From: Silvibacterium dinghuense
GTDB lineage: Bacteria; Acidobacteriota; Terriglobia; Terriglobales; Acidobacteriaceae
Direction: 5' to 3'
DNA: 64,000 nt
Assembly: GCF_004123295.1 (NCBI RefSeq)
Contig: NZ_SDMK01000001.1
Span: forward strand, 1,426,001-1,490,000
Below are positions 1-64,000 of this stretch, in pieces. Each line of letters opens with the position of its first letter. Within the stretch, counting starts at the first letter, position 1. The position numbers were made by a program, and so were the translations under genes. Below the pieces are notes generated by a model, which worked only from the letters and a program-made list of their open reading frames with translations, was not told the origin of the DNA and ran no database searches.

Positions 1-753
1 CCCAAAGGCATAGAGAGCGCGGTCTTCATCCTGGAAGTGGAGCTGCTCGGTGGCGCCAAGCTGTACCCACAGGCCTACCCGCGATGGCTCCTCTTCGAGG
101 GTCCGGCGCAACATGGAGCGGTAGTGACGGTGCTTTTCCAGGATGTCCTCACTCGTCTTCAGGTGCCCGAAGTGATGGATGACCCACGGCGTCGGGATCA
201 GGGTGAGATTTGCGGCGGCAAGCTGGTGCTCCACGACCTCGTGAATCCGGCCCCGGAAAAAGATGCGGGGATCGCGCCGGAAGAGCCGGCACAGAGGGTT
301 GTCGAAGCAGGATTTCGCGATTCCGTCCGCGCGCGGATGGCCGCCGGCGAACTCTCCCTCAAGTTCCCGGGTGGCCGTTCCCAGCACATACTGAAACCTG
401 CCCTTCAGATAGTTCCGCTGGATGAGAGAGAAGCCGCCAACGGTCTCGGGAGAGCGCAGCAGGTCCGGAATCTGCCCCCGCGCCTCCCCGGAAAGCTCCT
501 CGTCTGCGTCGAGCACCAGCACCCAATCCGTGGCGAGATGCTGGAGGCAGGCGTTCCGTGCCTCGGCAAAGTGCTGATTCCAGGAGATGGAGACGATCTT
601 CGCCCCGAATTCGCGGGCAATCTCAAGGGTGCCGTCGGTCGAGCCGGTATCGGCGATCACGATCTCATCGACGAGAAAAGCCACGCTTTTGAGGCAATCC
701 CGGAGGTCCTCTTCGGCGTTTTTGACGATCATCGACAGGCCGACTGTCGGCAT
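1..753 (-). CDS. Family 2 glycosyltransferase, C-terminus beyond window edge
   Basis: The reading frame is open from an ATG at 753 to the window edge (251 residues seen). The N-terminus MPTVGLSMIVKNAEEDL is the typical start of GT-A fold family 2 enzymes. It is followed by IVIADTGSTDGT and by VLVLDADEE, the acidic metal/nucleotide-sugar site, and later by FRGRIHEVVEH. This arrangement is common in GT2 proteins that continue into TPR repeats, and the last visible residues (helical, LGATEQLHF) fit such a start. GGAGGGG lies just upstream of the ATG. It probably transfers a sugar to a surface glycan; donor and acceptor cannot be told. Confidence 0.85.
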   Translation of the reverse strand, partial: MPTVGLSMIVKNAEEDLRDCLKSVAFLVDEIVIADTGSTDGTLEIAREFGAKIVSISWNQHFAEARNACLQHLATDWVLVLDADEELSGEARGQIPDLLRSPETVGGFSLIQRNYLKGRFQYVLGTATRELEGEFAGGHPRADGIAKSCFDNPLCRLFRRDPRIFFRGRIHEVVEHQLAAANLTLIPTPWVIHHFGHLKTSEDILEKHRHYRSMLRRTLEEEPSRVGLWVQLGATEQLHFQDEDRALYAFG

Positions 754-1305
754 TTCCCCTCCCGAAGGAAGGGCCAGCAGGTGCACGGCCAGAGAATCCG
801 CGGGAAAATAAGGGACTTATCAGCCGACGGCGCACCCCATGGAAATTTCCCTCGATAGAAAGCATTCGTTCGTGCCTCCCGCCCAAGCAGAGCTTGGACG
901 GGGCACCCGCTTCTCTCTACCTGTCCCCTGTTTTGAGCCGCAAACGCAGAAAAGCCACCGCTCAGCGGTGGCTTTTCTGAAATCTTAAGGGCCAGTCACT
1001 GGCCTCCCGAAAAATGCCGCGGGAGCCTATAGCTTCCTCTGGCTTTGCACCCGGCCCGGGCAGAACCTCTTTGGGTTGCTGCTCTCGCGGCCGGTGCGTA
1101 TCTTCTGGCTCCTGTTTTTTGTTTTCTGGAGCCTCGTACGTCGCTGGCACTTACCTATAAAGCAATCGGTGTGCCAATCTCACGACTCCATTAAATCAAC
1201 GATATAGCCTGCTCTCGCCCTACGATACTTCCACAATCTGGAATTCATCCCATTTCTGAAAAATGGAAAACCATAGGTTTCTTCCAATATCACCGGCGAT
1301 ATCGC
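754..1305. other. Gene-free stretch with R1 fragment, terminator and possible structured RNA
   Basis: No convincing protein gene. Positions 877-914 carry a fragment of repeat R1 (CCAAGCAGAGCTTGGACG, then GGGCACCCG). A strong hairpin lies at 948-978. On the minus strand, between about 1165 and the hairpin, are short inverted repeats: GGCTCC/GGAGCC at 1107-1112/1128-1133 and CCGGCC/GGCCGG at 1051-1056/1089-1094. A 62-codon minus-strand frame with a GTG start at 1150 lacks a well-placed ribosome binding site and resembles no family I know. A small non-coding RNA ending at the hairpin is possible but unproven. Confidence 0.4.
948..978. terminator. Bidirectional intrinsic terminator
   Basis: A perfect 15-bp inverted repeat: AGAAAAGCCACCGCT at 948-962 and its complement at 964-978. 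The A-run on one side and T-run on the other make it usable in both directions. It would end minus-strand transcripts from the mutase side before they reach the glycosyltransferase gene. Confidence 0.75.
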
Positions 1306-2886
<1,581 letters not shown>

Positions 2887-2921
2887 CCCCGAGGCAGACC
2901 GCCCATTTTACGCCTGCTCCG

Positions 2922-2994
2922 CGAGACTGGCCGTCCAGGCTTTTTGCCTTCGGCCTCCGCTCCCGCTGGTCGCGATCCGGAAGATTCGGGTTTA
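2922..2994 (+). repeat. Dispersed repeat R1, short copy
   Basis: GAGACTGGCCGTCCAGGC is followed by a GCCTTCGGCCTCCGCTCCC block and TGGTCGCGATCCGG, the core of R1 also found near 15.1, 48.3 and 57.0 kb. It fills most of the gap between the mutase start and the stop of the next minus-strand gene. Confidence 0.75.
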
Positions 2995-3024
2995 CGAAAC
3001 AGGAGCTAAAAAGCAGGACAAGAG

Positions 3025-3471
3025 CTAACGCGCGGATGCACGCTTACGCCGTTCCTTTTTCCGTGCGCCGAGAAAAGAGCTGACCGCGAACCAGAAGAAG
3101 ATTGCGGCCAGGGCGGCGTAGGCGACAAAGTGCACATGTTCAGCACCGGCGCGCCAGCCCTGGTGGATCTTCCATGCGCTCTGGATGAAGAAGAGGCCGA
3201 AGACAGCGAAGAAGACTCCGGTGATTTCGAGCCAGAGAACGCCGCCGGCATGGACAAACGGTCCCCAGATAGACTCACCGAAGCGCTTGCCTTCGCGCTT
3301 GACTGCCCGAGCCCGCTCGGTGGCTCTCTGTGCCTGCTCGGCTGCGCGTTCCGCGTAGACCGGGGCCTGCTGCTGGGCCGATTGCGCGGCCTGCGAAGCC
3401 TTTTCGCGGATCATTCCCGAAGCAACCCGCAATCCCACACCCAGCCCGCGGCCTACCCGCTCCGGTTTCAT
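3025..3471 (-). CDS. Small two-helix membrane protein of unknown function
   Basis: 148 residues, unrecognised. Residues about 20-70 are a charged Ala/Gln/Arg-rich helix, likely coiled coil, with repeated QAAQSAQQQ and AERAAEQAQRATERARA. Two hydrophobic segments follow: VLWLEITGVFFAVFGLFF and VAYAALAAIFFWFAVSSFL. The tail is strongly basic (GARKKERRKR), which predicts a cytoplasmic C-terminus. No neighbour suggests a role. Confidence 0.65.
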   Translation of the reverse strand: MKPERVGRGLGVGLRVASGMIREKASQAAQSAQQQAPVYAERAAEQAQRATERARAVKREGKRFGESIWGPFVHAGGVLWLEITGVFFAVFGLFFIQSAWKIHQGWRAGAEHVHFVAYAALAAIFFWFAVSSFLGARKKERRKRASAR

Positions 3472-3617
3472 GAAAAAAGTTTAGCAGTCGGCTGAAAAAT
3501 CAGTTGCGTCCGGCTTTCTGATTCGAATTGCAGCCGTCCCTCATCAGAAGTAAGGTAAGAGAAACTGTCTCCTGCCCCTGCCATTCTCTGCGCAGTGGGC
3601 GGAAAGGAAGTCCATCG

Positions 3618-3923
3618 TTGAATTCAAAACTCAAGAAGCTGGTCGAAAAACTCGGGGAAGCCATCCATGAGAGCGTCTCCGAATCCGAATACATTGCCGG
3701 CGTCGTTCAGGACATCCGCAAGCAGGGATTCGACGTACTTCTGATGCTTGAGGCCACGATCGGCCTCAATGAAGTGGAACAGCAACCTGCCGCTCTCTCC
3801 GAGTCATCGAACGCAGAGAACCAGGAAGGGAATGACACGTTTACGGCGCAGGATCTGAACTTCCTCAAGTCGCTTCGCATCACGCTTCAGGAAGACGAGG
3901 AACCCAGCAACCAATCCGAGTAG
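3618..3923 (+). CDS. Small acidic hypothetical protein
   Basis: 101 residues from a TTG start, chosen because GGAAAGGAAG sits a proper distance upstream; an in-frame ATG at 3528 would add 30 residues of poor coding character. The product starts NSKLKKLVEKLGEAIHESV, probably an amphipathic helix, has a conserved-looking GFDVLLMLEATIGLN centre, and ends in an acidic tail. There are no membrane segments or catalytic motifs. It lies 113 bp upstream of glgC in the same direction, but co-transcription is not shown. Confidence 0.6.
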   Translation: MNSKLKKLVEKLGEAIHESVSESEYIAGVVQDIRKQGFDVLLMLEATIGLNEVEQQPAALSESSNAENQEGNDTFTAQDLNFLKSLRITLQEDEEPSNQSE

Positions 3924-4036
3924 CGGCCGTCCCCCGATCCGCGCTCCTGTGGTAGTATCCGCTCGTCCCTGCTTGGCCAAATCACTCTTGCCGTTGCGAT
4001 ATCGGCCAGGGGACCAAAGAGGATGCAACCCGCGTC

Positions 4037-5290
4037 ATGAAGGATACACTCGGTGTTTTGTTAGCAGGCGGTGCCGGGGAACGACTGTTCCCTCTCACCC
4101 GTGACCGCGCCAAGCCCGCGGTCCCTTTCGGTGGCAACTACCGGATCATCGACATCACCCTTTCCAACTGCATCAACTCCGGTCTGCGCCGTGTTTACAT
4201 CCTGACGCAGTACAAGGCTCTCTCTCTTAATCGGCATATTCGTGAAGGCTGGACCAGCGTAGTCGCCCAGGAACTCGGGGAGTTCATCGAGATTCTCTCG
4301 CCCATGCAGCGCGTCAGCGCGAACTGGTACATGGGCACGGCGGATGCCGTCTACCAGAACATTTACTCCATCGGCGCCGAGCAGCCGAAGCATGTGATCA
4401 TCCTCTCCGGCGATCACATCTACAAGATGGACTACGGCAAGATGCTCGAGCATCACCAGGCGACCAACGCCGACGTAACGCTGGCCACGCTGCCCATCGA
4501 GCCGCATGAGGTCTCCCGCTTCGGCGTCGTAGAGATCGAGCGCTCCGGCGAAGTGATCGGCTTCCAGGAAAAGCCCAAGACCACGAATCTCCGTTCGCCC
4601 TTCAACCCGAACATGGTCGATGCCTCCATGGGCATCTACCTCTTCAATACCGATGTGCTGCTCCCGGCGCTGATGCAGGATGCCGAGGACCCTACCTCGA
4701 AGCATGATTTCGGCCACAACATCCTGCCCAGCATTCTCGGCAAGTACAAGATTCAGGCCTATAACTTCGTCGACGAGAACAAGCAGCATGCCCTGTACTG
4801 GCGCGATGTCGGCACGCTCGACGCGTACTACGACGCCAACATGGATATCGCCTCGGTTTCTCCCGTCTTCAACCTCTATGACGCGCACTGGCCGATGCGC
4901 ACCCGCGTGCGGCAGTACCCGCCGGCAAAGTTCGTCTTCGGCGAACCGGGACGCACCGGCATGGCCGTCAACTCCATCGTCTCGGCCGGCTGCATCGTCT
5001 CGGGCGCGGTGGTGCGCAACTCCGTCCTCTCGCAGGATGTGCGCGTGAACTCCTACTCCGAGGTGGACTCGAGCATCGTCTTCTCGCACGTCGATATCGG
5101 CCGGCACTGCCGCATCCGGCGCGCCATCATCGACCGCGACGTGCATCTACCGGAAGGCACGGTCATCGGCTACGACCAGAACGAGGACAAGAAGAACTAC
5201 TTCGTCACGCCCAGCGGCCTGACAGTGGTAACACGCGACCACTCGCTCTACGAAAACCCCGTCGCTTCGGACTTCCTCCAGCAGGGATAA
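4037..5290 (+). CDS. glgC: Glucose-1-phosphate adenylyltransferase
   Basis: 417 residues, the usual length. It makes ADP-glucose from ATP and glucose-1-phosphate, the committed step of bacterial glycogen synthesis. The N-terminal nucleotidyltransferase domain begins LGVLLAGGAGERLFPLT with RAKPAVPFGG, and carries GTADAVYQN and SGDHIYKMDY. EKPKTT and the C-terminal left-handed beta-helix (repeated hexapeptides around VSAGCIVSGAVVRNSVLS) complete the family architecture, in which fructose-1,6-bisphosphate type allosteric effectors usually bind at the domain interface. No other glycogen gene is adjacent. Confidence 0.97.
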   Translation: MKDTLGVLLAGGAGERLFPLTRDRAKPAVPFGGNYRIIDITLSNCINSGLRRVYILTQYKALSLNRHIREGWTSVVAQELGEFIEILSPMQRVSANWYMGTADAVYQNIYSIGAEQPKHVIILSGDHIYKMDYGKMLEHHQATNADVTLATLPIEPHEVSRFGVVEIERSGEVIGFQEKPKTTNLRSPFNPNMVDASMGIYLFNTDVLLPALMQDAEDPTSKHDFGHNILPSILGKYKIQAYNFVDENKQHALYWRDVGTLDAYYDANMDIASVSPVFNLYDAHWPMRTRVRQYPPAKFVFGEPGRTGMAVNSIVSAGCIVSGAVVRNSVLSQDVRVNSYSEVDSSIVFSHVDIGRHCRIRRAIIDRDVHLPEGTVIGYDQNEDKKNYFVTPSGLTVVTRDHSLYENPVASDFLQQG

Positions 5291-5330
5291 GACCCATTCA
5301 CCCCTAAGGCGTAAATGACTTATCTACGAT

Positions 5331-5466
5331 TGCCATCCCGACCGGAGTGAGACGTAAGAAGACGAACACAGCAGAGGGACCTGCAGTTTTCGCCGAAACC
5401 GGCAGAACTGCAGGTTTCTCCACTTCGCAGAACGATGAAACTGTTCTGCTCCGGTCGAAATGACAA
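5331..5466 (-). repeat. Dispersed repeat R2, copy A
   Basis: A roughly 136-bp element bounded by CATCCCGACCGGAG and CTCCGGTCGAAATGA, imperfect inverted repeats of each other. Inside are complementary blocks GACCTGCAG and CTGCAGGT. Read on the minus strand it matches copy B at 37513-37633 over most of its length, including GACCGGAGCAG and GTGGAGAAACCTGC. It ends about 45 bp before the toxin stop. Confidence 0.8.
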
Positions 5467-5511
5467 CCTTTTGAGTTCTTTTATGTGGACACGCCCACCC
5501 AGAGACGAAAG

Positions 5512-5946
5512 TCAGGCTCGGAATGGGTTCTCGACCGTAACACCGAAATAGCTCTGCCCGGCATTCAGATCTTCGGAGAAGATGCGGCGGCACCCTCCGA
5601 GTTCGGCCGCGGCAACAATCATGCCATCGTAAAAGTGCAGTCCGTATTCCAGATGCGCATCGAGCGCGCGCCGCACCGTCGCCGCGTCCGTCGCCACGCG
5701 CCGGATAGGCTCGAGCACGCCCAGCAGCAGCTTTACTTCCTGCGCCGCAACCTGCGGCCTCAGCTTGTGCAGCAGGGTGGCTGTAAACTCACCAAGCACC
5801 TGCGCCGAAATCATCATCTCTCCGGCAATGGCCCGCGTCAGCAGCTCCCTGGCCACGCGCTGCTTCGCCGGGCTTCCGCTGTCCCAGGCGTAGACCAGGA
5901 TGTTGGTATCCAGAAAATCCGGCGCTTCGGGCTCAAGGACGCTCAT
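5512..5946 (-). CDS. PIN-domain ribonuclease, VapC-type toxin
   Basis: 144 residues. The acidic PIN residues are visible: Asp in FLDTNILVYAWD, Glu in VLGEFTATL, Asp in HFYDGMIVAAA and the late IFSEDLNAGQ. Such enzymes cleave RNA using Mg2+ and are held inactive by a cognate antitoxin. The start overlaps the upstream antitoxin gene by 14 bp, the typical vapBC layout with translational coupling. Target RNA is unknown. Confidence 0.88.
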   Translation of the reverse strand: MSVLEPEAPDFLDTNILVYAWDSGSPAKQRVARELLTRAIAGEMMISAQVLGEFTATLLHKLRPQVAAQEVKLLLGVLEPIRRVATDAATVRRALDAHLEYGLHFYDGMIVAAAELGGCRRIFSEDLNAGQSYFGVTVENPFRA

Positions 5947-6172
5947 GCAGCTCCGCCCGCGTCCAGTTACGCTTCCCCACGCGATAACTTATCCGGTCAA
6001 AACTTATCGCCAGCGCCTCCTGTTCAAGCCTCTTCCGTCCCAGCCGAGCGTCTTCCACAGCCAGCTTCTCCAGGTAGGCGCGCACCAGTCCGGTCAGGGT
6101 TGTGTCCCTGTCGACGGCGATCTTTCTCACCCGCCGCACCAGATCATCCTGCAGAGAAAGAGTGATATTCAT
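5933..6172 (-). CDS. Ribbon-helix-helix antitoxin of the VapC partner
   Basis: 79 residues. The N-terminus MNITLSLQDDLVRRVRKIA, then TLTGLVRAYLEKL, fits a ribbon-helix-helix DNA-binding fold in which the first beta-strand contacts the operator. The C-terminus (ISYRVGKRNWTRAELHER) would wrap the toxin. It is first in the pair and overlaps the PIN gene, consistent with an autoregulated operon. The short AT-rich stretch just upstream (6173-6205) is the likely promoter/operator. Confidence 0.82.
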   Translation of the reverse strand: MNITLSLQDDLVRRVRKIAVDRDTTLTGLVRAYLEKLAVEDARLGRKRLEQEALAISFDRISYRVGKRNWTRAELHERP

Positions 6173-6556
6173 GGACCCATATTAAGGGTTTCCCTTATTC
6201 CGTGTAAATATTCGACACGAATCGAGGGAATCCCGATCGATGGAATCCGGGATTTGCGGCTTCCCTTTCGAGAGCACGCTCTTCCTCCTGTATTCTTCCC
6301 TTTCCACCTGTTGATGGCTGTATCACGACACCCACGGAACCAGAGTCCGGCGGCCTGCGTATGGACCTGCATGAGCTCGGCAGCCATACTCTCGTGGGAT
6401 ATCCAAGGATTCGGGCTTCGCCGCCCACGGCCCCGCACGGCTTCGCCCGTGGCGCAGCCCCCACGGCAGGCCTTCGAATCGCATCCCCAACCGGCACGAC
6501 CGGCCCACGAGCCGGCACGGCCCCGCACTCTCGACCGTGGAGGCGCCGACCGCGCA

Positions 6557-7147
6557 GTGGAAGCCGACTGGCAGATCGTCGTGCAGCGTTGCCTCGACGG
6601 CGACTCCGGCGCATGGGCCGAGCTGGTGCGCTTTCACCACCGCCGCATCTATTCTTTGTGCTTCCGTTTTACCGGCTCCGCGCAGGATGCCGAAGACCTG
6701 ACCCAGGACGTCTTCATCAAGGTCTACGGCAACCTCGCGAGCTTCGATCTCGCCCGTGGCAGCTTCCAGACCTGGATCACCACCCTGGCCCGCAACCTCC
6801 TCGTCGATCACTTCCGCCGCACGAAAAATCAGCGGGTGACCGATTCGATGGACGCGGGCTGGGAGGAATCCGAAGAGCTGCCTCTTGCCGGCCGGCTTGC
6901 CGCCGCCGGCCCCACCCAGCACGATCGCGCGGCCCAGAAGGAGATCGCACGCATGGTTCAGGATGCGTTGACGAAGATTTCTCCGGAGCTGCGCGAAGCT
7001 GTTATTCTGCGCGACCTGCAGGACATGGACTACAAGGAAATTGCCCAGGTATTGCGCATCCCGGAAGGTACTGTGAAGTCTCGTATCAGCCGCGGCCGGG
7101 CGGAACTTGCACGGCTGCTCGAGCGTAACAAAGGACAGGTGGTTTAA
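6557..7147 (+). CDS. ECF (sigma-70 family) RNA polymerase sigma factor
   Basis: Sigma region 2 is clear: CFRFTGSAQDAEDLTQDVF, then FQTWITTLARNLLVDHFRR. Region 4 is LREAVILRDLQDMDYKEIA followed by IPEGTVKSRISRGRAELARLL. I chose a GTG at 6557 (196 residues, normal for ECF factors) with GGAGG about 13 nt upstream; the frame stays open upstream with ATGs at 6371 and 6314 and a Pro/Arg-rich extension, so the start is uncertain. The anti-sigma gene follows after 2 nt. Its autoregulated promoter cannot be pinpointed by eye. Confidence 0.88.
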   Translation: MEADWQIVVQRCLDGDSGAWAELVRFHHRRIYSLCFRFTGSAQDAEDLTQDVFIKVYGNLASFDLARGSFQTWITTLARNLLVDHFRRTKNQRVTDSMDAGWEESEELPLAGRLAAAGPTQHDRAAQKEIARMVQDALTKISPELREAVILRDLQDMDYKEIAQVLRIPEGTVKSRISRGRAELARLLERNKGQVV

Positions 7148-7149
7148 CG

Positions 7150-8067
7150 ATGTCCGAGCGCAATCCATTCGATCCGCACAGCAAGCCCGCCGGTCAGATT
7201 CCCGGCCACGGCCTGCGCCGCGACCTCCGCTGCGAGGAATGGGAAGCCCTGCTGGCCGACGCCCTCGATAGCGCCCTGCCTCCAGGCGAGGACCGCGCCT
7301 TCAGCGAGCACAGCGCCACCTGCGCCACCTGCGGCCTGCTCCTCAGCCAGGCCCGCGAGGGCCGCGAGTGGCTGTCCTTCCTTCAGCCCGAACCGGAGAT
7401 GCCGGCCGATCTTGTCGAGCGCATCCTCGGCCGCACCAGCGCCGCCACCGCCGACCGCCCGCTGGCCGTCTACGGTGCTCCGATCGCCGCCGGACAGGGA
7501 ATCGCCGGGGGCGTCCTGGCCATGCCGGCACGCAAATTCGTTCCCGACTCGCGGATGATGATGACCGCGGCCATGGCCTTCTTCTCGATTGCCCTGACCC
7601 TCAACCTTGCCGGCATTCGCGTCACCAGCCTCCGGCTCTCCGACCTCACCCCGGCCAGTATCGAGAACAACCTCACCCGCCAGTTCTTCGGCGCCAAGAG
7701 CCAGGTTGTCCGGTACTACAACAGCCTCCGGGTGGTCTACGAGTTCGAGTCCAAGATGCGAGAACTGCGCCAGGACGAGACGACGCAGCCCAGCCATTCC
7801 GGCTCGCAACCCGCAACTTCCGATAAACCATCCTCGGAAAACCAGCCGCCCGCTGCGAACCATCACAACGGCGGCCGACTGGAAGCCCTCCCCAACGCAC
7901 CCCACCAGGACGATGCCCTTCATGGCCATCCTGTCCTGGCCTCCAATTCACTCCCCGGTGTGGATGCCCGCCCACACCGTCCGGCCCACACCAGCGGAGT
8001 TCCTGAACATGAGGTAGTCGCATTGCTCGCTCTGAACACAGACCAGGCAGAAGGGAGCTTGGCATGA
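7150..8067 (+). CDS. Membrane-anchored zinc anti-sigma factor (ZAS/zf-HC2 type)
   Basis: 305 residues. A ZAS-type zinc site is formed by Cys28 and His54, Cys58 and Cys61 (FSEHSATCATC), the pattern that binds the partner ECF factor. One transmembrane helix lies at about 136-155 (MTAAMAFFSIALTLNLAGI). The rest is a Pro/Ser/His-rich, probably extracytoplasmic, tail. It starts 2 nt after the sigma gene and its stop overlaps the next start (ATGA), so the pair is cotranscribed with the LiaF-like genes. The signal that releases the sigma factor is unknown. Confidence 0.85.
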   Translation: MSERNPFDPHSKPAGQIPGHGLRRDLRCEEWEALLADALDSALPPGEDRAFSEHSATCATCGLLLSQAREGREWLSFLQPEPEMPADLVERILGRTSAATADRPLAVYGAPIAAGQGIAGGVLAMPARKFVPDSRMMMTAAMAFFSIALTLNLAGIRVTSLRLSDLTPASIENNLTRQFFGAKSQVVRYYNSLRVVYEFESKMRELRQDETTQPSHSGSQPATSDKPSSENQPPAANHHNGGRLEALPNAPHQDDALHGHPVLASNSLPGVDARPHRPAHTSGVPEHEVVALLALNTDQAEGSLA

Positions 8068-9113
8068 ACTGCGCAAACCATCCCGACCTTCCCGTGGCAG
8101 CTTTTTGCCAAAATTGCGGCAAGCCTCTTTGCACGGCCTGCGTGCGCTCGGTATCCGGCATCATCTACTGCGAACCATGCCTGGCCGCGAAGCTGGGCGT
8201 GGGCGGTGCTGCCGGCACCGCTCCGGGCAGCTATACCGTATCCGGCTCGCCGTCTTCCGGATATCAGTACACCGTCAACCAGGGCGGGTACACGGCCACC
8301 GGCTCCACGAACGGCGATGTGAACTTCACCGCGACCGGCCCCATGCCACCGCCCAATACCGGCCCGAACCCCGGAGCGGCGCTTGCCCTGGGCTTCATCC
8401 CCGGCGTCGGCGCCATGTACAACGGCCAGTTCGTGAAGGCCATGGTGCATGTGCTGGTCTTCGTCATCCTGGTCAGCGTTGCGAATAACCACGACGTCTT
8501 CGGCATCTTCGTCGCAGCATGGGTCTTCTATCAGGTCTTCGACGCCTTCCAGACGGCCAAGGCACGCCGCGAGGGGCTGCCGCTGCCCGACCCCTTCGGT
8601 CTCAATGAGCTCGGAGCGAAGCTTGGGGTGAATCCGCCCAAGGCGGCACCGTATTCTTCGTCCTCGACCTATCAGCCCTTCACAGCCGCTCCTCCGCATG
8701 TTCCACCGGGCGCACCGCCGGCCGGCAGCGCCGCTGGATTCACCGGAACGACTCCGGATTACACCGCAGCCAGCACCCATCCGTCCTATACACCGGTGCC
8801 TCCCGCAGAGGCGCAGTATGGCGACCCTGCCGCGCCTTTCACTCCGGTACCGCAGCAGCCGCAGTCCGCACGCCGCGAGCCGATGGGAGCCATTGTGCTC
8901 ATCGGGCTGGGCGTTCTCTTCCTGCTGAATACTCTCGATGTCTTTCGCTTCGACTGGCTGAAGCACCTGTGGCCGCTGCTGATCATCGCGCTCGGGGCCT
9001 GGATGCTCATCCGCCGCAACGCCGAGGTGAAATTCAGTGCCCGTATTGGTAAAGACCCCCTCGACCGCAGTAATGACACGCCGACTCCCCCACCGGCCGG
9101 AGGTGCGCAATGA
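8064..9113 (+). CDS. B-box zinc-finger and LiaF-type transmembrane protein
   Basis: 349 residues. The N-terminal 40 residues form a B-box-like zinc finger: CANHPDLPVAAFCQNCGKPLC, split as C3, H6, C15, C18, C23 and CEPC near 38. A Gly/Ser/Thr-rich linker follows, then hydrophobic segments (AALALGFIPGVGAMYNGQ, then VHVLVFVILVSVANNHDVF), a Pro-rich linker, and a C-terminal LiaI/LiaF-type helix pair (IVLIGLGVLFLLNTLDVFRF and LWPLLIIALGAWMLI). It overlaps both neighbours by 4 nt. The set looks like an envelope-stress output, by analogy with LiaF-containing systems. Confidence 0.75.
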   Translation: MNCANHPDLPVAAFCQNCGKPLCTACVRSVSGIIYCEPCLAAKLGVGGAAGTAPGSYTVSGSPSSGYQYTVNQGGYTATGSTNGDVNFTATGPMPPPNTGPNPGAALALGFIPGVGAMYNGQFVKAMVHVLVFVILVSVANNHDVFGIFVAAWVFYQVFDAFQTAKARREGLPLPDPFGLNELGAKLGVNPPKAAPYSSSSTYQPFTAAPPHVPPGAPPAGSAAGFTGTTPDYTAASTHPSYTPVPPAEAQYGDPAAPFTPVPQQPQSARREPMGAIVLIGLGVLFLLNTLDVFRFDWLKHLWPLLIIALGAWMLIRRNAEVKFSARIGKDPLDRSNDTPTPPPAGGAQ

Positions 9114-9481
9114 ACACCTATCTCTGGATCCACCGCGCCAAGGGGCCGGCCATGCTGGTCATCTTCGGCATCACCGCCCTGCTGAATGAATGGGACGTTC
9201 TCTCCTTCGGCAGAAGCTGGCCGCTCTACCTGATCGCGCTCGGCCTCTTCCAGCTGGCTGAACGCGCAGCCTGGTCGCAGGCACAGGCCACAGGCGCGGC
9301 TGCCTATCCCAGCTCCTATTCCGACCCGGCGAATCCTTACGGCGCTCCCTATTCCGGCGCTTCGGGCTATCCGCCATACACGCCGGTGCAGCAGCAGCCC
9401 CAGACACCGGCGCAGCCCACCTCGAGCTCACTCTCCATCACTCCGCACGACCAACCCAACGGCAGTCAGGATCGGAGCTAA
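9110..9481 (+). CDS. Small LiaF-like membrane protein
   Basis: 123 residues. Two hydrophobic segments, AMLVIFGITALLNEWDVLSF and SWPLYLIALGLFQLAERAAW, match the LiaI/LiaF-type helix pair at the end of the preceding protein. The remainder is a low-complexity Pro/Gln/Ser/Tyr-rich tail. It overlaps the previous stop by 4 nt and lies 3 nt before the next start, so it is an internal operon gene. Specific function unknown. Confidence 0.7.
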   Translation: MNTYLWIHRAKGPAMLVIFGITALLNEWDVLSFGRSWPLYLIALGLFQLAERAAWSQAQATGAAAYPSSYSDPANPYGAPYSGASGYPPYTPVQQQPQTPAQPTSSSLSITPHDQPNGSQDRS

Positions 9482-9484
9482 GCC

Positions 9485-11044
9485 ATGGCCGCCGCCCCTC
9501 CGCCGTACTCGCCTCGTGATGCTGCCCGCCAGGCCCGCGACTATGCCCGCTGGCAGCGCGACCAGATGCGTGCTCAGCGCCAGTACTGGCGCGGCTACCG
9601 GCGCGCCTCGATCACCGGCCCCATCGTCCTGCTGACCGTCGGCATCATTGCCCTGCTGATCGAGACCGGCCATCTCAACGGCTTCGACGTCTGGAACTGG
9701 TACGCGCGCTGGTGGCCTGTCATCCTCATCGCCGTCGGCGTGGTTTCGCTTGGCGAATACTTTTTCGACCGCGACAACCCCTACGCCGGCCGCCGCTCCT
9801 TCGGAGGCATCGTCTTCCTCGTGCTCTTTTTTGCCTTTCTCGGCTGGGGCACGCACCAGGCGCACCATTGGGGGCCCTTTGCCGAGCAGTTCGGCGACAA
9901 CGGCAACGACTTCTTCTCGCTCATGGGCGAAGAACACGACAACGATGTGCAGCTTTCGCAGGCGATTCCTGTTACCGGCGCCGTCAGCGTGCAGAACCCG
10001 CGCGGCGACGTGACGATCACCGCCTCGGCCGATAACCAGGTCCATCTGCGCGCGCACCAGGTGGTGCACACGAACGCCGACGACCGGGCGCGCGAGCTCT
10101 TCACCATGATCACGCCGAAGATCGAGACCTCGCCCTCGGGCGCGGTCATCAACGTACCCGGCAACAACGCCGGACGGGTCGATCTGACGCTGGAGCTGCC
10201 GGAGAAGCTGGCCACCACCATCAACGCAGGCCATGGCGATGTGACGATCTCCGGCATGAAGAACTCTGTCGATGTTTCCAATAATCATGGCGACGTGAAG
10301 TTCGACGACATTACCGGCGACGTGCACGCCCACATGGATCATGGCGACGTCTCCGCCCATCAGATCACCGGCCATGCGCTGATCGACGGCCGCGCCGACG
10401 ACATCACGCTCTCCGAAGTGAAGGGTGACGTCGGACTCAACGGCGACTTCTTCGGCGACACGCATCTCGAGCAGGTGAGCTCAGGGGTTCACTTCCATAC
10501 CAGCCGCACCGATCTCGACATGCAGCACCTTGGCGGCGATCTCAGTATGGATTCGAGCGATCTCTCCGCCAGCCAGATCACCGGCCCGGTGCGCATCGTT
10601 ACGCACTCCAAAAATATCGATCTCACCCAGGTCGCCGGGGACGTGCACATCGAGAACAGCGACGGCGACATCAACATCGCCGCTGCGCTGCCGCTCGGCA
10701 ACATTCAGGTCTCGAACCGCTCGGGCGGCCTCTCGGTCACCGTGCCCTCAAACGCCGGCTTCACCATCTCCGGCAGCACCACGCAGGACGACGATATCGA
10801 GACGGACTTCCCGCTTGCGAACACGGAGTCGGGAGATCGCCGCAGCCTCAGCGGTACAGTCGGCAAAGGTGGCGTGAAGATCGATCTCACCACCTCGCAC
10901 GGTACGCTCGAACTAAAGAAGGGATCGAATCTGGAGCTGCCACCGGCGCCACCGGCTCCTCCCGCTCCGCCCAAGCCTCCGGTGAATGCGAAGCACTTCA
11001 AAGCTCCGCAGGATGTTCCGGCGCCGAAGGCGACCGAGCAGTAG
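9485..11044 (+). CDS. LiaF-type membrane protein with DUF4097 beta-repeat domain
   Basis: 519 residues. The N-terminus has a basic amphipathic stretch, then LiaF-type helices (IVLLTVGIIALLIETGHLNG and WWPVILIAVGVVSLGEYFF) and another hydrophobic segment near 110. From about 160 to 470 is a repeated beta-structure, with recurring HGDVTISG, HGDVKFDDITGDVHAHM and SDGDINIA units, the DUF4097 solenoid pattern. A Pro/Ala-rich tail ends the protein. As last gene of the sigma operon it is probably the large membrane-associated effector. A terminator follows at once. Confidence 0.8.
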   Translation: MAAAPPPYSPRDAARQARDYARWQRDQMRAQRQYWRGYRRASITGPIVLLTVGIIALLIETGHLNGFDVWNWYARWWPVILIAVGVVSLGEYFFDRDNPYAGRRSFGGIVFLVLFFAFLGWGTHQAHHWGPFAEQFGDNGNDFFSLMGEEHDNDVQLSQAIPVTGAVSVQNPRGDVTITASADNQVHLRAHQVVHTNADDRARELFTMITPKIETSPSGAVINVPGNNAGRVDLTLELPEKLATTINAGHGDVTISGMKNSVDVSNNHGDVKFDDITGDVHAHMDHGDVSAHQITGHALIDGRADDITLSEVKGDVGLNGDFFGDTHLEQVSSGVHFHTSRTDLDMQHLGGDLSMDSSDLSASQITGPVRIVTHSKNIDLTQVAGDVHIENSDGDINIAAALPLGNIQVSNRSGGLSVTVPSNAGFTISGSTTQDDDIETDFPLANTESGDRRSLSGTVGKGGVKIDLTTSHGTLELKKGSNLELPPAPPAPPAPPKPPVNAKHFKAPQDVPAPKATEQ

Positions 11045-11065
11045 GCACCAGGATTCATCCGGAAT

Positions 11066-11097
11066 AAAAAGCCAGCGATTGAATCGCTGGCTTTTTA
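11066..11097 (+). terminator. Intrinsic terminator of the sigma operon
   Basis: GCCAGCGATT and its complement (loop GA) are flanked by AAAAA and CTTTTTACTT. It is 22 nt after the DUF4097 gene stop. Confidence 0.85.
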
Positions 11098-11126
11098 CTT
11101 AACTTATTAACGAACAATCCGACGGT

Positions 11127-11237
11127 GGCCCATTCAAGCTTCGCCTGGGTGGGAGGGTGCGAATCTCTTCGCTCCTTCCCGGAATCCTGCAAACCCACAT
11201 CTCGTTCAGAACGAGATGTGGGGCACCCAGATTTGAG
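11127..11237. repeat. Dispersed repeat R1, copy with direct hairpin module
   Basis: Contains CATTCAAGCTTCGCCTGGG and, at 11186-11234, the module CCTGCAAACCCACATCTCG, then CAGAACGAGATGTGGGGCAC. The second module recurs almost unchanged at 56333-56382 and 57135-57186. The CCCACATCTCG/CGAGATGTGGG halves form a 11-bp stem. Confidence 0.75.
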
Positions 11238-11319
11238 TCAAGCATAAACGCACAAAGCCGACCAAGAACTGGCCGCCTTTGTGACTGGCTGCTAACCCGA
11301 GCGCGAAGCGCGAGGCCGG

Positions 11320-12615
11320 CTACTGCTTTTTGTAGACCACGCGACCTTCGCTGATGGTGATGGCGACCTCGCCCTGCATCTCCCAGCCGTCGAAGGGCGT
11401 GTTTTTCGACTTCGAGCGCGAGTTCTCCTTTTTGAAGACCCACTTCTTCGCCGGATCGAAGATCACCACATCCGCAAACGAGCCCACGGCGAGGTTGCCG
11501 CGGCCCTTGAGGCCGAGCACCGCGGCCGGCTGCGCGCTGAGCAGCGAGAGGACGCGGCTGAGCGGCATGCGATGGCGCACGTGCAGCACTGAGAGCGTGA
11601 GACCCAGCGCCGTCTCGAGGCCGGTGATGCCGTTCGGCGCACGCTCGAACTCCTGCTCCTTCTCATGCGCGGCGTGCGGGGCATGGTCAGTGGCGATTGC
11701 GTCCACCGAACCATCAAGGATGCCTTCGATCATCGCGGCACGGTCAAGCTCGGCACGCAGCGGAGGATTCATCTTGGCGTTGGTGTTGTAGCCCTCGACC
11801 GCTGCTTCGTTCAGCACGAAGTGGTGCGGGGCGACCTCGCAGGTCACGCGCAGCCCGTTGCGGCGGGCGCGGCGCACGGCATCGAGCGCAGCCTTGGTCG
11901 AGAGATGCGCCACATGCAGATGGGCGCGGGCGTCCTTCACCTGCGCGAGCAGACGCAGATCACGCTCGACGAGGCCCGACTCGGCCTCGACCGTCATGCC
12001 GCGCAGCCCCATGCGGAAGGCCAGCGGCCCGGCGTTCATCGAGCAGCCGCCGGTCAGGCGGGTATCTTCGGCATGCTGGATCACGGGCAGGTTGGCGCGC
12101 GCAGCCGCTGTGAGCGCCTCGCGCATGATGGCCTCACCCAGGATGGGCTTGCCGTCGTCGGTGACGCCTACCGCGCCTGCAGCCTTCAGCGAGCCGTATT
12201 CGGTGAGCGACTCACCCATCGAACCACGCGTAGCCGCCGCAATGGGGAAGACGCGGATGGAGGCACCGCGCTCGGGCGCAAGCATCCAGCGCGTGCGCTC
12301 CGGCGAATCATTAACCGGCGTAGTGTTGGGCATACAGCAGACGCTGGTGAAGCCGCCGGCCGCGGCTGCGGCCGTTCCGCTCGCGATCGTTTCCTTGTAG
12401 CCCTGGCCGGGCTCGCGCAGATGCACATGAATATCGACGAGTCCCGGCGCGACCACGAGGCCCTTGGCGTCGATGATCTCCGCTCCGGGAGACTTGATCT
12501 TGCCCGGCGCATCGATGGCGGCCACGCGGCCTCCGTCGAGCAGCACATCTTTCAGCGCATCCACATTGTTGACTGGATCCAGCAGCCGTCCGCCGCGAAT
12601 CAGAATCGCCGTCAT
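11320..12615 (-). CDS. pyrC: Dihydroorotase
   Basis: 431 residues, class I bacterial type. It cyclises carbamoyl-aspartate to dihydroorotate, third step of pyrimidine synthesis. Metal ligands are visible: VDIHVHLREPGQGYKE, the later VIQHAEDT and LHVAHLST, and ATDHAPH. It overlaps the end of pyrB by 4 nt, so translation is coupled. R1 sequence begins a short distance after its stop. Confidence 0.96.
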   Translation of the reverse strand: MTAILIRGGRLLDPVNNVDALKDVLLDGGRVAAIDAPGKIKSPGAEIIDAKGLVVAPGLVDIHVHLREPGQGYKETIASGTAAAAAGGFTSVCCMPNTTPVNDSPERTRWMLAPERGASIRVFPIAAATRGSMGESLTEYGSLKAAGAVGVTDDGKPILGEAIMREALTAAARANLPVIQHAEDTRLTGGCSMNAGPLAFRMGLRGMTVEAESGLVERDLRLLAQVKDARAHLHVAHLSTKAALDAVRRARRNGLRVTCEVAPHHFVLNEAAVEGYNTNAKMNPPLRAELDRAAMIEGILDGSVDAIATDHAPHAAHEKEQEFERAPNGITGLETALGLTLSVLHVRHRMPLSRVLSLLSAQPAAVLGLKGRGNLAVGSFADVVIFDPAKKWVFKKENSRSKSKNTPFDGWEMQGEVAITISEGRVVYKKQ

Positions 12616-13727
12616 TCGGCCCGTCCCTTCTTGCTCTTGGCCGCGCCTTGGGCCGCAGCCTTCGCAGGCGCCTTGGCCACTGTCTTTGCTGCACCGCCTG
12701 CCGCATGCCGGCTCAGGGCACGGTCTACGAGCGCCATGCGGATGGCAAGGCCGTTATGCACCTGCTCGGCGATCACCGCCTGCGGCCCATCGGCCACTTC
12801 GCTGGTGATCTCGAGGCCGCGAATCATCGGCCCAGGATGCATGATCACGGCCTTCGGCGCGTGCGCGGCCATGCGCTCGGCGTTGGCCTGGTAACGCGAC
12901 TTGTACTCTTCGAGATCGAGCGACAATCCGGCCAGCCGCTCGGCCTGGATGCGCAGCATCATGACTACCTGCGACTGCTCCAGAGCCTTGTCGAAATCGC
13001 GTTCGATGCTGAGCCCCGGCCCCATCGAGGCGGCCAGCTCCGGCAGCAGCTGCGTGGGACCGCAGAGGATCACATGCGCGCCCAGCCGCGGCAGCAGCTG
13101 CGCATTCGAGCGCGCTACGCGGCTGTGGAAGATATCGCCGCAGATCGTGACCGTCACGCCTTCCAGCAGCGTCGCGCTTACCGGCTTGCCGGCCTTGCCC
13201 AGCTTCTGCAGGATGGTGCGCAGGTCAAGCAGCGCCTGTGAGGGATGCTCATGCATGCCGTCGCCCGCGTTCAACACCGGCAGACCGGTGACGTCAGCCA
13301 GCAGCTGCGCCGAGCCCGAATACGGACTGCGCAGGATGATGCACTCGGCACCGAGCGCCTTGAGCGTGATGCCGGTGTCCTTGAGCGATTCGCCTTTTTC
13401 GATGCTCGACGACTGCGCGCTCACCAGCGAGGTGTCGGCACCGAGCGCCTTGGCCGCCAGCTCGAAGGAAGTCCGGGTACGCGTGCTCGACTCGTAAAAG
13501 AGCAGCGAGACGCGCCGCTTGTAGAGCCGCTCCGCGCGCTTTGCCGCATCTTCGGCTTCGAGTTCATCGGCCAGCGCGAGGATCGCGCCTACCTCTTCGA
13601 GCGACAGGTCGCCCACTTGCAGCACCGATCCGGCAGCCACACGGTTCTCTTTTACCGGCGCCGGCAGCGGCTCAGCCGCCGCCGGTCGCACCGCGGCGCT
13701 CTTGCCGCTTTCTCTTAAGGTAGGCAT
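12612..13727 (-). CDS. pyrB: Aspartate carbamoyltransferase catalytic subunit
   Basis: 371 residues. It condenses carbamoyl phosphate with aspartate. Family motifs are FYESSTRTRTSFELA (carbamoyl phosphate site), DGMHEHPSQALLD and IMHPGPMIRGLEI. It is longer than the usual ~310 residues because of a ~45-residue N-terminal extension and a C-terminal Ala/Lys-rich tail (KTVAKAPAKAAAQG) of unknown use. It lies between pyrR and pyrC in one transcription unit. Confidence 0.95.
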   Translation of the reverse strand: MPTLRESGKSAAVRPAAAEPLPAPVKENRVAAGSVLQVGDLSLEEVGAILALADELEAEDAAKRAERLYKRRVSLLFYESSTRTRTSFELAAKALGADTSLVSAQSSSIEKGESLKDTGITLKALGAECIILRSPYSGSAQLLADVTGLPVLNAGDGMHEHPSQALLDLRTILQKLGKAGKPVSATLLEGVTVTICGDIFHSRVARSNAQLLPRLGAHVILCGPTQLLPELAASMGPGLSIERDFDKALEQSQVVMMLRIQAERLAGLSLDLEEYKSRYQANAERMAAHAPKAVIMHPGPMIRGLEITSEVADGPQAVIAEQVHNGLAIRMALVDRALSRHAAGGAAKTVAKAPAKAAAQGAAKSKKGRAE

Positions 13728-13797
13728 GGAAAATCAGGGTCCTTCAACCAGGCAGGAGCGGGTGTAGCTTCAGCCAGACAAAAAATCAAGCGGGCAG

Positions 13798-14361
13798 TTA
13801 CTCCACCCGCTCCACCAACAGCACCTGCTCATCGTTATCGATTTCGCGCAATTTCACTTCTATAATCTCGCGGCTGGAGGTCGGCACCTTCCGCCCCACG
13901 AACGTCGCCTCGATGGGCAACTCGCGATGTCCGCGATCGATCAGCGCCGCCAGCTGCACCCGCTGCGGCCGTCCGAAATCGAAGAGCGCATCGAGCGCCG
14001 CGCGAATCGTGCGTCCGGTGTACAGCACATCGTCGAGCAGCACGATGTTGCGGTCCGTCACATCGAATCCCAGGGCGCCTTTTGCCACCACCGGCCGCGG
14101 CCCGTGCGTGGAAAGATCGTCGCGATAGAACTGGATATCCAGCACACCGGTGTCGATGGTCCGCTTCTCGATGCCGCCGATCAGCCTGGCAAGGCGCTCG
14201 GCCAGCGGCACGCCGCGGCGCTTGATGCCGACCAGGCCCAGCCGGTCCGCACCGTTGTTTTTTTCGATGATCTCGTGGGCCAGGCGCACCAGCGTGCGCT
14301 CTATCTCGGAGGCCGACATGATTCGGCCCTTTTCGCGCAATTGCGGTTTTTCTTGGGACAT
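13798..14361 (-). CDS. pyrR: Bifunctional pyr operon regulator / uracil phosphoribosyltransferase
   Basis: 187 residues from the ATG at 14361, which aligns best with known PyrR N-termini; an ATG at 14319 is a shorter alternative. The PRPP loop is VLLDDVLYTGRTIRAALDA, and FYRDDLS and LIDRGHRELPI are PyrR signatures. In Bacilli it binds pyr mRNA with UMP to cause attenuation. I saw no PyrR RNA-binding loop between this gene and pyrB (70 bp) or upstream, so the mode of control here is open. It heads pyrR-pyrB-pyrC. Confidence 0.94.
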   Translation of the reverse strand: MSQEKPQLREKGRIMSASEIERTLVRLAHEIIEKNNGADRLGLVGIKRRGVPLAERLARLIGGIEKRTIDTGVLDIQFYRDDLSTHGPRPVVAKGALGFDVTDRNIVLLDDVLYTGRTIRAALDALFDFGRPQRVQLAALIDRGHRELPIEATFVGRKVPTSSREIIEVKLREIDNDEQVLLVERVE

Positions 14362-14446
14362 AAGGAAGGCTCTTGCCGGATGATACGGGGCGGTGCAGCG
14401 CTCGGGCAAGTCACTGCTGCGATGAAAAATGCAGAAGGTCCGAAAT

Positions 14447-15115
14447 TCAGGAGCTTCGCGCCGTCCGGCTGCCGAAGGCTGCGATCCGCACGCCGATGGC
14501 CCCGCCCGCGGCTGCGAAGAGCAGCATCGCAATAGCGGAACCGACCGCGCCCATCAGCGCCATCGCCGCCGTGCCGTCCGGCGTGAGCCAGAAATGCAGA
14601 AACCAGGGGATGGTCGCCGCGGCCTCGGGATTCGAATGCGCCATCTGCGTGGTCATCTGCTGCCCCAACTCCAGGTACTGACGATCGATGGCGGCGCCGT
14701 TATGCAGCGCATAGCGCTTGAGCACCATCGTCAGGCTGTCCACGGCATTGGCCACGAATGCCGCCAGCACGCCGAGCAGGCCGCCAATCCGCCAGCCTGT
14801 ACTCCGCGCCGGCAGTAAGCCGGTGCGCCGCCGATAGAGCGACACGGCAAGAATTCCGCCGCCGATCACCCACAGCGCGCCGAAGTCGAGCAGCGAAGAG
14901 AGAATGCCCACCGGCAACGCCACCAGCGCTGCTGTCGTGATCGCCGGCTTCCACAACACCACGCCGGGGTCGCGGCCCAGCATCTGCGGATTGGCGTTCA
15001 GCACCTCTTCGGCTTCGTCCGCCGGCTCATAGCGCAATTGCGGCGACCCGCAATGCGGGCAATAGGATTCCGACGCGCTCAGTGCCGTTCCACAACGATG
15101 GCAGATCAATTCCAC
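14447..15115 (-). CDS. Zinc-ribbon integral membrane protein
   Basis: 222 residues. The N-terminus is a zinc ribbon with two CxxC pairs (ICHRCGTALSASESYCPHCG). Four or five hydrophobic segments follow, including ITTAALVALPVGILSSLLDF, GALWVIGGGILAVSLY, LLGVLAAFVANAVDSL, then a Gly/Ala-rich last helix. Zinc ribbons joined to membrane segments are widespread and functionally undefined. It is 85 bp upstream of pyrR on the same strand, so read-through into the pyr genes is possible. Confidence 0.7.
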   Translation of the reverse strand: MELICHRCGTALSASESYCPHCGSPQLRYEPADEAEEVLNANPQMLGRDPGVVLWKPAITTAALVALPVGILSSLLDFGALWVIGGGILAVSLYRRRTGLLPARSTGWRIGGLLGVLAAFVANAVDSLTMVLKRYALHNGAAIDRQYLELGQQMTTQMAHSNPEAAATIPWFLHFWLTPDGTAAMALMGAVGSAIAMLLFAAAGGAIGVRIAAFGSRTARSS

Positions 15116-15136
15116 ACTTCGACCCTATCTCACGCC

Positions 15137-15203
15137 GGGACTGGCCGTCCAGGCTGCTGCGCGCAGGGCGAATCGCCTTCGGCCTCCGCTCCCTTTAGTC
15201 GAG
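15137..15203 (+). repeat. Dispersed repeat R1, left member of an inverted pair
   Basis: GGGACTGGCCGTCCAGGC at 15137-15154, then a CTGCTGCGCGCAGGGCG insert also seen at 41.66 kb, then CGCCTTCGGCCTCCGCTCCC. The matching inverted end lies at 15532-15549. Confidence 0.8.
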
Positions 15204-15424
15204 CCCCAACGACGGTGGCATGCACAGACCCGTATCGGAACCCGGCTTCACCCCCTGCTTACAAAACCGCGCAGGAGTTGAAGACCATTCTGCTGCCGTC
15301 GCCATGCGGTCCGGCTGAGGCCGGACCGTGATACAACCCTGTCGCCGGGCTCCCTACGTCTCGACCATCAGGCCATCCCACGTGCTCTCACTCAAGGCTC
15401 GCATGGACCACCCAATGGGTTTCC
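15204..15424. other. Gene-free DNA between inverted R1 copies
   Basis: No supported gene. A perfect 9-bp hairpin, CGGTCCGGC-TGAG-GCCGGACCG, sits at 15307-15328 without a following T-run, so it is not a classic terminator. Nothing else stands out. Confidence 0.5.
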
Positions 15425-15549
15425 TACCCTCCCACCCAAGCCGAGCTTGGATGGGGCACCCCGATTCTTCTTCTGCCTGGAAGAAAACAAAAAGCAGCTC
15501 GCGACCAAGGGAAACGTGGCCGAAGGCGGAGGCCTGGACGGCCAGTCCC
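15425..15549 (-). repeat. Dispersed repeat R1, right member of an inverted pair
   Basis: Reads CCACCCAAGCCGAGCTTGG, then GGGGCACCC, a variable stretch, CCGAAGGCGGAGG, and ends GCCTGGACGGCCAGTCCC at 15532-15549. The last block is the exact complement of the left copy's end. The element stops 8 bp from the stop codon of the lipoprotein gene. Confidence 0.8.
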
Positions 15550-15557
15550 CCCCTGCT

Positions 15558-16160
15558 TCAGTTCGCGTCCTTCTCGTCCTCGCTTACTGCGGCGGGGAGC
15601 TGCAGTTCTACCAGCGTGAACTTTGTGCCTGCGCCGTCGCTCTTCTGGATCGCGAAGATATGCTGGTGCCGCCGCGAGCCGGCCTTCAGGGAAATATCGC
15701 CATCGTGCGTGACATGCACATGCTTGTCGCCCTCGTCATCCGCGCAGTTCAGGCCCTCGCGTGTCACGATGGGCGTACCCACGGCCTGGGTACCCTGGCA
15801 ACGCACTACATCGCCATAGCGGCCCAATGCTTTCTGATAGAAAGCCAGCACTGCGTCCTGCGCATCCCCGGTGCGATACGTCACCGCCCGCACCCGCAGT
15901 TGCCAGTCCCCAAAGCCAAGGTGCACGTCGGCGGACTTGTCGCCATCCTTATCCGCAGAAACCGTCGCTCCCGGATAGACGGGCAGTCCCACGTCTGCCG
16001 CCGTTGTCTGGTCGGCGCGCACATGCAGGCCGCCCAGCGGCGTATCGATCTTCACATTTTTGTCTTTGCCGTCGCCATTCTTATCCACCTGCACCCGGCA
16101 GCCCGCCGTCATCATCATGACCGCCATCCCCACAGCCAATGCCGCCATTCCACGCTTCAT
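15558..16160 (-). CDS. Putative lipoprotein of unknown function
   Basis: 200 residues from the ATG at 16160. MKRGMAALAVGMAVMMMTAGC is a lipoprotein signal with lipobox TAGC, predicting export and lipid anchoring. The mature part starts with a Lys/Asp-rich linker (KNGDGKDKNVKID), and the rest is beta-rich with no family I can name. VGLPVYPGATVSADKDGD resembles the YPGA-type motif of periplasmic bacterial proteins of unknown function. Preceded by GGGGGCCAGG. Confidence 0.7.
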   Translation of the reverse strand: MKRGMAALAVGMAVMMMTAGCRVQVDKNGDGKDKNVKIDTPLGGLHVRADQTTAADVGLPVYPGATVSADKDGDKSADVHLGFGDWQLRVRAVTYRTGDAQDAVLAFYQKALGRYGDVVRCQGTQAVGTPIVTREGLNCADDEGDKHVHVTHDGDISLKAGSRRHQHIFAIQKSDGAGTKFTLVELQLPAAVSEDEKDAN

Positions 16161-16400
16161 CCTGGCCCCCACAAAGCACTCTGTGCGAAAGATACGCGAT
16201 TGCGGCCGCACCTGTTCCCATTCTGTTCAGCTACAGATACAGATTCGCGCGGTGCCCTGCACAATACCCTGTGCAGAAATCGCTTGCCCTACCTTCCTTC
16301 TCATGGCCTATACTTTTGACTGGAAGTGGCTGGGGCGAAGGCGCGGCGAGGATGGCTCTCGCGGCCAGCCTGGAATGCAGTTCAGTCTTCTCAGGTGCAG

Positions 16401-16922
16401 ATGGCGAAACACGCGTCCCAGCGGCAAACCGGTCCAGAAGCTTCAATCCCCGACAAGCTCTATTTCCGTATCGGCGAAGTCGCGAAGTTGTGCGGCATTG
16501 AAGCCTATGTGCTTCGCTTCTGGGAGTCCGAATTTCCCCAGCTCCGCGTGAACAAGAGCGGGACCGGTCAGCGTCTCTATCGCCGGCGCGATGTCGAGCT
16601 CGTGCTCCGCATCAAGAGCCTGCTCTACTCCGAGGGCTACACCATCGCCGGTGCGCGCCAGGTCTTCGCCTCCGAGGCGAAAGAACCCCGTAAGCGAGCC
16701 CAGTCCGAACTTCCTTTATCGAAAAGCGGCCATGAAGCGGGCAACCACGCTGCCCCTCCTGCGATCGAAGCCCGTCTCCAGAAGCTTCGCGCCGAGCTCA
16801 AGGACATTCTCGGCCTGCTCTCAGCACCACCTGAAGCCGCTCCCGCGCGCCCCAGCCGCCAGACCGGCCCGCGTGAAGCCCGTCCAGCCAGAACCTCCGG
16901 TCCCAGCCTCTTCGACGCATAA
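16401..16922 (+). CDS. MerR-family transcriptional regulator
   Basis: 173 residues from the ATG at 16401; the frame extends upstream but with weak coding character. The MerR winged helix is YFRIGEVAKLCGIEAYVLRF, then WESEFPQL, and GQRLYRRRDVELVLRIKSLL, ending YTIAGARQVF. This is the MlrA/CarA-like type that lacks the cysteines of metal sensors. The C-terminus is a short helix (LQKLRAELKDILGLL) and a disordered Pro/Arg tail, with no effector domain seen. Target genes are unknown. Confidence 0.85.
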   Translation: MAKHASQRQTGPEASIPDKLYFRIGEVAKLCGIEAYVLRFWESEFPQLRVNKSGTGQRLYRRRDVELVLRIKSLLYSEGYTIAGARQVFASEAKEPRKRAQSELPLSKSGHEAGNHAAPPAIEARLQKLRAELKDILGLLSAPPEAAPARPSRQTGPREARPARTSGPSLFDA

Positions 16923-16933
16923 AACACGCAAAT

Positions 16934-17206
16934 TTAACGGTGTGCCTGGTACTCGCCCAGCTCCGACTCGATCTCGCCGGTATCCATATAGCGCTCCATG
17001 GCCTGCATGGCGCAGCCCTGGCCGCACAGGTGGTAGATCTCCGAGCTCCGGCTCTCTCCCACATTCCACGGCATCAGCGTAAAGCGCCCGGACCGCTGCC
17101 CCTCTTCGGAGGGCGGCACATCCGTCAACAGCGCCATCCACCAGTGGTTCGCTTCGCCCTTCTTCTTGCCGCAAATATCGCAGGTAAATGAGACATCCCA
17201 AACCAT
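16934..17206 (-). CDS. Small putative zinc-binding protein
   Basis: 90 residues from ATG at 17206 (an upstream ATG at 17242 is possible). SFTCDICGKKKGEANHWWMAL and YHLCGQGCAMQAMERYM give four cysteines in two pairs, suggesting one zinc site. It faces the MerR gene and their stops are only about 12 bp apart. I do not recognise a named function. Confidence 0.65.
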   Translation of the reverse strand: MVWDVSFTCDICGKKKGEANHWWMALLTDVPPSEEGQRSGRFTLMPWNVGESRSSEIYHLCGQGCAMQAMERYMDTGEIESELGEYQAHR

Positions 17207-17339
17207 AAGCCAGCCCCCGTGTCCGCGGCGACGGTGTCCCATCGCCGGACATTTCCCCCACTATGCACCAGCTTGCCGCCGGATGCACGTCAATTTCCGC
17301 CCAGTTTTACTCCAGGAGGCGCTAGAGCCTGTCAGGAAC

Positions 17340-17759
17340 TTAGGTTAGGCGCACCGGGATACCTGTCTCTGCCTGCAGCTGCTTCAGCAGATCCGCCTGG
17401 CTCGACTGCGGCAGCTCCATATCCACATACCGCTCGCGTCCCGCCCCGTCCCGATAGAGAATCCGCAGCAGATGATTCGCCATGTAGAACTGCAGGCCCG
17501 AGATCTGCCCATAGGGAATCGTCCGCTGCACGGCCTCTTTCACGACAAAGAGCACATTCTTCGAGTCGGCATCGAGGTTCAGCGTACCTTCCAGCTGCTC
17601 CACTTTGCCCGATTTTGCCTGCTCAGCGGGTATGGTCAGCTTCACCCTGGGATAGGTCGCAACCGCGCCTGCCGGGGCTTCCGCTCTCGCTGTCCTACCA
17701 CCCATCGTCCCAGCCAGCAGGCCGGCACACACCACCACCATGGCGAATTTCCTGCGCAT
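17340..17759 (-). CDS. Small secreted protein
   Basis: 139 residues. The N-terminus RRKFAMVVVCAGLLAGTM with ARAEA is a Sec signal peptide. The mature part (LEGTLNLDADSKNVLFVVKE, YGQISGLQFYMANHLLRILY) looks like a small beta-sandwich. It lies 96 bp upstream of the next small gene and downstream of mnmG on the same strand. Function unknown. Confidence 0.65.
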   Translation of the reverse strand: MRRKFAMVVVCAGLLAGTMGGRTARAEAPAGAVATYPRVKLTIPAEQAKSGKVEQLEGTLNLDADSKNVLFVVKEAVQRTIPYGQISGLQFYMANHLLRILYRDGAGRERYVDMELPQSSQADLLKQLQAETGIPVRLT

Positions 17760-17855
17760 ACAGGTCCACCTTTCGTCGAATCACTGCGTTTTTGTTGGAC
17801 TACTTCTGTTGGACTGCGGAACGCCGCCGGGGCGTTCCCTCCGCAAAGCGCGGTG

Positions 17856-19814
17856 TTACACGGTCTTCGCCGCTCGCCGCGCCTGAATTTCGATATACAC
17901 GTTCACCAGGGAAAGCGCCGCCGGGGTCACGCCCGGGATACGGCTCGCCTGGCCGATGGTCGCCGGACGCACGCGCAGCAGCTTCTCCTGCATCTCACGC
18001 GAGAGCCCACTCACTGACGTATAGTCGAACCACTCCGGGATCGCCTTGCCCTCGGCCTTCTTCAACTTTTCCATCGAGCGCTTCTGCTGGTCGAGATACC
18101 CGGCGTACTTGATCTCGGTCTCGACCGACTTAATTTCGTTGCGGACCTGCGCGGTGAGCGTTTCGCTGTCCGTCTGTTCGAGCCAGGCGGCAAAGCGTTC
18201 ATCGCCTAATGTGACCAGCTCTTCGCGAATGAGCGGATAGAGCGCTTCGATGGTTGCCTCGGGCCGCTTGAGCACCTGCGCATAGGTGTGCCCCTGCAGG
18301 CCTTCGGCGGCAATCTCCGGTACACACTCGGCAACGCGCTCGGGCACCACCTTGCGCGCGGTCAGCAGCTTCTCGAGTGCGACGGCACGGGCCTGCTTGG
18401 CCTCGTACGCAGCCCAGGCTTCCTCGCCGATAAGCCCCAGCCGCTTTGCATACGGTGTCAGCCGGCGGTCGGCGTTATCGATGCGCAGGTGCAGGCGAAA
18501 CTCCGCCCGCGAGGTAAACATGCGATAGGGCTCGTTGGTGCCCTTCGAGATCAGGTCGTCGATGAGGATGCCGGTGTAGGCCTCGGTGCGGTCGAGCGTG
18601 AAGGGCGCGAGTCCGCGCACCGCGAGCGCCGCATTGATGCCCGCCATGATGCCCTGGCACGCTGCTTCTTCGTAGCCCGAGGTGCCGTTGATCTGCCCGG
18701 CCAGGTACAGTCCCCGGAAGCTCTTCACCAGCAGCGAGCGGTCGAGCTCGGTCGGGTCGATGGCGTCGTACTCGATGGCATAGCCGGGGCGCAGCATCTC
18801 GGCGTTCTCGAGGCCTGGGATCGAGCGCACGATCTGCCACTGGACTTCCATCGGCAGCGACGTGGACATGCCGTTGACGTAGACCTCATGCGTGTTCAGC
18901 CCCTCGGGTTCGAGGAAGAACTGGTGCTGCGCCTTGTCGGGAAACTTCACGACCTTGTCTTCGATCGACGGGCAGTAGCGCGGGCCGGTGGCCGAAATCT
19001 GGCCCGAATACATGGGCGAACGCAGCACGTTCTCGCGAATGATCGCGAGCGTCTCCGGCGTGGTGTAGGCAATGTGGCAGGAGATCTGCCGCATGGGCAG
19101 CGTCTTGGTGCGGAAGCTGAAGGGCGTCGGATCGGCATCGCCCGGCTGCTCTTCGAAGCGGCTCCAGTCGATGGTGCGTCCGTCGAGACGCGGCGGCGTG
19201 CCGGTCTTCAGGCGGCATCCGCGGAGGCCCAGCCGCTTCAGCGACTCGCCCAGCAGGATCGCCGGCGGCTCCCCGCTGCGCCCCGCAGGATACTGCTCCT
19301 CGCCGCAGTGGATCAGCCCATTCAGGAACGTGCCCGTGGTGATGACCGTCGCCCCGGCCAGAATCGTGCGCCCATCGCGCAGCTTCACACCAATGACACG
19401 CGGCTCGCCCTCTTCGGCGGGCTCGATCACTACGTCGATGACCTCAGCCTGCTTGATGAACAGGTTCGGCTGCGACTCCAGCACCTCGCGCATCTTCACG
19501 CGGTACTGCGCCTTGTCGCACTGCGCGCGCGGCGACCACACCGCCGGTCCGCGCGAGGTGTTCAGCAGGCGGAACTGGATGCCGACCGCATCCGCGACTT
19601 CGCCCATGATGCCGCCGAGCGCGTCTACTTCGCGCACCAAATGGCCCTTGGCAATGCCGCCGATGGCTGGGTTGCAGGACATCTGCGCGATCAGGTCGAG
19701 GTTGAGCGTGAACAAGGCCGTGCGCAGGCCCATGCGCGCCGAGGCCATGGCCGCCTCGCAGCCCGCATGCCCCGCGCCCACCACCAGCACGTCGTATTGT
19801 TCGGTGAAAGCCAT
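17856..19814 (-). CDS. mnmG: tRNA uridine 5-carboxymethylaminomethyl modification enzyme
   Basis: 652 residues, close to the usual ~630. FAD-dependent partner of MnmE, modifying U34 of certain tRNAs. The FAD loop is [19 protein letters not shown], followed by [18 protein letters not shown] and [24 protein letters not shown] and [16 protein letters not shown] are also family motifs. The conserved C-terminal helical domain that contacts MnmE is present ([20 protein letters not shown]). mnmE is not in this window. Confidence 0.97.
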
Positions 19815-19846
19815 TGCACTCTTATTTTATCGTCTGGAGAAAGCGC

Positions 19847-20260
19847 TTAAAACGGCAGAAGCTGGAGCCCGGGAATCTTCCGGAAGTCACGCAGATTCTC
19901 CGTTGCCACCCGGTAGCCGAGTTCGAGCGCCGTAACGCCGATCAGCAGGTCCGTTGCAGCGATACGAATGCCTCGTGCTGCGTTCTCGCCATCGATCTGC
20001 CCAGCTTTGAGCGCTACCGAAACAGTGACCGGGTATATGGGAATTGCCTCTGCCAGCTCGCGCAGAAACTGCTGCCGCAGGGCTTTCCTCTCCGGTGCGT
20101 TGGCGCGAGCTGCGCCGTGGGCTAATTCCATCAGGGTGACAACGGAGAGCGCCACGTCTTCGCCTGCAACCCGCTGAGAAATCTCCGCGAGAGCCTGCCG
20201 TGCATTGCGTTTTGTGCGCTCCGCGGTGATCAGCACACTCGAATCGAGAATCAGTCCCAT
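19847..20260 (-). CDS. PIN-domain toxin, second VapC-like
   Basis: 137 residues. Acidic residues appear in MGLILDSSVLITAER, VVTLMELAHG, IAATDLLIGVTALE and TENLRDF, the usual PIN order. It overlaps the antitoxin start-side gene by 10 bp. It differs clearly in sequence from the PIN protein at 5.5 kb, so the two are independent modules rather than a recent duplication. Confidence 0.85.
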   Translation of the reverse strand: MGLILDSSVLITAERTKRNARQALAEISQRVAGEDVALSVVTLMELAHGAARANAPERKALRQQFLRELAEAIPIYPVTVSVALKAGQIDGENAARGIRIAATDLLIGVTALELGYRVATENLRDFRKIPGLQLLPF

Positions 20261-20532
20261 GCCGGAGGATTCAGAGACTCACGATGCGCAGCTACTGCTT
20301 CTTCGACATCACGGGCAAACTCCTCATCGATCGTGGCGGAAGAGTCTTCAGGCAGACGCGCAACGCACTCCTCGATCGAGCGCGGACGGAACATCTCGCG
20401 CCCCGGCGCACGAAGCACAGCCACGGTCTTCGGGCCATCTTCGATCACGACCTCCGCACCTGCGCGGACGCGGTCCAGAAGGCTCGCGAAATCGCGGGCC
20501 GCGTCAGCCGCCGAGATGTGAATCGTCGCCAT
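20251..20532 (-). CDS. Phd/YefM-like antitoxin
   Basis: 93 residues from the ATG at 20532, which gives the usual Phd-type start MATIHISAADAARDFASLL; a start at 20559 would add 9 residues. DRVRAGAEVVIEDGPKTVAV fits the second half of the Phd fold. The acidic C-terminus (EEFARDVEEAVAAHRESL) is the likely toxin-binding tail. Overlap with the downstream PIN gene implies one operon. Confidence 0.8.
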   Translation of the reverse strand: MATIHISAADAARDFASLLDRVRAGAEVVIEDGPKTVAVLRAPGREMFRPRSIEECVARLPEDSSATIDEEFARDVEEAVAAHRESLNPPAWD

Positions 20533-20574
20533 GTCCACGATGATAGCTCGTTTCAGCATGTATACGGCCTGTTT

Positions 20575-21150
20575 CTACCGCTTGCTGCGTAACTCCCACT
20601 GATGGAGTAGAAAGCCCACTCCCATTCCTCGCGTCGGGTTGTGCTCACCGACATGAATCTGTCCTGAGACAGGCGTCGCGATCTCCGGATGGACTTCAAG
20701 AATCGCGTGGCCCGAGTCCGCCCCGGTAAGCCATCGTCCACGACTGCGAAGATGCAGAAGTTCGCCACCGGCCGGAGGAGCGTGTTCCCGGTTGAATCGA
20801 TTATCCAGACGAGACATGAAGTATCCGGCGCGGCGAAATGCCGCAACAGCTTCGCCTACGGTTCCCGCAAACGTGAAGCCCGCATTGAGCCGCTGATTTC
20901 CCGCTCCGTGATCCTTGAAGGTGAACTGAAAACGGCAATCCAGCTCTCCGCCTCCGGCAATCCCCTTTGTCTCACCACTTCCCAATATCCATGCGCCTCT
21001 GAGCCGATTGCCATTGGCGTCCGCGAACACGACATATTCACCATCGAAGAGACCGGAATAGCGATGACCCTCCCGATCGATCAGGACACCGTTTTCGTCA
21101 CTCTCGATCACACACGAATCACTCGCGCGGGCACCATGTGCATTTGTCAT
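20575..21150 (-). CDS. Hypothetical protein
   Basis: 191 residues, unrecognised. No signal peptide or membrane segment. It is rich in Gly and aromatic residues and looks beta-rich (HRYSGLFDGEYVVFADANGN, ELDCRFQFTFKDHGAG). The C-terminus ends GMGVGFLLHQWELRSKR. Codon usage in the frame is like its neighbours. It stands between the terminator of the TonB receptor gene and the toxin-antitoxin pair on the same strand. Confidence 0.55.
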   Translation of the reverse strand: MTNAHGARASDSCVIESDENGVLIDREGHRYSGLFDGEYVVFADANGNRLRGAWILGSGETKGIAGGGELDCRFQFTFKDHGAGNQRLNAGFTFAGTVGEAVAAFRRAGYFMSRLDNRFNREHAPPAGGELLHLRSRGRWLTGADSGHAILEVHPEIATPVSGQIHVGEHNPTRGMGVGFLLHQWELRSKR

Positions 21151-21200
21151 CGCACTTCTTATCTTCGCCCCTCGCGACCGTTCAATTCCCTTTCAACAAA

Positions 21201-21228
21201 GAAACGGCGGCCCGAAGGCCGCCGCTCT
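21201..21228 (-). terminator. Intrinsic terminator after the first TonB receptor gene
   Basis: On the minus strand CGGCGGCC-TTCG-GGCCGCCG is followed by TTTCTTTG. The 8-bp stem has a stable UUCG loop and lies 20 nt past the stop. Confidence 0.85.
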
Positions 21229-21245
21229 TGCCACATACTGCCGGT

Positions 21246-24200
21246 TTAGAAGTCGAGCTTCATGCCCAGCTGGATCTGGCGCTGGCTGTACACGAAGTTC
21301 GAGTTTGCGTTGGTGACCGCGCCGAAGCCCGACTCGCCGCTGACCCCGCCCGTCGTCGAGTACGGGTTGTAGACCAGGTTCGAGCCCGAGATCGAGTAGG
21401 CCGTCGTATTCACGCCGGTCACGTTCACGTGGTTGAAGACGTTGAAGACCTCACCCAGCAGCTCGACGTTGAAACGCTCGCTGATCGGGAGATCCTTCTC
21501 GAGGCGCATATCGAAATCCGCCGTCGTCGGCTGCTTGAAGGTATCGCGGCCGATCTGCAGCAGGTAGCTCGACGAAGCCGAGCCGGTCATGCCCGAGCCT
21601 GCCGCCGAGTACGTATAGTTGCCGTACGTCTCGCTCGGCATGGTGCCCGAGGTCGCCGCCGAGTAAGGCAGGCCGTTCTGTACCTGCACCACCGGATTCA
21701 GGTGCCAGCTGTTGATCAGGTACTTCTTCCAGTCGGTGGCGTTGCCGGGATAGTTCAGCAGCGCCCAGGCCACGAAGCGGTTCGGCACGTTGAAGGCCGA
21801 GTTGCCGTAGTTGGCCTTCGGATTGTTCCACGGGTCGTACCAGTTGTTGGTCGAGGGTGAGGTGCTCTCGTTCTGGTTGTAGTCCAGCGCGTGCGACCAG
21901 GTGTAGTTCAGGTCGAACTGCGCGTACTTATTACTGCGGTTGGTGAACTCGGCCACCAATGCGTTGTAGCTGGAGTTGATATTGCTCACCACTTCGGTCA
22001 CCGAACCGTAGTCCGCATTCACGTAGGTATTCACCGTGCTGCCGCTCTTCGGCTTGGCCGTCTTCGCGTAGACATTCGAGGTGATCGTGGTGCCGCAGGC
22101 CAGCGGTCCGCAGTTGTTGTTCGTGCCCGTCACCGTCAGCGTGGTCTGGTACATCGTCGACTGCGCCGTGTTGGAAGCGCTGGCTACCGATGAGGGATTG
22201 AGGTTCAGATTGAGGAAGTTCGGCAGCTCCCGGCCCATTGAGCCGAGATAGCTGAGAGTAAAGATGTTGCCGTGACCGAAATCCTGCTGCACGCTCAGGT
22301 CGTACTGCTGGGTCTGCGGAGCCTGGAAGTTTTTGGCGAAGTAGTCGAGGCTGGGTGTGGGGAAGGTGCCGGAGGAGATCACCTGCGGGAACTGCGGCAC
22401 TGTGCTGCTGGTCTTCTCACCGTAAATCGAAGGCACCGTGTACTGGCCGAGCGGGCTGCCCGTCGCTTCGTACGCGTTGAGGATGACACCGTTCAGGATA
22501 CGGCCGTAGTAGAGGCCATAGCCGGCGTGCACCACCATCTTGCCCTTGCCGTAAGGATCCCACGAGAAGCCGATGCGCGGACCGATGTTGTTCTTGTCGC
22601 TCGGCTGATTCTGTGTCGGAGCGTAGGGATACTTCTCGGTCGCAATCAGCGAGGGGAACGGCGGCGGCACGTGCTCATAGTCATAGCGCACGCCGATGTT
22701 CATGGTCAGCCGCGGAGTCAGCTTCCAGTCATCCTGCGCGAAGAAGCCGTAATCCATGGTAGTGATGGTGAACTTCGGGGTACCGAAGCCCTGCGTGAAG
22801 CCGTAGTAGCAGGGATAAGCGCCCAGGCCGGTCTGCGACTCCGAGCTGTCGCAGGTACCGCTCGGCTGCAGGATGTCGGCGAAGAAGTCGGAGAAGTAGG
22901 TGTAGGTGTACACACCGTTGCTCTCGTACAGGTTGTTGACCGTGTCGGCGTTGCGCAGGATGTCGAAGCCGAACTTGAGGTTCTGATTGTGATAGGTCCA
23001 GTTCGCCGTGTCGCCCAGCTGCGTCTTACGCTCGTCCGGATAGGCAGTACGGAACGAATAGTAGGGCATGCCGGCGGTAAAGCCGTTGTTCGAGCTGCCG
23101 CCGTAGATGGCGAGCTGTACCGGCGTGCCGGTGGTGTTGTTCAGGTATTGGTTGGTGAAGGAGCTGTGCGCCTGCTGGCCTTCATCGTCGAGCTCGCGGC
23201 CGTACTGGAAGCGCAGCTCGTTCGAGAGCGAGGGCGAGAAGACGCTGGCCAGCTCGACCAGACCATAGTCCAGTTTCACGAAGTCGGTGCCGAAGGTGTC
23301 GGTGGCGTAGTTGTTCGAGGTCTGCGTCTGCACGCCGCCGGGCGAGTCCCAGCGCAGACGGTGGTAGAGCGCGCTCAGGTGCTCGGTGCCGGAGATCTGC
23401 CAGTCAAGCTTGGGAGTGTTCAGCACTTCATCGCCGGTACGCGGGGTCGTGCCCAGGTCGTCAAGCAGGCCGGCGCCAGTGAGGCCAGTTGCCCCGGAGG
23501 CTGCGGTACCGTACAGCAGCTGGGTATAATGCAGAGCCGCGGTCGCATAGTTACCACTATAGACACGCCAGGCCAGAGCGCAGACGCCAGCATCACCCGA
23601 CTTGACGTCGGTAGGAGTCGTATTTGTACCGGTAACGACCACCTTCGCGGCAGTGCCTGTCGAGATACAAGAGTCGTCTGAAGGAAGCGCCATATCCGCA
23701 GACTGGCTGAAAAATGCGTTCGGCGAGGACGGCTTGGCTACGCCAGGAAAGTTACGGCGGTACTGATCATACGCGTAGAACCAAAAGAGCTTGTCCTTGA
23801 TGAGCGGGCCGCCGGCACCGAAGCCCCAGCGCTTGCGCCAGTCCTTGGGCTGAAAGGGAACACCGGTAATGACGTTGGGGGTGTCACCCGAGTAGGTGAC
23901 GCTGGTGTAGGTAGTAAAGGGGTTCAGCGCGCCCCAGTCGTTGTCGCGGTCGTAGAAGTAGGTCTGGCCGTGGATGCTGTTGGTGCCGCTCTTGGTGATG
24001 GCGTTGAGCACGCCGCCGGCCGCGCGACCGAACTCGGCCGAGAACACACCGGTGTTCACCTGGAACTCGGCGATAGCGATCTGCGAGGTCGAATAGCCTT
24101 CACGCGTACGGCCGCGCTCTTCGGAGAAGAAGGCCTGGTTGTCGTCCGCGCCGTCGATCTCGACCGTGTTGAGCAGCGGGCTGATGCCGCGGAAGCTAAT

Positions 24201-24740
24201 CAGGCCGTAGCCGTTCGCATCCGAGACCGCGCCCGGGGTCAGCAGCGCCAGATTCGACCAGCGACCGCCGTTCAGCGGCAGGTTCACAATTTCCTTCGAG
24301 GTCAGCGTCTCGGAGATTTCCGCGGACTCCATCTTGAGCAGCGGCGCCTCGCTGGAGACGGTCACCGACTCACTCGCGGTGCCGGTGTTCATCGTCGGAT
24401 GCAGCTCGCTGAGCGAGCCGACGGTGACTGCAACCGTGTTCGCGGTATAGTCGCCGAAGCCGCTCGCGGTGATGGTCACGGTATAGATGCCGGGGTTGAC
24501 CAGCGGGGCCTTGAAGTAGCCGCTCGCGTCGGTCGTCAGCTTGATTTCGGCATTAGTGCCGTTGTTGTGCAGCACCACATTTGCGCCACCGATGACTGCG
24601 CCGGTCGCATCTTCCACGGTTCCGGCAATGGCACCCTGCGTCGTCGACTGCGCCTTGGCCACAGGCCAGCACAGGCCTGCCCATACCAAGGCGAACGCGC
24701 AACCGCGCACACCGCGGCTCCGGCTCATAAAAGTCTTCAT
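21246..24740 (-). CDS. TonB-dependent receptor, Oar-like, with carboxypeptidase regulatory-like domain
   Basis: 1164 residues. A signal peptide (residues 1-30, cut after AKA) is followed by a carboxypeptidase-regulatory-like Ig domain (GAIAGTVEDATGAVIGGANV), then a plug (VNLPLNGGRWSNLALLTPG, FRGISPLLNTVEIDGADDNQ) and a C-terminal beta-barrel. The chain ends in aromatic LDF, the outer-membrane assembly signal. Acidobacteria carry many such receptors and they probably take up large or scarce compounds, but the substrate cannot be inferred. It carries its own terminator and so is likely monocistronic. Confidence 0.93.
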   Translation of the reverse strand: MKTFMSRSRGVRGCAFALVWAGLCWPVAKAQSTTQGAIAGTVEDATGAVIGGANVVLHNNGTNAEIKLTTDASGYFKAPLVNPGIYTVTITASGFGDYTANTVAVTVGSLSELHPTMNTGTASESVTVSSEAPLLKMESAEISETLTSKEIVNLPLNGGRWSNLALLTPGAVSDANGYGLISFRGISPLLNTVEIDGADDNQAFFSEERGRTREGYSTSQIAIAEFQVNTGVFSAEFGRAAGGVLNAITKSGTNSIHGQTYFYDRDNDWGALNPFTTYTSVTYSGDTPNVITGVPFQPKDWRKRWGFGAGGPLIKDKLFWFYAYDQYRRNFPGVAKPSSPNAFFSQSADMALPSDDSCISTGTAAKVVVTGTNTTPTDVKSGDAGVCALAWRVYSGNYATAALHYTQLLYGTAASGATGLTGAGLLDDLGTTPRTGDEVLNTPKLDWQISGTEHLSALYHRLRWDSPGGVQTQTSNNYATDTFGTDFVKLDYGLVELASVFSPSLSNELRFQYGRELDDEGQQAHSSFTNQYLNNTTGTPVQLAIYGGSSNNGFTAGMPYYSFRTAYPDERKTQLGDTANWTYHNQNLKFGFDILRNADTVNNLYESNGVYTYTYFSDFFADILQPSGTCDSSESQTGLGAYPCYYGFTQGFGTPKFTITTMDYGFFAQDDWKLTPRLTMNIGVRYDYEHVPPPFPSLIATEKYPYAPTQNQPSDKNNIGPRIGFSWDPYGKGKMVVHAGYGLYYGRILNGVILNAYEATGSPLGQYTVPSIYGEKTSSTVPQFPQVISSGTFPTPSLDYFAKNFQAPQTQQYDLSVQQDFGHGNIFTLSYLGSMGRELPNFLNLNLNPSSVASASNTAQSTMYQTTLTVTGTNNNCGPLACGTTITSNVYAKTAKPKSGSTVNTYVNADYGSVTEVVSNINSSYNALVAEFTNRSNKYAQFDLNYTWSHALDYNQNESTSPSTNNWYDPWNNPKANYGNSAFNVPNRFVAWALLNYPGNATDWKKYLINSWHLNPVVQVQNGLPYSAATSGTMPSETYGNYTYSAAGSGMTGSASSSYLLQIGRDTFKQPTTADFDMRLEKDLPISERFNVELLGEVFNVFNHVNVTGVNTTAYSISGSNLVYNPYSTTGGVSGESGFGAVTNANSNFVYSQRQIQLGMKLDF

Positions 24741-25044
24741 TATCCTGGCTCTCCTCAGAAAGAAACTGCTGATCTCTGCAGCCTTCGTACGTTCTGGCTG
24801 CCTCTTCTCTGTATGTGTGGACGGAATTGCAGCCCTCTGACTCAGCCGATGTCTTTCAGGGAAAACAATGCCTGCAAAGCTGCCAGCTGTCCGAACGATC
24901 CACAGCAGGACGGTCTGTCCTGCATTTCTACCTTGCCATAGCTAGATAAAAATTCCGTGACAAAGCTGCAACAATTCTTTGCGGATTCACGTCTTTTAAA
25001 AATGGCACCGCTCTCACTCAACTCCCCAGCGATCCCTATCCCAT
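24741..25044. other. Intergenic region between two receptor genes
   Basis: Upstream region of the first receptor gene and downstream region of the second, both on the minus strand. AT-rich patches near 24955-25005 are possible promoter sequence. I see no gene, repeat or strong hairpin. Confidence 0.5.
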
Positions 25045-28000
25045 TTAGAATCTGAGCTTTACTCCGGCCTGCAGCTGCCGCTGCCGGTAGGCGGCCGAAG
25101 TATTGGCCGCGGTGACCGTCCCGAAGGCCGAGGCAACGCTTCCGGTCGTGCTGGCGCTCCCGCTCATGTAAGTCAGCCGCCCGTAATTGGTCTCGGTCGT
25201 GCTGTTATCGGCGTAGTAGCCGATCGTCTCCAGCGACGTGACGTTTTGATGATTCAATGCGTTGAAGGCTTCCGCCATCATCTCGAGCGACACCCGCTCG
25301 GTGATCGAGGTCCGCTTGGCCAGCCGCACATCCATATTTGTGATCGGCGGCTTGCGGTAGGTATTGCGCCCCACCCAGGGCAGCAGACGGCTGCCGCCCA
25401 GCCCGTCCAGGCTTTCGCCCAGTCCGCTCACCGGCACATACGAGCCCGTAATCACGCCCGGGTCGTCGATCGCGGCGCAGTCCTCGCCGGACTGGAGCCA
25501 TTGTTCATAGGAGCAGGCCAGCGCGGGGATGGAACCAGTGGTTTGCATCGAGTACGGCAGCCCGGTGTGCCACTCCCCGCTCATCGCCAGCGTGTATCCG
25601 GTAAAGGCGCGCCCGGCCCATTTCTTCAGGTGCCATGGTTCATGCAGCACCACCTGCCCGGCGATGCGCTGGCGCACGTCGAAGCTCGATGCCGCCCATT
25701 CCAGCGACGTATTCTGCGGATCATAGAGTCCGCTCTCGGTCACCAGCGCCGACTCAGCCGGATTCCCGTCCCAGGCATGCGCGTAGGTGTAGCCAAGGTT
25801 CATCGCCGCAGCGCCTATGCGGCGCGTCAGCCGCAGGACTCCCGCTTCGTACTTCGCGTTCGTCTCGCTCTCGATCGCGTAGATGGCGTCATAGGCTGGA
25901 TTGAGCCGCTTGTAATAGAAACGGCTGGTGTATCCAGCGGCGGATTGCAGCGGTCCCAGCTTATCCGGATCATCCACCGTGTAATGAATCGTCCCGGTCG
26001 CGCTCAGGTCGACGTTGCGGTCCACAATCTTCATCAGCTCGCGGCTAAAGGAACCCAACGCCGTCAGGCTGACGACCGTCTGCCGTCCAAACCGCTGCTC
26101 GAGGGTCAGCGCACCCTGCATCACCTGCGGGTTCTGAAAATGCCGGTCGAAATACACCGCCTGAGGAACAATCGAGAGCGCAGGCGCTGCTCCGAAGACA
26201 TAGGGAAACGGCGGCGCGCCCACATCCAGCGGCTTCGCGTAGTAGCTCTGCGCGCCCGCGCCGGTGCCGGTCAGCGACAGCGCGCTGTAAACGGTTGCGT
26301 TCGGCACACGCCCGTAGTTCACTCCGGCCCCGGCCTCGATCACGGTCCGCCCCGAGCCGAAGATATCCCACACTACGCCGGCCCGCGGCCCGTAGTTATT
26401 CCGGTCCTGCGGCAGATAGCGGGTCTGTGGAATGGCTCCATTCGCCACGGCCGGATTCGTATCCGGCAACCGCTCGCGCTCATAGCGCATGCCGGCTGAA
26501 AACATCAGCCGGCGCGTCAGCTTCCACTCATCCTGCACATAGACGCCGTAGTCCTCTGTCTGCAGCGACCAGTCCGGCAGGCCGATCGTCTGGCGGTAGT
26601 GCGAGTAGCAGGGATAGACACCGGCCCCCGTCGTCGATCCATCGCACGAATCCGGCGCCAGCAGGTCCGACATGAAGTTCAGCAGCGACGCATACGTATA
26701 CGCCCCGGCCTGCCCGTTCAAGCCATCGACCACATCCTGCACATGGCTGTAGTCGAAGCCGACCTTCACCGCGTGCTTATGGTGAATCCACGTCACCCCA
26801 TCCACCAGCTGCTGCCGCGTCTCGTCGGGATAGGCCCGCCTGTCGCTCGAGGTACGCGTCCCGAAGGCGAATCCCTCGGCGCGATCGACGCTGACCTGAG
26901 GCGCCAGTCCCCACGCCGCGCTGGCCAGCGTCTGCTCGAAGGCTGTCGGCTTACTCGCCATCTGCGCCAGCCGCTCGCGGCTCCAGGCAAAACGCGCAGA
27001 GTTCACTACGCTCGGACGCCAGGTATAGGTCCATCCGCCCAGCGCCGTTCCGGTTGTCGTCGAACTGCTCCCGAAGCTGCCCACTCCATACGTCTCCGTC
27101 GCTCCGGCCAGTGCGCCATTCGTCGCCTTGCGGCCCATGCCGCTGGCCTCGATCAGCACGCTGCTGCGGTTGTTCGGACGCCAGTCGAGCCGCGCAAAGC
27201 CGTTCTCCTGATTCGCCGTTCGTGGCACGCTGCCGAGCATCCCGGCCAGATCGCCCAGCACCGTATTCCACGCCGTCAGCGCAGCGGCATCGGAGAGCCC
27301 GGCGCGCGCCGCCAGCGTCTCCACGTTCTGCGCACTGGGTGCGGCAAAGAAGGTCGCGGGCAGATTCGCCCGCGCCACTCCGGGGAAATCCCGCCGCTCT
27401 CTATCGAAGGCTCCGAACCAGAAGAGCTTGTTTCTTCGCAAGGGACCGCCTGCCGACGCACTGCCCACGCGCCGCACATCCACCGGCTTATACGGAACGC
27501 TCACCCACGCGCCGGCTGCGTCTTGCTCGGTCAACGTCGTGAAGCCATTGCCTGCTCCCCATGCGGCATCGCGGTCGGAAAAGGCGGCTTCTCCATGCAG
27601 CCGGTTGCTGCCACCCCTGGTGACGGTGTTCACCAGGCCTCCGGCTGCGTGTCCGTACTCCGCGCCGGCATTGGCCGTATTCACCTGGAACTCGCGAATC
27701 GCCGCCTGCGCGGTCGCGTAGCCTCCGCTGCCGGTTCCGCGCATCTGTGCATGGAAGGCCAGCGTGTTGTCCACTCCATCCACCGAAGCCGCATTCAGCA
27801 TCGGACTGAGGCCGCGATAACTCACTCCGCCCGGACCGGCGCTGCTTTCGTCCTGGGAAACCGCGGGCGTCACCGTTCCGGCCGAAAGCCCGGCTGCCGC
27901 ACTCCGATCCCCGCTTGCGCTGGGCAGGTTGTCGATTGCACCCTCGTCCAGGTTGTCGGTCAACGCCGGCTGCGGACCGACCTCCGTCTTCCGCTGCCGC

Positions 28001-28464
28001 GCCTTCCATTTCGGCTCGACGGCCTCCATCGTCAGCTGCGCGGTCATCGTGGTGATGCGGCCCACCTCGACGGCCACGCTCTCCGCATGCCACACGGCGA
28101 AGCCCGGCGCATTGATGCGCATGGCGTAAACGCCCGGGGGCACCTCAGCAAAGCGAAAATTCCCCTTGCGATCGCTCAGCACCTGGATTTCGTCGCCGGT
28201 CGCCGTGTTCTTCAACGTGATGAGCGCGGCAAACAGCCGGCCGCCGGCGTCCCGGATCGTGCCCGCCACCGATCCGCCGGTGGAGGACTGCGCAGATGCG
28301 GCCATCGCATACACCGCCAGCAGCGCCAGAAGAGCCGCTGCCCGCAACCATTCCGGCCATTGCACTCGAAATCGCACCGTCCGCCTCGCCTGCCTGCAGC
28401 GAGCACACGCGCGCGGCCGCCGCCCGGCTCCGCGCCCTGCTTTTTGCGGCGCGCCGGCCGACAA
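25045..28464 (-). CDS. TonB-dependent receptor, Oar-like, second copy
   Basis: 1139 residues, the same architecture as the gene at 21.2 kb: signal region, carboxypeptidase-regulatory-like domain (GGSVAGTIRDAGGRLFAALI), plug (VSYRGLSPMLNAASVDGVDN) and barrel ending VKLRF. The assigned start gives about 35 basic residues (KAGRGAGRRPRACARCRQ) ahead of the signal helix LRAAALLALLAVYAMAASAQ, so a later start is possible. Sequence similarity to the neighbour is moderate, consistent with an old duplication. Between its start and obgE are 65 bp. Confidence 0.9.
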   Translation of the reverse strand: MSAGAPQKAGRGAGRRPRACARCRQARRTVRFRVQWPEWLRAAALLALLAVYAMAASAQSSTGGSVAGTIRDAGGRLFAALITLKNTATGDEIQVLSDRKGNFRFAEVPPGVYAMRINAPGFAVWHAESVAVEVGRITTMTAQLTMEAVEPKWKARQRKTEVGPQPALTDNLDEGAIDNLPSASGDRSAAAGLSAGTVTPAVSQDESSAGPGGVSYRGLSPMLNAASVDGVDNTLAFHAQMRGTGSGGYATAQAAIREFQVNTANAGAEYGHAAGGLVNTVTRGGSNRLHGEAAFSDRDAAWGAGNGFTTLTEQDAAGAWVSVPYKPVDVRRVGSASAGGPLRRNKLFWFGAFDRERRDFPGVARANLPATFFAAPSAQNVETLAARAGLSDAAALTAWNTVLGDLAGMLGSVPRTANQENGFARLDWRPNNRSSVLIEASGMGRKATNGALAGATETYGVGSFGSSSTTTGTALGGWTYTWRPSVVNSARFAWSRERLAQMASKPTAFEQTLASAAWGLAPQVSVDRAEGFAFGTRTSSDRRAYPDETRQQLVDGVTWIHHKHAVKVGFDYSHVQDVVDGLNGQAGAYTYASLLNFMSDLLAPDSCDGSTTGAGVYPCYSHYRQTIGLPDWSLQTEDYGVYVQDEWKLTRRLMFSAGMRYERERLPDTNPAVANGAIPQTRYLPQDRNNYGPRAGVVWDIFGSGRTVIEAGAGVNYGRVPNATVYSALSLTGTGAGAQSYYAKPLDVGAPPFPYVFGAAPALSIVPQAVYFDRHFQNPQVMQGALTLEQRFGRQTVVSLTALGSFSRELMKIVDRNVDLSATGTIHYTVDDPDKLGPLQSAAGYTSRFYYKRLNPAYDAIYAIESETNAKYEAGVLRLTRRIGAAAMNLGYTYAHAWDGNPAESALVTESGLYDPQNTSLEWAASSFDVRQRIAGQVVLHEPWHLKKWAGRAFTGYTLAMSGEWHTGLPYSMQTTGSIPALACSYEQWLQSGEDCAAIDDPGVITGSYVPVSGLGESLDGLGGSRLLPWVGRNTYRKPPITNMDVRLAKRTSITERVSLEMMAEAFNALNHQNVTSLETIGYYADNSTTETNYGRLTYMSGSASTTGSVASAFGTVTAANTSAAYRQRQLQAGVKLRF

Positions 28465-28529
28465 CCTCCTGCCTGTCTCCTGCTGAAGTGTCTGGAAGCG
28501 TAGCCGATCCGATAAACTGAAAGATCACA

Positions 28530-29567
28530 ATGTTTATCGACGAAGCGAAAATCCGCGTAAAAGCCGGTGACGGAGGTAATGGCTGCATGGCCTTCCGTCG
28601 CGAGAAGTTTGTCCCCCGTGGAGGTCCCTCCGGTGGAGATGGCGGCCGCGGCGGCAATGTCATCATGGAATCGACCCAGCGCCACAACACGCTGATCTTC
28701 TTCCGCTATAACCCCGAGCACAAGGGCGAGCGTGGCGAGCATGGGCTCGGCTCGAACTGCACCGGCAAGGACGGCAAGGACATCATCCTGCAAGTCCCGG
28801 TCGGTACCGCCGTCTACGACCAGGAGACGGGCGAGCTGATCCACGACTTCCGCCTGCCCGACGAGCGCGTGGTGATTGCCAAGGCCGGCCGTGGAGGCCG
28901 CGGCAACCAGCACTTCGCCACCTCCACGCACCAGGCCCCGCGCGAGCACGAGCCCGGCTTCCCGGGCGAGGAGCGGCTGCTGCGCCTGGAGCTCAAGGTG
29001 CTGGCCGATGTGGGCCTGGTCGGCTTCCCCAACGCGGGCAAGTCGACGCTGATCTCGCGCATCTCGGCCGCGAAGCCGAAGATTGCCGACTACCCGTTCA
29101 CCACGCTGCAGCCGAACCTCGGCGTCGTGTCGGTGGGCGAGGAGCCGCACGAGCAGAGCTTCGTGGTGGCCGATATCCCCGGGCTGATCGAAGGCGCGCA
29201 CCTCGGCGCCGGACTCGGCACGCAGTTCCTGCGCCACATCGAGCGCACGCGCCTGCTCGTCCACCTGGTGGATGTGTCGGACGCCAGCGGCCGTCCCGAT
29301 GCGGTGGAAGATTTCAAGGTGATCCTGAAGGAGCTGGAAAACTTCGGCCACGGCCTCGACGAGAAGCCGATGATCGTGGTGGCGACCAAGATCGACGTCG
29401 CCAATCCCGAGAAGCTCAAGAAGCTGAAGGCCGCAGCGAAACGCCGCAAGCTGGATTTCTACGAGATTTCAGCCGTGACCGGTCAAGGGATTGAGGCGCT
29501 GAAGTACGCGATTGGGGCCAAGGTGGCGGAGTTCAAGGCGGCGGAGAAGGCTGAGGTTGGGGCATAA
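28530..29567 (+). CDS. obgE: Obg-family GTPase (CgtA/ObgE)
   Basis: 345 residues. Obg domain at the N-terminus: [35 protein letters not shown] and [20 protein letters not shown]. The G domain follows: G1 [12 protein letters not shown]3 DIPGLIEGA and G4 ATKID, with SAVTGQGIE at the end. It binds the 50S subunit and links ribosome assembly with stress signals. It is usually beside rplU-rpmA; that pair is not seen here. Confidence 0.97.
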
Positions 29568-29603
29568 ATCTGCCCCACTTCCGCTAGCTCCGAAAGTGTC
29601 TTA

Positions 29604-31079
29604 TCAGCCTCCGATACGCTCGAAGAGCCGGAATACAATCTTGTCTACCACGTCGCTCTCCCAGTCGGGCTTGCTTGGGTCGAAGTCAAACTTGATTCCC
29701 ACAGTATCTGTGGGGATTCCAACAAATTTAGTTTCATCCAAATAAATGGGAATGACCTCACCTTCTGGAACCCTAGGCAGAAAGCATTCTCGCTCAAAAG
29801 TAGGCCAAATCTTGGTCTCGTAATATTTATCGAGTAAGCAGATAACTAAACGACACTTCTTAGCGAAGATTTCTCTAAATGAATTTCCCCAAGCTTTACC
29901 TAAGAAATTATTTTCAAACAATTCATCGAAAAAAATGCTCGCATCCAAGATTTCTATATTGTCTGCAATGCTCTTCGCGAGAGCTCGATTTTCACCCGCA
30001 AAAGAAATCGCAAACTCATATTCATAGTCTCGGGATTCATCTCTAAACCCGCAATCAATTCTCAATGACTCCCAGTTGAGATGCTTAACATAATAAAAAA
30101 CTGCAGGATCCTCAATCGCAAACATCTTCGTTTCAGCGTTGTAGTAAAAAAGCTTTTCACATTCTGGCTTCTCTGCAATTAAGACCTTAAGCCTGTGCTC
30201 TTTTACGTTATTTACGCTGCCACGGACATCTGCATTCGCATTGGCTAATTCATTTAGATCAATAATCGAACTATCTTGCTGACCTATCGCGCGGAGCAAC
30301 TTGAAATACGGATCATTACTGGGACGAAATCTACGACCACGACAAAACTGCTTTACGCCCTCATGATAGGCCGAACGAAGCCGGTCAACGACTCGAGCGC
30401 GCAGAGAAGCCAAATTAATACTTATGCTTCTAGGTGTATCTTGGGTTTCTAAAATATCTTGTCCTGTGCATAGGGTTTGGCATAGATGCTGAGTCAGCCA
30501 GTAGTCGCCACGGCTTTCTTCAAAAAGTAATTTCCAATTTTCGATTGCAATATTGAGCTGTTCACATCCAGTCAGAATGAGCTTCTGAATGTCCTCCTCG
30601 CGCCCCAGCTGAATCCTGTGTATTCCCACTCTTTTGGCAACATCCGGCACCAGGTGTATCAATTCACTGCCAACCTGGTTGATACCAACCAGCACAAGCT
30701 TTGGAAGTCTCACTTCCCCCTCGGGCTGCTCGGCAGCCAATTTCGCAAGATCAGCTAACGAGGCTTGCAAGTCAGAGTGGAGCCTATGGAAATCGTCTAT
30801 TACATACATTCCGCCCTGGCGGTTTACGACTAACTCAGTGATCCTAGTTACATCTTCCGCTTTGCGGGCGCTTAATGATACGACGGAAGCTCCACTACCG
30901 AGCTTCTCAACAGCCTTCGTTATGCAAGTCGTCTTTCCTGTTCCTGACTGACCTTCGATAATCAGAGGTTTGCCAGGCCTGCGCAGATCTAGAAAGATGT
31001 CATTGAAGTTTGGAGGCTGCACAAAAGTGAACTGTGGCACCCCCTCAGTGACGAACACTTCTTCGAGCAGCCGCTTCAT
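29604..31079 (-). CDS. P-loop NTPase fused to a C-terminal TIR domain
   Basis: 491 residues from an ATG at 31079 with GGAGA upstream; a TTG at 31103 is an alternative. Residues 33-170 form an AAA/ORC-like NTPase with Walker A GQSGTGKTT (43-51), Walker B MYVIDDF (91-97) and a sensor-like LVLVGINQ. Residues about 255-335 look like a winged helix. Residues 352-480 are a TIR domain (YEYEFAISFAGENRALAKSI; IFFDELFENNFLGKAWG; CLLDKYYE; WPTFERE). The WxxxE pair (W425, E429) holds the expected catalytic Glu of NAD-cleaving TIRs. The gene is visibly more AT-rich than its neighbours, suggesting horizontal transfer. Probable defence effector; not proven. Confidence 0.82.
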   Translation of the reverse strand: MKRLLEEVFVTEGVPQFTFVQPPNFNDIFLDLRRPGKPLIIEGQSGTGKTTCITKAVEKLGSGASVVSLSARKAEDVTRITELVVNRQGGMYVIDDFHRLHSDLQASLADLAKLAAEQPEGEVRLPKLVLVGINQVGSELIHLVPDVAKRVGIHRIQLGREEDIQKLILTGCEQLNIAIENWKLLFEESRGDYWLTQHLCQTLCTGQDILETQDTPRSISINLASLRARVVDRLRSAYHEGVKQFCRGRRFRPSNDPYFKLLRAIGQQDSSIIDLNELANANADVRGSVNNVKEHRLKVLIAEKPECEKLFYYNAETKMFAIEDPAVFYYVKHLNWESLRIDCGFRDESRDYEYEFAISFAGENRALAKSIADNIEILDASIFFDELFENNFLGKAWGNSFREIFAKKCRLVICLLDKYYETKIWPTFERECFLPRVPEGEVIPIYLDETKFVGIPTDTVGIKFDFDPSKPDWESDVVDKIVFRLFERIGG

Positions 31080-31180
31080 CAACTCAGATTCTCCGATCAG
31101 CAACTAGGCTAGGACAAAACGAAATTACCACTTAAGCAAGCATGAATAAATCTGTTATTTGCAAACGCCCAATCCCCCAA

Positions 31181-31210
31181 TTGACGCCCCAAGCCCCTCC
31201 CCGCTAACCT
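31181..31210 (+). promoter_or_regulatory. Likely sigma-70 promoter of the fluoride unit
   Basis: TTGACG at 31181-31186, an 18-bp spacer, then TAACCT at 31205-31210. It would start transcription near 31217, just before the riboswitch aptamer. Confidence 0.55.
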
Positions 31211-31221
31211 AGAACTCAAAT

Positions 31222-31310
31222 ACGAAGGCGATGGAGTTCGCCTGAACCGCGCCTCCCGGTTCTGCTTTGATGAGGCGCTGATGACTCCTACGACTATCCC
31301 TTCGTAGGAG
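31222..31310 (+). ncRNA. Fluoride riboswitch (crcB motif) with ribosome-site switch
   Basis: The 5' hairpin GGCG-ATGGAGTT-CGCC (31227-31242) has the conserved loop. GGAGT can pair with ACTCC in GATGACTCCTAC (31280-31292), the crcB-motif pseudoknot. GCGCCTC/GAGGCGC (31249-31255/31272-31278) is a perfect 7-bp stem, followed by CTGATGACTCCTAC. The same CTCCTACGA can instead pair with TCGTAGGAG (31302-31310), which contains the ribosome binding site for the TTG start at 31316. Model: fluoride stabilises the pseudoknot, frees TAGGAG and turns translation on. Match to the motif is by eye. Confidence 0.88.
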
Positions 31311-31315
31311 CACGT

Positions 31316-33088
31316 TTGAAGTCCATCTCTGCACATCCTCTCCTTGCCGAGCAGTCGCATATCTTTGTCCAGCTGTTGCGCTGGCTGGTCATTGCCTCCT
31401 GCGCCGGCGTCCTGGGCGGCTCGGCCTCGGCGCTGCTGCTGGCCTCGCTGAACCTGGCCACCGCCGTCCGCGAGTCGCACCTGTGGCTCATCGCGCTGCT
31501 GCCGCTGGCCGGACTTTTTGTCGGCTGCCTCTACAAGTACCTCGGCTCTTCGGTCGAGGCGGGCAACAACCTCATCCTCGAAGAAGTGCATGACCCGCAG
31601 GCGACCATCCCCCTGCGCATGACGCCGCTCATCCTGATCGGCACCTTCCTCACCCACCTCTTCGGCGGCTCGGCCGGACGTGAAGGCACCGCCATCCAGA
31701 CGGGCGCCTCGCTTGCCGACCAGCTCACGCGCCTCTTCCGGCTGCGCAACGGGGATCGCCGCATCCTGCTCATGGCCGGCATCAGCGCGGGCTTCGGCTC
31801 GGTCTTCGGAACGCCGCTGGCGGGCGCGGTCTTCGGCCTCGAGGTGCTGGCCATCGGCCGCCTGAACTATGCGGCCATCTTCCCCTGCTTTGTCGGGGCC
31901 TTCGTGGGCGACTTCACGACGCACGCCTGGCGCGTCCACCACACGATCTACACCGTGACGCAGGTTGCGCCGCTGAGCCCGCGCAACCTGCTCGCAGCCT
32001 GCGCGGCGGGCATCGCCTTCGGGGTAACAGCGATGCTGTTTGCGAAGGCTACGCACGCGGTCTCGCACTTCATGAAGAAGCACATCGCCTGGGGGCCGGC
32101 GCGGCCGTTCACCGGCGGCATCGTGGTGGCGCTGGCCGTGGCTGCCGTGCACACCACGCGCTACATCGGCCTGGGCGTGCCCACCATCGTCGCATCCTTC
32201 CAGCATCCGCTCCACTGGTACGACTTCGCGGCCAAGTTCGCCTTCACCGCAGTCACGCTGGGCTCGGGATTCAAGGGCGGCGAGGTCACGCCGCTTTTCT
32301 ACATCGGATCGACGCTGGGCAACGCACTTGCGCATGTGCTGCCCCTGCCCACTTCGCTGCTGGCCGGCATGGGCTTCGTGGCCGTCTTTGCCGGGGCCGC
32401 GAACACGCCGATCGCCTCGAGCCTGATGGCGGTCGAGCTCTTCGGGGCCGAGGCCGGAGCCTTCGCCGCCATTGCCTGCGTGGTGAGCTATCTCTTCTCC
32501 GGCCATTCCGGCATTTACCACGCGCAGCGGCTGGGCAGCAGCAAGCACGCCGCGCTTACGCACGAGGAGGGCCTTTCGCTGGCGCTCATCGCCAAGCAGC
32601 GCACGGAAGCCGATGCCGACACGCTCCTCATCCCCGAAAACGAACGCTTTCCCGACAGCTATCCCGGAGGCATCCTCATGGCGAACACCGCCGTTCTTCG
32701 CGTCTACTTCAGCACTGCACAGGTTCTGAAACATGACTCCTGGTGGCGGCGTATGCTGCCGCAGAATCTCGGCGCCTATCTCCTCGAACAGGCGCGGGAG
32801 GCGGGTATCGAACAGGCCCTGCTGCACCGCGTGACCGGCGGCTATCTCAAGAATCAGAAGCTCATCATGGACTCGAGCGACATTCCACCGCTGCGCCTGC
32901 CGCAATGCCTCGAGCTGGTCGGCGAGGAAGATCTGCTGCAGGAGTTCCTGCGCCGCAACCAGAAGCACCTGGGCGGAGCCCGTGTGATGTTTCTTCACGG
33001 CAAAGAAGCGGAGTTCGAAGCGGAGCTGGAACGGCAGGAGCTCGAAGAGGCTATCGCCATCGAACGCAACGATCAGCTATTACCCTAG
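31316..33088 (+). CDS. CLC-F type fluoride/proton antiporter fused to a DUF190 domain
   Basis: 590 residues, TTG start. The CLC part has the F-type motifs GNNLI (83-87), GREGT (Glu123 as gating Glu) and GFKGGEVTPLF with Glu323 and Thr325, plus Tyr401, in place of the chloride-type GSGIP/GREGP/GxFxP. Residues about 459-565 (LRVYFSTAQVLKHDSWW, HRVTGGYLKNQKL) match the PII-like DUF190 fold that is often encoded beside fluoride channels of the CrcB family. The riboswitch upstream independently says fluoride. The antiporter expels fluoride; the role of DUF190 is unknown. Confidence 0.92.
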   Translation: MKSISAHPLLAEQSHIFVQLLRWLVIASCAGVLGGSASALLLASLNLATAVRESHLWLIALLPLAGLFVGCLYKYLGSSVEAGNNLILEEVHDPQATIPLRMTPLILIGTFLTHLFGGSAGREGTAIQTGASLADQLTRLFRLRNGDRRILLMAGISAGFGSVFGTPLAGAVFGLEVLAIGRLNYAAIFPCFVGAFVGDFTTHAWRVHHTIYTVTQVAPLSPRNLLAACAAGIAFGVTAMLFAKATHAVSHFMKKHIAWGPARPFTGGIVVALAVAAVHTTRYIGLGVPTIVASFQHPLHWYDFAAKFAFTAVTLGSGFKGGEVTPLFYIGSTLGNALAHVLPLPTSLLAGMGFVAVFAGAANTPIASSLMAVELFGAEAGAFAAIACVVSYLFSGHSGIYHAQRLGSSKHAALTHEEGLSLALIAKQRTEADADTLLIPENERFPDSYPGGILMANTAVLRVYFSTAQVLKHDSWWRRMLPQNLGAYLLEQAREAGIEQALLHRVTGGYLKNQKLIMDSSDIPPLRLPQCLELVGEEDLLQEFLRRNQKHLGGARVMFLHGKEAEFEAELERQELEEAIAIERNDQLLP

Positions 33089-33149
33089 TATCCGCAGAAA
33101 TGTGCGCATTCATGACACCGCATCCCATGCCCGGCTACCATTCCCGTAT

Positions 33150-34562
33150 ATGAAGACCTCCGCTCGCTCCGCTGTTTCGCTCCGCCGAGCCGCCTGCTGT
33201 GCCCTGCTCGCCTTTGCCTCCGTCTCCCTCGCCACAGCGCAGTCGATGACCGCGCCCGCCGCGGCTCCTGCGCCCTCAAAGGCTACGCTTGAAGACCTCC
33301 GCGGGCTTGCCCCGGTGAGCGCGCTCTCGAACAGCGAGGCCGGGCAAGCGGCACTGGCCGGGAACCTCACCACGACCGGAGACATTCAGACAGGCGAGAT
33401 TCGCCAGCCCACGCTGCTGCCCTTCGCCTCGCAGCAGCAGCTCGCGCTGGCCGACGTCTTCGCGCCGGGGCACAACCTTGGCCAGCTTGCGGATGGCCTC
33501 GGCACCACGCTCGGCGCTGCGTACCTCACGCGCTTCCACCCCATCGACCGCGAGCACGCCACGCCGCTGCCCCCGGCCGTCGCGCGGCTGGTCGATTTCG
33601 CCGTCGCCACCACCGGCTACCACTCGAATGCGGCAAAGTTCTTCTTCGGCAACGGCACCACGGACGGCAAAACGCCGATCTCTCCCGAGGCCCAGGCCAT
33701 CTACACCGAAGTGCACGGCAGCCCCGATCCCTTCGGCCGCGCCTATCATCTGGCCGCCGGCTCGCCCGGCTCCGATCCTTATGGCGACTCGCGCCCCTTC
33801 CAGACCGAGCCCGTCTTTACGCACTATATGAGCATCGATTACTTCCACGATCCGGCCACGAATGATACGTACAACCGCGGCCCGCTGATGGACCTGACCG
33901 GGAACCCCTCCTATCCGAGCGGCCACACGACTTATGGATACACGGGCTCGCTGCTGCTCGCATTGCTGGTGCCCTCGCGCTATCAACAGATGGTCGCGCG
34001 CGGCGCCGAGTACGGCAACGACCGCATTATTGTCGGCGCGCACTATGCGATGGATGTGCTCGGCGGACGCGCGCTGGCGCTGCACGATATGGCACACCTG
34101 CTGGCCAACGATCCTGCCTATGTGAAGGACTCGCCCAGCAAGAAGATGGAGCCGATCGGCGACTTCCAGGCCGCGCTCAAGGCCGCGCGCGCCGAGCTTG
34201 CGCCGATTCTCGAAACGGCCTGCGGCGACAGGATCGACAGCTGCGCCGCGCAGGACATCAGCCGCTTCAGCCATCCGGCAGCCGACAGCGCCTTCTACGA
34301 ATCCACGCAGAACTACAACATCGCCATCGCTCATCCGGAAACGGTGAACAAGATCGAGGACGTGGGCAAACTTGCGCCCGAGGCCGGCTATCTGCTCACC
34401 GCAGCCTTCCCCGGCCTTTCGCTTGAAGAAGCCGACCGCATCCTCACTGAAACCGAGGGCCCCGGTGGCGGCTTCCTCGATGACGGCTCGAGCTTCGGTG
34501 TCTACTCGCGCATCGATCTCTATGCGGCGGCGGGTGTGGCGGCGCAACGCACAAGCAAATAA
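33150..34562 (+). CDS. PAP2-family acid phosphatase, secreted
   Basis: 470 residues from the ATG at 33150. The signal peptide ends in ATAQS. The PAP2/class A phosphatase signature is partial but clear: GNPSYPSGHTTYGY holds the PSGH motif and GAEYGNDRIIVGAHYAMDVLG the second His-Asp block. It probably hydrolyses phosphate esters in the periplasm. Its stop is followed within 15 nt by an intrinsic terminator. Starts 61 bp after the fluoride gene, so read-through is possible. Confidence 0.85.
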   Translation: MKTSARSAVSLRRAACCALLAFASVSLATAQSMTAPAAAPAPSKATLEDLRGLAPVSALSNSEAGQAALAGNLTTTGDIQTGEIRQPTLLPFASQQQLALADVFAPGHNLGQLADGLGTTLGAAYLTRFHPIDREHATPLPPAVARLVDFAVATTGYHSNAAKFFFGNGTTDGKTPISPEAQAIYTEVHGSPDPFGRAYHLAAGSPGSDPYGDSRPFQTEPVFTHYMSIDYFHDPATNDTYNRGPLMDLTGNPSYPSGHTTYGYTGSLLLALLVPSRYQQMVARGAEYGNDRIIVGAHYAMDVLGGRALALHDMAHLLANDPAYVKDSPSKKMEPIGDFQAALKAARAELAPILETACGDRIDSCAAQDISRFSHPAADSAFYESTQNYNIAIAHPETVNKIEDVGKLAPEAGYLLTAAFPGLSLEEADRILTETEGPGGGFLDDGSSFGVYSRIDLYAAAGVAAQRTSK

Positions 34563-34574
34563 GCATCACAACGA

Positions 34575-34610
34575 AAAAGGCCCGGAGCTTTCTGCGCTCC
34601 GGGCCTTTTT
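34575..34610 (+). terminator. Intrinsic terminator of the phosphatase gene
   Basis: GGCCCGGAGC and its complement (loop TTTCTGC) are preceded by AAAAA and followed by TTTTT. Convergent genes end on both sides. Confidence 0.9.
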
Positions 34611-34625
34611 ACTTCACACATGAAC

Positions 34626-36578
34626 TTACTGCTCCGCCGGAACCACCGGCAGGCTGATATAGCTCGCATCGTCTCCGGAGTGCCAGATTCTCTGCGTGGC
34701 CTTCTGGTAGTCCTCGGGCTTCGCGGTGAAGATGTTGTCGACATACTTCTGCGGATTGCGGTCATAAAGCGGGAAGAGCGTGGACTGCACCTGCACCATA
34801 ATGCGATGACCGGGCAGGAAGGTGTGGTTCACCATCGGCAGCCCGAAGACATAAGGCAGCGGCGTATCCGGCTTGATCGGCTCCGGATGCTCGAAGCTGG
34901 TGCGGTAGCGGCCGCGGAAGATGTCGATCCCCACCGGCAGTTCGTAGCCACTCATCGCCGTCTCCGGCGTCGACTCCGGCTGTACGTCGATCAGCTTCAC
35001 CACCCAGTCCGAATCCGTGCCGCTGGTCGAGGCGACGAGATGCACCACCGGCTCACCGGAGAGCTTCATCGGCTCCTTCAGCGGCTCGCTGACGTAGGTC
35101 AGTACATCAGGCCTGCCATCGACGAAGCGCTGATCGGTGACCAGCCACGTGCGCCAGTTGGAACCATCGACCGGCCGCGTGACATAGGGCACCGGCTTCG
35201 CAGGGTCGGAGACGTATTCGTCAAATTTCTCGCCCGTTGCAGGCTTCTCGAACCAGAGTCCGCCGTTCGCCTGCAGATACAGCGGCTTCGAGGTCACAGG
35301 GCAACCGGCTTCGCAGGCCTCAGGGAAGACCTTCTTCGTCTCCCAGCGATCGAGGCCAGGGTTGTAGATCCATGCGTTCGGCGTATCGGCCTTCGGCGAA
35401 CCCGGTTTCAGGTACTGATTGAAGAAGGGCAGCAGCACATCCTGGCGCCACTGCGCGGTGGTATCCGTGGCCCACACGAGAGGACCAAGGTTGCGGCCTT
35501 CGCGGTTCACCTGGCTGTGGAACCAGGGCCCCATCACCAGGTGGTTCATCGAGTCGGGCACGCCCGCGGCCTTGAGCGCACGGTAGCTGTGGATCGCGCC
35601 CCACATGTCTTCCTGATCCCACAGACCCTGCTCCCACATCGTAGGCACGGTCAGCTTCTTCTTCGCGATCAACTTATCGAGCGCCTGCGATTGCCAGTAG
35701 CCGTCGTAGGCAGGATTGTCGCGCATCACCTTCCAGAAAGGCAGCTGCTCCATGCCACGCGCCCGCGCAAAGGCGTCGGCCGAACCGGCCTCGAGGAAGT
35801 TCGTGTAATCGTCCTTGTGCACATGCGGCACATCCGGACCCGAGCCGCGGGCCGCCGTCTGCCCGAGCACGTAGTCGATGTTCACCTGGCGGAAGGCGCC
35901 GTAGTGGAACCAATCGTCACCCATCCAGCCATCGACCATCGGGCTTTCAGGCGCGGCTACCTTCAGCGCCGGATGTGGATTGAGAAGCGCCATCACGACG
36001 GTGAAACCTTCGTAGCTTGAACCGATCATGCCGACACGCCCATTCGACTCGGGTACGTTCTTCACCAGCCAGTCGATGGTGTCGTAGGCATCGGTCGTAT
36101 CGTCGGCGCCGCTCGGGTTGTAACCCGAATTCACCGGCGGAGCGGTCATCAGGTACACGCCTTCGGAGCCATACTTACCGCGAATGTCCTGATATACACG
36201 GATGTATCCGGCCTTGACGAAGACCTCGTCGCTCAGCGGCAGTTCCTCGATCATCTTGTCGGAGTCGGCGCGAGCCGCACGGTGCGCTGCATCGTAAGGC
36301 GTGCGCGTCAGCACGATCGGCGCATTCTTCGCACCCTTCGGCACCACGATCACGGTGTAGAGCCTGGTGCCGTCACGCATGGGGACCATCACCACGCGCT
36401 TGTCGTAATCCTTCTGCCGCTCCGGCGCGACAAACTTCGCCGGCAGATCATCCGAAGGCAGGCTGGGATCGGCCAGCTTCACCTGCTGCGCCATCAGCCC
36501 CATACCCGAACACACACTCATACTCAGCAGGCCAACCGCCAGCCACCGCGAACCATTCACGTCCAGCACCTCGCGCAC
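34626..36578 (-). CDS. CocE/NonD-type alpha-amino-acid ester hydrolase, secreted
   Basis: 650 residues with a weak signal peptide (SRWLAVGLLSMSVCSGM, then AQ). The alpha/beta-hydrolase nucleophile is in GMIGSSYEGF; the GSSYEG form and the acidic cluster ESPMVDGWMGDDWFHY are typical of alpha-amino acid ester hydrolases of the X-Pro dipeptidyl-peptidase family. VMGPWFHSQ likely holds the catalytic His. The C-terminus is a jelly-roll. It converges on the phosphatase gene. Natural substrate unknown. Confidence 0.85.
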   Translation of the reverse strand: MREVLDVNGSRWLAVGLLSMSVCSGMGLMAQQVKLADPSLPSDDLPAKFVAPERQKDYDKRVVMVPMRDGTRLYTVIVVPKGAKNAPIVLTRTPYDAAHRAARADSDKMIEELPLSDEVFVKAGYIRVYQDIRGKYGSEGVYLMTAPPVNSGYNPSGADDTTDAYDTIDWLVKNVPESNGRVGMIGSSYEGFTVVMALLNPHPALKVAAPESPMVDGWMGDDWFHYGAFRQVNIDYVLGQTAARGSGPDVPHVHKDDYTNFLEAGSADAFARARGMEQLPFWKVMRDNPAYDGYWQSQALDKLIAKKKLTVPTMWEQGLWDQEDMWGAIHSYRALKAAGVPDSMNHLVMGPWFHSQVNREGRNLGPLVWATDTTAQWRQDVLLPFFNQYLKPGSPKADTPNAWIYNPGLDRWETKKVFPEACEAGCPVTSKPLYLQANGGLWFEKPATGEKFDEYVSDPAKPVPYVTRPVDGSNWRTWLVTDQRFVDGRPDVLTYVSEPLKEPMKLSGEPVVHLVASTSGTDSDWVVKLIDVQPESTPETAMSGYELPVGIDIFRGRYRTSFEHPEPIKPDTPLPYVFGLPMVNHTFLPGHRIMVQVQSTLFPLYDRNPQKYVDNIFTAKPEDYQKATQRIWHSGDDASYISLPVVPAEQ

Positions 36579-36652
36579 AAAAGAATTTCAGAGAAATTAC
36601 GAATGGGGAAAGGGTATCACTGCGCGTCATCGCCAACAGGCACGACTCCACT

Positions 36653-37438
36653 GTGTTTGAATCAACATGCTCAAACATCTTTGGGGAGACAGTCATTCAC
36701 GCTTCACTTTTGTTTGTTCTGGCCGTTGTTTTTATCGCCACGCTGGTGCGGTCGGCATTTGGGTTTGGCGAGGCGTTGATCGCAGTGCCTCTGCTGGCGC
36801 TTTTCATGCCGCTGCAGGTGGCCGCGCCGCTGGCGGTGCTGCTTTCCATCGCGATCGCAGCGGTCGTCGTGGTCCAGGACTGGAAGCATATTCACCTGCG
36901 CAGCGCCTCAGGCCTGCTGGGAGCTACGGTCTTCGGTATCCCGCTCGGCCTGCTCCTGCTGACCCACGCACACCAGGAACTGGTGAAGGCGGGGCTGGGC
37001 ATCTTCATCCTGCTCTTCGCAGCCTATTCGCTCCTCTCACCCGATACGCTCCGGCTGGATCGCGAGCACCAGCCGCTGCTTCTGCTGGCAGGATTCCTGG
37101 CCGGCATTCTTGGAGGAGCGTATGGCATGAACGGGCCCCCGCTGGTCATCTACGGTTCGCTCCGGAGATGGTCGCCACAGCACTTTCGTGCGACCCTGCA
37201 CGCATATTTTTTGCCTGCCAGCATATTGGGGATGGCGGGCTACTGGAGCGCCGGCCTGTGGACTCGCACGGTGACGCATGAGTTTCTGTTTTCGGTGCCG
37301 ATTGCGCTGCCCGCGGTCTTCCTTGGGCGGGCTCTCAACCACCGCTTCACCGGCACGGGATTTCTCAAATATGTGTATGTGGGGCTCATGCTGATTGGCG
37401 GCATACTGCTTGCCGAAACAGTGACGCACCGGGTGTGA
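36653..37438 (+). CDS. TauE/SafE-family membrane permease
   Basis: 261 residues, about eight hydrophobic helices. The family pattern is GFGEALIAVPLLALF near the start and GGAYGMNGPPLVIYG in the second half, the internal repeat of TauE/SafE proteins. These export anions such as sulfite or sulfoacetate; the substrate here is not indicated by neighbours. A start at 36653 lacks a strong Shine-Dalgarno; a downstream start near VIHASLLF would lose about 14 residues. Confidence 0.82.
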   Translation: MFESTCSNIFGETVIHASLLFVLAVVFIATLVRSAFGFGEALIAVPLLALFMPLQVAAPLAVLLSIAIAAVVVVQDWKHIHLRSASGLLGATVFGIPLGLLLLTHAHQELVKAGLGIFILLFAAYSLLSPDTLRLDREHQPLLLLAGFLAGILGGAYGMNGPPLVIYGSLRRWSPQHFRATLHAYFLPASILGMAGYWSAGLWTRTVTHEFLFSVPIALPAVFLGRALNHRFTGTGFLKYVYVGLMLIGGILLAETVTHRV

Positions 37439-37512
37439 AAATACCAGCTTCCCATCTGCTACCCAGGGTGTATCGACCTAGGCCGTATCCCCATAGAGCG
37501 ATAGTAAAAGGC

Positions 37513-37633
37513 TGTCATTTCGACCGGAGCAGGACAGTTTCATCGTCCTGCGCAGTGGAGAAACCTGCGATTCTCCCTGTACCGGCAAAACGCAGGTCCC
37601 TCCACTCCGCTGCGCTCCGGTCGGGATGACAAC
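37513..37633 (+). repeat. Dispersed repeat R2, copy B
   Basis: Bounded by TCATTTCGACCGGAG and CTCCGGTCGGGATGA, which pair as a 15-bp imperfect inverted repeat. The interior repeats GTGGAGAAACCTGC and a loop of ACGCAGGT. It is the reverse complement of copy A (5331-5466), with about 15 fewer bases. Confidence 0.8.
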
Positions 37634-37697
37634 GATATGGGTACGTCCTTTAGTTTCAGACCATCTCGATTGCGGATACAACCTAGTATTCTGTTTC

Positions 37698-38765
37698 ATG
37701 GCCATGACGTACCAGACAAACAACCTCCGTATCCGGTCCAGCAAAGTCGTTATTCCTCCCGTCTTCCTCGAGGAGGAGATGCCCCTCACCGAAAGCGCCT
37801 CGCGCACCGTCTTCGAGGCGCGGCAGCAGATCGCGAACATTCTCAACGGGGCGGACGACCGGCCTGTGGTCGTCGTCGGGCCATGCTCGATCCACGATCC
37901 AGCCGCAGCCAAGGAATATGCCGGACTGCTCAAGGCGGCCATCACCGAGCTCTCCAGCGACCTGATGATTGTGATGCGCGTGTACTTCGAGAAGCCGCGC
38001 ACCACCCTCGGCTGGAAGGGGCTCATCAACGATCCCTACTTCGACGATTCCTTCCGCATCAGTGATGGACTGCGCATGGCCCGCCGCCTGCTCCTCGAGC
38101 TGGCCGAGATGGGTGTGCCCGCCGGCACCGAATACCTGGACATGATTTCGCCGCAGTACGTCTCCGACCTGGTAAGCTGGGGCGCCATCGGCGCACGCAC
38201 CACCGAGAGCCAGGTGCATCGCCAGCTGGCTTCCGGGCTGTCGTGCCCGGTCGGCTTCAAGAACGGCACCTCGGGCAACACACAGATCGCCATCGAGGCC
38301 ATCCTCTCGGCGAGCCATCCGCACACCTTCCTCGGCACCACGGAGACGGGGCAGTCGGCCATCCTGCTGACCTCGGGGAATCCAGACTGCCACATCATTC
38401 TGCGTGGGGGGCGCGGGGTCACGAATTACGATGCCGAGGCCGTAGCCTCGACCGTCGCGCAGATGGGGAAGACGGGCGTACCGGCACGCATCATGATCGA
38501 TTGCAGCCACGCCAACAGCGGCAAAGACCATCGCCGGCAAGGCGCGGTGTGCCGCGATGTAGCCGGCCAGATCGCCGGCGGCAACCGCCATGTGATGGGC
38601 ATCATGATCGAGAGCAATCTGGTGGCCGGCGCGCAGTCGCTGGTAAACGGCAAGGCTCCGGTCTACGGGCAGAGCATCACTGACGCCTGCATCGACTGGC
38701 CGGAGACGCTGGTGCTGCTGCGCGAACTGGCCGAGGCCACGCGGGCGCGGCGTGCACGCCCCTGA
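37698..38765 (+). CDS. aroG: 3-deoxy-7-phosphoheptulonate synthase, class I (AroG type)
   Basis: 355 residues from an ATG at 37698; the ATG at 37704 gives a start nearly identical in position to E. coli AroG. It joins PEP and erythrose-4-phosphate, the first step to aromatic amino acids. Motifs: VVGPCSIHDPAAAKEYA, RVYFEKPRTTLGWKGL, GARTTESQVHRQLASGLSCP and IDCSHANSGK. Length equals the E. coli enzymes. Aromatic feedback control is expected for this class but the subtype cannot be read. Confidence 0.95.
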   Translation: MAMTYQTNNLRIRSSKVVIPPVFLEEEMPLTESASRTVFEARQQIANILNGADDRPVVVVGPCSIHDPAAAKEYAGLLKAAITELSSDLMIVMRVYFEKPRTTLGWKGLINDPYFDDSFRISDGLRMARRLLLELAEMGVPAGTEYLDMISPQYVSDLVSWGAIGARTTESQVHRQLASGLSCPVGFKNGTSGNTQIAIEAILSASHPHTFLGTTETGQSAILLTSGNPDCHIILRGGRGVTNYDAEAVASTVAQMGKTGVPARIMIDCSHANSGKDHRRQGAVCRDVAGQIAGGNRHVMGIMIESNLVAGAQSLVNGKAPVYGQSITDACIDWPETLVLLRELAEATRARRARP

Positions 38766-40082
38766 TTACTCTGCCGCGCTGAGAGCCGCCGCAAAGGCCA
38801 GGAATACCAGAGCCGCAGGCGAGTAGCCTCCCGGATCGGGCTGGGTGAAGACGCCGGTCTCCGGATCGAGCTGCTGCCGGAACTCCGCGTGCCTCGCAAT
38901 AGCGTCGCACCAGGCGTGCATCAGCACGCGCTCGGCTTCGTCCTGCCCGTAATGCCGCATCCATCGCGGCGCACGCAATGCTGTGAGCGCCTGCGAAGCT
39001 CCGCCCCAGGAGTTGCGCGGGATGGGCCGCACGAAGGCAGGGTCATCCACGGCAATGCTGGTCAGCGGATACGGGGCCCAGAAGGCATGCGGGTTATGCA
39101 GCTGCCGCTTCCACACCGCTTCAAAGATGGTGCGGTCATGCCGCTGGCTCGTGTCGAGCACATGCTCGCCCAGCACCCGGCTGATCACATCCGAGCGCAC
39201 GCGCACAAAGCGATTGTCGCTGTCGAGATCGTAGAAGGCGGCATCCTCCTCGGAGTAAAGCTTGTCGAGGGTCAGCTTCCGGATCTGTTCGGCATCCTCG
39301 AGCCAGCGCGCCTCGTCTTCGCGGCGGCCCAGCGCACGCGCCATCTCTGCGAGTGCGCGCCGCGCACCAAAGACGGTTGCAGAGAGGTCCGGGCAGAGTC
39401 GCGGCAGCCCCGGCGCAGCAGGACACTTCCGCGCATCACCGTCGGCGCAGCGGTTCGGCATCCCTTTCCAGCGCGGACTGTTGTCGTGTCCCGTGTCGTA
39501 GGTGCAGAAGCCCTCCACCAGCCCCGTGCCGCGGGTGTTGCGATAGCGCCGCAGCCATGCATCCCAGTCCGAGCAGGCGCGGTAGGCGGTGTGCAGCAGC
39601 TTGTCGTCGGCGCGCAGCTGCGCCAGCTCCCATGCGGTCGCGGCAATCGGCACCACCATCTGAATCTGCGCAAAGCCGACGTCGCTCATCTTCACGCTGG
39701 CAGGCAGCTGACCATCCTCGCGCTGCAAGGCGAAGAAGGCCATGTGATTGTTCCGCGCCACATCCAGAGGATCGACATTTCCGGCGGGCAGCCAGCGCTT
39801 CAGCTGCGCATAGACCAATCCCTCGTGCGGGCCACACTCCTGCCAGATGCCACGATAGGTGCTGCCTTCGATCAGGCAGGGCTTTGCATATTTTGGCAGC
39901 GTAGAAGCGACATTCCCTGCAAGCGTCGCGATCGCCGCATCCCAGGTCACACGCCACGCAGCGTCTGCCTCGACGATCTTCGGCCGCGCAGCTGCAAATA
40001 CAGTCCGGCTACCGGTCAGGACTGTGGCTCCCACTGCCGCGGCGCTGCGAACAAACTCCCTGCGCGACCATGATGCCCGCAT
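38766..40082 (-). CDS. Tat-exported glycoside hydrolase (MGH1/GH63-like fold)
   Basis: 438 residues from ATG at 40082; a longer frame to 40160 has no better start. SRREFVRSAAAVGATVLTG is a twin-arginine signal. The rest is an alpha/alpha-barrel: YDTGHDNSPRWKGM, NPHAFWAPYPLTSIA, NSWGGASQALTALRAPR and GVFTQPDPGGYSP are typical of MGH1-like glycoside hydrolases of clan GH-G type. Its stop abuts the aroG stop (convergent). Substrate uncertain; trehalose- or mannosyl-type glycans are candidates. Confidence 0.72.
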   Translation of the reverse strand: MRASWSRREFVRSAAAVGATVLTGSRTVFAAARPKIVEADAAWRVTWDAAIATLAGNVASTLPKYAKPCLIEGSTYRGIWQECGPHEGLVYAQLKRWLPAGNVDPLDVARNNHMAFFALQREDGQLPASVKMSDVGFAQIQMVVPIAATAWELAQLRADDKLLHTAYRACSDWDAWLRRYRNTRGTGLVEGFCTYDTGHDNSPRWKGMPNRCADGDARKCPAAPGLPRLCPDLSATVFGARRALAEMARALGRREDEARWLEDAEQIRKLTLDKLYSEEDAAFYDLDSDNRFVRVRSDVISRVLGEHVLDTSQRHDRTIFEAVWKRQLHNPHAFWAPYPLTSIAVDDPAFVRPIPRNSWGGASQALTALRAPRWMRHYGQDEAERVLMHAWCDAIARHAEFRQQLDPETGVFTQPDPGGYSPAALVFLAFAAALSAAE

Positions 40083-40184
40083 CACGCGCACGCATCCCCG
40101 CGCTTCCGCCATGCCCGCGATATAGCCCATAAAACAGCGTGCATTTCCCTCCGGCGGCAACTTCTTCCGTTACTCTGATTCCTT

Positions 40185-40604
40185 ATGCAAAAATCCACCT
40201 GCAGCTCTCCCTTCACCACCGACCATCTCGGCATGTGGACTTCGTGGCTCTGCGTCGCGCACTGCCTGCTCACGCCTGTGCTGCTCTCGATGTCCGCAGT
40301 GCTCGCACACTTTCTTCCCTCCGAGGAGCATGTTCACCGCACGCTCGCCGTCTTCATCGCCTTTGTCGGCGCACTTGCGCTGGTGCGCGGATTCCGCCGC
40401 CATCGCCGCCGCCGCGTCATCGCGCTGATGGCCTCAGGTCTGGCCATTATCTTCTTCACTGCCTTTTACGGAGAACATCTGCCCAGTCATGCGGTCGAAG
40501 TCTCGGTCACTTTCTGCGGCAGCCTGCTGATGATCTCTGCCCACCGCATCAACCATACCTTCTGCAAGCGCTGTGACTGCGCTCCGGCCAAGACAAACGC
40601 CTGA
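40185..40604 (+). CDS. MerC-domain membrane protein
   Basis: 139 residues, four hydrophobic helices. The MerC pattern SWLCVAHCLLTPVLLSM places two cysteines in the first helix, as in the mercury/zinc transporters of the mer family. The C-terminus CKRCDCAPAK is another cysteine cluster. No merR, merA or merP is adjacent, so a role in mercury resistance is an assumption; a general metal-handling role is possible. Confidence 0.75.
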   Translation: MQKSTCSSPFTTDHLGMWTSWLCVAHCLLTPVLLSMSAVLAHFLPSEEHVHRTLAVFIAFVGALALVRGFRRHRRRRVIALMASGLAIIFFTAFYGEHLPSHAVEVSVTFCGSLLMISAHRINHTFCKRCDCAPAKTNA

Positions 40605-40808
40605 GAGCGGGCTGTTCCCCACACAAGCCTGCGGAGAGTTTGTATAGGCCACCCGACCAGCTCCTCCGCGCTGTGAGGGCTTCTGTAACAGAAGAATCAT
40701 CCTCTTTCCGAGCGCACTCCCATACTCTGTTTTGTATCCCCAGTTGCGTATTCTGTTCGCACACACCACGGCCCGGCCATGGTACGCCGCGAAGAAGAGA
40801 GAAGCTCC

Positions 40809-41648
40809 ATGCCCTGTAACCCTGAGGAACTGAAACACGTTCCACTCTTTGAATTATTCGACGAGGAAGAACTCGCCGTGCTGGCCAGCCAGGTCGAGCT
40901 CAAGCAGTTTTCCGCCCGGCAGCGCATCTTTAAAATCGGCGAGCCCTCGCGCTGCGCCTATGTGTTGCTCTCCGGCCACATCCGCGTCACTACCGTCGAT
41001 GAGGATCAGCAGGATGTGATTCTCGACGAGCCCGCGCACGGCGACGTCTTCGGCTTCGCCTCCATGATGGATCAGACCGCGCACCAATCGAGCGCCATGG
41101 CCATGGAGGAATCCGTCTGCCTCGAAATCGACCGCCATGACATTGCCACGCTGCTGCAGCGCAAACCGCTTGCCGGCCTCGACATGCTCACCATGCTCGG
41201 CCGCCAGTTTCACGCCACGCAGCGGCTCATCCAGCTCCGCGCGCACCGCAATGCCAACGAGATCATCGAAGAGGAGTCCACCTTCGGAGAACGGGTTGCA
41301 GACATGGTCGCCGGCTTCGGCGGCTCGTGGAAATTCATCATCAGCTTTACGACCGTACTCATCGTCTACACCGCTCTGAACATCTTCCTCAGCCACAGGG
41401 CCTGGGACCCCTACCCCTTCATCCTGCTCAATCTTTTCCTCTCCATGCTCGCGGCACTGCAGGCTCCGGTGATCATGATGAGCCAGAATCGCCAGGACGC
41501 GAAGGACCGGCTCCGCAGCGAGCTGGATTTCGAGGTCAACCGCCGCGCCGAATCGGAGATCCAGGCTCTCTCACGCAAGCTGTCCCTGCTCGCCGACCAG
41601 GTCAGCGATATCGAAGACGGTCTGCGCACAACAGCGCCCAAGGGGTAG
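40809..41648 (+). CDS. Cyclic-nucleotide-binding domain fused to a DUF1003 membrane protein
   Basis: 279 residues; ATG at 40809 follows a purine-rich AGAAGAGAGAAG, an upstream ATG at 40779 is possible. Residues 1-130 are a Crp-type cNMP-binding beta-roll (VPLFELFDEEELAVLASQV; LLSGHIRV; HGDVFGFASMMD). Then two membrane segments (FIISFTTVLIVYTALNIF, FILLNLFLSMLAALQAPVIM) with the DUF1003 signature MMSQNRQDAKDRLRSELDF, and a coiled-coil tail. No HTH is present, so it is not a classic transcription factor; a nucleotide-gated membrane function is plausible. Confidence 0.8.
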   Translation: MPCNPEELKHVPLFELFDEEELAVLASQVELKQFSARQRIFKIGEPSRCAYVLLSGHIRVTTVDEDQQDVILDEPAHGDVFGFASMMDQTAHQSSAMAMEESVCLEIDRHDIATLLQRKPLAGLDMLTMLGRQFHATQRLIQLRAHRNANEIIEEESTFGERVADMVAGFGGSWKFIISFTTVLIVYTALNIFLSHRAWDPYPFILLNLFLSMLAALQAPVIMMSQNRQDAKDRLRSELDFEVNRRAESEIQALSRKLSLLADQVSDIEDGLRTTAPKG

Positions 41649-41652
41649 CTCA

Positions 41653-41876
41653 GGGCTGCTGCGCGCAGGGCGATCCGCCTTCGCCTCCGCTTCCGTTGGT
41701 CGCGAATGTGGTTTTTGTTCTTTTGAAAGAGAGAAGAACCCGGGTGCCCCACGTCTCGCCGTTGAGACGTGGGATTTTTAATCTGAAGCCAGGATCGCGA
41801 CCGGCGGGAGCGGGGAGAAATCCTGATTCCGCACGAAGGCGCGAAGCGCGATCGCCTGGACAGCCAGTCCCACTTG
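41653..41876. repeat. Dispersed repeat R1, long copy with hairpin
   Basis: Starts 5 bp after the preceding stop with CAGGGCTGCTGCGCGC, then CGCCTTCGCCTCCGCTTCC and GTTGGTCGCGA. The centre has a GTGCCCCACGTCTC hairpin and the far end is GCCTGGACAGCCAGTCCC at 41858-41876, the inverted form of the R1 tip. Confidence 0.75.
41748..41778 (+). terminator. Terminator-like hairpin inside R1
   Basis: CCCACGTCTC-GCCGTT-GAGACGTGGG followed by ATTTTTAAT. It can stop transcription from the cNMP/DUF1003 gene. The repeat thus appears to supply the terminator. Confidence 0.7.
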
Positions 41877-41952
41877 GCAACCGACCCCTCGCGGAGTAAG
41901 GATAGTTCCGTTCGTTCCGCCTTCCCAAGGCAAGGAAAGGAAACGCGCCACA

Positions 41953-43488
41953 ATGGCTACCTCTACTCCCGTCCAGATCGATCCCCTGCACTACGGATAT
42001 CCTGTCACCTTCCAGAAGCGATACGGCAACTACATCGGCGGCGAATGGGTTCCGCCGGTCAGCGGCCAGTATTTTGAGAACATCACCCCGGTCACCGGCA
42101 AGGTGCTCTGCGAGATTCCCCGCTCCGGCGAGGCCGACGTCGAAAAGGCCCTCGACGCCGCGTACAAAGCTAAGAAAGGCTGGGCCAAGACCTCCGTCAC
42201 CGAACGCTCGAACATCCTCATCAAGATTGCCGAACGCATCGAAGAGAACCTCGAGCTGCTGGCCGCGGCCGAGACCTGGGACAATGGCAAACCGATCCGC
42301 GAGACCACGGCAGCCGACGTTCCGCTCAGCGCCGACCACTTCCGCTACTTCGCCGGGGCTATCCGCGCGCAACAGGGCGGTATCTCGGAGATCGATCACG
42401 AGACCGTCGCCTATCACTACCACGAGCCGCTGGGTGTCGTCGGCCAGATCATCCCCTGGAACTTCCCGCTGCTGATGGCCGCATGGAAACTGGCTCCGGC
42501 ACTGGCCGCGGGCAACTGCGTGGTGCTCAAGCCCGCGGAACAGACACCCGTCTCCATCCTGCTGCTGCTCGAAATCGTCGGCGATCTGCTGCCTGCGGGC
42601 GTGCTGAATGTCATTAACGGCTTCGGCCGCGAGGTCGGCAAGGAGCTGGCCACCAACCCGCGCATCAACAAGGTCGCATTCACCGGCTCGACCGCGACGG
42701 GCCGCCTTATCATGCAATACGCCTCCGAGAACATCATTCCCATGACGCTCGAACTCGGCGGCAAATCGCCCAACATCTTCTTCGAGGATGTGCTTCGCGA
42801 CGACGATGATTACCTCGACAAGGCCATTGAGGGCATGGTGCTCTTCGCCTTCAACCAGGGCGAGGTCTGCACCTGTCCTTCGCGCGCCCTGATTCAGGAA
42901 TCCATCTACGACCGCTTCATGGAAAAGGCGCTCAAGCGGGTCAAGGCCATCAAGCAGGCCAATCCGCTCGACAAGGACACGATGATCGGTGCCCAGGCCT
43001 CGAAACAGCAGTTTGAAAAGATCATGTCCTATCTCGATCTTGGCCGGAAGGAAGGTGCGGAGCTGCTCATCGGCGGCGAAGCGGCGAAGCTTGAAGGCGA
43101 CCTGGCCGGCGGCTTCTACATCCAGCCGACGATCTTCAAAGGCCACAACAAGATGCGCATCTTCCAGGAGGAGATCTTCGGCCCCGTTCTCTCGGTCACC
43201 ACGTTCAAGAACGATGACGAAGCCCTGGAAATCGCCAACGACACGCTCTACGGCCTCGGCGCCGGCGTCTGGACACGCGACCTGAACCGCGCCCACCGCT
43301 TCGGCCGCGATATCGAAGCGGGCCGCGTCTGGACCAACTGCTATCACCTCTATCCCGCCCATGCAGCCTTCGGCGGCTACAAGCAGAGCGGCATCGGCCG
43401 CGAAAACCACCTGATGATGCTGGAGCACTATCAGCAGACCAAGAACCAGCTCATCAGCTACAGCACCAAGAAGCTGGGATTCTTCTAA
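41953..43488 (+). CDS. NAD-dependent aldehyde dehydrogenase
   Basis: 511 residues. It oxidises an aldehyde to the acid. Motifs in order: [20 protein letters not shown] (cofactor), [11 protein letters not shown] (Rossmann), [11 protein letters not shown] with the general-base Glu, and [12 protein letters not shown] with the catalytic Cys. It is of the acetaldehyde-type AldA/ExaC class often paired with DUF779. The stop and the next start share one base (TAATG), implying translational coupling. An R1 copy lies just upstream. Confidence 0.93.
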
Positions 43489-43865
43489 TGCCTGAAGTTC
43501 CCGATCAGGTCACTGCCACGCCCGCGGCCTTGAAGCTCATCGATGAGCTCAAGGCCGAGCACGGGCCGATCATGTTCTACCAGTCCGGGGGATGCTGCGA
43601 GGGCTCCGCGCCCATGTGCTTCCCCGAGGGCGAGTTCCGCATCGGCAGCCGCGACGTGAAACTCGGCGAGATCGGCGGCGCGCCGTTCTATATCTCGAAA
43701 CCGCAGTTCGAGTACTGGAAGCACACCCAACTCGTCATCGACGTCACGCCCGGTTTCGGCGCGGCGTTCTCGCTCGAGGGGCCCGGCGGCCTGCAGTTCC
43801 TTACCCGCTCCCATGTCTTTACCGACGACGAGATTCACACCCTGCGCGACGCCGGCCGTATCTGA
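43488..43865 (+). CDS. DUF779-domain protein
   Basis: 125 residues. SGGCCEGSAPMCFPEGEFRIG is the conserved Cys-rich DUF779 signature; three cysteines may bind metal. The family is regularly adjacent to aldehyde dehydrogenases, as here. The biochemical function is not known; a chaperone or redox accessory to the dehydrogenase is a guess. Confidence 0.85.
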   Translation: MPEVPDQVTATPAALKLIDELKAEHGPIMFYQSGGCCEGSAPMCFPEGEFRIGSRDVKLGEIGGAPFYISKPQFEYWKHTQLVIDVTPGFGAAFSLEGPGGLQFLTRSHVFTDDEIHTLRDAGRI

Positions 43866-43960
43866 CAATGCCGTTTGAGCTGTCCCCGTCCGTAACACCG
43901 GAAAGCGCCGCTGCAATCAAATAGGCTTGGCACCTGCGCTATGCGGCGTATGATGCCAGC

Positions 43961-45604
43961 ATGCGTGTTGGCGCTGACGAACTCCGCCGGGGCCTGCAGT
44001 GTGATGAATTCGAGCCATTCTTCCAGCCCATCGTCACGCTTTGTACGGGCGAGCTGGCAGGGTTCGAGATCCTCGCCCGCTGGCGTCACCCCGAACACGG
44101 CATCCTGCTTCCCGACCACTTCATTGCTCTCGCAGAGCAGGATGGCACGATCGGTTCGCTTACCGGGATCCTGCTCGCCAGGGCCTTTGCCATCGCCGGC
44201 AGCCTGCCTCCACACCTGCGGCTCTCCGTGAACATCTCCCCTCATCAGCTGCACGACTTCCTTCTCCCGCCGCAGATAGAGAGCCTTGCCGGGTCGTTCC
44301 GCTTCCCTCTCTCACGCCTGGTCATTGAGATCACAGAGAGCGCTTTCTTCGACAATCTCGAACACGCCCGCGCCGTCACGCTGGAACTGAAGAAACTCGG
44401 ATGCCGGATTGCCCTCGATGACTTCGGCACCGGCTATTCCAGCCTGCTGCATCTCCAGGCACTCCCCTTCGACGAGCTCAAGATCGACCGCAGCTTCGTC
44501 CACTCCATGACGAAGCACCGCGAAAGCCGCAAGATCGTATCCGCCGTGATCGGTCTCGGCCAGAGCCTGGGGCTGGCCACCATTGCGGAAGGCGTCAGCA
44601 CCCCCGAAGAGGCCGGACTGCTGCTCGGCCTCGGCTGCGAGGCAGGACAGGGATGGCTCTTCGGCAAGCCGGTGCCCGCCGACCAGCTTCCGGCGCTGGT
44701 GCAGACACCGCCGCAGCCTATCCCACGCCAGAGCAGGAATCTTTCACAGGAAATCTTCTCGAGCACTCTTCCCAGCCATCGTCTCGCACAGCTGCAGGCG
44801 CTCTATGAAGGGGCTCCGGTAGGCCTTGCCTTTCTCGACCGGAATTTCCGCTATATCGCCCTCAATCAGCAGCTGGCCAGCTTTCATGACAATCCCCTCG
44901 AAAGCTACATCGGCCGTACCGTTGCTGAGATGGTGCCCGATATCTATCCCCTCATCCACCCGTATTTATGCCGCTGCCTCACCGGAGAGGCCATTTCCGG
45001 GATCGAGATCATCTGCCCAGCCCGCGAGACTCGCCCTGAGACCGCCTTCTTCGTCTCTTATGTGCCTGTTTATGATGAGGCCCACGAGGTCATCGGCATT
45101 TCTGTCTCGGTGGTCGACATTACCGAACGGCGGCGCATGGAAGCAGCACTGCGCGAGAGCGAAGACCACTACCGTCACATGGTCGAGCTCAATCCTCAGA
45201 TTCCCTGGGTCCTGGATCCGCAGGGCATGGCCGTCTCCATTGGCCCGCGCTGGAGCGAGCTGACCGGCTCTACCGAAGAGGAGAGCCTTGGCCGGGGATT
45301 CATGCAGTATGTGCATCCCGAGGATCAGCAGCTGCTCGAAAACACGATCGCGCGCTGCTTTCCAATCGGCGAACCGGTGGATGTTCAGTTCCGCGCCCGC
45401 ACCCGCTCCGGAGGTTGGCGCTGGCTACGCTCCCGCGGCTCGCCGCGGCGCGACAAGCAAGGCAACATCGTCTGCTGGTACGGCAGCACCGACGACATCG
45501 ACGACCTGAAACGGACCGAGGATGCGCTCCGCCGCAGCGAAGCCCATCTTCAGGCGGTGATGGAATCCCTGTCTCTCAAGCTGCAAAAGCTGGCCGCCTC
45601 TTAG
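43961..45604 (+). CDS. EAL-domain phosphodiesterase with two C-terminal PAS domains
   Basis: 547 residues. EAL domain 10-250: GFEILARW replaces EAL by EIL but keeps the metal-binding Glu; VNISPHQ, IEITESAFF, LDDFGTGYSS, KIDRSFVH and IAEGVSTPEEA are intact, predicting active c-di-GMP hydrolysis. PAS 1 (about 275-395) contains GAPVGLAFLDRNFRYIALN; PAS 2 (about 405-530) ends in WRWLRSRGSPRRDKQGN, a PAS_3-like fold. The order EAL-PAS-PAS is the reverse of most such proteins and there is no GGDEF domain. Cytoplasmic. Confidence 0.88.
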   Translation: MRVGADELRRGLQCDEFEPFFQPIVTLCTGELAGFEILARWRHPEHGILLPDHFIALAEQDGTIGSLTGILLARAFAIAGSLPPHLRLSVNISPHQLHDFLLPPQIESLAGSFRFPLSRLVIEITESAFFDNLEHARAVTLELKKLGCRIALDDFGTGYSSLLHLQALPFDELKIDRSFVHSMTKHRESRKIVSAVIGLGQSLGLATIAEGVSTPEEAGLLLGLGCEAGQGWLFGKPVPADQLPALVQTPPQPIPRQSRNLSQEIFSSTLPSHRLAQLQALYEGAPVGLAFLDRNFRYIALNQQLASFHDNPLESYIGRTVAEMVPDIYPLIHPYLCRCLTGEAISGIEIICPARETRPETAFFVSYVPVYDEAHEVIGISVSVVDITERRRMEAALRESEDHYRHMVELNPQIPWVLDPQGMAVSIGPRWSELTGSTEEESLGRGFMQYVHPEDQQLLENTIARCFPIGEPVDVQFRARTRSGGWRWLRSRGSPRRDKQGNIVCWYGSTDDIDDLKRTEDALRRSEAHLQAVMESLSLKLQKLAAS

Positions 45605-45668
45605 ACCGCATCTCGCCCGCTCGAGCATCGCGAGACGATCGGCATCCCAGATGCTGCCAGGCCGGAGA

Positions 45669-46190
45669 TTACCTGGCGCTCTGCTTCCCCTTCTCCGCTG
45701 CTCCTACCAGGCCTTCCAGCCAGTCTTGATGCGCATTCAGCATGGGGTTCGGCTTCGCATTCCTCAAACCCACAGCAGGCTTGCCGATCTGCGATTCCTG
45801 CGTCAGCACGCGCACGCGTCCGCCGGGCAGGTCTTCGATGAGCCACGCATGCAGCACATTGAGCGCTACCTCTTCGCTGCCGTCTACCCAGGCTCTCCAT
45901 GCCACGCGCGCCGGACTGCCTGCCACCGGGGGCTCATATTCTGTAACCTCGGCTTCTACATCGAGCCCGAAGGTGGTGAAGCGAAAGCGCGCACCGGCAC
46001 TCAGCTCCGGTCCCTTGCCGCCGTCGAAGCCGATCTTCGAGGCGTTGCTGTAGTAGTGCGGCCATTCGCGCGTATCGTTCAAATATGGCCAGACTTCGGC
46101 CGCCGTCAGCCCCTGCACGATCACTTCATTCGATACGTAGTTGTCGGTCGTTCCCGGCAGATATTGTTCAGGCCAGTGAATCGCGTGCAT
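45669..46190 (-). CDS. SRPBCC-fold protein
   Basis: 173 residues from ATG at 46190. VSNEVIVQGLTAAEVWPYL and RFRFTTFGLDVEAEVTEYEP are typical START/Bet v1-like (SRPBCC) strands; HAWLIEDLPGGRVRVLTQES is the C-terminal part. Such proteins bind lipid-like or aromatic ligands, or serve in stress responses. No catalytic residue can be identified. Immediately upstream is the decayed oxidoreductase gene on the same strand. Confidence 0.7.
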   Translation of the reverse strand: MHAIHWPEQYLPGTTDNYVSNEVIVQGLTAAEVWPYLNDTREWPHYYSNASKIGFDGGKGPELSAGARFRFTTFGLDVEAEVTEYEPPVAGSPARVAWRAWVDGSEEVALNVLHAWLIEDLPGGRVRVLTQESQIGKPAVGLRNAKPNPMLNAHQDWLEGLVGAAEKGKQSAR

Positions 46191-46261
46191 GTTTTTGCTC
46201 CTCGCACTTTCTCTATTTGTATTTGCCACATATTGAGTTCCATGATTTGTCGCAAACGCAG

Positions 46262-46459
46262 TTACAATTTTGCGACCAGCTTGCCTTGCTGCCTGCCCGC
46301 CTGCAGTCCCGATTGCCAGCCGAGTGCCGTCGAAGGCAGCACCTTCCAGTCCACCGGGTTCAGGGCCACGGCGCGATTCTCTACGATCACATCCTCGAGG
46401 CCTGGCTCTGCAATATGTAACTGCAACAGTTTTAAATCTTCCGGATCATGCTCAGGATG
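46262..46459 (-). pseudogene. Remnant of a zinc-type alcohol dehydrogenase / quinone oxidoreductase with internal deletion
   Basis: Read on the minus strand from the in-frame stop that bounds it at 46460, the only open frame gives LQLHIAEPGLEDVIVENRAV, then ALNPVDWKVLPSTALGWQSG, the N-terminal GroES-like part of these enzymes. It then jumps directly to LQAGRQQGKLVAKL and a stop, the usual C-terminus. The whole Rossmann centre is missing and no start codon is in place. The remnant is 65 codons where about 330 are expected. Identification rests on these two short blocks. Confidence 0.6.
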
Positions 46460-46517
46460 CTATGTCCATCCCCGTGCCGAAATGCTTATTGCTTCCACTC
46501 CTTACCCAACCGCCCGA

Positions 46518-46661
46518 CTTCGGGTGCCCATGTCTCGCGCCGGAGACATGGGCAGAACATACACTCACCGCAGCCCGGATCGCGACCCAAGGGAGCGGAA
46601 GCCGAAGGCAAACCGCCCTGCGCGAAGCAGCCGAAGGCGAAAAGCCTGGACAGCCAGTTCT
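46518..46661 (-). repeat. Dispersed repeat R1, copy ending at an OYE stop codon
   Basis: Contains TCTCGCGCCGGAGACATGGGC, a hairpin variant, then GCCGAAGGCAAACCGCCC and GCCTGGACAGCCAGTTCTAG. The R1 tip overlaps the stop codon of the OYE gene. Confidence 0.7.
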
Positions 46662-47754
46662 AGCGATAGCGTCCGAGCCAGTGCGCGTAGGGCGCCGGCA
46701 GCGTCTTCCACGCCGGGTCTGCAATGCCCAGCTCCTGCGCAGCAGCATAGGGCCAGTGCGGATTCGCAAGCATCGGACGGCCCACGGTCATCAGGTCCAG
46801 CTTGCCCTCGCGGATCAGCGCATCTCCATCCTTTGGTGAAGCAATAAACCAACTCGTCGTGCCTGGCAGACCGGTTTCACTGAGTACCTTCGCCGCTGTC
46901 TCAGCCAGGAAATTCGGACCCCAGGGAATCTTCGCGTGCGGCGTGTTGAAACCCACCGAGACATCGACAAAATCCAGCCCCTCGGCCCTCATCTTCCTCA
47001 GCAGCTCGATCGCGTCGGCCAGCATCACCTCGTCGTTGCCGTCGAACTCGACCACGCTGAAGCGCGCCGTCAGCGGACGGTCCTCAGGCCATACGGCGCG
47101 CACCGCCTTCAGTGTTTCGAGCAGGTAGCGGCCGCGGTTTTCGGCACTGCCGCCGTACTGGTCGGTGCGCTTGTTCGAGAGCGGCGAAAAGAAGTTCTGC
47201 GCCAGGTAGCCGTGGGCAAAGTGCATCTGCAGCCACCCGATACCGATATCGCGTGCCCGCTCGGCAGCCTTCGCCGTCGCCGCCTGCACGCGGGCGATCT
47301 CCTCCAGGCTCATCTCTTCCGGCGTACGCGCCAGATTCGCACCAAAGGCCACCGGCGAGGGCGCTATCGTCGTCCAGGCGTTCAGCTCGCCAGCGGGGAT
47401 ATGGTCGTCACCCTCCCACGGCCGGTTGGCCGAAGCCTTGCGCCCCGCATGCGCCAGCTGGATGCCGGGCACCGTGCCCCACTTCTTCATCGCGGCGATG
47501 ACCGGCGCCATCTTCTCCGCCTGCTGATCGTTCCACAGCCCGGTGTCGGCCCAGGTGATGCGACCCTCGGGTGAAACCGCCGTAGCCTCGATGATGGTCA
47601 GTCCAGCGCCGCCGCGTGCCAGCCCCGTGTAGTGCACCTGGTGCCAGTCCGTCATTTCGCCTTCCTGCGCCATGTACTGGCACATAGGCGACACGGCAAT
47701 GCGGTTGCGCAGTTTCGCGCCTTTCAGCTGGTAAGGATCAAATAATCCGGACAA
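46660..47754 (-). CDS. Old-yellow-enzyme family NADH:flavin oxidoreductase (YqjM-like)
   Basis: 364 residues. FMN-dependent enoate/xenobiotic reductase. VSPMCQYMAQEGEMTDWH carries the YqjM-type Cys that tunes FMN; QLAHAGRKASA, LQMHFAHGYLAQNFFSPLSN and TDQYGGSAENRGRYLLE are family motifs, ending MTVGRPMLANPHWP. Length is right for the thermophilic-like class. It is divergent from marR across a 130-bp region with an inverted repeat, so MarR probably represses it. Confidence 0.92.
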   Translation of the reverse strand: MSGLFDPYQLKGAKLRNRIAVSPMCQYMAQEGEMTDWHQVHYTGLARGGAGLTIIEATAVSPEGRITWADTGLWNDQQAEKMAPVIAAMKKWGTVPGIQLAHAGRKASANRPWEGDDHIPAGELNAWTTIAPSPVAFGANLARTPEEMSLEEIARVQAATAKAAERARDIGIGWLQMHFAHGYLAQNFFSPLSNKRTDQYGGSAENRGRYLLETLKAVRAVWPEDRPLTARFSVVEFDGNDEVMLADAIELLRKMRAEGLDFVDVSVGFNTPHAKIPWGPNFLAETAAKVLSETGLPGTTSWFIASPKDGDALIREGKLDLMTVGRPMLANPHWPYAAAQELGIADPAWKTLPAPYAHWLGRYR

Positions 47755-47806
47755 TACCTTGCTCCTTGGAAAAGAATTTCATCGGCAGGCAGCAGCCCGC
47801 CAAATT

Positions 47807-47843
47807 AATTGCATACGCATATATGACGCGCATGCAAGTAATT
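47807..47843. promoter_or_regulatory. Inverted-repeat operator between OYE and marR
   Basis: TTGCATACG (47809-47817) and CGCATGCAA (47829-47837) are inverted copies with one mismatch, extended by AATT on both sides. Position between divergent genes fits a MarR-type binding site controlling both. Confidence 0.6.
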
Positions 47844-47884
47844 TCGATTCATGCGATGATGAATTTTCAAGGAGGGCTTCTCCC

Positions 47885-48400
47885 ATCGCGACCTCATCCA
47901 CCCCCCTGGCCCAGGGCTGGTGCGCGCTTTCCCTCCTGCATGACCGCATCCAGGCGCATATCGAGCGGGAGCTCCAGGCACGCCATGAGCTCAGCGTGCG
48001 TGAGTTCTCCCTGCTCAATGTACTCAGCCGCCAGATCGAGCGCGGCGACCACCTGCACATGAAGCAGGTGGCCGATGCCGTCGTGCTGAGCCAGAGCGCG
48101 ACCACGCGCCTCGTCACCCGGCTCGAGGAGCGCGGCCTGCTTTCCCGCGCGCTGTGCGACAAGGACCGCCGCGGTATCTATACCGATGTAACCCCGGCCG
48201 GGCTCAAGCTGCTCGAAGCCGCCCGCCCCACCAACCAGACTGCGCTGCACGAGGCCCTCGACGAGGCCCGCCGCGACGCCCACCTCCAGCCGCTGGTCGC
48301 GGCGCTCGAATCCTGCTACGTGCAGGGCGGCACTGGCCGTCCAGGCCTTTCGCCTTCGGCACCCGCTCCCTCTGGCCGCGATCCGGGGGCATTGCAGTAA
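47885..48400 (+). CDS. MarR-family regulator with apparent ATC start and R1-derived C-terminus
   Basis: 171 residues. The winged helix is intact: ELSVREFSLLNVLSRQ, HLHMKQVADAVVLSQSATTR, LVTRLEERGLLSRALCDKDR and RGIYTDVTPAGL. No ATG, GTG or TTG lies near the domain start. AGGAGG at 47870-47875 is 9 nt before an ATC, the best candidate start; a TTG/ATG elsewhere in frame would be 125 nt further up. The last 23 codons (GTGRPGLSPSAPAPSGRDPG) fall in repeat R1, so its C-terminus was replaced or extended by the repeat. Divergent from OYE. Confidence 0.8.
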   Translation: MATSSTPLAQGWCALSLLHDRIQAHIERELQARHELSVREFSLLNVLSRQIERGDHLHMKQVADAVVLSQSATTRLVTRLEERGLLSRALCDKDRRGIYTDVTPAGLKLLEAARPTNQTALHEALDEARRDAHLQPLVAALESCYVQGGTGRPGLSPSAPAPSGRDPGALQ

Positions 48401-48450
48401 AGACGAACCCGGGTGCCCGTCCAGGCTCAGCCTGGGCGGGAGGGCACAAA
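48332..48450 (+). repeat. Dispersed repeat R1, overlapping the marR 3' end
   Basis: ACTGGCCGTCCAGGCC, then CGCCTTCGGCACCCGCTCCC, GGCCGCGATCCGG and CGGGTGCCC, ending near GTCCAGGCTCAGCCTGGGC. The first part is translated as the marR tail. Confidence 0.75.
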
Positions 48451-48467
48451 CCCCACAACCCAGACCG

Positions 48468-49013
48468 TTACTCCTTCGCCCCGCTCCACTCCAGATAGGA
48501 TCTCCACTCGTCCTGACCGGGCATGCGCATCTGGAATTTTCCGTACATCACCGCGCCCTTCAGCTCATAGGTCAGCCGGAACTGCGGCCCCGGACCGGCC
48601 TCGGACAGGAAGACCGCAGTCTCCGGCGCCGGGGTCGAAATACTGTAGTGGATGACGTGCCCCTCGTTATCCCAATAGATCGCCTGGAGAGGCTGTCCGC
48701 GGCCTTCCTCAAAAACATAGAGCAGATCGTTATGGGCACAGTCAAAGCTCGCCGGCGCTTTGCAATTTCCATCGGAGGTACTGTGCCGTGCCAGGACGTG
48801 ACCACCCAGTTCCCGCACAAAGACATACCGGCCAGAAGCGCTCGCGCCTCCAGCCCCCTGCGCCTTTGCCAGCCACGTGCCCTCCAGAAAATGCAGCCCG
48901 GCCCAAGGGTCCGTGGTGTTGCTCTCAGGACCTGCTCCGGCCGGCGTCTGGGCTGCCAGGGGCAGCACCATCGATAACCACAGCAACAGAACACCCCGTG
49001 TCATGCTTCGCAT
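48468..49013 (-). CDS. Secreted hypothetical protein, lipocalin-like
   Basis: 181 residues from ATG at 49013; an upstream ATG at 49031 is possible. Signal peptide GVLLLWLSMVLPLAAQTPAG. LHFLEGTWLAKAQGAGG starts a fold resembling DUF1579-type or lipocalin-like barrels, with YWDNEGHVIHYSI later. Exported; function unknown. It diverges from the padR gene across about 190 bp. Confidence 0.6.
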   Translation of the reverse strand: MRSMTRGVLLLWLSMVLPLAAQTPAGAGPESNTTDPWAGLHFLEGTWLAKAQGAGGASASGRYVFVRELGGHVLARHSTSDGNCKAPASFDCAHNDLLYVFEEGRGQPLQAIYWDNEGHVIHYSISTPAPETAVFLSEAGPGPQFRLTYELKGAVMYGKFQMRMPGQDEWRSYLEWSGAKE

Positions 49014-49161
49014 CGCTCCCCCTATGGCCAATCTGCCGCCAGACAGCGCAGCAAATAGTACAGCTCATCTATCCCCAGTGGGTCCTCGCGTCCAGCTTTG
49101 ATCACAGAGGTCTGGATCTTTTCTCAAGAATCTTTGCATCGCGCCGTACTCTTGACGCATT

Positions 49162-49175
49162 TAAGATATATCTTA
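49162..49175. promoter_or_regulatory. Perfect palindrome upstream of padR
   Basis: TAAGATATATCTTA, a 14-bp perfect palindrome 24 bp before the padR ATG and just after a TTGACG (49152-49157). It is a good candidate for the PadR autorepression operator. Confidence 0.65.
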
Positions 49176-49199
49176 GAAACAACGAAGGAGTATCAAACC

Positions 49200-49808
49200 A
49201 TGTTTGGAAAATTTGGAAATCGATTCGATCAGGACAAGCCGCATGGGCACTTCGGCAAGCATTTCCGCAGCGGACGCGAGTTCTGGGGCGGAATGGAAGA
49301 CGAGGGCCGGGGCGGACGCGGCCGCCGCGGCTTCGGGCGCGAGTTCGGCGGGCGCCTCTTCGATGGCGGCGAGCTGCGCCTGGTCATCCTGAGCTTCATC
49401 GCGGAAAAGCCCAGCCACGGCTACGAGATCATCAAGGGCATCGAGGAGCAGATGGGCGGAGCCTATGCGCCCTCGGCCGGGGTGGTCTATCCCACGCTGA
49501 ACCTGCTCGAAGACGAGGGCTTTGCCACCGTCAACACCGACGGCGGCAAGAAGCTTTACACCATTACCGAGGCCGGCCGCGCCGAGCTTGAGCGCAGCCG
49601 CTCCCATGTCGAACAACTCCTCAATCGCATCCGCGAAGTCGGCAAGGCCTTCGGCCCCGGACGCTCGCCGCAGCTGATGCGCGCCATGCACAACTTCAAG
49701 ATGGCTCTCCGCCTGCGCATGGCCCAGGGTGACATGAGCCGCGAACAGGTCGGCCGCATTGCCGAAATCATTGACCGCGCCAGCCGCGAGATCGAGTCGC
49801 TCGATTAA
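49200..49808 (+). CDS. PadR-family transcriptional regulator
   Basis: 202 residues. ATG at 49200 has AAGGAG at the right spacing. The first 60 residues are Gly/Arg/Phe-rich, an extra extension. The winged helix is LRLVILSFIAEKPSHGYEII, then GVVYPTLNLLEDEGFATV, then GGKKLYTITEAGRAELE. A helical C-terminus (ALRLRMAQGDMSREQ) is the dimerisation part. PadR proteins often repress efflux genes; here the neighbours are a coiled-coil protein and a permease. Confidence 0.88.
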   Translation: MFGKFGNRFDQDKPHGHFGKHFRSGREFWGGMEDEGRGGRGRRGFGREFGGRLFDGGELRLVILSFIAEKPSHGYEIIKGIEEQMGGAYAPSAGVVYPTLNLLEDEGFATVNTDGGKKLYTITEAGRAELERSRSHVEQLLNRIREVGKAFGPGRSPQLMRAMHNFKMALRLRMAQGDMSREQVGRIAEIIDRASREIESLD

Positions 49809-49842
49809 CAATCAGGCCGACTCGGGAAAGGAATATCTACCG

Positions 49843-50052
49843 ATGAATGCCCCGCACTCCCAGCAAGACAGCGCCCGGCCGGCGGAAATGCCGGCCGAGG
49901 CTCAGCACATCCCGCACCAAAGGCGGATCGAGGAACTCGAATCCGAGAACCGGCGGCTGCTCACGCTTGTCGGCGAGCTGCTGATGACCAACCAGCGGCT
50001 TCGCGAACAGTTCAGCAAAAACGGATGCGGGCAGCCTGTGGCTGCCCGCTAG
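49843..50052 (+). CDS. Small coiled-coil protein downstream of padR
   Basis: 69 residues. ATG at 49843 follows GGGAAAGGAA. RRIEELESENRRLLTLVGEL and TNQRLREQFSKN form one heptad-patterned helix. It starts 34 bp after padR and is likely cotranscribed. Function unknown; it could modulate the regulator or be a small structural protein. Confidence 0.6.
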   Translation: MNAPHSQQDSARPAEMPAEAQHIPHQRRIEELESENRRLLTLVGELLMTNQRLREQFSKNGCGQPVAAR

Positions 50053-50093
50053 TTTCTGCATTGCAAATCCGGCCTTATTCGTAAGCCAGAGCT

Positions 50094-51209
50094 CTATTCA
50101 TACGCCAGAGCATCGATAGGGTCCTTCCGCGCCGCCTTCCACGCCGGATAGATGGCTCCCAGCATGGAGCCAACCAGCGCAATCCCTGCGGCGCGAATCC
50201 GCCAGTCCATCGTGACCGGGAAGGGCAGCGATGGGAACTCGAAGTTGAGGAACAACCGCAGCAGCTCGGCGATCACAATGCCGAGCACCACACCGGCCAC
50301 CGTCACCACGGCCGTCTCACGCAACACCACGTTGACGATGTAGCCCTTCGAGGCGCCCATCGACTTGAGGATGCCGATCTCGCGCGTCCGCTCCAGCACG
50401 GCCGTATACATCGACTGGAAGATCACCAGGAAGCCGACGATTACGGCAATCGTGATCACCGAGCGCAGGGCGATATTGAAGCCCGGCAGGTGATCCGGGG
50501 TCATCAGCGACATCCACTCCTGCATCGTCTGCACCTGGTAGTTGGCCAGCGCCGGGATGGCATAAATCTCGTTGCGGATCGCTTCCTGGTTCTTGAGATC
50601 GTCGCTGCGGATATAGAACAACGAAGCATTGTCCGGATTGCCCATCAGCGTTCCCAGGGTGTGGATGGGCAGGAAGACGCGTCCGCCCTTGCCGTGCTTC
50701 ACGATGCCGGCGACCCGGTAGGGATGCTTCAGAACCTCAATGGTTGCGCCTACGACGCGGGGAGCGCCATCCTTCGACTTCGAATGCGCGTAAATGTCGT
50801 CGATGATGACGTCGTTCGGCCCCTGAAAGGGACCGCCGGAGAGAAACTCAAACGGCTTGAGCGCATTGAACCCGGCGTAATCGATCCCCCAGATGGTCTC
50901 GATGCCGCCCTGCATGTTGAAGTCCGTAATGACCGGGGTCGCCACAGCCGCATGGGGCAGTTTGGCCAGGACATCGGCAATTTTTGCAGGAACCGGAGCA
51001 CCGCCCACCGAGCTGATGAAGCTGGCATTCGGCGGCCGGACAATGATGTCCGCGCCGATGCCGCCCTGCTGGTTGCTGGCGTTGCTCACCTGCCCGATCA
51101 TGATGGCCACGATCGACAGGATCATCACCACTTCAATAGCCACAGCCACCACGCTGATCAGGGTACGCAGGGGTCGATGCAGAAGATTGCCAAGTACCAG
51201 CTTGTTCAT
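50094..51209 (-). CDS. FtsX-type ABC transporter permease
   Basis: 371 residues. The N-terminal helix (ISVVAVAIEVVMILSIVAIM) is followed by a large extracytoplasmic MacB-like domain and three C-terminal helices. GFLVIFQSMYTAVLERTREI and GILKSMGASKGYIVNVVLRE form the FtsX signature. No ATPase or membrane-fusion gene is next to it, though such permeases normally work with a MacB- or LolD-type ATPase. It converges on the padR pair. Confidence 0.88.
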   Translation of the reverse strand: MNKLVLGNLLHRPLRTLISVVAVAIEVVMILSIVAIMIGQVSNASNQQGGIGADIIVRPPNASFISSVGGAPVPAKIADVLAKLPHAAVATPVITDFNMQGGIETIWGIDYAGFNALKPFEFLSGGPFQGPNDVIIDDIYAHSKSKDGAPRVVGATIEVLKHPYRVAGIVKHGKGGRVFLPIHTLGTLMGNPDNASLFYIRSDDLKNQEAIRNEIYAIPALANYQVQTMQEWMSLMTPDHLPGFNIALRSVITIAVIVGFLVIFQSMYTAVLERTREIGILKSMGASKGYIVNVVLRETAVVTVAGVVLGIVIAELLRLFLNFEFPSLPFPVTMDWRIRAAGIALVGSMLGAIYPAWKAARKDPIDALAYE

Positions 51210-51546
51210 GAGTCGTCGAAGGCCTTCCCGCTACCCGATTCAGATCGTCTCTGCCGGGGACTATCCCATATCTGGACAGCCGGAAAAGAGCAGGCAGGCA
51301 CGCGGTTGCGTCGCTTTCGCGAGTGTAACAAAATGGCACCAAGGCCGTGAGCATCCGCCACGTGCCCGGTTACCGGTTACTTGCCAGGCACCGCATCCAT
51401 CACGGGTGGCATCAAAAAGCAGATGAAAAATCGCCACAAGCCGATTTTTTTCTTTGACCTGCGATGAACAGGCCGATATATCTGTGGATATCTTCCTGAA
51501 GTCTTGAAATCTTTTCTTTTCTGCCGGTTGTAACGAGGTTGGGAGC
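51210..51546. other. Divergent intergenic region
   Basis: No gene seen. It holds the promoter at 51454-51482 for the gene at 51547 and presumably the permease promoter at its left side. GGTTACCGGTTAC near 51370 is a short direct repeat. Confidence 0.5.
51454..51482 (+). promoter_or_regulatory. Strong sigma-70 type promoter
   Basis: TTGACC at 51454-51459, a 17-bp spacer, TATATC at 51477-51482. It points at the RodZ-like gene 65 bp downstream. Confidence 0.65.
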
Positions 51547-52047
51547 ATGTCCGAATTCGGAACCGAATTGCGCAGGGAGCGGGAAAGGCGTGGCATCGGC
51601 CTGGATACGATCAGCGAAGCCACCAAAATCAGCAGCCGCCATCTCCAGGCGCTCGAAGCCGGCCAGTTCGACCAGCTTCCCGGCGGTGTCTTCAATAAAG
51701 GCATTGTCCGGGGATACGCCCGCATTGTCGGCCTCGACGAAGAGGCCTGGGTAGACCGTTTCATGTCCGCCTATCGCGGCTCGGGCCAGCTGAAGGATGA
51801 CGATGCGAACTGGATTCAGTTCGCCGAAAATGTAAGCCGCGGACGCACACCAGAAGAAGCCGACCGACCGGCACTCCGCCTGCGCTGGGCAGGAGTCGCG
51901 CTGCTGCTGGCCGTGCTCGCGGTTCTCGGCTGGTTTGTGTGGCACTACGTCAGCAATCGCCTCTCAGCCGAAGCCGCACCGCACCAATCTCTCTCTTCGA
52001 GCACCACGGTCGCCGACCTGGCTTTCCACCGTCCCATCGCCCGCTAA
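51547..52047 (+). CDS. RodZ-like helix-turn-helix membrane protein
   Basis: 166 residues. MSEFGTELRRERERRGIGL and ISEATKISSRHLQALE, then FNKGIVRGYARIVGLDEE, are the HTH_25 domain of RodZ. A transmembrane helix (AGVALLLAVLAVLGWFVWHY) near 114-134 is followed by a short periplasmic tail, lacking the large C-terminal domain of E. coli RodZ. RodZ links MreB to cell shape; a role in shape or division is likely but the short tail may change it. Confidence 0.82.
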   Translation: MSEFGTELRRERERRGIGLDTISEATKISSRHLQALEAGQFDQLPGGVFNKGIVRGYARIVGLDEEAWVDRFMSAYRGSGQLKDDDANWIQFAENVSRGRTPEEADRPALRLRWAGVALLLAVLAVLGWFVWHYVSNRLSAEAAPHQSLSSSTTVADLAFHRPIAR

Positions 52048-52365
52048 GAATGCTGGAAGGCTACCCGCGCTGGCGGCTCGCAACCCCGGTGCTGTTCCGT
52101 GCTCTGTCCCGGGCTCTGTCTTAGGCTCTGTCCTGGGCTGAAACACAGCCAATGGCGAATCTCGCCGGTGACCCATCCCATTTCCCCATTCGCTTCCTCG
52201 CTTTGTACCCCTCTGCCCTGCTCTAGTACCATCGAGTGAGATACAGACGAACGGGATGTTTCTGACTGTCTCCGGCCCCTCTCCAGGCCGATAGCCTTTT
52301 CATGAAGCCGTTTCCTGGCCGGCACTGATGCCGTACATCCCCACCACAACTGGAGGAACTCCGTT
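52048..52365. other. metK leader region with tandem repeats
   Basis: Three 12-bp repeats of GCTCTGTCYYRG occur at 52101-52136 (GCTCTGTCCCGG, GCTCTGTCTTAG, GCTCTGTCCTGG). Between them and metK is GC-rich sequence with possible pairing. I saw no recognisable SAM or SAH riboswitch, although metK leaders often carry one. Confidence 0.55.
52101..52136 (+). repeat. Tandem 12-bp repeat, three units
   Basis: Units at 52101-52112, 52113-52124 and 52125-52136, differing at two or three positions each. A degenerate GCTGTTCCGT precedes the first. Confidence 0.7.
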
Positions 52366-53532
<1,167 letters not shown>

Positions 53533-53554
53533 ACCGACAGCACGCACCAGACGG

Positions 53555-53586
53555 AAAACGGCAGGCCTCACGGCCTGCCGTTTTTC
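53555..53586 (+). terminator. Intrinsic terminator of metK
   Basis: CGGCAGGCC (53559-53567) and GGCCTGCCG (53572-53580) flanked by AAAA and TTTTTC. Confidence 0.9.
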
Positions 53587-53660
53587 ATTGGCCTGGCCCA
53601 ATAAGAATGAACATCACACGGAACCTCAGACACTCCCGTCTATCCGCTAAGCTCTACCGT

Positions 53661-54239
53661 ATGGACCATCTTTGGACCCCGTGGCGCTATGCCTACGTCA
53701 CCGACGACCGCAAGTCTGGCCGCAAAGGCGTTCCGCCTGAGCTCGAAGCATGGCCGGAGGACCGTGGGTGCGTCTTCTGCAACCTGCTGGCGGCCGCCGA
53801 CTACGGCATCGCACAGGGCATGCCGCCGGAGGAGGCCGACCGGGCCGCACTCATCGTCCATCGCGCCGAACATAACTACGTCTGCCTGAATCGGTATCCC
53901 TACAGCTCCGGGCACCTGATGGTTGTCCCGCACCAGCATGGATCGTCTTTTGCTGCGCTGAATTCTGCCACCGCGCAGGAGCTCACCGCGCTTGCCCAGC
54001 AGGCCGAACGCGCACTTACCGAGTCCTACCGCCCGCACGGCATCAATATGGGCCTGAACCTGGGGCAGGCCGCGGGCGCAGGAGTGGCCGAGCATCTCCA
54101 CCTCCATGCCCTGCCCCGCTGGGTCGGCGACACCAACTTCATGACCGCCGTCGCCGAAACCCGCATCCTGCCCGAGACGCTGGAAGTAACCTGGGCCCGG
54201 TTGCGGGAGGCGTTTGTGAAGACCTCCGCCACCGAATAG
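53661..54239 (+). CDS. HIT-domain nucleotide hydrolase/phosphorylase
   Basis: 192 residues from ATG at 53661. The HIT triad is AEHLHLHALPRW (HxHxH). GCVFCNLL near 37 gives a CxxC zinc pair, and HLMVVPHQHG is the other conserved strand. The pattern fits AP4A-hydrolase/phosphorylase type HIT proteins that act on nucleotidyl phosphates. The SD is weak. It sits alone between metK and a small gene. Confidence 0.87.
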   Translation: MDHLWTPWRYAYVTDDRKSGRKGVPPELEAWPEDRGCVFCNLLAAADYGIAQGMPPEEADRAALIVHRAEHNYVCLNRYPYSSGHLMVVPHQHGSSFAALNSATAQELTALAQQAERALTESYRPHGINMGLNLGQAAGAGVAEHLHLHALPRWVGDTNFMTAVAETRILPETLEVTWARLREAFVKTSATE

Positions 54240-54305
54240 GAACCGCCGGGCAGAAGCCCACCGAAGACTGCGGCCCAGCATCCCACTGAGCTGGGAGGTT
54301 CCTCC

Positions 54306-54518
54306 ATGCCCCAGAAACCCCAGGACACTGCCAGCCATTCGCCTGCCAGCGTGCAGCACGTCGAAGCCGAGAGCGGTCACAGCGCCAAAACGGATGAGCA
54401 GCACAAGGCGCTCGAGCACAACGTGCACACCGGCCGAAACCAGCGCCATCCTGAAGAGGTGCCCGCGCAGCACGCTACCGGCTCTTTCACCGGCGGTGGC
54501 GGACCGGGCAAGCGCTAA
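54306..54518 (+). CDS. Small hydrophilic protein, probably disordered
   Basis: 70 residues. CTGGGAGG lies just before the ATG. It is rich in His, Gln, Glu, Ser and Gly (SASVQHVEAES-like segments, ending FTGGGGPGKR), with no hydrophobic core. Possibly a stress or desiccation-related small protein, but unrecognised. Confidence 0.5.
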   Translation: MPQKPQDTASHSPASVQHVEAESGHSAKTDEQHKALEHNVHTGRNQRHPEEVPAQHATGSFTGGGGPGKR

Positions 54519-54692
54519 AGCTCAGGGCTCAGGTAGCGAAGATATGGGTTCGCAGAATGCCCCTTGTTCTACGCGGTTTGTACTCTCTCATCTCGAAATC
54601 GAGACGTGGGCACCCGGCTGCAGGTTCTTCCACTATGCGAGACGCAGGAGCCATCCCGCTCAGGTTGGAACGACAGCTGTTGCTGTCCCCGG

Positions 54693-56255
54693 CTATTTTT
54701 CCAGTGGCGGCTCTTCGCCGGAAGCGGCCAGCTCCAGTGTCGCCTCGTCGAGCGCGAGTTCGGCGATCTTCGGCGGCAGCGCCTGCTCAAGCGACTTCGC
54801 CGGCTTCACACCGAGCGCCTTCAGCATCTCCGCCTGGCGGATGGCGTTGCCCTTGCCCTGCGCCAGCTTGCCATAAGCATCTTCATAGCTCTTGCGCGCG
54901 CGGTCGAGATGCGTGCCCACATCGGTCAGGTCCTTCGCAAAGGCGGCCAGCTTGTCGTAGAGCTCTGCGCCACGCTTCACGATCTCCTGCACGTTGCGGG
55001 TCTGCTGTTCCTGCCGCCAGAGCTGCGCCACCGTGCGCAGGACGAAGAGCAGCGTGCTCGGACTGACGAGCAGAACGTTCTTCTCCCACGCCTCCTGCCA
55101 CAGCTTGCCGTCGCGCCCGATCGCGGCGAGGAAGGCCGGCTCGACCGGCACGAACATGATGACGAAATCGAGCGAATTGAGGCCGTAAAGCTGCTGATAG
55201 TTGCGGCCCGAGAGCTCACGGATATGCGCCTTCACGGCCACGAGATGCTTCGCCAGCGAGAGATCCCGCGCCGCCTCGTCCGCCGCATTGCAGGCGTCGT
55301 TGTAATCATTGAGCGAGACCTTCGAGTCGAGCACCAGATGGCGGCCTTGCGGCAGGTCCAGGATCACGTCCAGCCGCGCCCGCGAATGGTCTTCGCGCGT
55401 AAAACTCTCCTGCACGCGGTACTCGTGACCCTTGCGCAGGCCGGAGGCTTCGAGGATGCTCTCGAGTACGTACTCGCCCCAGTCACCCTGCGTCTTCGAG
55501 CCCCGCAAAGCCGTTACCAGGCTCTGTGCATCCTTGGAGAGCCGCTCGTTGAGTGATTGCAGCTGCGCGATCTGCGACTTGAGCTCGGTGCGGCCCTGCA
55601 GGCCATCTTTTTCGAGGCTCTCGACCTTGGTCTGGAATTCCCCGAACTTGTCTTTGAGCGGGCGGAGCAGGTTGCCGAGGTTCTCAGCGTTTTGTTCTGT
55701 GAACTTCTTCGACTTGGCATCGAGGATGTTGTTGGCCAGCGCCTCGAACTGGTTCGACAGCTCGGCTCTGGCCGAGGTCAGGAGCGCCAGCTTTTCTTCG
55801 GCTGCTTTTGCTTCGGAGTCTTTCGCGGCGACGATCTCGGCCAGCCGCGCCTTGAGGCCGGTGTTCTCCTGCTGCAGCTCGCTGCGCATGCGCTCGAAGC
55901 TCTCTTCCTCGCGCTCCAGCTCCTGCTCGAGGCTCAGGACGCGGGTGCGCAGGCTCTTGCCTTCGGTCTCCAGCCGACCGTTATCGGTCCGTTGCTGGGC
56001 ATCGCGCTCGGCCGCCTGCCGTTCCCACTCGCGGCCCTGCCGGTCCAGCTCCTGCGCCTGGCGCGTCAGCTCGGCCTTTTCTCGCTGCGACTGCTCGAGA
56101 GCCGCTTTCTGCTGGGCCAGCTCGTGCCCCGCCTGTTCGGCCCGCATGCGCTCGGAGGCCGCCTGCGCCTTGCCCTGGCCCGCAGCCACCACCCATGCCA
56201 AAACCGCGCCCACAGCCGCTCCGGCCGCCAACGCTACGATTGCCCACACGTTCAT
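54693..56255 (-). CDS. rmuC: DNA recombination protein RmuC
   Basis: 520 residues. An N-terminal membrane helix (AIVALAAGAAVGAVLAWVVA) leads into a long Glu/Arg-rich coiled coil to about 180. The RmuC nuclease-like domain follows: GDWGEYVLESILEASGLRKG, DVILDLPQGRHLVLDSKVSL, and DFVIMFVPVEPAFL. It limits inversions at short inverted repeats in E. coli. It faces the TlpA gene on the same strand. Confidence 0.93.
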   Translation of the reverse strand: MNVWAIVALAAGAAVGAVLAWVVAAGQGKAQAASERMRAEQAGHELAQQKAALEQSQREKAELTRQAQELDRQGREWERQAAERDAQQRTDNGRLETEGKSLRTRVLSLEQELEREEESFERMRSELQQENTGLKARLAEIVAAKDSEAKAAEEKLALLTSARAELSNQFEALANNILDAKSKKFTEQNAENLGNLLRPLKDKFGEFQTKVESLEKDGLQGRTELKSQIAQLQSLNERLSKDAQSLVTALRGSKTQGDWGEYVLESILEASGLRKGHEYRVQESFTREDHSRARLDVILDLPQGRHLVLDSKVSLNDYNDACNAADEAARDLSLAKHLVAVKAHIRELSGRNYQQLYGLNSLDFVIMFVPVEPAFLAAIGRDGKLWQEAWEKNVLLVSPSTLLFVLRTVAQLWRQEQQTRNVQEIVKRGAELYDKLAAFAKDLTDVGTHLDRARKSYEDAYGKLAQGKGNAIRQAEMLKALGVKPAKSLEQALPPKIAELALDEATLELAASGEEPPLEK

Positions 56256-56332
56256 CTCTGCACTATACCGCCGAAACCACCCAGGAGAAGAATAGGCGAA
56301 GAATTATTCTTGTTCATTCGCAGTGCAATCGT

Positions 56333-56382
56333 CCTGCGAACCCACACCTCGAACAGAACGAGACGTGGGGCACCCGGGGTTT
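56333..56382. repeat. Dispersed repeat R1 hairpin module
   Basis: CCTGCGAACCCACACCTCG, then CAGAACGAGACGTGGGGCAC, closely matching the modules at 11186 and 57135. Confidence 0.75.
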
Positions 56383-56389
56383 CTCGCCC

Positions 56390-56962
56390 TTAGCGTGCCT
56401 TCAGGCCGTCGATGAAGGCGATCACCCCGGGTGCGGACCAGTCCGCCGCGCCGGTGTGCTTCGCCACCAGGGTGCCGTCCTTGGCATAGAGGAAGGTGGA
56501 TGGATATTGGTTCAGGCGCATGGAGGCAGGGATGTCGTCGTCTTCCATGACATAAAAGGGCAACGTGTAGTGGTTGCGCTGTGCGTAGCGCCGCACCGAT
56601 GCAGGCGAGTCGAGCCGCGAGATGACGAGGAACTGCACCTGCGCGTCATTGCGATAGTGCTCATAGAGCTTCTGCACGGTGGGCATCTCGGCCACGCACT
56701 GGATGCACCAGGTACCCCAGAGGTCCACGAAAACGACCTTGCCGCGAGCCGAGGAGAGCTGCTGCGGCTGGCCATCCAGGGTGCGATAGGCAAGGTCGCT
56801 GGCCGGTTCGGGCTCGGCCACCAGCCGGGGCGGCTCCATCTTCGCGGCGATCCGCGCCTCGACAAAGCGAAATCCCGCCCACGCCACAGCCGCGACGGCC
56901 ACCACCAGCACAGCCAATACGAGAACGACACGCTTCAGCAGCTTTCCCACGGGAGTCTCCAC
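56390..56962 (-). CDS. TlpA-like membrane-anchored thioredoxin
   Basis: 190 residues. N-terminal signal anchor (VVLVLAVLVVAVAAVAWAGF). FVDLWGTWCIQCVAEMPTVQ holds the WCxxC active site, here Cys-Ile-Gln-Cys. QYPSTFLYAKDGTLVAKHTG includes the cis-Pro. It would reduce or form disulfides at the periplasmic face, as in TlpA/ResA. On the far side of an R1-rich gap from acpP. Confidence 0.88.
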   Translation of the reverse strand: METPVGKLLKRVVLVLAVLVVAVAAVAWAGFRFVEARIAAKMEPPRLVAEPEPASDLAYRTLDGQPQQLSSARGKVVFVDLWGTWCIQCVAEMPTVQKLYEHYRNDAQVQFLVISRLDSPASVRRYAQRNHYTLPFYVMEDDDIPASMRLNQYPSTFLYAKDGTLVAKHTGAADWSAPGVIAFIDGLKAR

Positions 56963-56994
56963 GCGTTCCTACGCTCCTGCCCGGGGATTGGTTC

Positions 56995-57245
56995 CAGGAT
57001 TGGCCGTCCAGGCCTTTCGCTTCGCGTAGCGCTCGCGATGCTCGCGGATGAGATCTCCGCGGTGGAGACGGAAACGGGTGCCCCGTCCAAGCTTCGCTTC
57101 GGGGGGAAGGTATGGACCTATGCGGTGCGATAGTCCTGCAAACCCACATCTCGAACAGAACGAGATGCGGGGCACACGGGTTCTCAGCTCGCGACCGGAG
57201 GGAACAGAGGCCGAAGGCGAAACGCCCGGGCGGCAAGCCCCGCTT
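56995..57245. repeat. Dispersed repeat R1, compound copy
   Basis: GATTGGCCGTCCAGGCC, then TTCGCGTAGCGCTCGCGATG, GGGTGCCCCGTCCAAGC, then the CCTGCAAACCCACATCTCG module at 57135-57186, and GCCGAAGGCGAAACGCCC with GGCGGCAAGCCCC. It combines several R1 blocks in one stretch. Confidence 0.7.
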
Positions 57246-57365
57246 TACACTGGTTCTGCCCCCCAGTAGACTTGGAATTTCGGAGCAAGGATTTGTGCGC
57301 CCTTCATCCGGCCACACCTCTCCGATAAAGTTTCGCGGAATCAGTACCAAAGAGGAGAGTCACGC

Positions 57366-57611
57366 ATGGCAGCAGTGGAAGAGAAGGTCAAACAGATCAT
57401 CGTCGAGCAGCTTCAGGTCGACGAAGCCGAAGTCACCCCCAGCGCTTCGTTCCAGGAAGACCTTGGCGCCGACTCGCTCGACGTTGTCGAGCTGGTCATG
57501 CAGTTCGAAGAAGCCTTTGACATCGAGATCCCGGACGAAGACGCCGAGAAGATCAAGACCGTCAAGGACGCGATCGAGTACATCGAGAAGAATGCGAAAG
57601 GCGGCAAGTAG
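57366..57611 (+). CDS. acpP: Acyl carrier protein
   Basis: 81 residues. [15 protein letters not shown] carries the Ser that receives phosphopantetheine. Acidic four-helix protein shuttling acyl chains in fatty-acid synthesis. SD AGAGGAGAG precedes the ATG. fabF begins 3 nt after its stop, so the two are cotranscribed. Confidence 0.97.
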
Positions 57612-57614
57612 CCT

Positions 57615-58862
57615 GTGAAGCGTCGCGTCGTCGTCACCGGGCTGGGACTGGTCTGCGCTGTCGGCAACACCGCCCCGGAAGCCTGGAAAAATCTGCTCGC
57701 CGGCAAGAGCGGCATGGGCCCGATTACCAGTTTCGACACTACTGGTTTTTCGGTCACCTTCGCCGCCGAGGTCAAGGACTTCGATCCACTGCAGTTCGTG
57801 GATAAGAAGGAATCGCGCAAGATGGCGCGCTTCATCCACCTGGCCCTCGCCGCCGTCCATGAGGCCATTGAAACCTCCGGCCTCAAGATCGACGCGTCGA
57901 ACGCCGAGCGTATCGGCACCTTCATCGGCTCCGGCATCGGCGGATTCGAGGTTATCGAGCGCGAGCACTCGAACCTCATCGCCGGCGGACCGCGCAAGAT
58001 TTCCCCTTTCTTTATCCCCGCAGCCATTGTGAACATGGCGGCCGGGCAAGTAAGCATCAAGTACGGCGCCAAAGGTCCGATTTCCGCCACGGCGACGGCC
58101 TGCACCACCTCGGCAAACGCCATCGGCGACGCGGCCCGCATCATCGAGCACGGCGACGCGGATGTGATGATTGCCGGCGGCTCCGAGGCGGCCGTCACAC
58201 CGATGTCTGTGGGCGGATTTGCCGCCATGCGCGCCCTTTCGACGCGCAATGACGCTCCCACACGCGCCAGCCGCCCCTTCGACAAGGATCGTGACGGCTT
58301 CGTGGTGGGCGAAGGCGCAGGCATCCTGCTGCTTGAAGAGCTGGAGCACGCCAAGGCGCGCGGCGCCAACATCCTGGCCGAACTCATCGGCTACGGCATG
58401 AGCGCGGACGCCTATCACATGACCGGCATTGCCCCCGAAGGCGAAGGCGCCCAGCGCAGCATGCGCGCGGCCCTGCGCGACGCGGGCATCCAGCCGGAAG
58501 AGGTCGGCTACGTGAATGCGCATGCCACCTCGACACCGCTCGGCGACGGCAACGAGTCGAAGGCGATCGAGATCGTCTTCGGCGAACATGCCTTCACGCC
58601 GAAGTTCAAGGTCAGCTCCACCAAGTCGATGACCGGCCACCTTCTGGGCGGCGCGGGCGGCCTCGAGGCAGGCATCACCGTCCTCGCGCTGCGCGACCAG
58701 AAGCTGCCTCCGACCATCAACCTTGAGAACGTCGATCCGGAGTGCCACCTGGACTACGTGCCGAACGTAGCCCAGGACCACAGCTTCGACGTTGCCCTTT
58801 CGAACTCTTTTGGATTTGGCGGCATCAACGGCTCGCTCGTCTTCCGCCGCTGGAAGGGCTAA
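57615..58862 (+). CDS. fabF: Beta-ketoacyl-ACP synthase II
   Basis: 415 residues from a GTG start. Catalytic Cys in ATATACTTSANAIGDAARII, His in VNAHATSTPLGDGNE, and His/Lys in KSMTGHLLGGAGG, with NSFGFGGINGSLVF at the end. It condenses malonyl-ACP with acyl-ACP, elongating C16:1-type chains. It is the second gene of acpP-fabF, with a terminator at 58920. Confidence 0.97.
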   Translation: MKRRVVVTGLGLVCAVGNTAPEAWKNLLAGKSGMGPITSFDTTGFSVTFAAEVKDFDPLQFVDKKESRKMARFIHLALAAVHEAIETSGLKIDASNAERIGTFIGSGIGGFEVIEREHSNLIAGGPRKISPFFIPAAIVNMAAGQVSIKYGAKGPISATATACTTSANAIGDAARIIEHGDADVMIAGGSEAAVTPMSVGGFAAMRALSTRNDAPTRASRPFDKDRDGFVVGEGAGILLLEELEHAKARGANILAELIGYGMSADAYHMTGIAPEGEGAQRSMRAALRDAGIQPEEVGYVNAHATSTPLGDGNESKAIEIVFGEHAFTPKFKVSSTKSMTGHLLGGAGGLEAGITVLALRDQKLPPTINLENVDPECHLDYVPNVAQDHSFDVALSNSFGFGGINGSLVFRRWKG

Positions 58863-58919
58863 GAGCCAGGGTTTAGGGGATAGGGTGTAGGGTGTAGCTG
58901 CACCTTAGCCGGTAGAGAC

Positions 58920-58950
58920 AGAGCGCGTCCTTCGGGATGCGCTCTTTGCT
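58920..58950 (+). terminator. Probable terminator of acpP-fabF
   Basis: AGAGCGCGTCC-TTCG-GGATGCGCTCT, one G-T pair, followed by TTGCTTTTA. Confidence 0.7.
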
Positions 58951-59091
58951 TTTACGCGGTTCCACAGCCACCGCACTCGTAATCCATGAGAATTGGACGG
59001 TCACTGAACAACTGCGACTCTTCACCCTCCGTACCTCCCTTCGTAGTCGGGCCTTCGTCATCCGACCGTCGCAGTCAAGGGAGAGAGCATC

Positions 59092-59505
59092 ATGAAGAGA
59101 TTCGCAGTCGCCGCGTTTGTCGTCGTGGCTGGCCTGTTCGCCTCCAGCCTTCATGCGCAGAACACCGAAGTGCGCTTCACCGTACCCTTCAACTTCATCG
59201 TCTCCGGCAAGACGCTGCCCGCGGGCACCTACCGCATCTACGCGCATCCTGACAGCGTATTAATCATCGAGAACGTCAACCGGCCAGTGGGCGCACTGAG
59301 CTATATCTCCTTCGAGGGAGCGCCTTCCACGCCCCAGGAAGCGCTCGTCTTCCATAAATGCGGCGATCTCTACTTCCTGCACGAGATCGATTCTTCGACA
59401 ACCATCGTCAATGGTGAACTGCCTACATCCAAGGCCGAAAAGCAGGCGGGACGGATGGTTGCGTCCGCTGCGCCCCAAAATGTCACGATCGCCCTCAAGA
59501 AGTAA
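59092..59505 (+). CDS. Small secreted protein, tandem paralogue 1
   Basis: 137 residues. Signal peptide KRFAVAAFVVVAGLFASSLH, cut near AQ. The mature protein (FTVPFNFIVSGKTLPAGTYR, then VNRPVGALSYISFEGAP) is beta-rich and shares FIVSGKTLPAGTYR and EIDSST with the next gene. AGGGAGAG precedes the ATG. Small, exported, probably monocistronic. No named family. Confidence 0.72.
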   Translation: MKRFAVAAFVVVAGLFASSLHAQNTEVRFTVPFNFIVSGKTLPAGTYRIYAHPDSVLIIENVNRPVGALSYISFEGAPSTPQEALVFHKCGDLYFLHEIDSSTTIVNGELPTSKAEKQAGRMVASAAPQNVTIALKK

Positions 59506-59537
59506 CTCTGTACCTCTTCTGCCCTGGCCTGCTCAAA

Positions 59538-59577
59538 CCTCAAACGGCGGAGACCTGCGAGTCTCCGCCGTTTGAGG
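59538..59577. terminator. Long hairpin between the paralogues
   Basis: A perfect 17-bp stem, CCTCAAACGGCGGAGAC and its complement, loop CTGCGA. No T-run follows, but it can block read-through. Confidence 0.65.
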
Positions 59578-59705
59578 TTGCGGCGCAGGCTGCTCTCAAG
59601 CAGGCGCCTCATTCCATCTCTATTTGACGGAAACTCCACGCCGGCTCAACGACATTCCCAGTTCTCTTCGCCTACGCTCCTCTTGCAGTCAGGAGAAGCA
59701 TCGCC

Positions 59706-60122
59706 ATGAAAAAATTTGCGATCGCCGCATTTGCTTTGGCCGCCGGCCTGTTCGCCACCAGCCGCCTCCATGCGCAGAGCACGGAGCTGCGCGTCACGAT
59801 TCCGTTCCACTTCATCGTCTCCGGCAAGACGCTGCCTGCCGGCACCTATCGCTTCTACTCCGTACACAGCGACACGGTTATCATCCAGAACATCGACGGC
59901 TCCGCCGGTGCGCTGAGCCACATCGCCGCCACAGAAGAGCCGCAGCCTGCACTTCAGTCGATCCTCTTCGACAAATACGGCGATCGTTATTTCCTGCGCG
60001 AGATCGATTCCTCAACGGCACTGCTCAATGGGCAATTGCCTGTCTCGAAGGCCGAAAAGCAGACACAGCGGATGGAAGCATCCCTCCCCGCCGAACACGT
60101 GGCACTCGCCCTCGGGGAATAA
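59706..60122 (+). CDS. Small secreted protein, tandem paralogue 2
   Basis: 138 residues. Signal KKFAIAAFALAAGLFATSRL, cut near AQ. FHFIVSGKTLPAGTYRFYSV and YFLREIDSSTALLNGQLPVS parallel the preceding protein throughout, showing a tandem duplication; the two differ at many sites. CAGGAGAAG precedes the ATG. Function unknown. Confidence 0.72.
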   Translation: MKKFAIAAFALAAGLFATSRLHAQSTELRVTIPFHFIVSGKTLPAGTYRFYSVHSDTVIIQNIDGSAGALSHIAATEEPQPALQSILFDKYGDRYFLREIDSSTALLNGQLPVSKAEKQTQRMEASLPAEHVALALGE

Positions 60123-60156
60123 TTTCCGCCTGACGCCCCACGTCTCGATGTTGAGA

Positions 60157-60199
60157 CGGTGGCCCGTTCAAGCTCCAAATAGCCTTGAACGGGCCACCG
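60157..60199. other. Perfect hairpin between convergent genes
   Basis: CGGTGGCCCGTTCAAG (60157-60172) and its complement (60184-60199), 16 bp with an 11-nt loop. It adjoins a CCCCACGTCTCG block of R1 and is probably R1-derived; without a T-run it need not terminate transcription. Confidence 0.6.
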
Positions 60200-60243
60200 T
60201 CCTCTCTTCGCTTGATGAGAAAACAGCAGGTCCCCTGCTGCGC

Positions 60244-62730
60244 TTACTGCGCCTTCGGAGCAAAGGACGGAGGCGCATCATTCGCGCCTGAGCCCCAGCT
60301 CTTCGCAGGTGTATCGGTCAGTTCGAAAACCAGCCGTCCGCCCTGCTGTGCAAAGCTCTCCGGCAGCCATGTTTTCCCGCTGGCCGCACCGTTCACCTTT
60401 ACGCCGCTCACATAGTAGTGCGTGGCATCGGCCGCCGGCGCTTCGATGGTGACGTCGCCCTGCGCGCGATGCACGACGACCCTGGTGAAGATCGGGCTGC
60501 CCAGCACCAGCTCCGCGCGTCCGGGAATCTCCGGATAGAGACCCATCGAGGCAAAGACATCCCAGCTCGACATCTCACCCAGATCGTCATTGCCGGGGAT
60601 GCCGTTCGGCGCGTTCTTCCAGATCGAATCGAGCACCTGGCGCACCAGCTGCTGTGTCTTCCACGGCTGACCGGCGAAGTCATAGAGCCACGGCGTCTCG
60701 ATGCTCGGCTCGTTGTTCAACTCCGCGTGCAGATCGCCCGCGTTCGTCACCGCGGGATTGCCCTTGTCGTCGTAGAAGAAGCGATCGAGCCGCGCGACCG
60801 CCTTGTCATGACCGCCCATCTGCGCGAAGAGCCCTGCCACATTGAAGGGCACCATCCATACATACTGCGCGGCCGAGCCCTCGACAAAGCCCGCGCCCGT
60901 GGCCGGCGTGAAGTGCTGCGGCTTGTGGTCGCTGTCGTTGTCGTCGTCGACGATTTCCATCGGGAAGGTGCCGTCGGCATTGCGGTTCATGAAGTAGCCA
61001 CCGTCGGGCGCGGCCTTGGGGTTCCAGATGTTCTTCCAATACTGCGCACGCACGAGGAAGCGCCGCTCGACGGCCTTGTCGCCAAGATGCCCGGCCAACG
61101 CCGAGATGCTGAAATCCGCAGAAACGTCTTCGAGTGTGTCCGCAGCAGGCCCCCAAGCAGGCGCACCCACCGGGATGTAATGCAGCTTCAGATACTGATC
61201 GAGGCCGGGACGCTGCCCCGCACACTCGACCGGGCATCCACGGTCGCCCAGATCCTCCTTCGACGGAATTTCCGCCGCGTGCACCAGCGACGCGAGCGCA
61301 GCCTTTCCATCGAAGCTGTGCCCACCGAAGGCCCAGATTGCCGCCACCGCGCCATCGGCCGGATCGCCGTTCATCACGTGCGTCGCGCCCCCAAGATGCG
61401 TCCATCGATCCCAGCGGCCGTTATCCTGCTGCGACTGGTTGAAGAGGCTCTGCGCAATGTCGCTTCCGCGCTCCGGGTCGAGCCAGGTCAGCAATTGTAA
61501 CTGTGACCGGTACACATCCCATCCGGAGAAGTTCGCATACTGCACGTGCTGCGGAGCGAGTACCCGATGCACCTTCTGGTCCATCCCCATGTATTCGCCG
61601 TTGACGTCGCTGTAGGTCGTCGGCGTCATCGATGCGTGATAGAGCGCCGTCGTGAAGACCGTCTTCTGCTCGTCGGTGCCGCCTTCGGTCTCAATTCTGT
61701 TCAGCTGCGCGTTCCACGCCGCCCGCGCATGCGCCGAAATATCTTCATACGTCGTGCCGGTCTTGCTGTCCGCTTCGAGGTTCGCTGCCGCGTTCGCCTC
61801 GCTTACGTATGAAATACCGATACGCACCCGCACCGTCTTGCCCTGCCCAAAGCCCAGCCACACCCCCGAGCCGTGGCCGGCCTCCGGAAATCCCTTCGGG
61901 CCGAAACCCGTGCCGCCTTCGGCCGTCGCCGCGCCCGGCATCACCTTGTCATCCTTCCAGGCGCCCGTCTCGGTCACCGGCTGGTCGAACTTCGCCACAA
62001 AATGCAGCGTGTAGTAGGGGCGGCGATCCTCTTCGTTGATGTAACCGCAGAAATTGCCGCTGGTTACCTCTCCGGTCACGGTGCCGGTCGCCGCATCTAC
62101 TTTCGTCTGCGCCGCAGTAGAGCCCACTTCCGAATCCGACGTCCGCACCAGCACGCGCGACGAGGCATCTGCCGGGAACTGGAAGGTGGCAACGCCCATG
62201 CGCAGCGCAGCCGACAGACTCACCTCCACACCGTTCGCCAGCTTCACCCGATAGGAACCCGGCTCGGCCTTTTCATCTGCATGCGTGAAACCCGCCGCGT
62301 AAGCGCGGCGATAATCGCTCGACGGCGACTTGTCGACAGCCACGGTGATCGGCATGAAAGGCACATCGCCCGAGCCGCCTGCGCAGCCCCATCCCTCCAC
62401 GTTGGTCAGGCTGAAGCCGCGCAGCTCCGTCGCGCGATACTCATAGCCGCCAGGCGCCGCGATCGGCCGTCGCGGATTGACCGGCGATGCTTCCGGAGTG
62501 AACTGCACCATGCCGAAGGGCATCGTCGCGCCCGGAAATACGTTGCCGCCATTCGTCGTACCGATCAGCTGATTCACATAGGAAGCACGGTCACGCTCCT
62601 GTGCAAAACCAGCCGAGGAGAGCACGGCTCCCATCAGGCAGACAGCCAGCGTTTTTTTCCCGGCAGGGCGAAAACGGAGATAGGCGGAAACGATACCACG
62701 GAGAGGGACAGAGCTGGCCACTGCATGCAT
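60244..62730 (-). CDS. GH92 family alpha-mannosidase, secreted
   Basis: 828 residues. The signal peptide is GKKTLAVCLMGAVLSSAGF, cut near AQ. GTTNGGNVFPGATMPFGMVQ is the N-terminal GH92 signature. NFSGWDVYRSQLQLLTWLDP and NGIPGNDDLGEMSSWDVFAS are the (alpha/alpha)6 barrel motifs with the acidic catalytic site. Exo-acting alpha-mannosidase, Ca2+ dependent in the family. It converges on the small secreted genes. The start at 62730 may be early; the linkage hydrolysed cannot be read. Confidence 0.92.
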   Translation of the reverse strand: MHAVASSVPLRGIVSAYLRFRPAGKKTLAVCLMGAVLSSAGFAQERDRASYVNQLIGTTNGGNVFPGATMPFGMVQFTPEASPVNPRRPIAAPGGYEYRATELRGFSLTNVEGWGCAGGSGDVPFMPITVAVDKSPSSDYRRAYAAGFTHADEKAEPGSYRVKLANGVEVSLSAALRMGVATFQFPADASSRVLVRTSDSEVGSTAAQTKVDAATGTVTGEVTSGNFCGYINEEDRRPYYTLHFVAKFDQPVTETGAWKDDKVMPGAATAEGGTGFGPKGFPEAGHGSGVWLGFGQGKTVRVRIGISYVSEANAAANLEADSKTGTTYEDISAHARAAWNAQLNRIETEGGTDEQKTVFTTALYHASMTPTTYSDVNGEYMGMDQKVHRVLAPQHVQYANFSGWDVYRSQLQLLTWLDPERGSDIAQSLFNQSQQDNGRWDRWTHLGGATHVMNGDPADGAVAAIWAFGGHSFDGKAALASLVHAAEIPSKEDLGDRGCPVECAGQRPGLDQYLKLHYIPVGAPAWGPAADTLEDVSADFSISALAGHLGDKAVERRFLVRAQYWKNIWNPKAAPDGGYFMNRNADGTFPMEIVDDDNDSDHKPQHFTPATGAGFVEGSAAQYVWMVPFNVAGLFAQMGGHDKAVARLDRFFYDDKGNPAVTNAGDLHAELNNEPSIETPWLYDFAGQPWKTQQLVRQVLDSIWKNAPNGIPGNDDLGEMSSWDVFASMGLYPEIPGRAELVLGSPIFTRVVVHRAQGDVTIEAPAADATHYYVSGVKVNGAASGKTWLPESFAQQGGRLVFELTDTPAKSWGSGANDAPPSFAPKAQ

Positions 62731-63017
62731 GCGTCCATCCTAATTGCTCCCCGCCCCGTCTGCACGCGCTTCCATGAATGCTCGAAACAAGCACCTTCCC
62801 AGCCTGTACACCGGAGAGTGCGGATCACAGGCTTAAGAGATGGATTCCTCGTCGGGAAAAATCATTCTTTCTTCAGCCATAAAAATTCATCCTCCATTGA
62901 CGCGATTTAACCGGTGATTTCCATATTTCAGGCGGTTTGCGAATTAACCTTCTTGCAATAGATTTGCGCGCGATTTCACGCATCTGACATTGCAAAAACA
63001 GTAACGAGGACATAATC
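62731..63017. other. Divergent intergenic region before the spike gene
   Basis: No gene seen. The stretch from about 62880 is AT-richer and should hold the promoter of the VgrG-like gene. I cannot assign convincing -35/-10 boxes. Confidence 0.45.
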
Positions 63018-64000
63018 ATGCCCTTGCCTTCCGTAGAGATCAGTGGAAGCGTCCTGCAGCAATCCATTCTTGCCTCCGTGGAAGTCATCCAGGAGCTGAA
63101 TCAGCACTGGTGGTGCATGATCGTATGCCGCCAAACCGAAGATCAGCGTCTGGACGCGGAGGATCTCCTCGGGCAAACGGTGAAGGTCCAGACGACAGAT
63201 GAAGATGGCACTTCTCATGTCCACTTTTCCGGCTTCTTCTACGACGTCAAAATGGAATATGAGATATGGGGAAGCTATAAAGCTCAGCTCACGGCGGTGA
63301 GCGATAGTTACAAGCTGGATGTGACGGCGCGCAAACAGTACTACGCGGAGCAGACGCTATCCTCGATTGCCGGCACCATCGGCGGCCGCGACGGCATTCC
63401 GGTCAGCATCAATGCCGGAGGCTCGAAGGCGCTGAACTACGTGCAGTATGGAGAGACCGATTTCTCCTTTCTGAATCGCATTGTGGATGACTACGGTGCG
63501 TGGTCACGCCCGAACGAGAGCGGTCTCGAGGTTTACGACAGCTTTCAGAGCGGTGCCTCGTTGAACTGGCGGGAAGAAGGAGGGCTGGTCGAGTTCAGCC
63601 TCCAGGGCGCACTGGCTCCGGCAAGCTTCGGCGGCTCGCACTACGATCATCACCTCATGCAGTCGCAGACCTTCGACAAGGTCTCCAAGCCGCCGCAGTT
63701 TTTCGATGGCGGTCAGCGGCTCACCGGCGCAGTTCTCACTGCTTCACAGAACCTGCCTTCCGGATTTGAGCCGCAACGGGCTCGCGCCACCACGCTGGAT
63801 ACGTACAACGATCAACTGATGGCCGAGAGCGAACGCTCGATTGGCGGCGCCGTGATTGGCCGCGGCTGCTCCCGCAATCAGAACTTGATGGCCGGCAATA
63901 CCGTGACGATCAGCGGCGTGCTGGATGCCAAAGGAACATACGGGCTCGTGCGCGTGGAGCACCACTGGACTCCGCAAGGCTACGCGAACAACTTCCTCTG
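63018..64000 (+). CDS. VgrG/Pvc8-like spike protein of a contractile injection system, 3' truncated by window
   Basis: 327 codons are visible, open to the end of the window. ACGAGGA lies before the ATG at 63018. The N-terminal part (VEVIQELNQHWWCMIVCRQT, YKAQLTAVSDSYKLDVTARK, YYAEQTLSSIAG, VQYGETDFSFLNRIVDDYGA) matches the gp27-like hub of VgrG/late-control-D proteins. The later RARATTLDTYNDQLMAESER and AGNTVTISGVLD are typical of the OB/needle entry. It would form the trimeric tip of a type VI-like or extracellular contractile system. The C-terminal needle and any effector lie beyond 64000. Confidence 0.85.
   Translation, partial: MPLPSVEISGSVLQQSILASVEVIQELNQHWWCMIVCRQTEDQRLDAEDLLGQTVKVQTTDEDGTSHVHFSGFFYDVKMEYEIWGSYKAQLTAVSDSYKLDVTARKQYYAEQTLSSIAGTIGGRDGIPVSINAGGSKALNYVQYGETDFSFLNRIVDDYGAWSRPNESGLEVYDSFQSGASLNWREEGGLVEFSLQGALAPASFGGSHYDHHLMQSQTFDKVSKPPQFFDGGQRLTGAVLTASQNLPSGFEPQRARATTLDTYNDQLMAESERSIGGAVIGRGCSRNQNLMAGNTVTISGVLDAKGTYGLVRVEHHWTPQGYANNFL

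Follow-up and report, generated by a model that had tools for sequence, protein, structure and literature searches.

Fluoride riboswitches acting on translation and others acting on transcription have already been described, as has their control of CLC antiporters; the literature compared here comprises PMC13273304, PMC11077080, PMC9495176, PMC8814607, PMC7266159 and PMC2864571. In PMC13273304, Pseudomonas syringae and Burkholderia pseudomallei serve as translational controls, and two well-studied riboswitches, those of Bacillus cereus (crcB) and Thermotoga petrophila use termination, the pseudoknot strand also taking part in a competing stem, P4. The same paper describes the exchange of a pseudoknot strand into the terminator stem and variants extending through P3. 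Throughout the riboswitch family, bound fluoride is described as raising expression (excerpts of PMC9495176 and PMC13273304).

In this work we focused on an element of this family from Silvibacterium dinghuense, lying within a 64,000-nucleotide stretch of DNA, referred to here as the window, whose numbering is used throughout. It resembles the translational RF01734 type in its aptamer, in the class of the gene that follows and in the expected ON control, and differs from it by its occurrence in the Acidobacteriota, by a ribosome-site arm extended to TCGTAGGAG and by a TTG start. With the B. cereus and T. petrophila riboswitches it has in common the second use of the pseudoknot strand in a competing stem, whereas the 3' arm of that stem is here the ribosome site, without a U-run. 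Since exchange of the pseudoknot strand and control of CLC genes are both known, the type of switch is not new, but the example is. We propose, with a probability of about 0.85, that the element acts at the level of translation as an ON switch for the export of fluoride, a proposal drawn from sequence comparison and folding.

The aptamer was found at positions 31218-31297 of the forward (+) strand, on which all features given below lie unless stated otherwise. The covariance search that the initial annotation had proposed as a check was run with cmscan and gave a match to RF01734 (Fluoride) over the full model (1-64 of 64) at 55.2 bits, above the family gathering cut-off of 34 (E 1.5e-12). This was the sole Rfam match at gathering thresholds in the whole 64 kb, and a relaxed Rfam search of 801 bases (30900-31700) returned RF01734 with an E value of 1.8e-14. 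Every element of the crcB motif that had been annotated is present. The P1 hairpin (31226-31231 with 31238-31243; core GGCGATGGAGTTCGCC, 31227-31242) is given by RNAfold and by the Rfam consensus structure. The pseudoknot lies at the positions claimed, its 5' strand GGAGT (strand 1) at 31233-31237 and its 3' strand ACTCC at 31284-31288, and the 7-bp helper stem of the annotation is the P3 of RF01734, formed in the fold of the isolated aptamer by GCGCCTC (31249-31255) and GAGGCGC (31272-31278). ACTCC and the overlapping anti-ribosome-site arm CTCCTACGA (31285-31293) together make up strand 2 (31284-31293). In an alignment of the 16 CLC leaders described below, the pseudoknot pairs were formed in 98.8% of cells, and P3 showed two-sided changes at 5 of its 7 pairs with 72.6% of cells paired, a value that we ascribe to gaps in the alignment across P3. 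By its score, its pseudoknot, its P3 and its position 5' of a fluoride-resistance gene, the element is a member of RF01734, and it would be expected to bind fluoride and magnesium. Two relatives, Acidipila sp. EB88 (locus L033, 1680-1990) and G066, from the same genus as the window (contig C1, 4565951-4566175), carry a further fluoride aptamer on the opposite strand, placed back to back with the CLC riboswitch; no such second, divergent aptamer was found in the window by the relaxed Rfam search of 30900-31700.

The aptamer match ends 18 nt before the start of a gene (31316-33088) with a TTG start, whose product of 590 aa belongs by similarity to the CLC-type fluoride/proton antiporters (Pfam Voltage_CLC, 1.5e-71; PDB 6d0j, 1.2e-63). 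CrcB was rejected as the target gene on these grounds. The best solved relatives, 6d0j, 6d0k and 6d0n, are all CLC-type fluoride/proton antiporters with E values of at most 1.3e-62; ordinary chloride CLCs gave at least 2e-10. The alignment with 6d0j covers residues 14-407 and includes the common glutamate of GREG, leaving 183 C-terminal residues of the window protein beyond it. The two differ in their motifs, which read GREGV and GMNLV in 6d0j and GREGT and GNNLI in the window protein. We take GREGT and GNNLI to be marks of CLC-F, and the Asn or Met of the GxNL motif is presumably the residue of fluoride selectivity. The annotated fluoride exporter thus holds by similarity, the product being of CLC-F type and predicted to transport fluoride. 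Within the genus, G066 alone among eight further genomes has a close copy (64%), the best proteins of the other seven reaching 25-30%. A scan of named genomes with six short peptide patterns, which detects close relatives only, gave a single relative, a 75% identical protein in Acidipila sp. EB88 (Acidobacteriaceae), preceded by the same riboswitch arrangement.

Divergently from the antiporter, a TIR/AAA-like protein is encoded at 29604-31103 on the opposite (-) strand. It matches the defence candidate PDC-S59 (8.3e-13), its TIR_2 match being below the Pfam cut-off of that family. As any match was found in only 5 of 60 family genomes, and a full-length one only in its own genome, it may be a recent arrival.

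A promoter had been annotated just before the aptamer. A promoter-like pair is indeed present at 31181-31210 (TTGACG at 31181, 18 nt, TAACCT at 31205), but it is weak, with 8 of 12 consensus bases, and the standard promoter scan listed no promoter for it, so that a strong promoter is unsupported.

The alternative pairing with the TAGGAG site, 5 nt before the TTG, was found where it had been claimed, over 9 bp. CTCCTACGA (31285-31293) is perfectly complementary to TCGTAGGAG (strand 3, 31302-31310), with a loop of 8 nt, and strand 3 holds the GGAG (31307-31310) located 5 nt upstream of the TTG at 31316. Because strand 2 is used in the pseudoknot as well as in this hairpin, the two pairings are mutually exclusive. 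The hairpin alone is worth -12.9 kcal/mol. Among 2000 dinucleotide shuffles of the leader, 0.4% reached a helix of 9 bp between strands 2 and 3, with G-U pairs allowed. The segment 31286-31312 folded better than 200 of 200 shuffles (z -4.5), as did the 123 nt of aptamer plus leader (z -3.95); a longer stretch of 136 nt gave z -2.98 (2 of 200 shuffles as good) and the aptamer alone only z -1.58 (14 of 200).

Without fluoride, the conserved 3' strand of the aptamer, CUCCUACGA, would pair with UCGUAGGAG and hide the antiporter gene's ribosome site. Once fluoride and magnesium are present, this strand would instead be locked in the pseudoknot GGAGU/ACUCC, the GGAG would be freed and the pump would be made. 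We infer the direction of this control from the behaviour of the riboswitch family.

Folding energies bear on how such a decision might be taken. The minimum-energy fold of the unbound RNA (RNAfold) has -44.0 kcal/mol and pairs the ribosome site with a probability of 0.99-1.0. When P1 and P3 were imposed and the pseudoknot strands kept free of other pairs, the aptamer fold had -30.7 kcal/mol, the pseudoknot itself being uncounted. The unbound fold is thus better by about 13 kcal/mol than the aptamer without its pseudoknot, which is not the true gap, neither the pseudoknot nor the magnesium-fluoride cluster being counted. This is large for an equilibrium switch, and switching is therefore probably co-transcriptional, or kinetic: transcription yields the aptamer first, and fluoride would have to lock it before strand 3 appears. 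In the constrained aptamer fold the GGAG was still paired at 0.92-0.97 by a program that cannot model the pseudoknot; in the best constrained structure its partner is CTCC at 31340-31343, within the gene, and the TACGA/TCGTA pairing persists. The unbound fold also contains a hairpin, GAACCG/CGGTTC (31244-31262), that excludes P3. It was rejected as a conserved feature, reaching 5 bp in one other leader (L152) and at most 3 in the remaining 14 of the family CLC set.

Conservation was evaluated in a census of 185 leaders, comprising 2 from the own genome, 146 from the family search (among the matches listed), 18 from the genus and 19 from the phylum search; most of the places listed for the phylum, repeated places, the named locus L033 and three genus loci (L051, L055, L056) were left out. 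Using profiles grown from the window protein and from that of the second fluoride element of the own genome (L002), 114 loci were classed as CrcB, 17 as CLC and 54 as other. A fixed rule served to assign start codons, and some rows of the census carry a wrong one.

In all 16 CLC leaders collected from the family (window included; among the matches listed), a GTAGGAG site faces CTCCTAC of the aptamer. The hairpin of strands 2 and 3 has 8 or 9 bp in each of these 16 distinct leaders, with 0.49 expected to reach 7 bp in shuffles, and folding placed strand 2 on the leader with a probability above 0.5 in all of them (7.3 expected from shuffled leaders). Since most loci have an aptamer ending in CTCC, a match of CTCC to GGAG proves little alone, and the informative positions are those outside these four bases. 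Immediately beyond the aptamer core, 7 leaders have a G-C pair, 5 a G-U and 4 an A-U, and none is unpaired there. GTA precedes GGAG at 16 of 17 CLC starts and at 16 of 73 CrcB starts; among other open reading frames, defined mechanically as at least 150 codons and not as annotated genes, it does so at 0 of 62 starts in the flanks of the loci and at 0 of 93 when those of the window are added. Within the window, one start of 32 has this extension, that of the antiporter gene itself.

Since 7 of the 9 hairpin pairs are invariant in the 16 CLC leaders, formal covariation is weak there: of 500 shuffles, 32 attained the covariation score and 240 the percentage paired. Exchanging leaders between loci was uninformative owing to their common consensus, own and swapped leaders giving 8.31 and 8.22 for the CLC hairpin, and 9.27 and 9.00 for the corresponding pairing of strands 1 and 4 in CrcB leaders. 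Across the phylum the two arms vary in matching fashion, as CTCCTG/CAGGAG, CCCCTGC/GCAGGGG, GCCTAC/GTAGGC and GCCTGT/ACAGGC. Over the 48 loci with a strand 2 other than CTCCTAC, the mean was 4.58 with own leaders, hardly above the 4.42 with foreign ones, and only 12 of the 48 reached 6 Watson-Crick pairs with their own leader. The second fluoride element of the own genome (L002, 1501-1585) scores 27.4 bits, below the cut-off of 34. The gene immediately downstream is a CrcB gene (Pfam CRCB, 3e-32) with a TTG start, and the CTCCTG of the element faces CAGGAG in the same design; the element is probably real and missed by the Rfam threshold.

The two-state translational switch of the initial annotation is thus supported by comparison, through the hairpin in 16 of 16 CLC leaders, its GTA extension and the matching arm variants of the phylum, control itself being what the model predicts. 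Three other explanations were weighed against it. The same hairpin could act on transcription, as an intrinsic terminator or by exposing a Rho site, burial of the ribosome site being secondary. Termination is what the B. cereus and T. petrophila riboswitches use, according to PMC13273304, and a terminator form, in which a hairpin of the strand 2:3 type is followed by at least 5 T in 8, occurs in 12 of 181 distinct leaders of the phylum, including two (L042 and L160) before inorganic pyrophosphatase genes. In the window, by contrast, the hairpin is followed by CACGTTTG, with 3 T in 8 and no U-run, its arm is only 5 nt from the start codon, and the scan listed no terminator-like site on the + strand. 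The reading as an intrinsic terminator was rejected on the sequence behind the hairpin and the empty scan, and transcriptional control as a whole is unlikely.

The second explanation comes from the CrcB leaders, for which counts refer to the 94 of 108 family leaders in which a start lies no more than 60 nt away and the ribosome-site match is at least 4 (among the matches listed). In L017, L067, L004, L094, L081 and other family CrcB leaders, the sequence leading into the start codon, AACTCCATCG, reads as the reverse complement of the aptamer segment CGATGGAGTT. Strand 1 folded onto the leader with a probability above 0.5 in 59 of the 94 (7.1 expected), as against 2 of 16 CLC leaders (2.2 expected). 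The P1 hairpin sequence forms helices of at least 8 bp with the leader in 65 of the 94 distinct leaders (17.2 expected) and in 32 of 41 from genomes G000-G079, which represent about one per genus. The best 10-mer abuts an NTG start in 57 of the 94. The CrcB leaders being related by descent, the excess over shuffles does not count independent events. Both exchanges appear at once in the folds of L017, L067 and also L081; the CrcB frame of L081 matches Pfam over its first third only, below cut-off, L002 being CRCB by Pfam. Substitutions in strand 4, the start-codon partner of strand 1, kept the pair in 51 cases and broke it in 30 (30 of 81) among 55 CrcB leaders, which is supportive but not clean. 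These data suggest that most family CrcB leaders use a double strand exchange, in which strand 2 would take the ribosome site and strand 1, CGAUGGAGUU, would take AACUCCAUCG over the start codon; the ribosome site and the start region would thus be copies of the two pseudoknot strands, both freed on fluoride binding. Among the papers listed in full-text searches, none describes a two-strand exchange by its title or in the passages compared, and we do not claim that it is unpublished.

In the window, such a double exchange would pair GATGGAGTTC, around strand 1, with a possible weak strand 4, GAAGTCCATC (31318-31327), over the start codon, both pseudoknot strands then being used in the unbound state. 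Nine of the 10 pairs can form, with p 0.007 for this 10-mer chosen after the fact (5000 shuffles) and 0.05 for the 10-mer used in the CrcB analysis, and family CrcB leaders show this design strongly. The pairing is nevertheless missing from the minimum-energy fold (P at most 0.13), its longest contiguous helix has p 0.84, and the CLC leaders as a class stand at the level of chance. Conservation of strand 4 was sought in the other CLC leaders and not found, the window scoring 8 and the other 15 at most 7. Double exchange in the window is thus unsupported apart from what is at most a weak and unconserved trace; it is just as improbable as transcriptional control, and we regard the second exchange as unproven here. 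Whether two translational designs are sorted largely by gene, with one long hairpin between strand 2 and the ribosome site before CLC-F genes, a double exchange before most CrcB genes and a weak trace in the window, is a question on which we would give even odds.

Least probable of all, and very unlikely, is that the hairpin is a by-product without control function, as any aptamer ending in CUCCU pairs with any GGAG: CTCC does match any GGAG, 7 of 9 pairs are invariant in the family CLC set and swapped leaders pair nearly as well, but in all 16 leaders the match extends across GTA to one or more bases beyond the aptamer core, and GTA before GGAG was absent from all 93 other starts.

Fluoride riboswitches are numerous in some related genomes, with 14 matches in G114, 14 in G169 and 11 in G141, several of them clustered (G169, contig C12, 699-818 kb). 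Genes behind three of these elements encode an NADH-dehydrogenase-like protein (L020), a pyrophosphatase (L042) and, about 275 nt further on, a CheB/CheR fusion (L097). The clusters of these three genomes look like fluoride-response islands. In a multi-copy group including L016, L020 and L023, the P3 region contains CTTCATGGC, by eye the reverse complement of GCCATGAAG, which surrounds the ATG opening a short leader reading frame before the NADH-dehydrogenase-like gene; this pairing is a possible third way to gate a start codon.

In the translational switch proposed for the antiporter gene, the strand conserved for its part in ligand binding would also be the anti-ribosome-site strand, one short sequence doing both jobs, and the mechanism is therefore testable by two compensating changes. 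Beyond this gene, a single kind of aptamer seems, from the comparison, to be coupled to several outputs among related bacteria, namely a ribosome-site hairpin, a start-codon exchange and a terminator, a variety that would be useful for understanding how aptamers shift between the control of translation and that of transcription.
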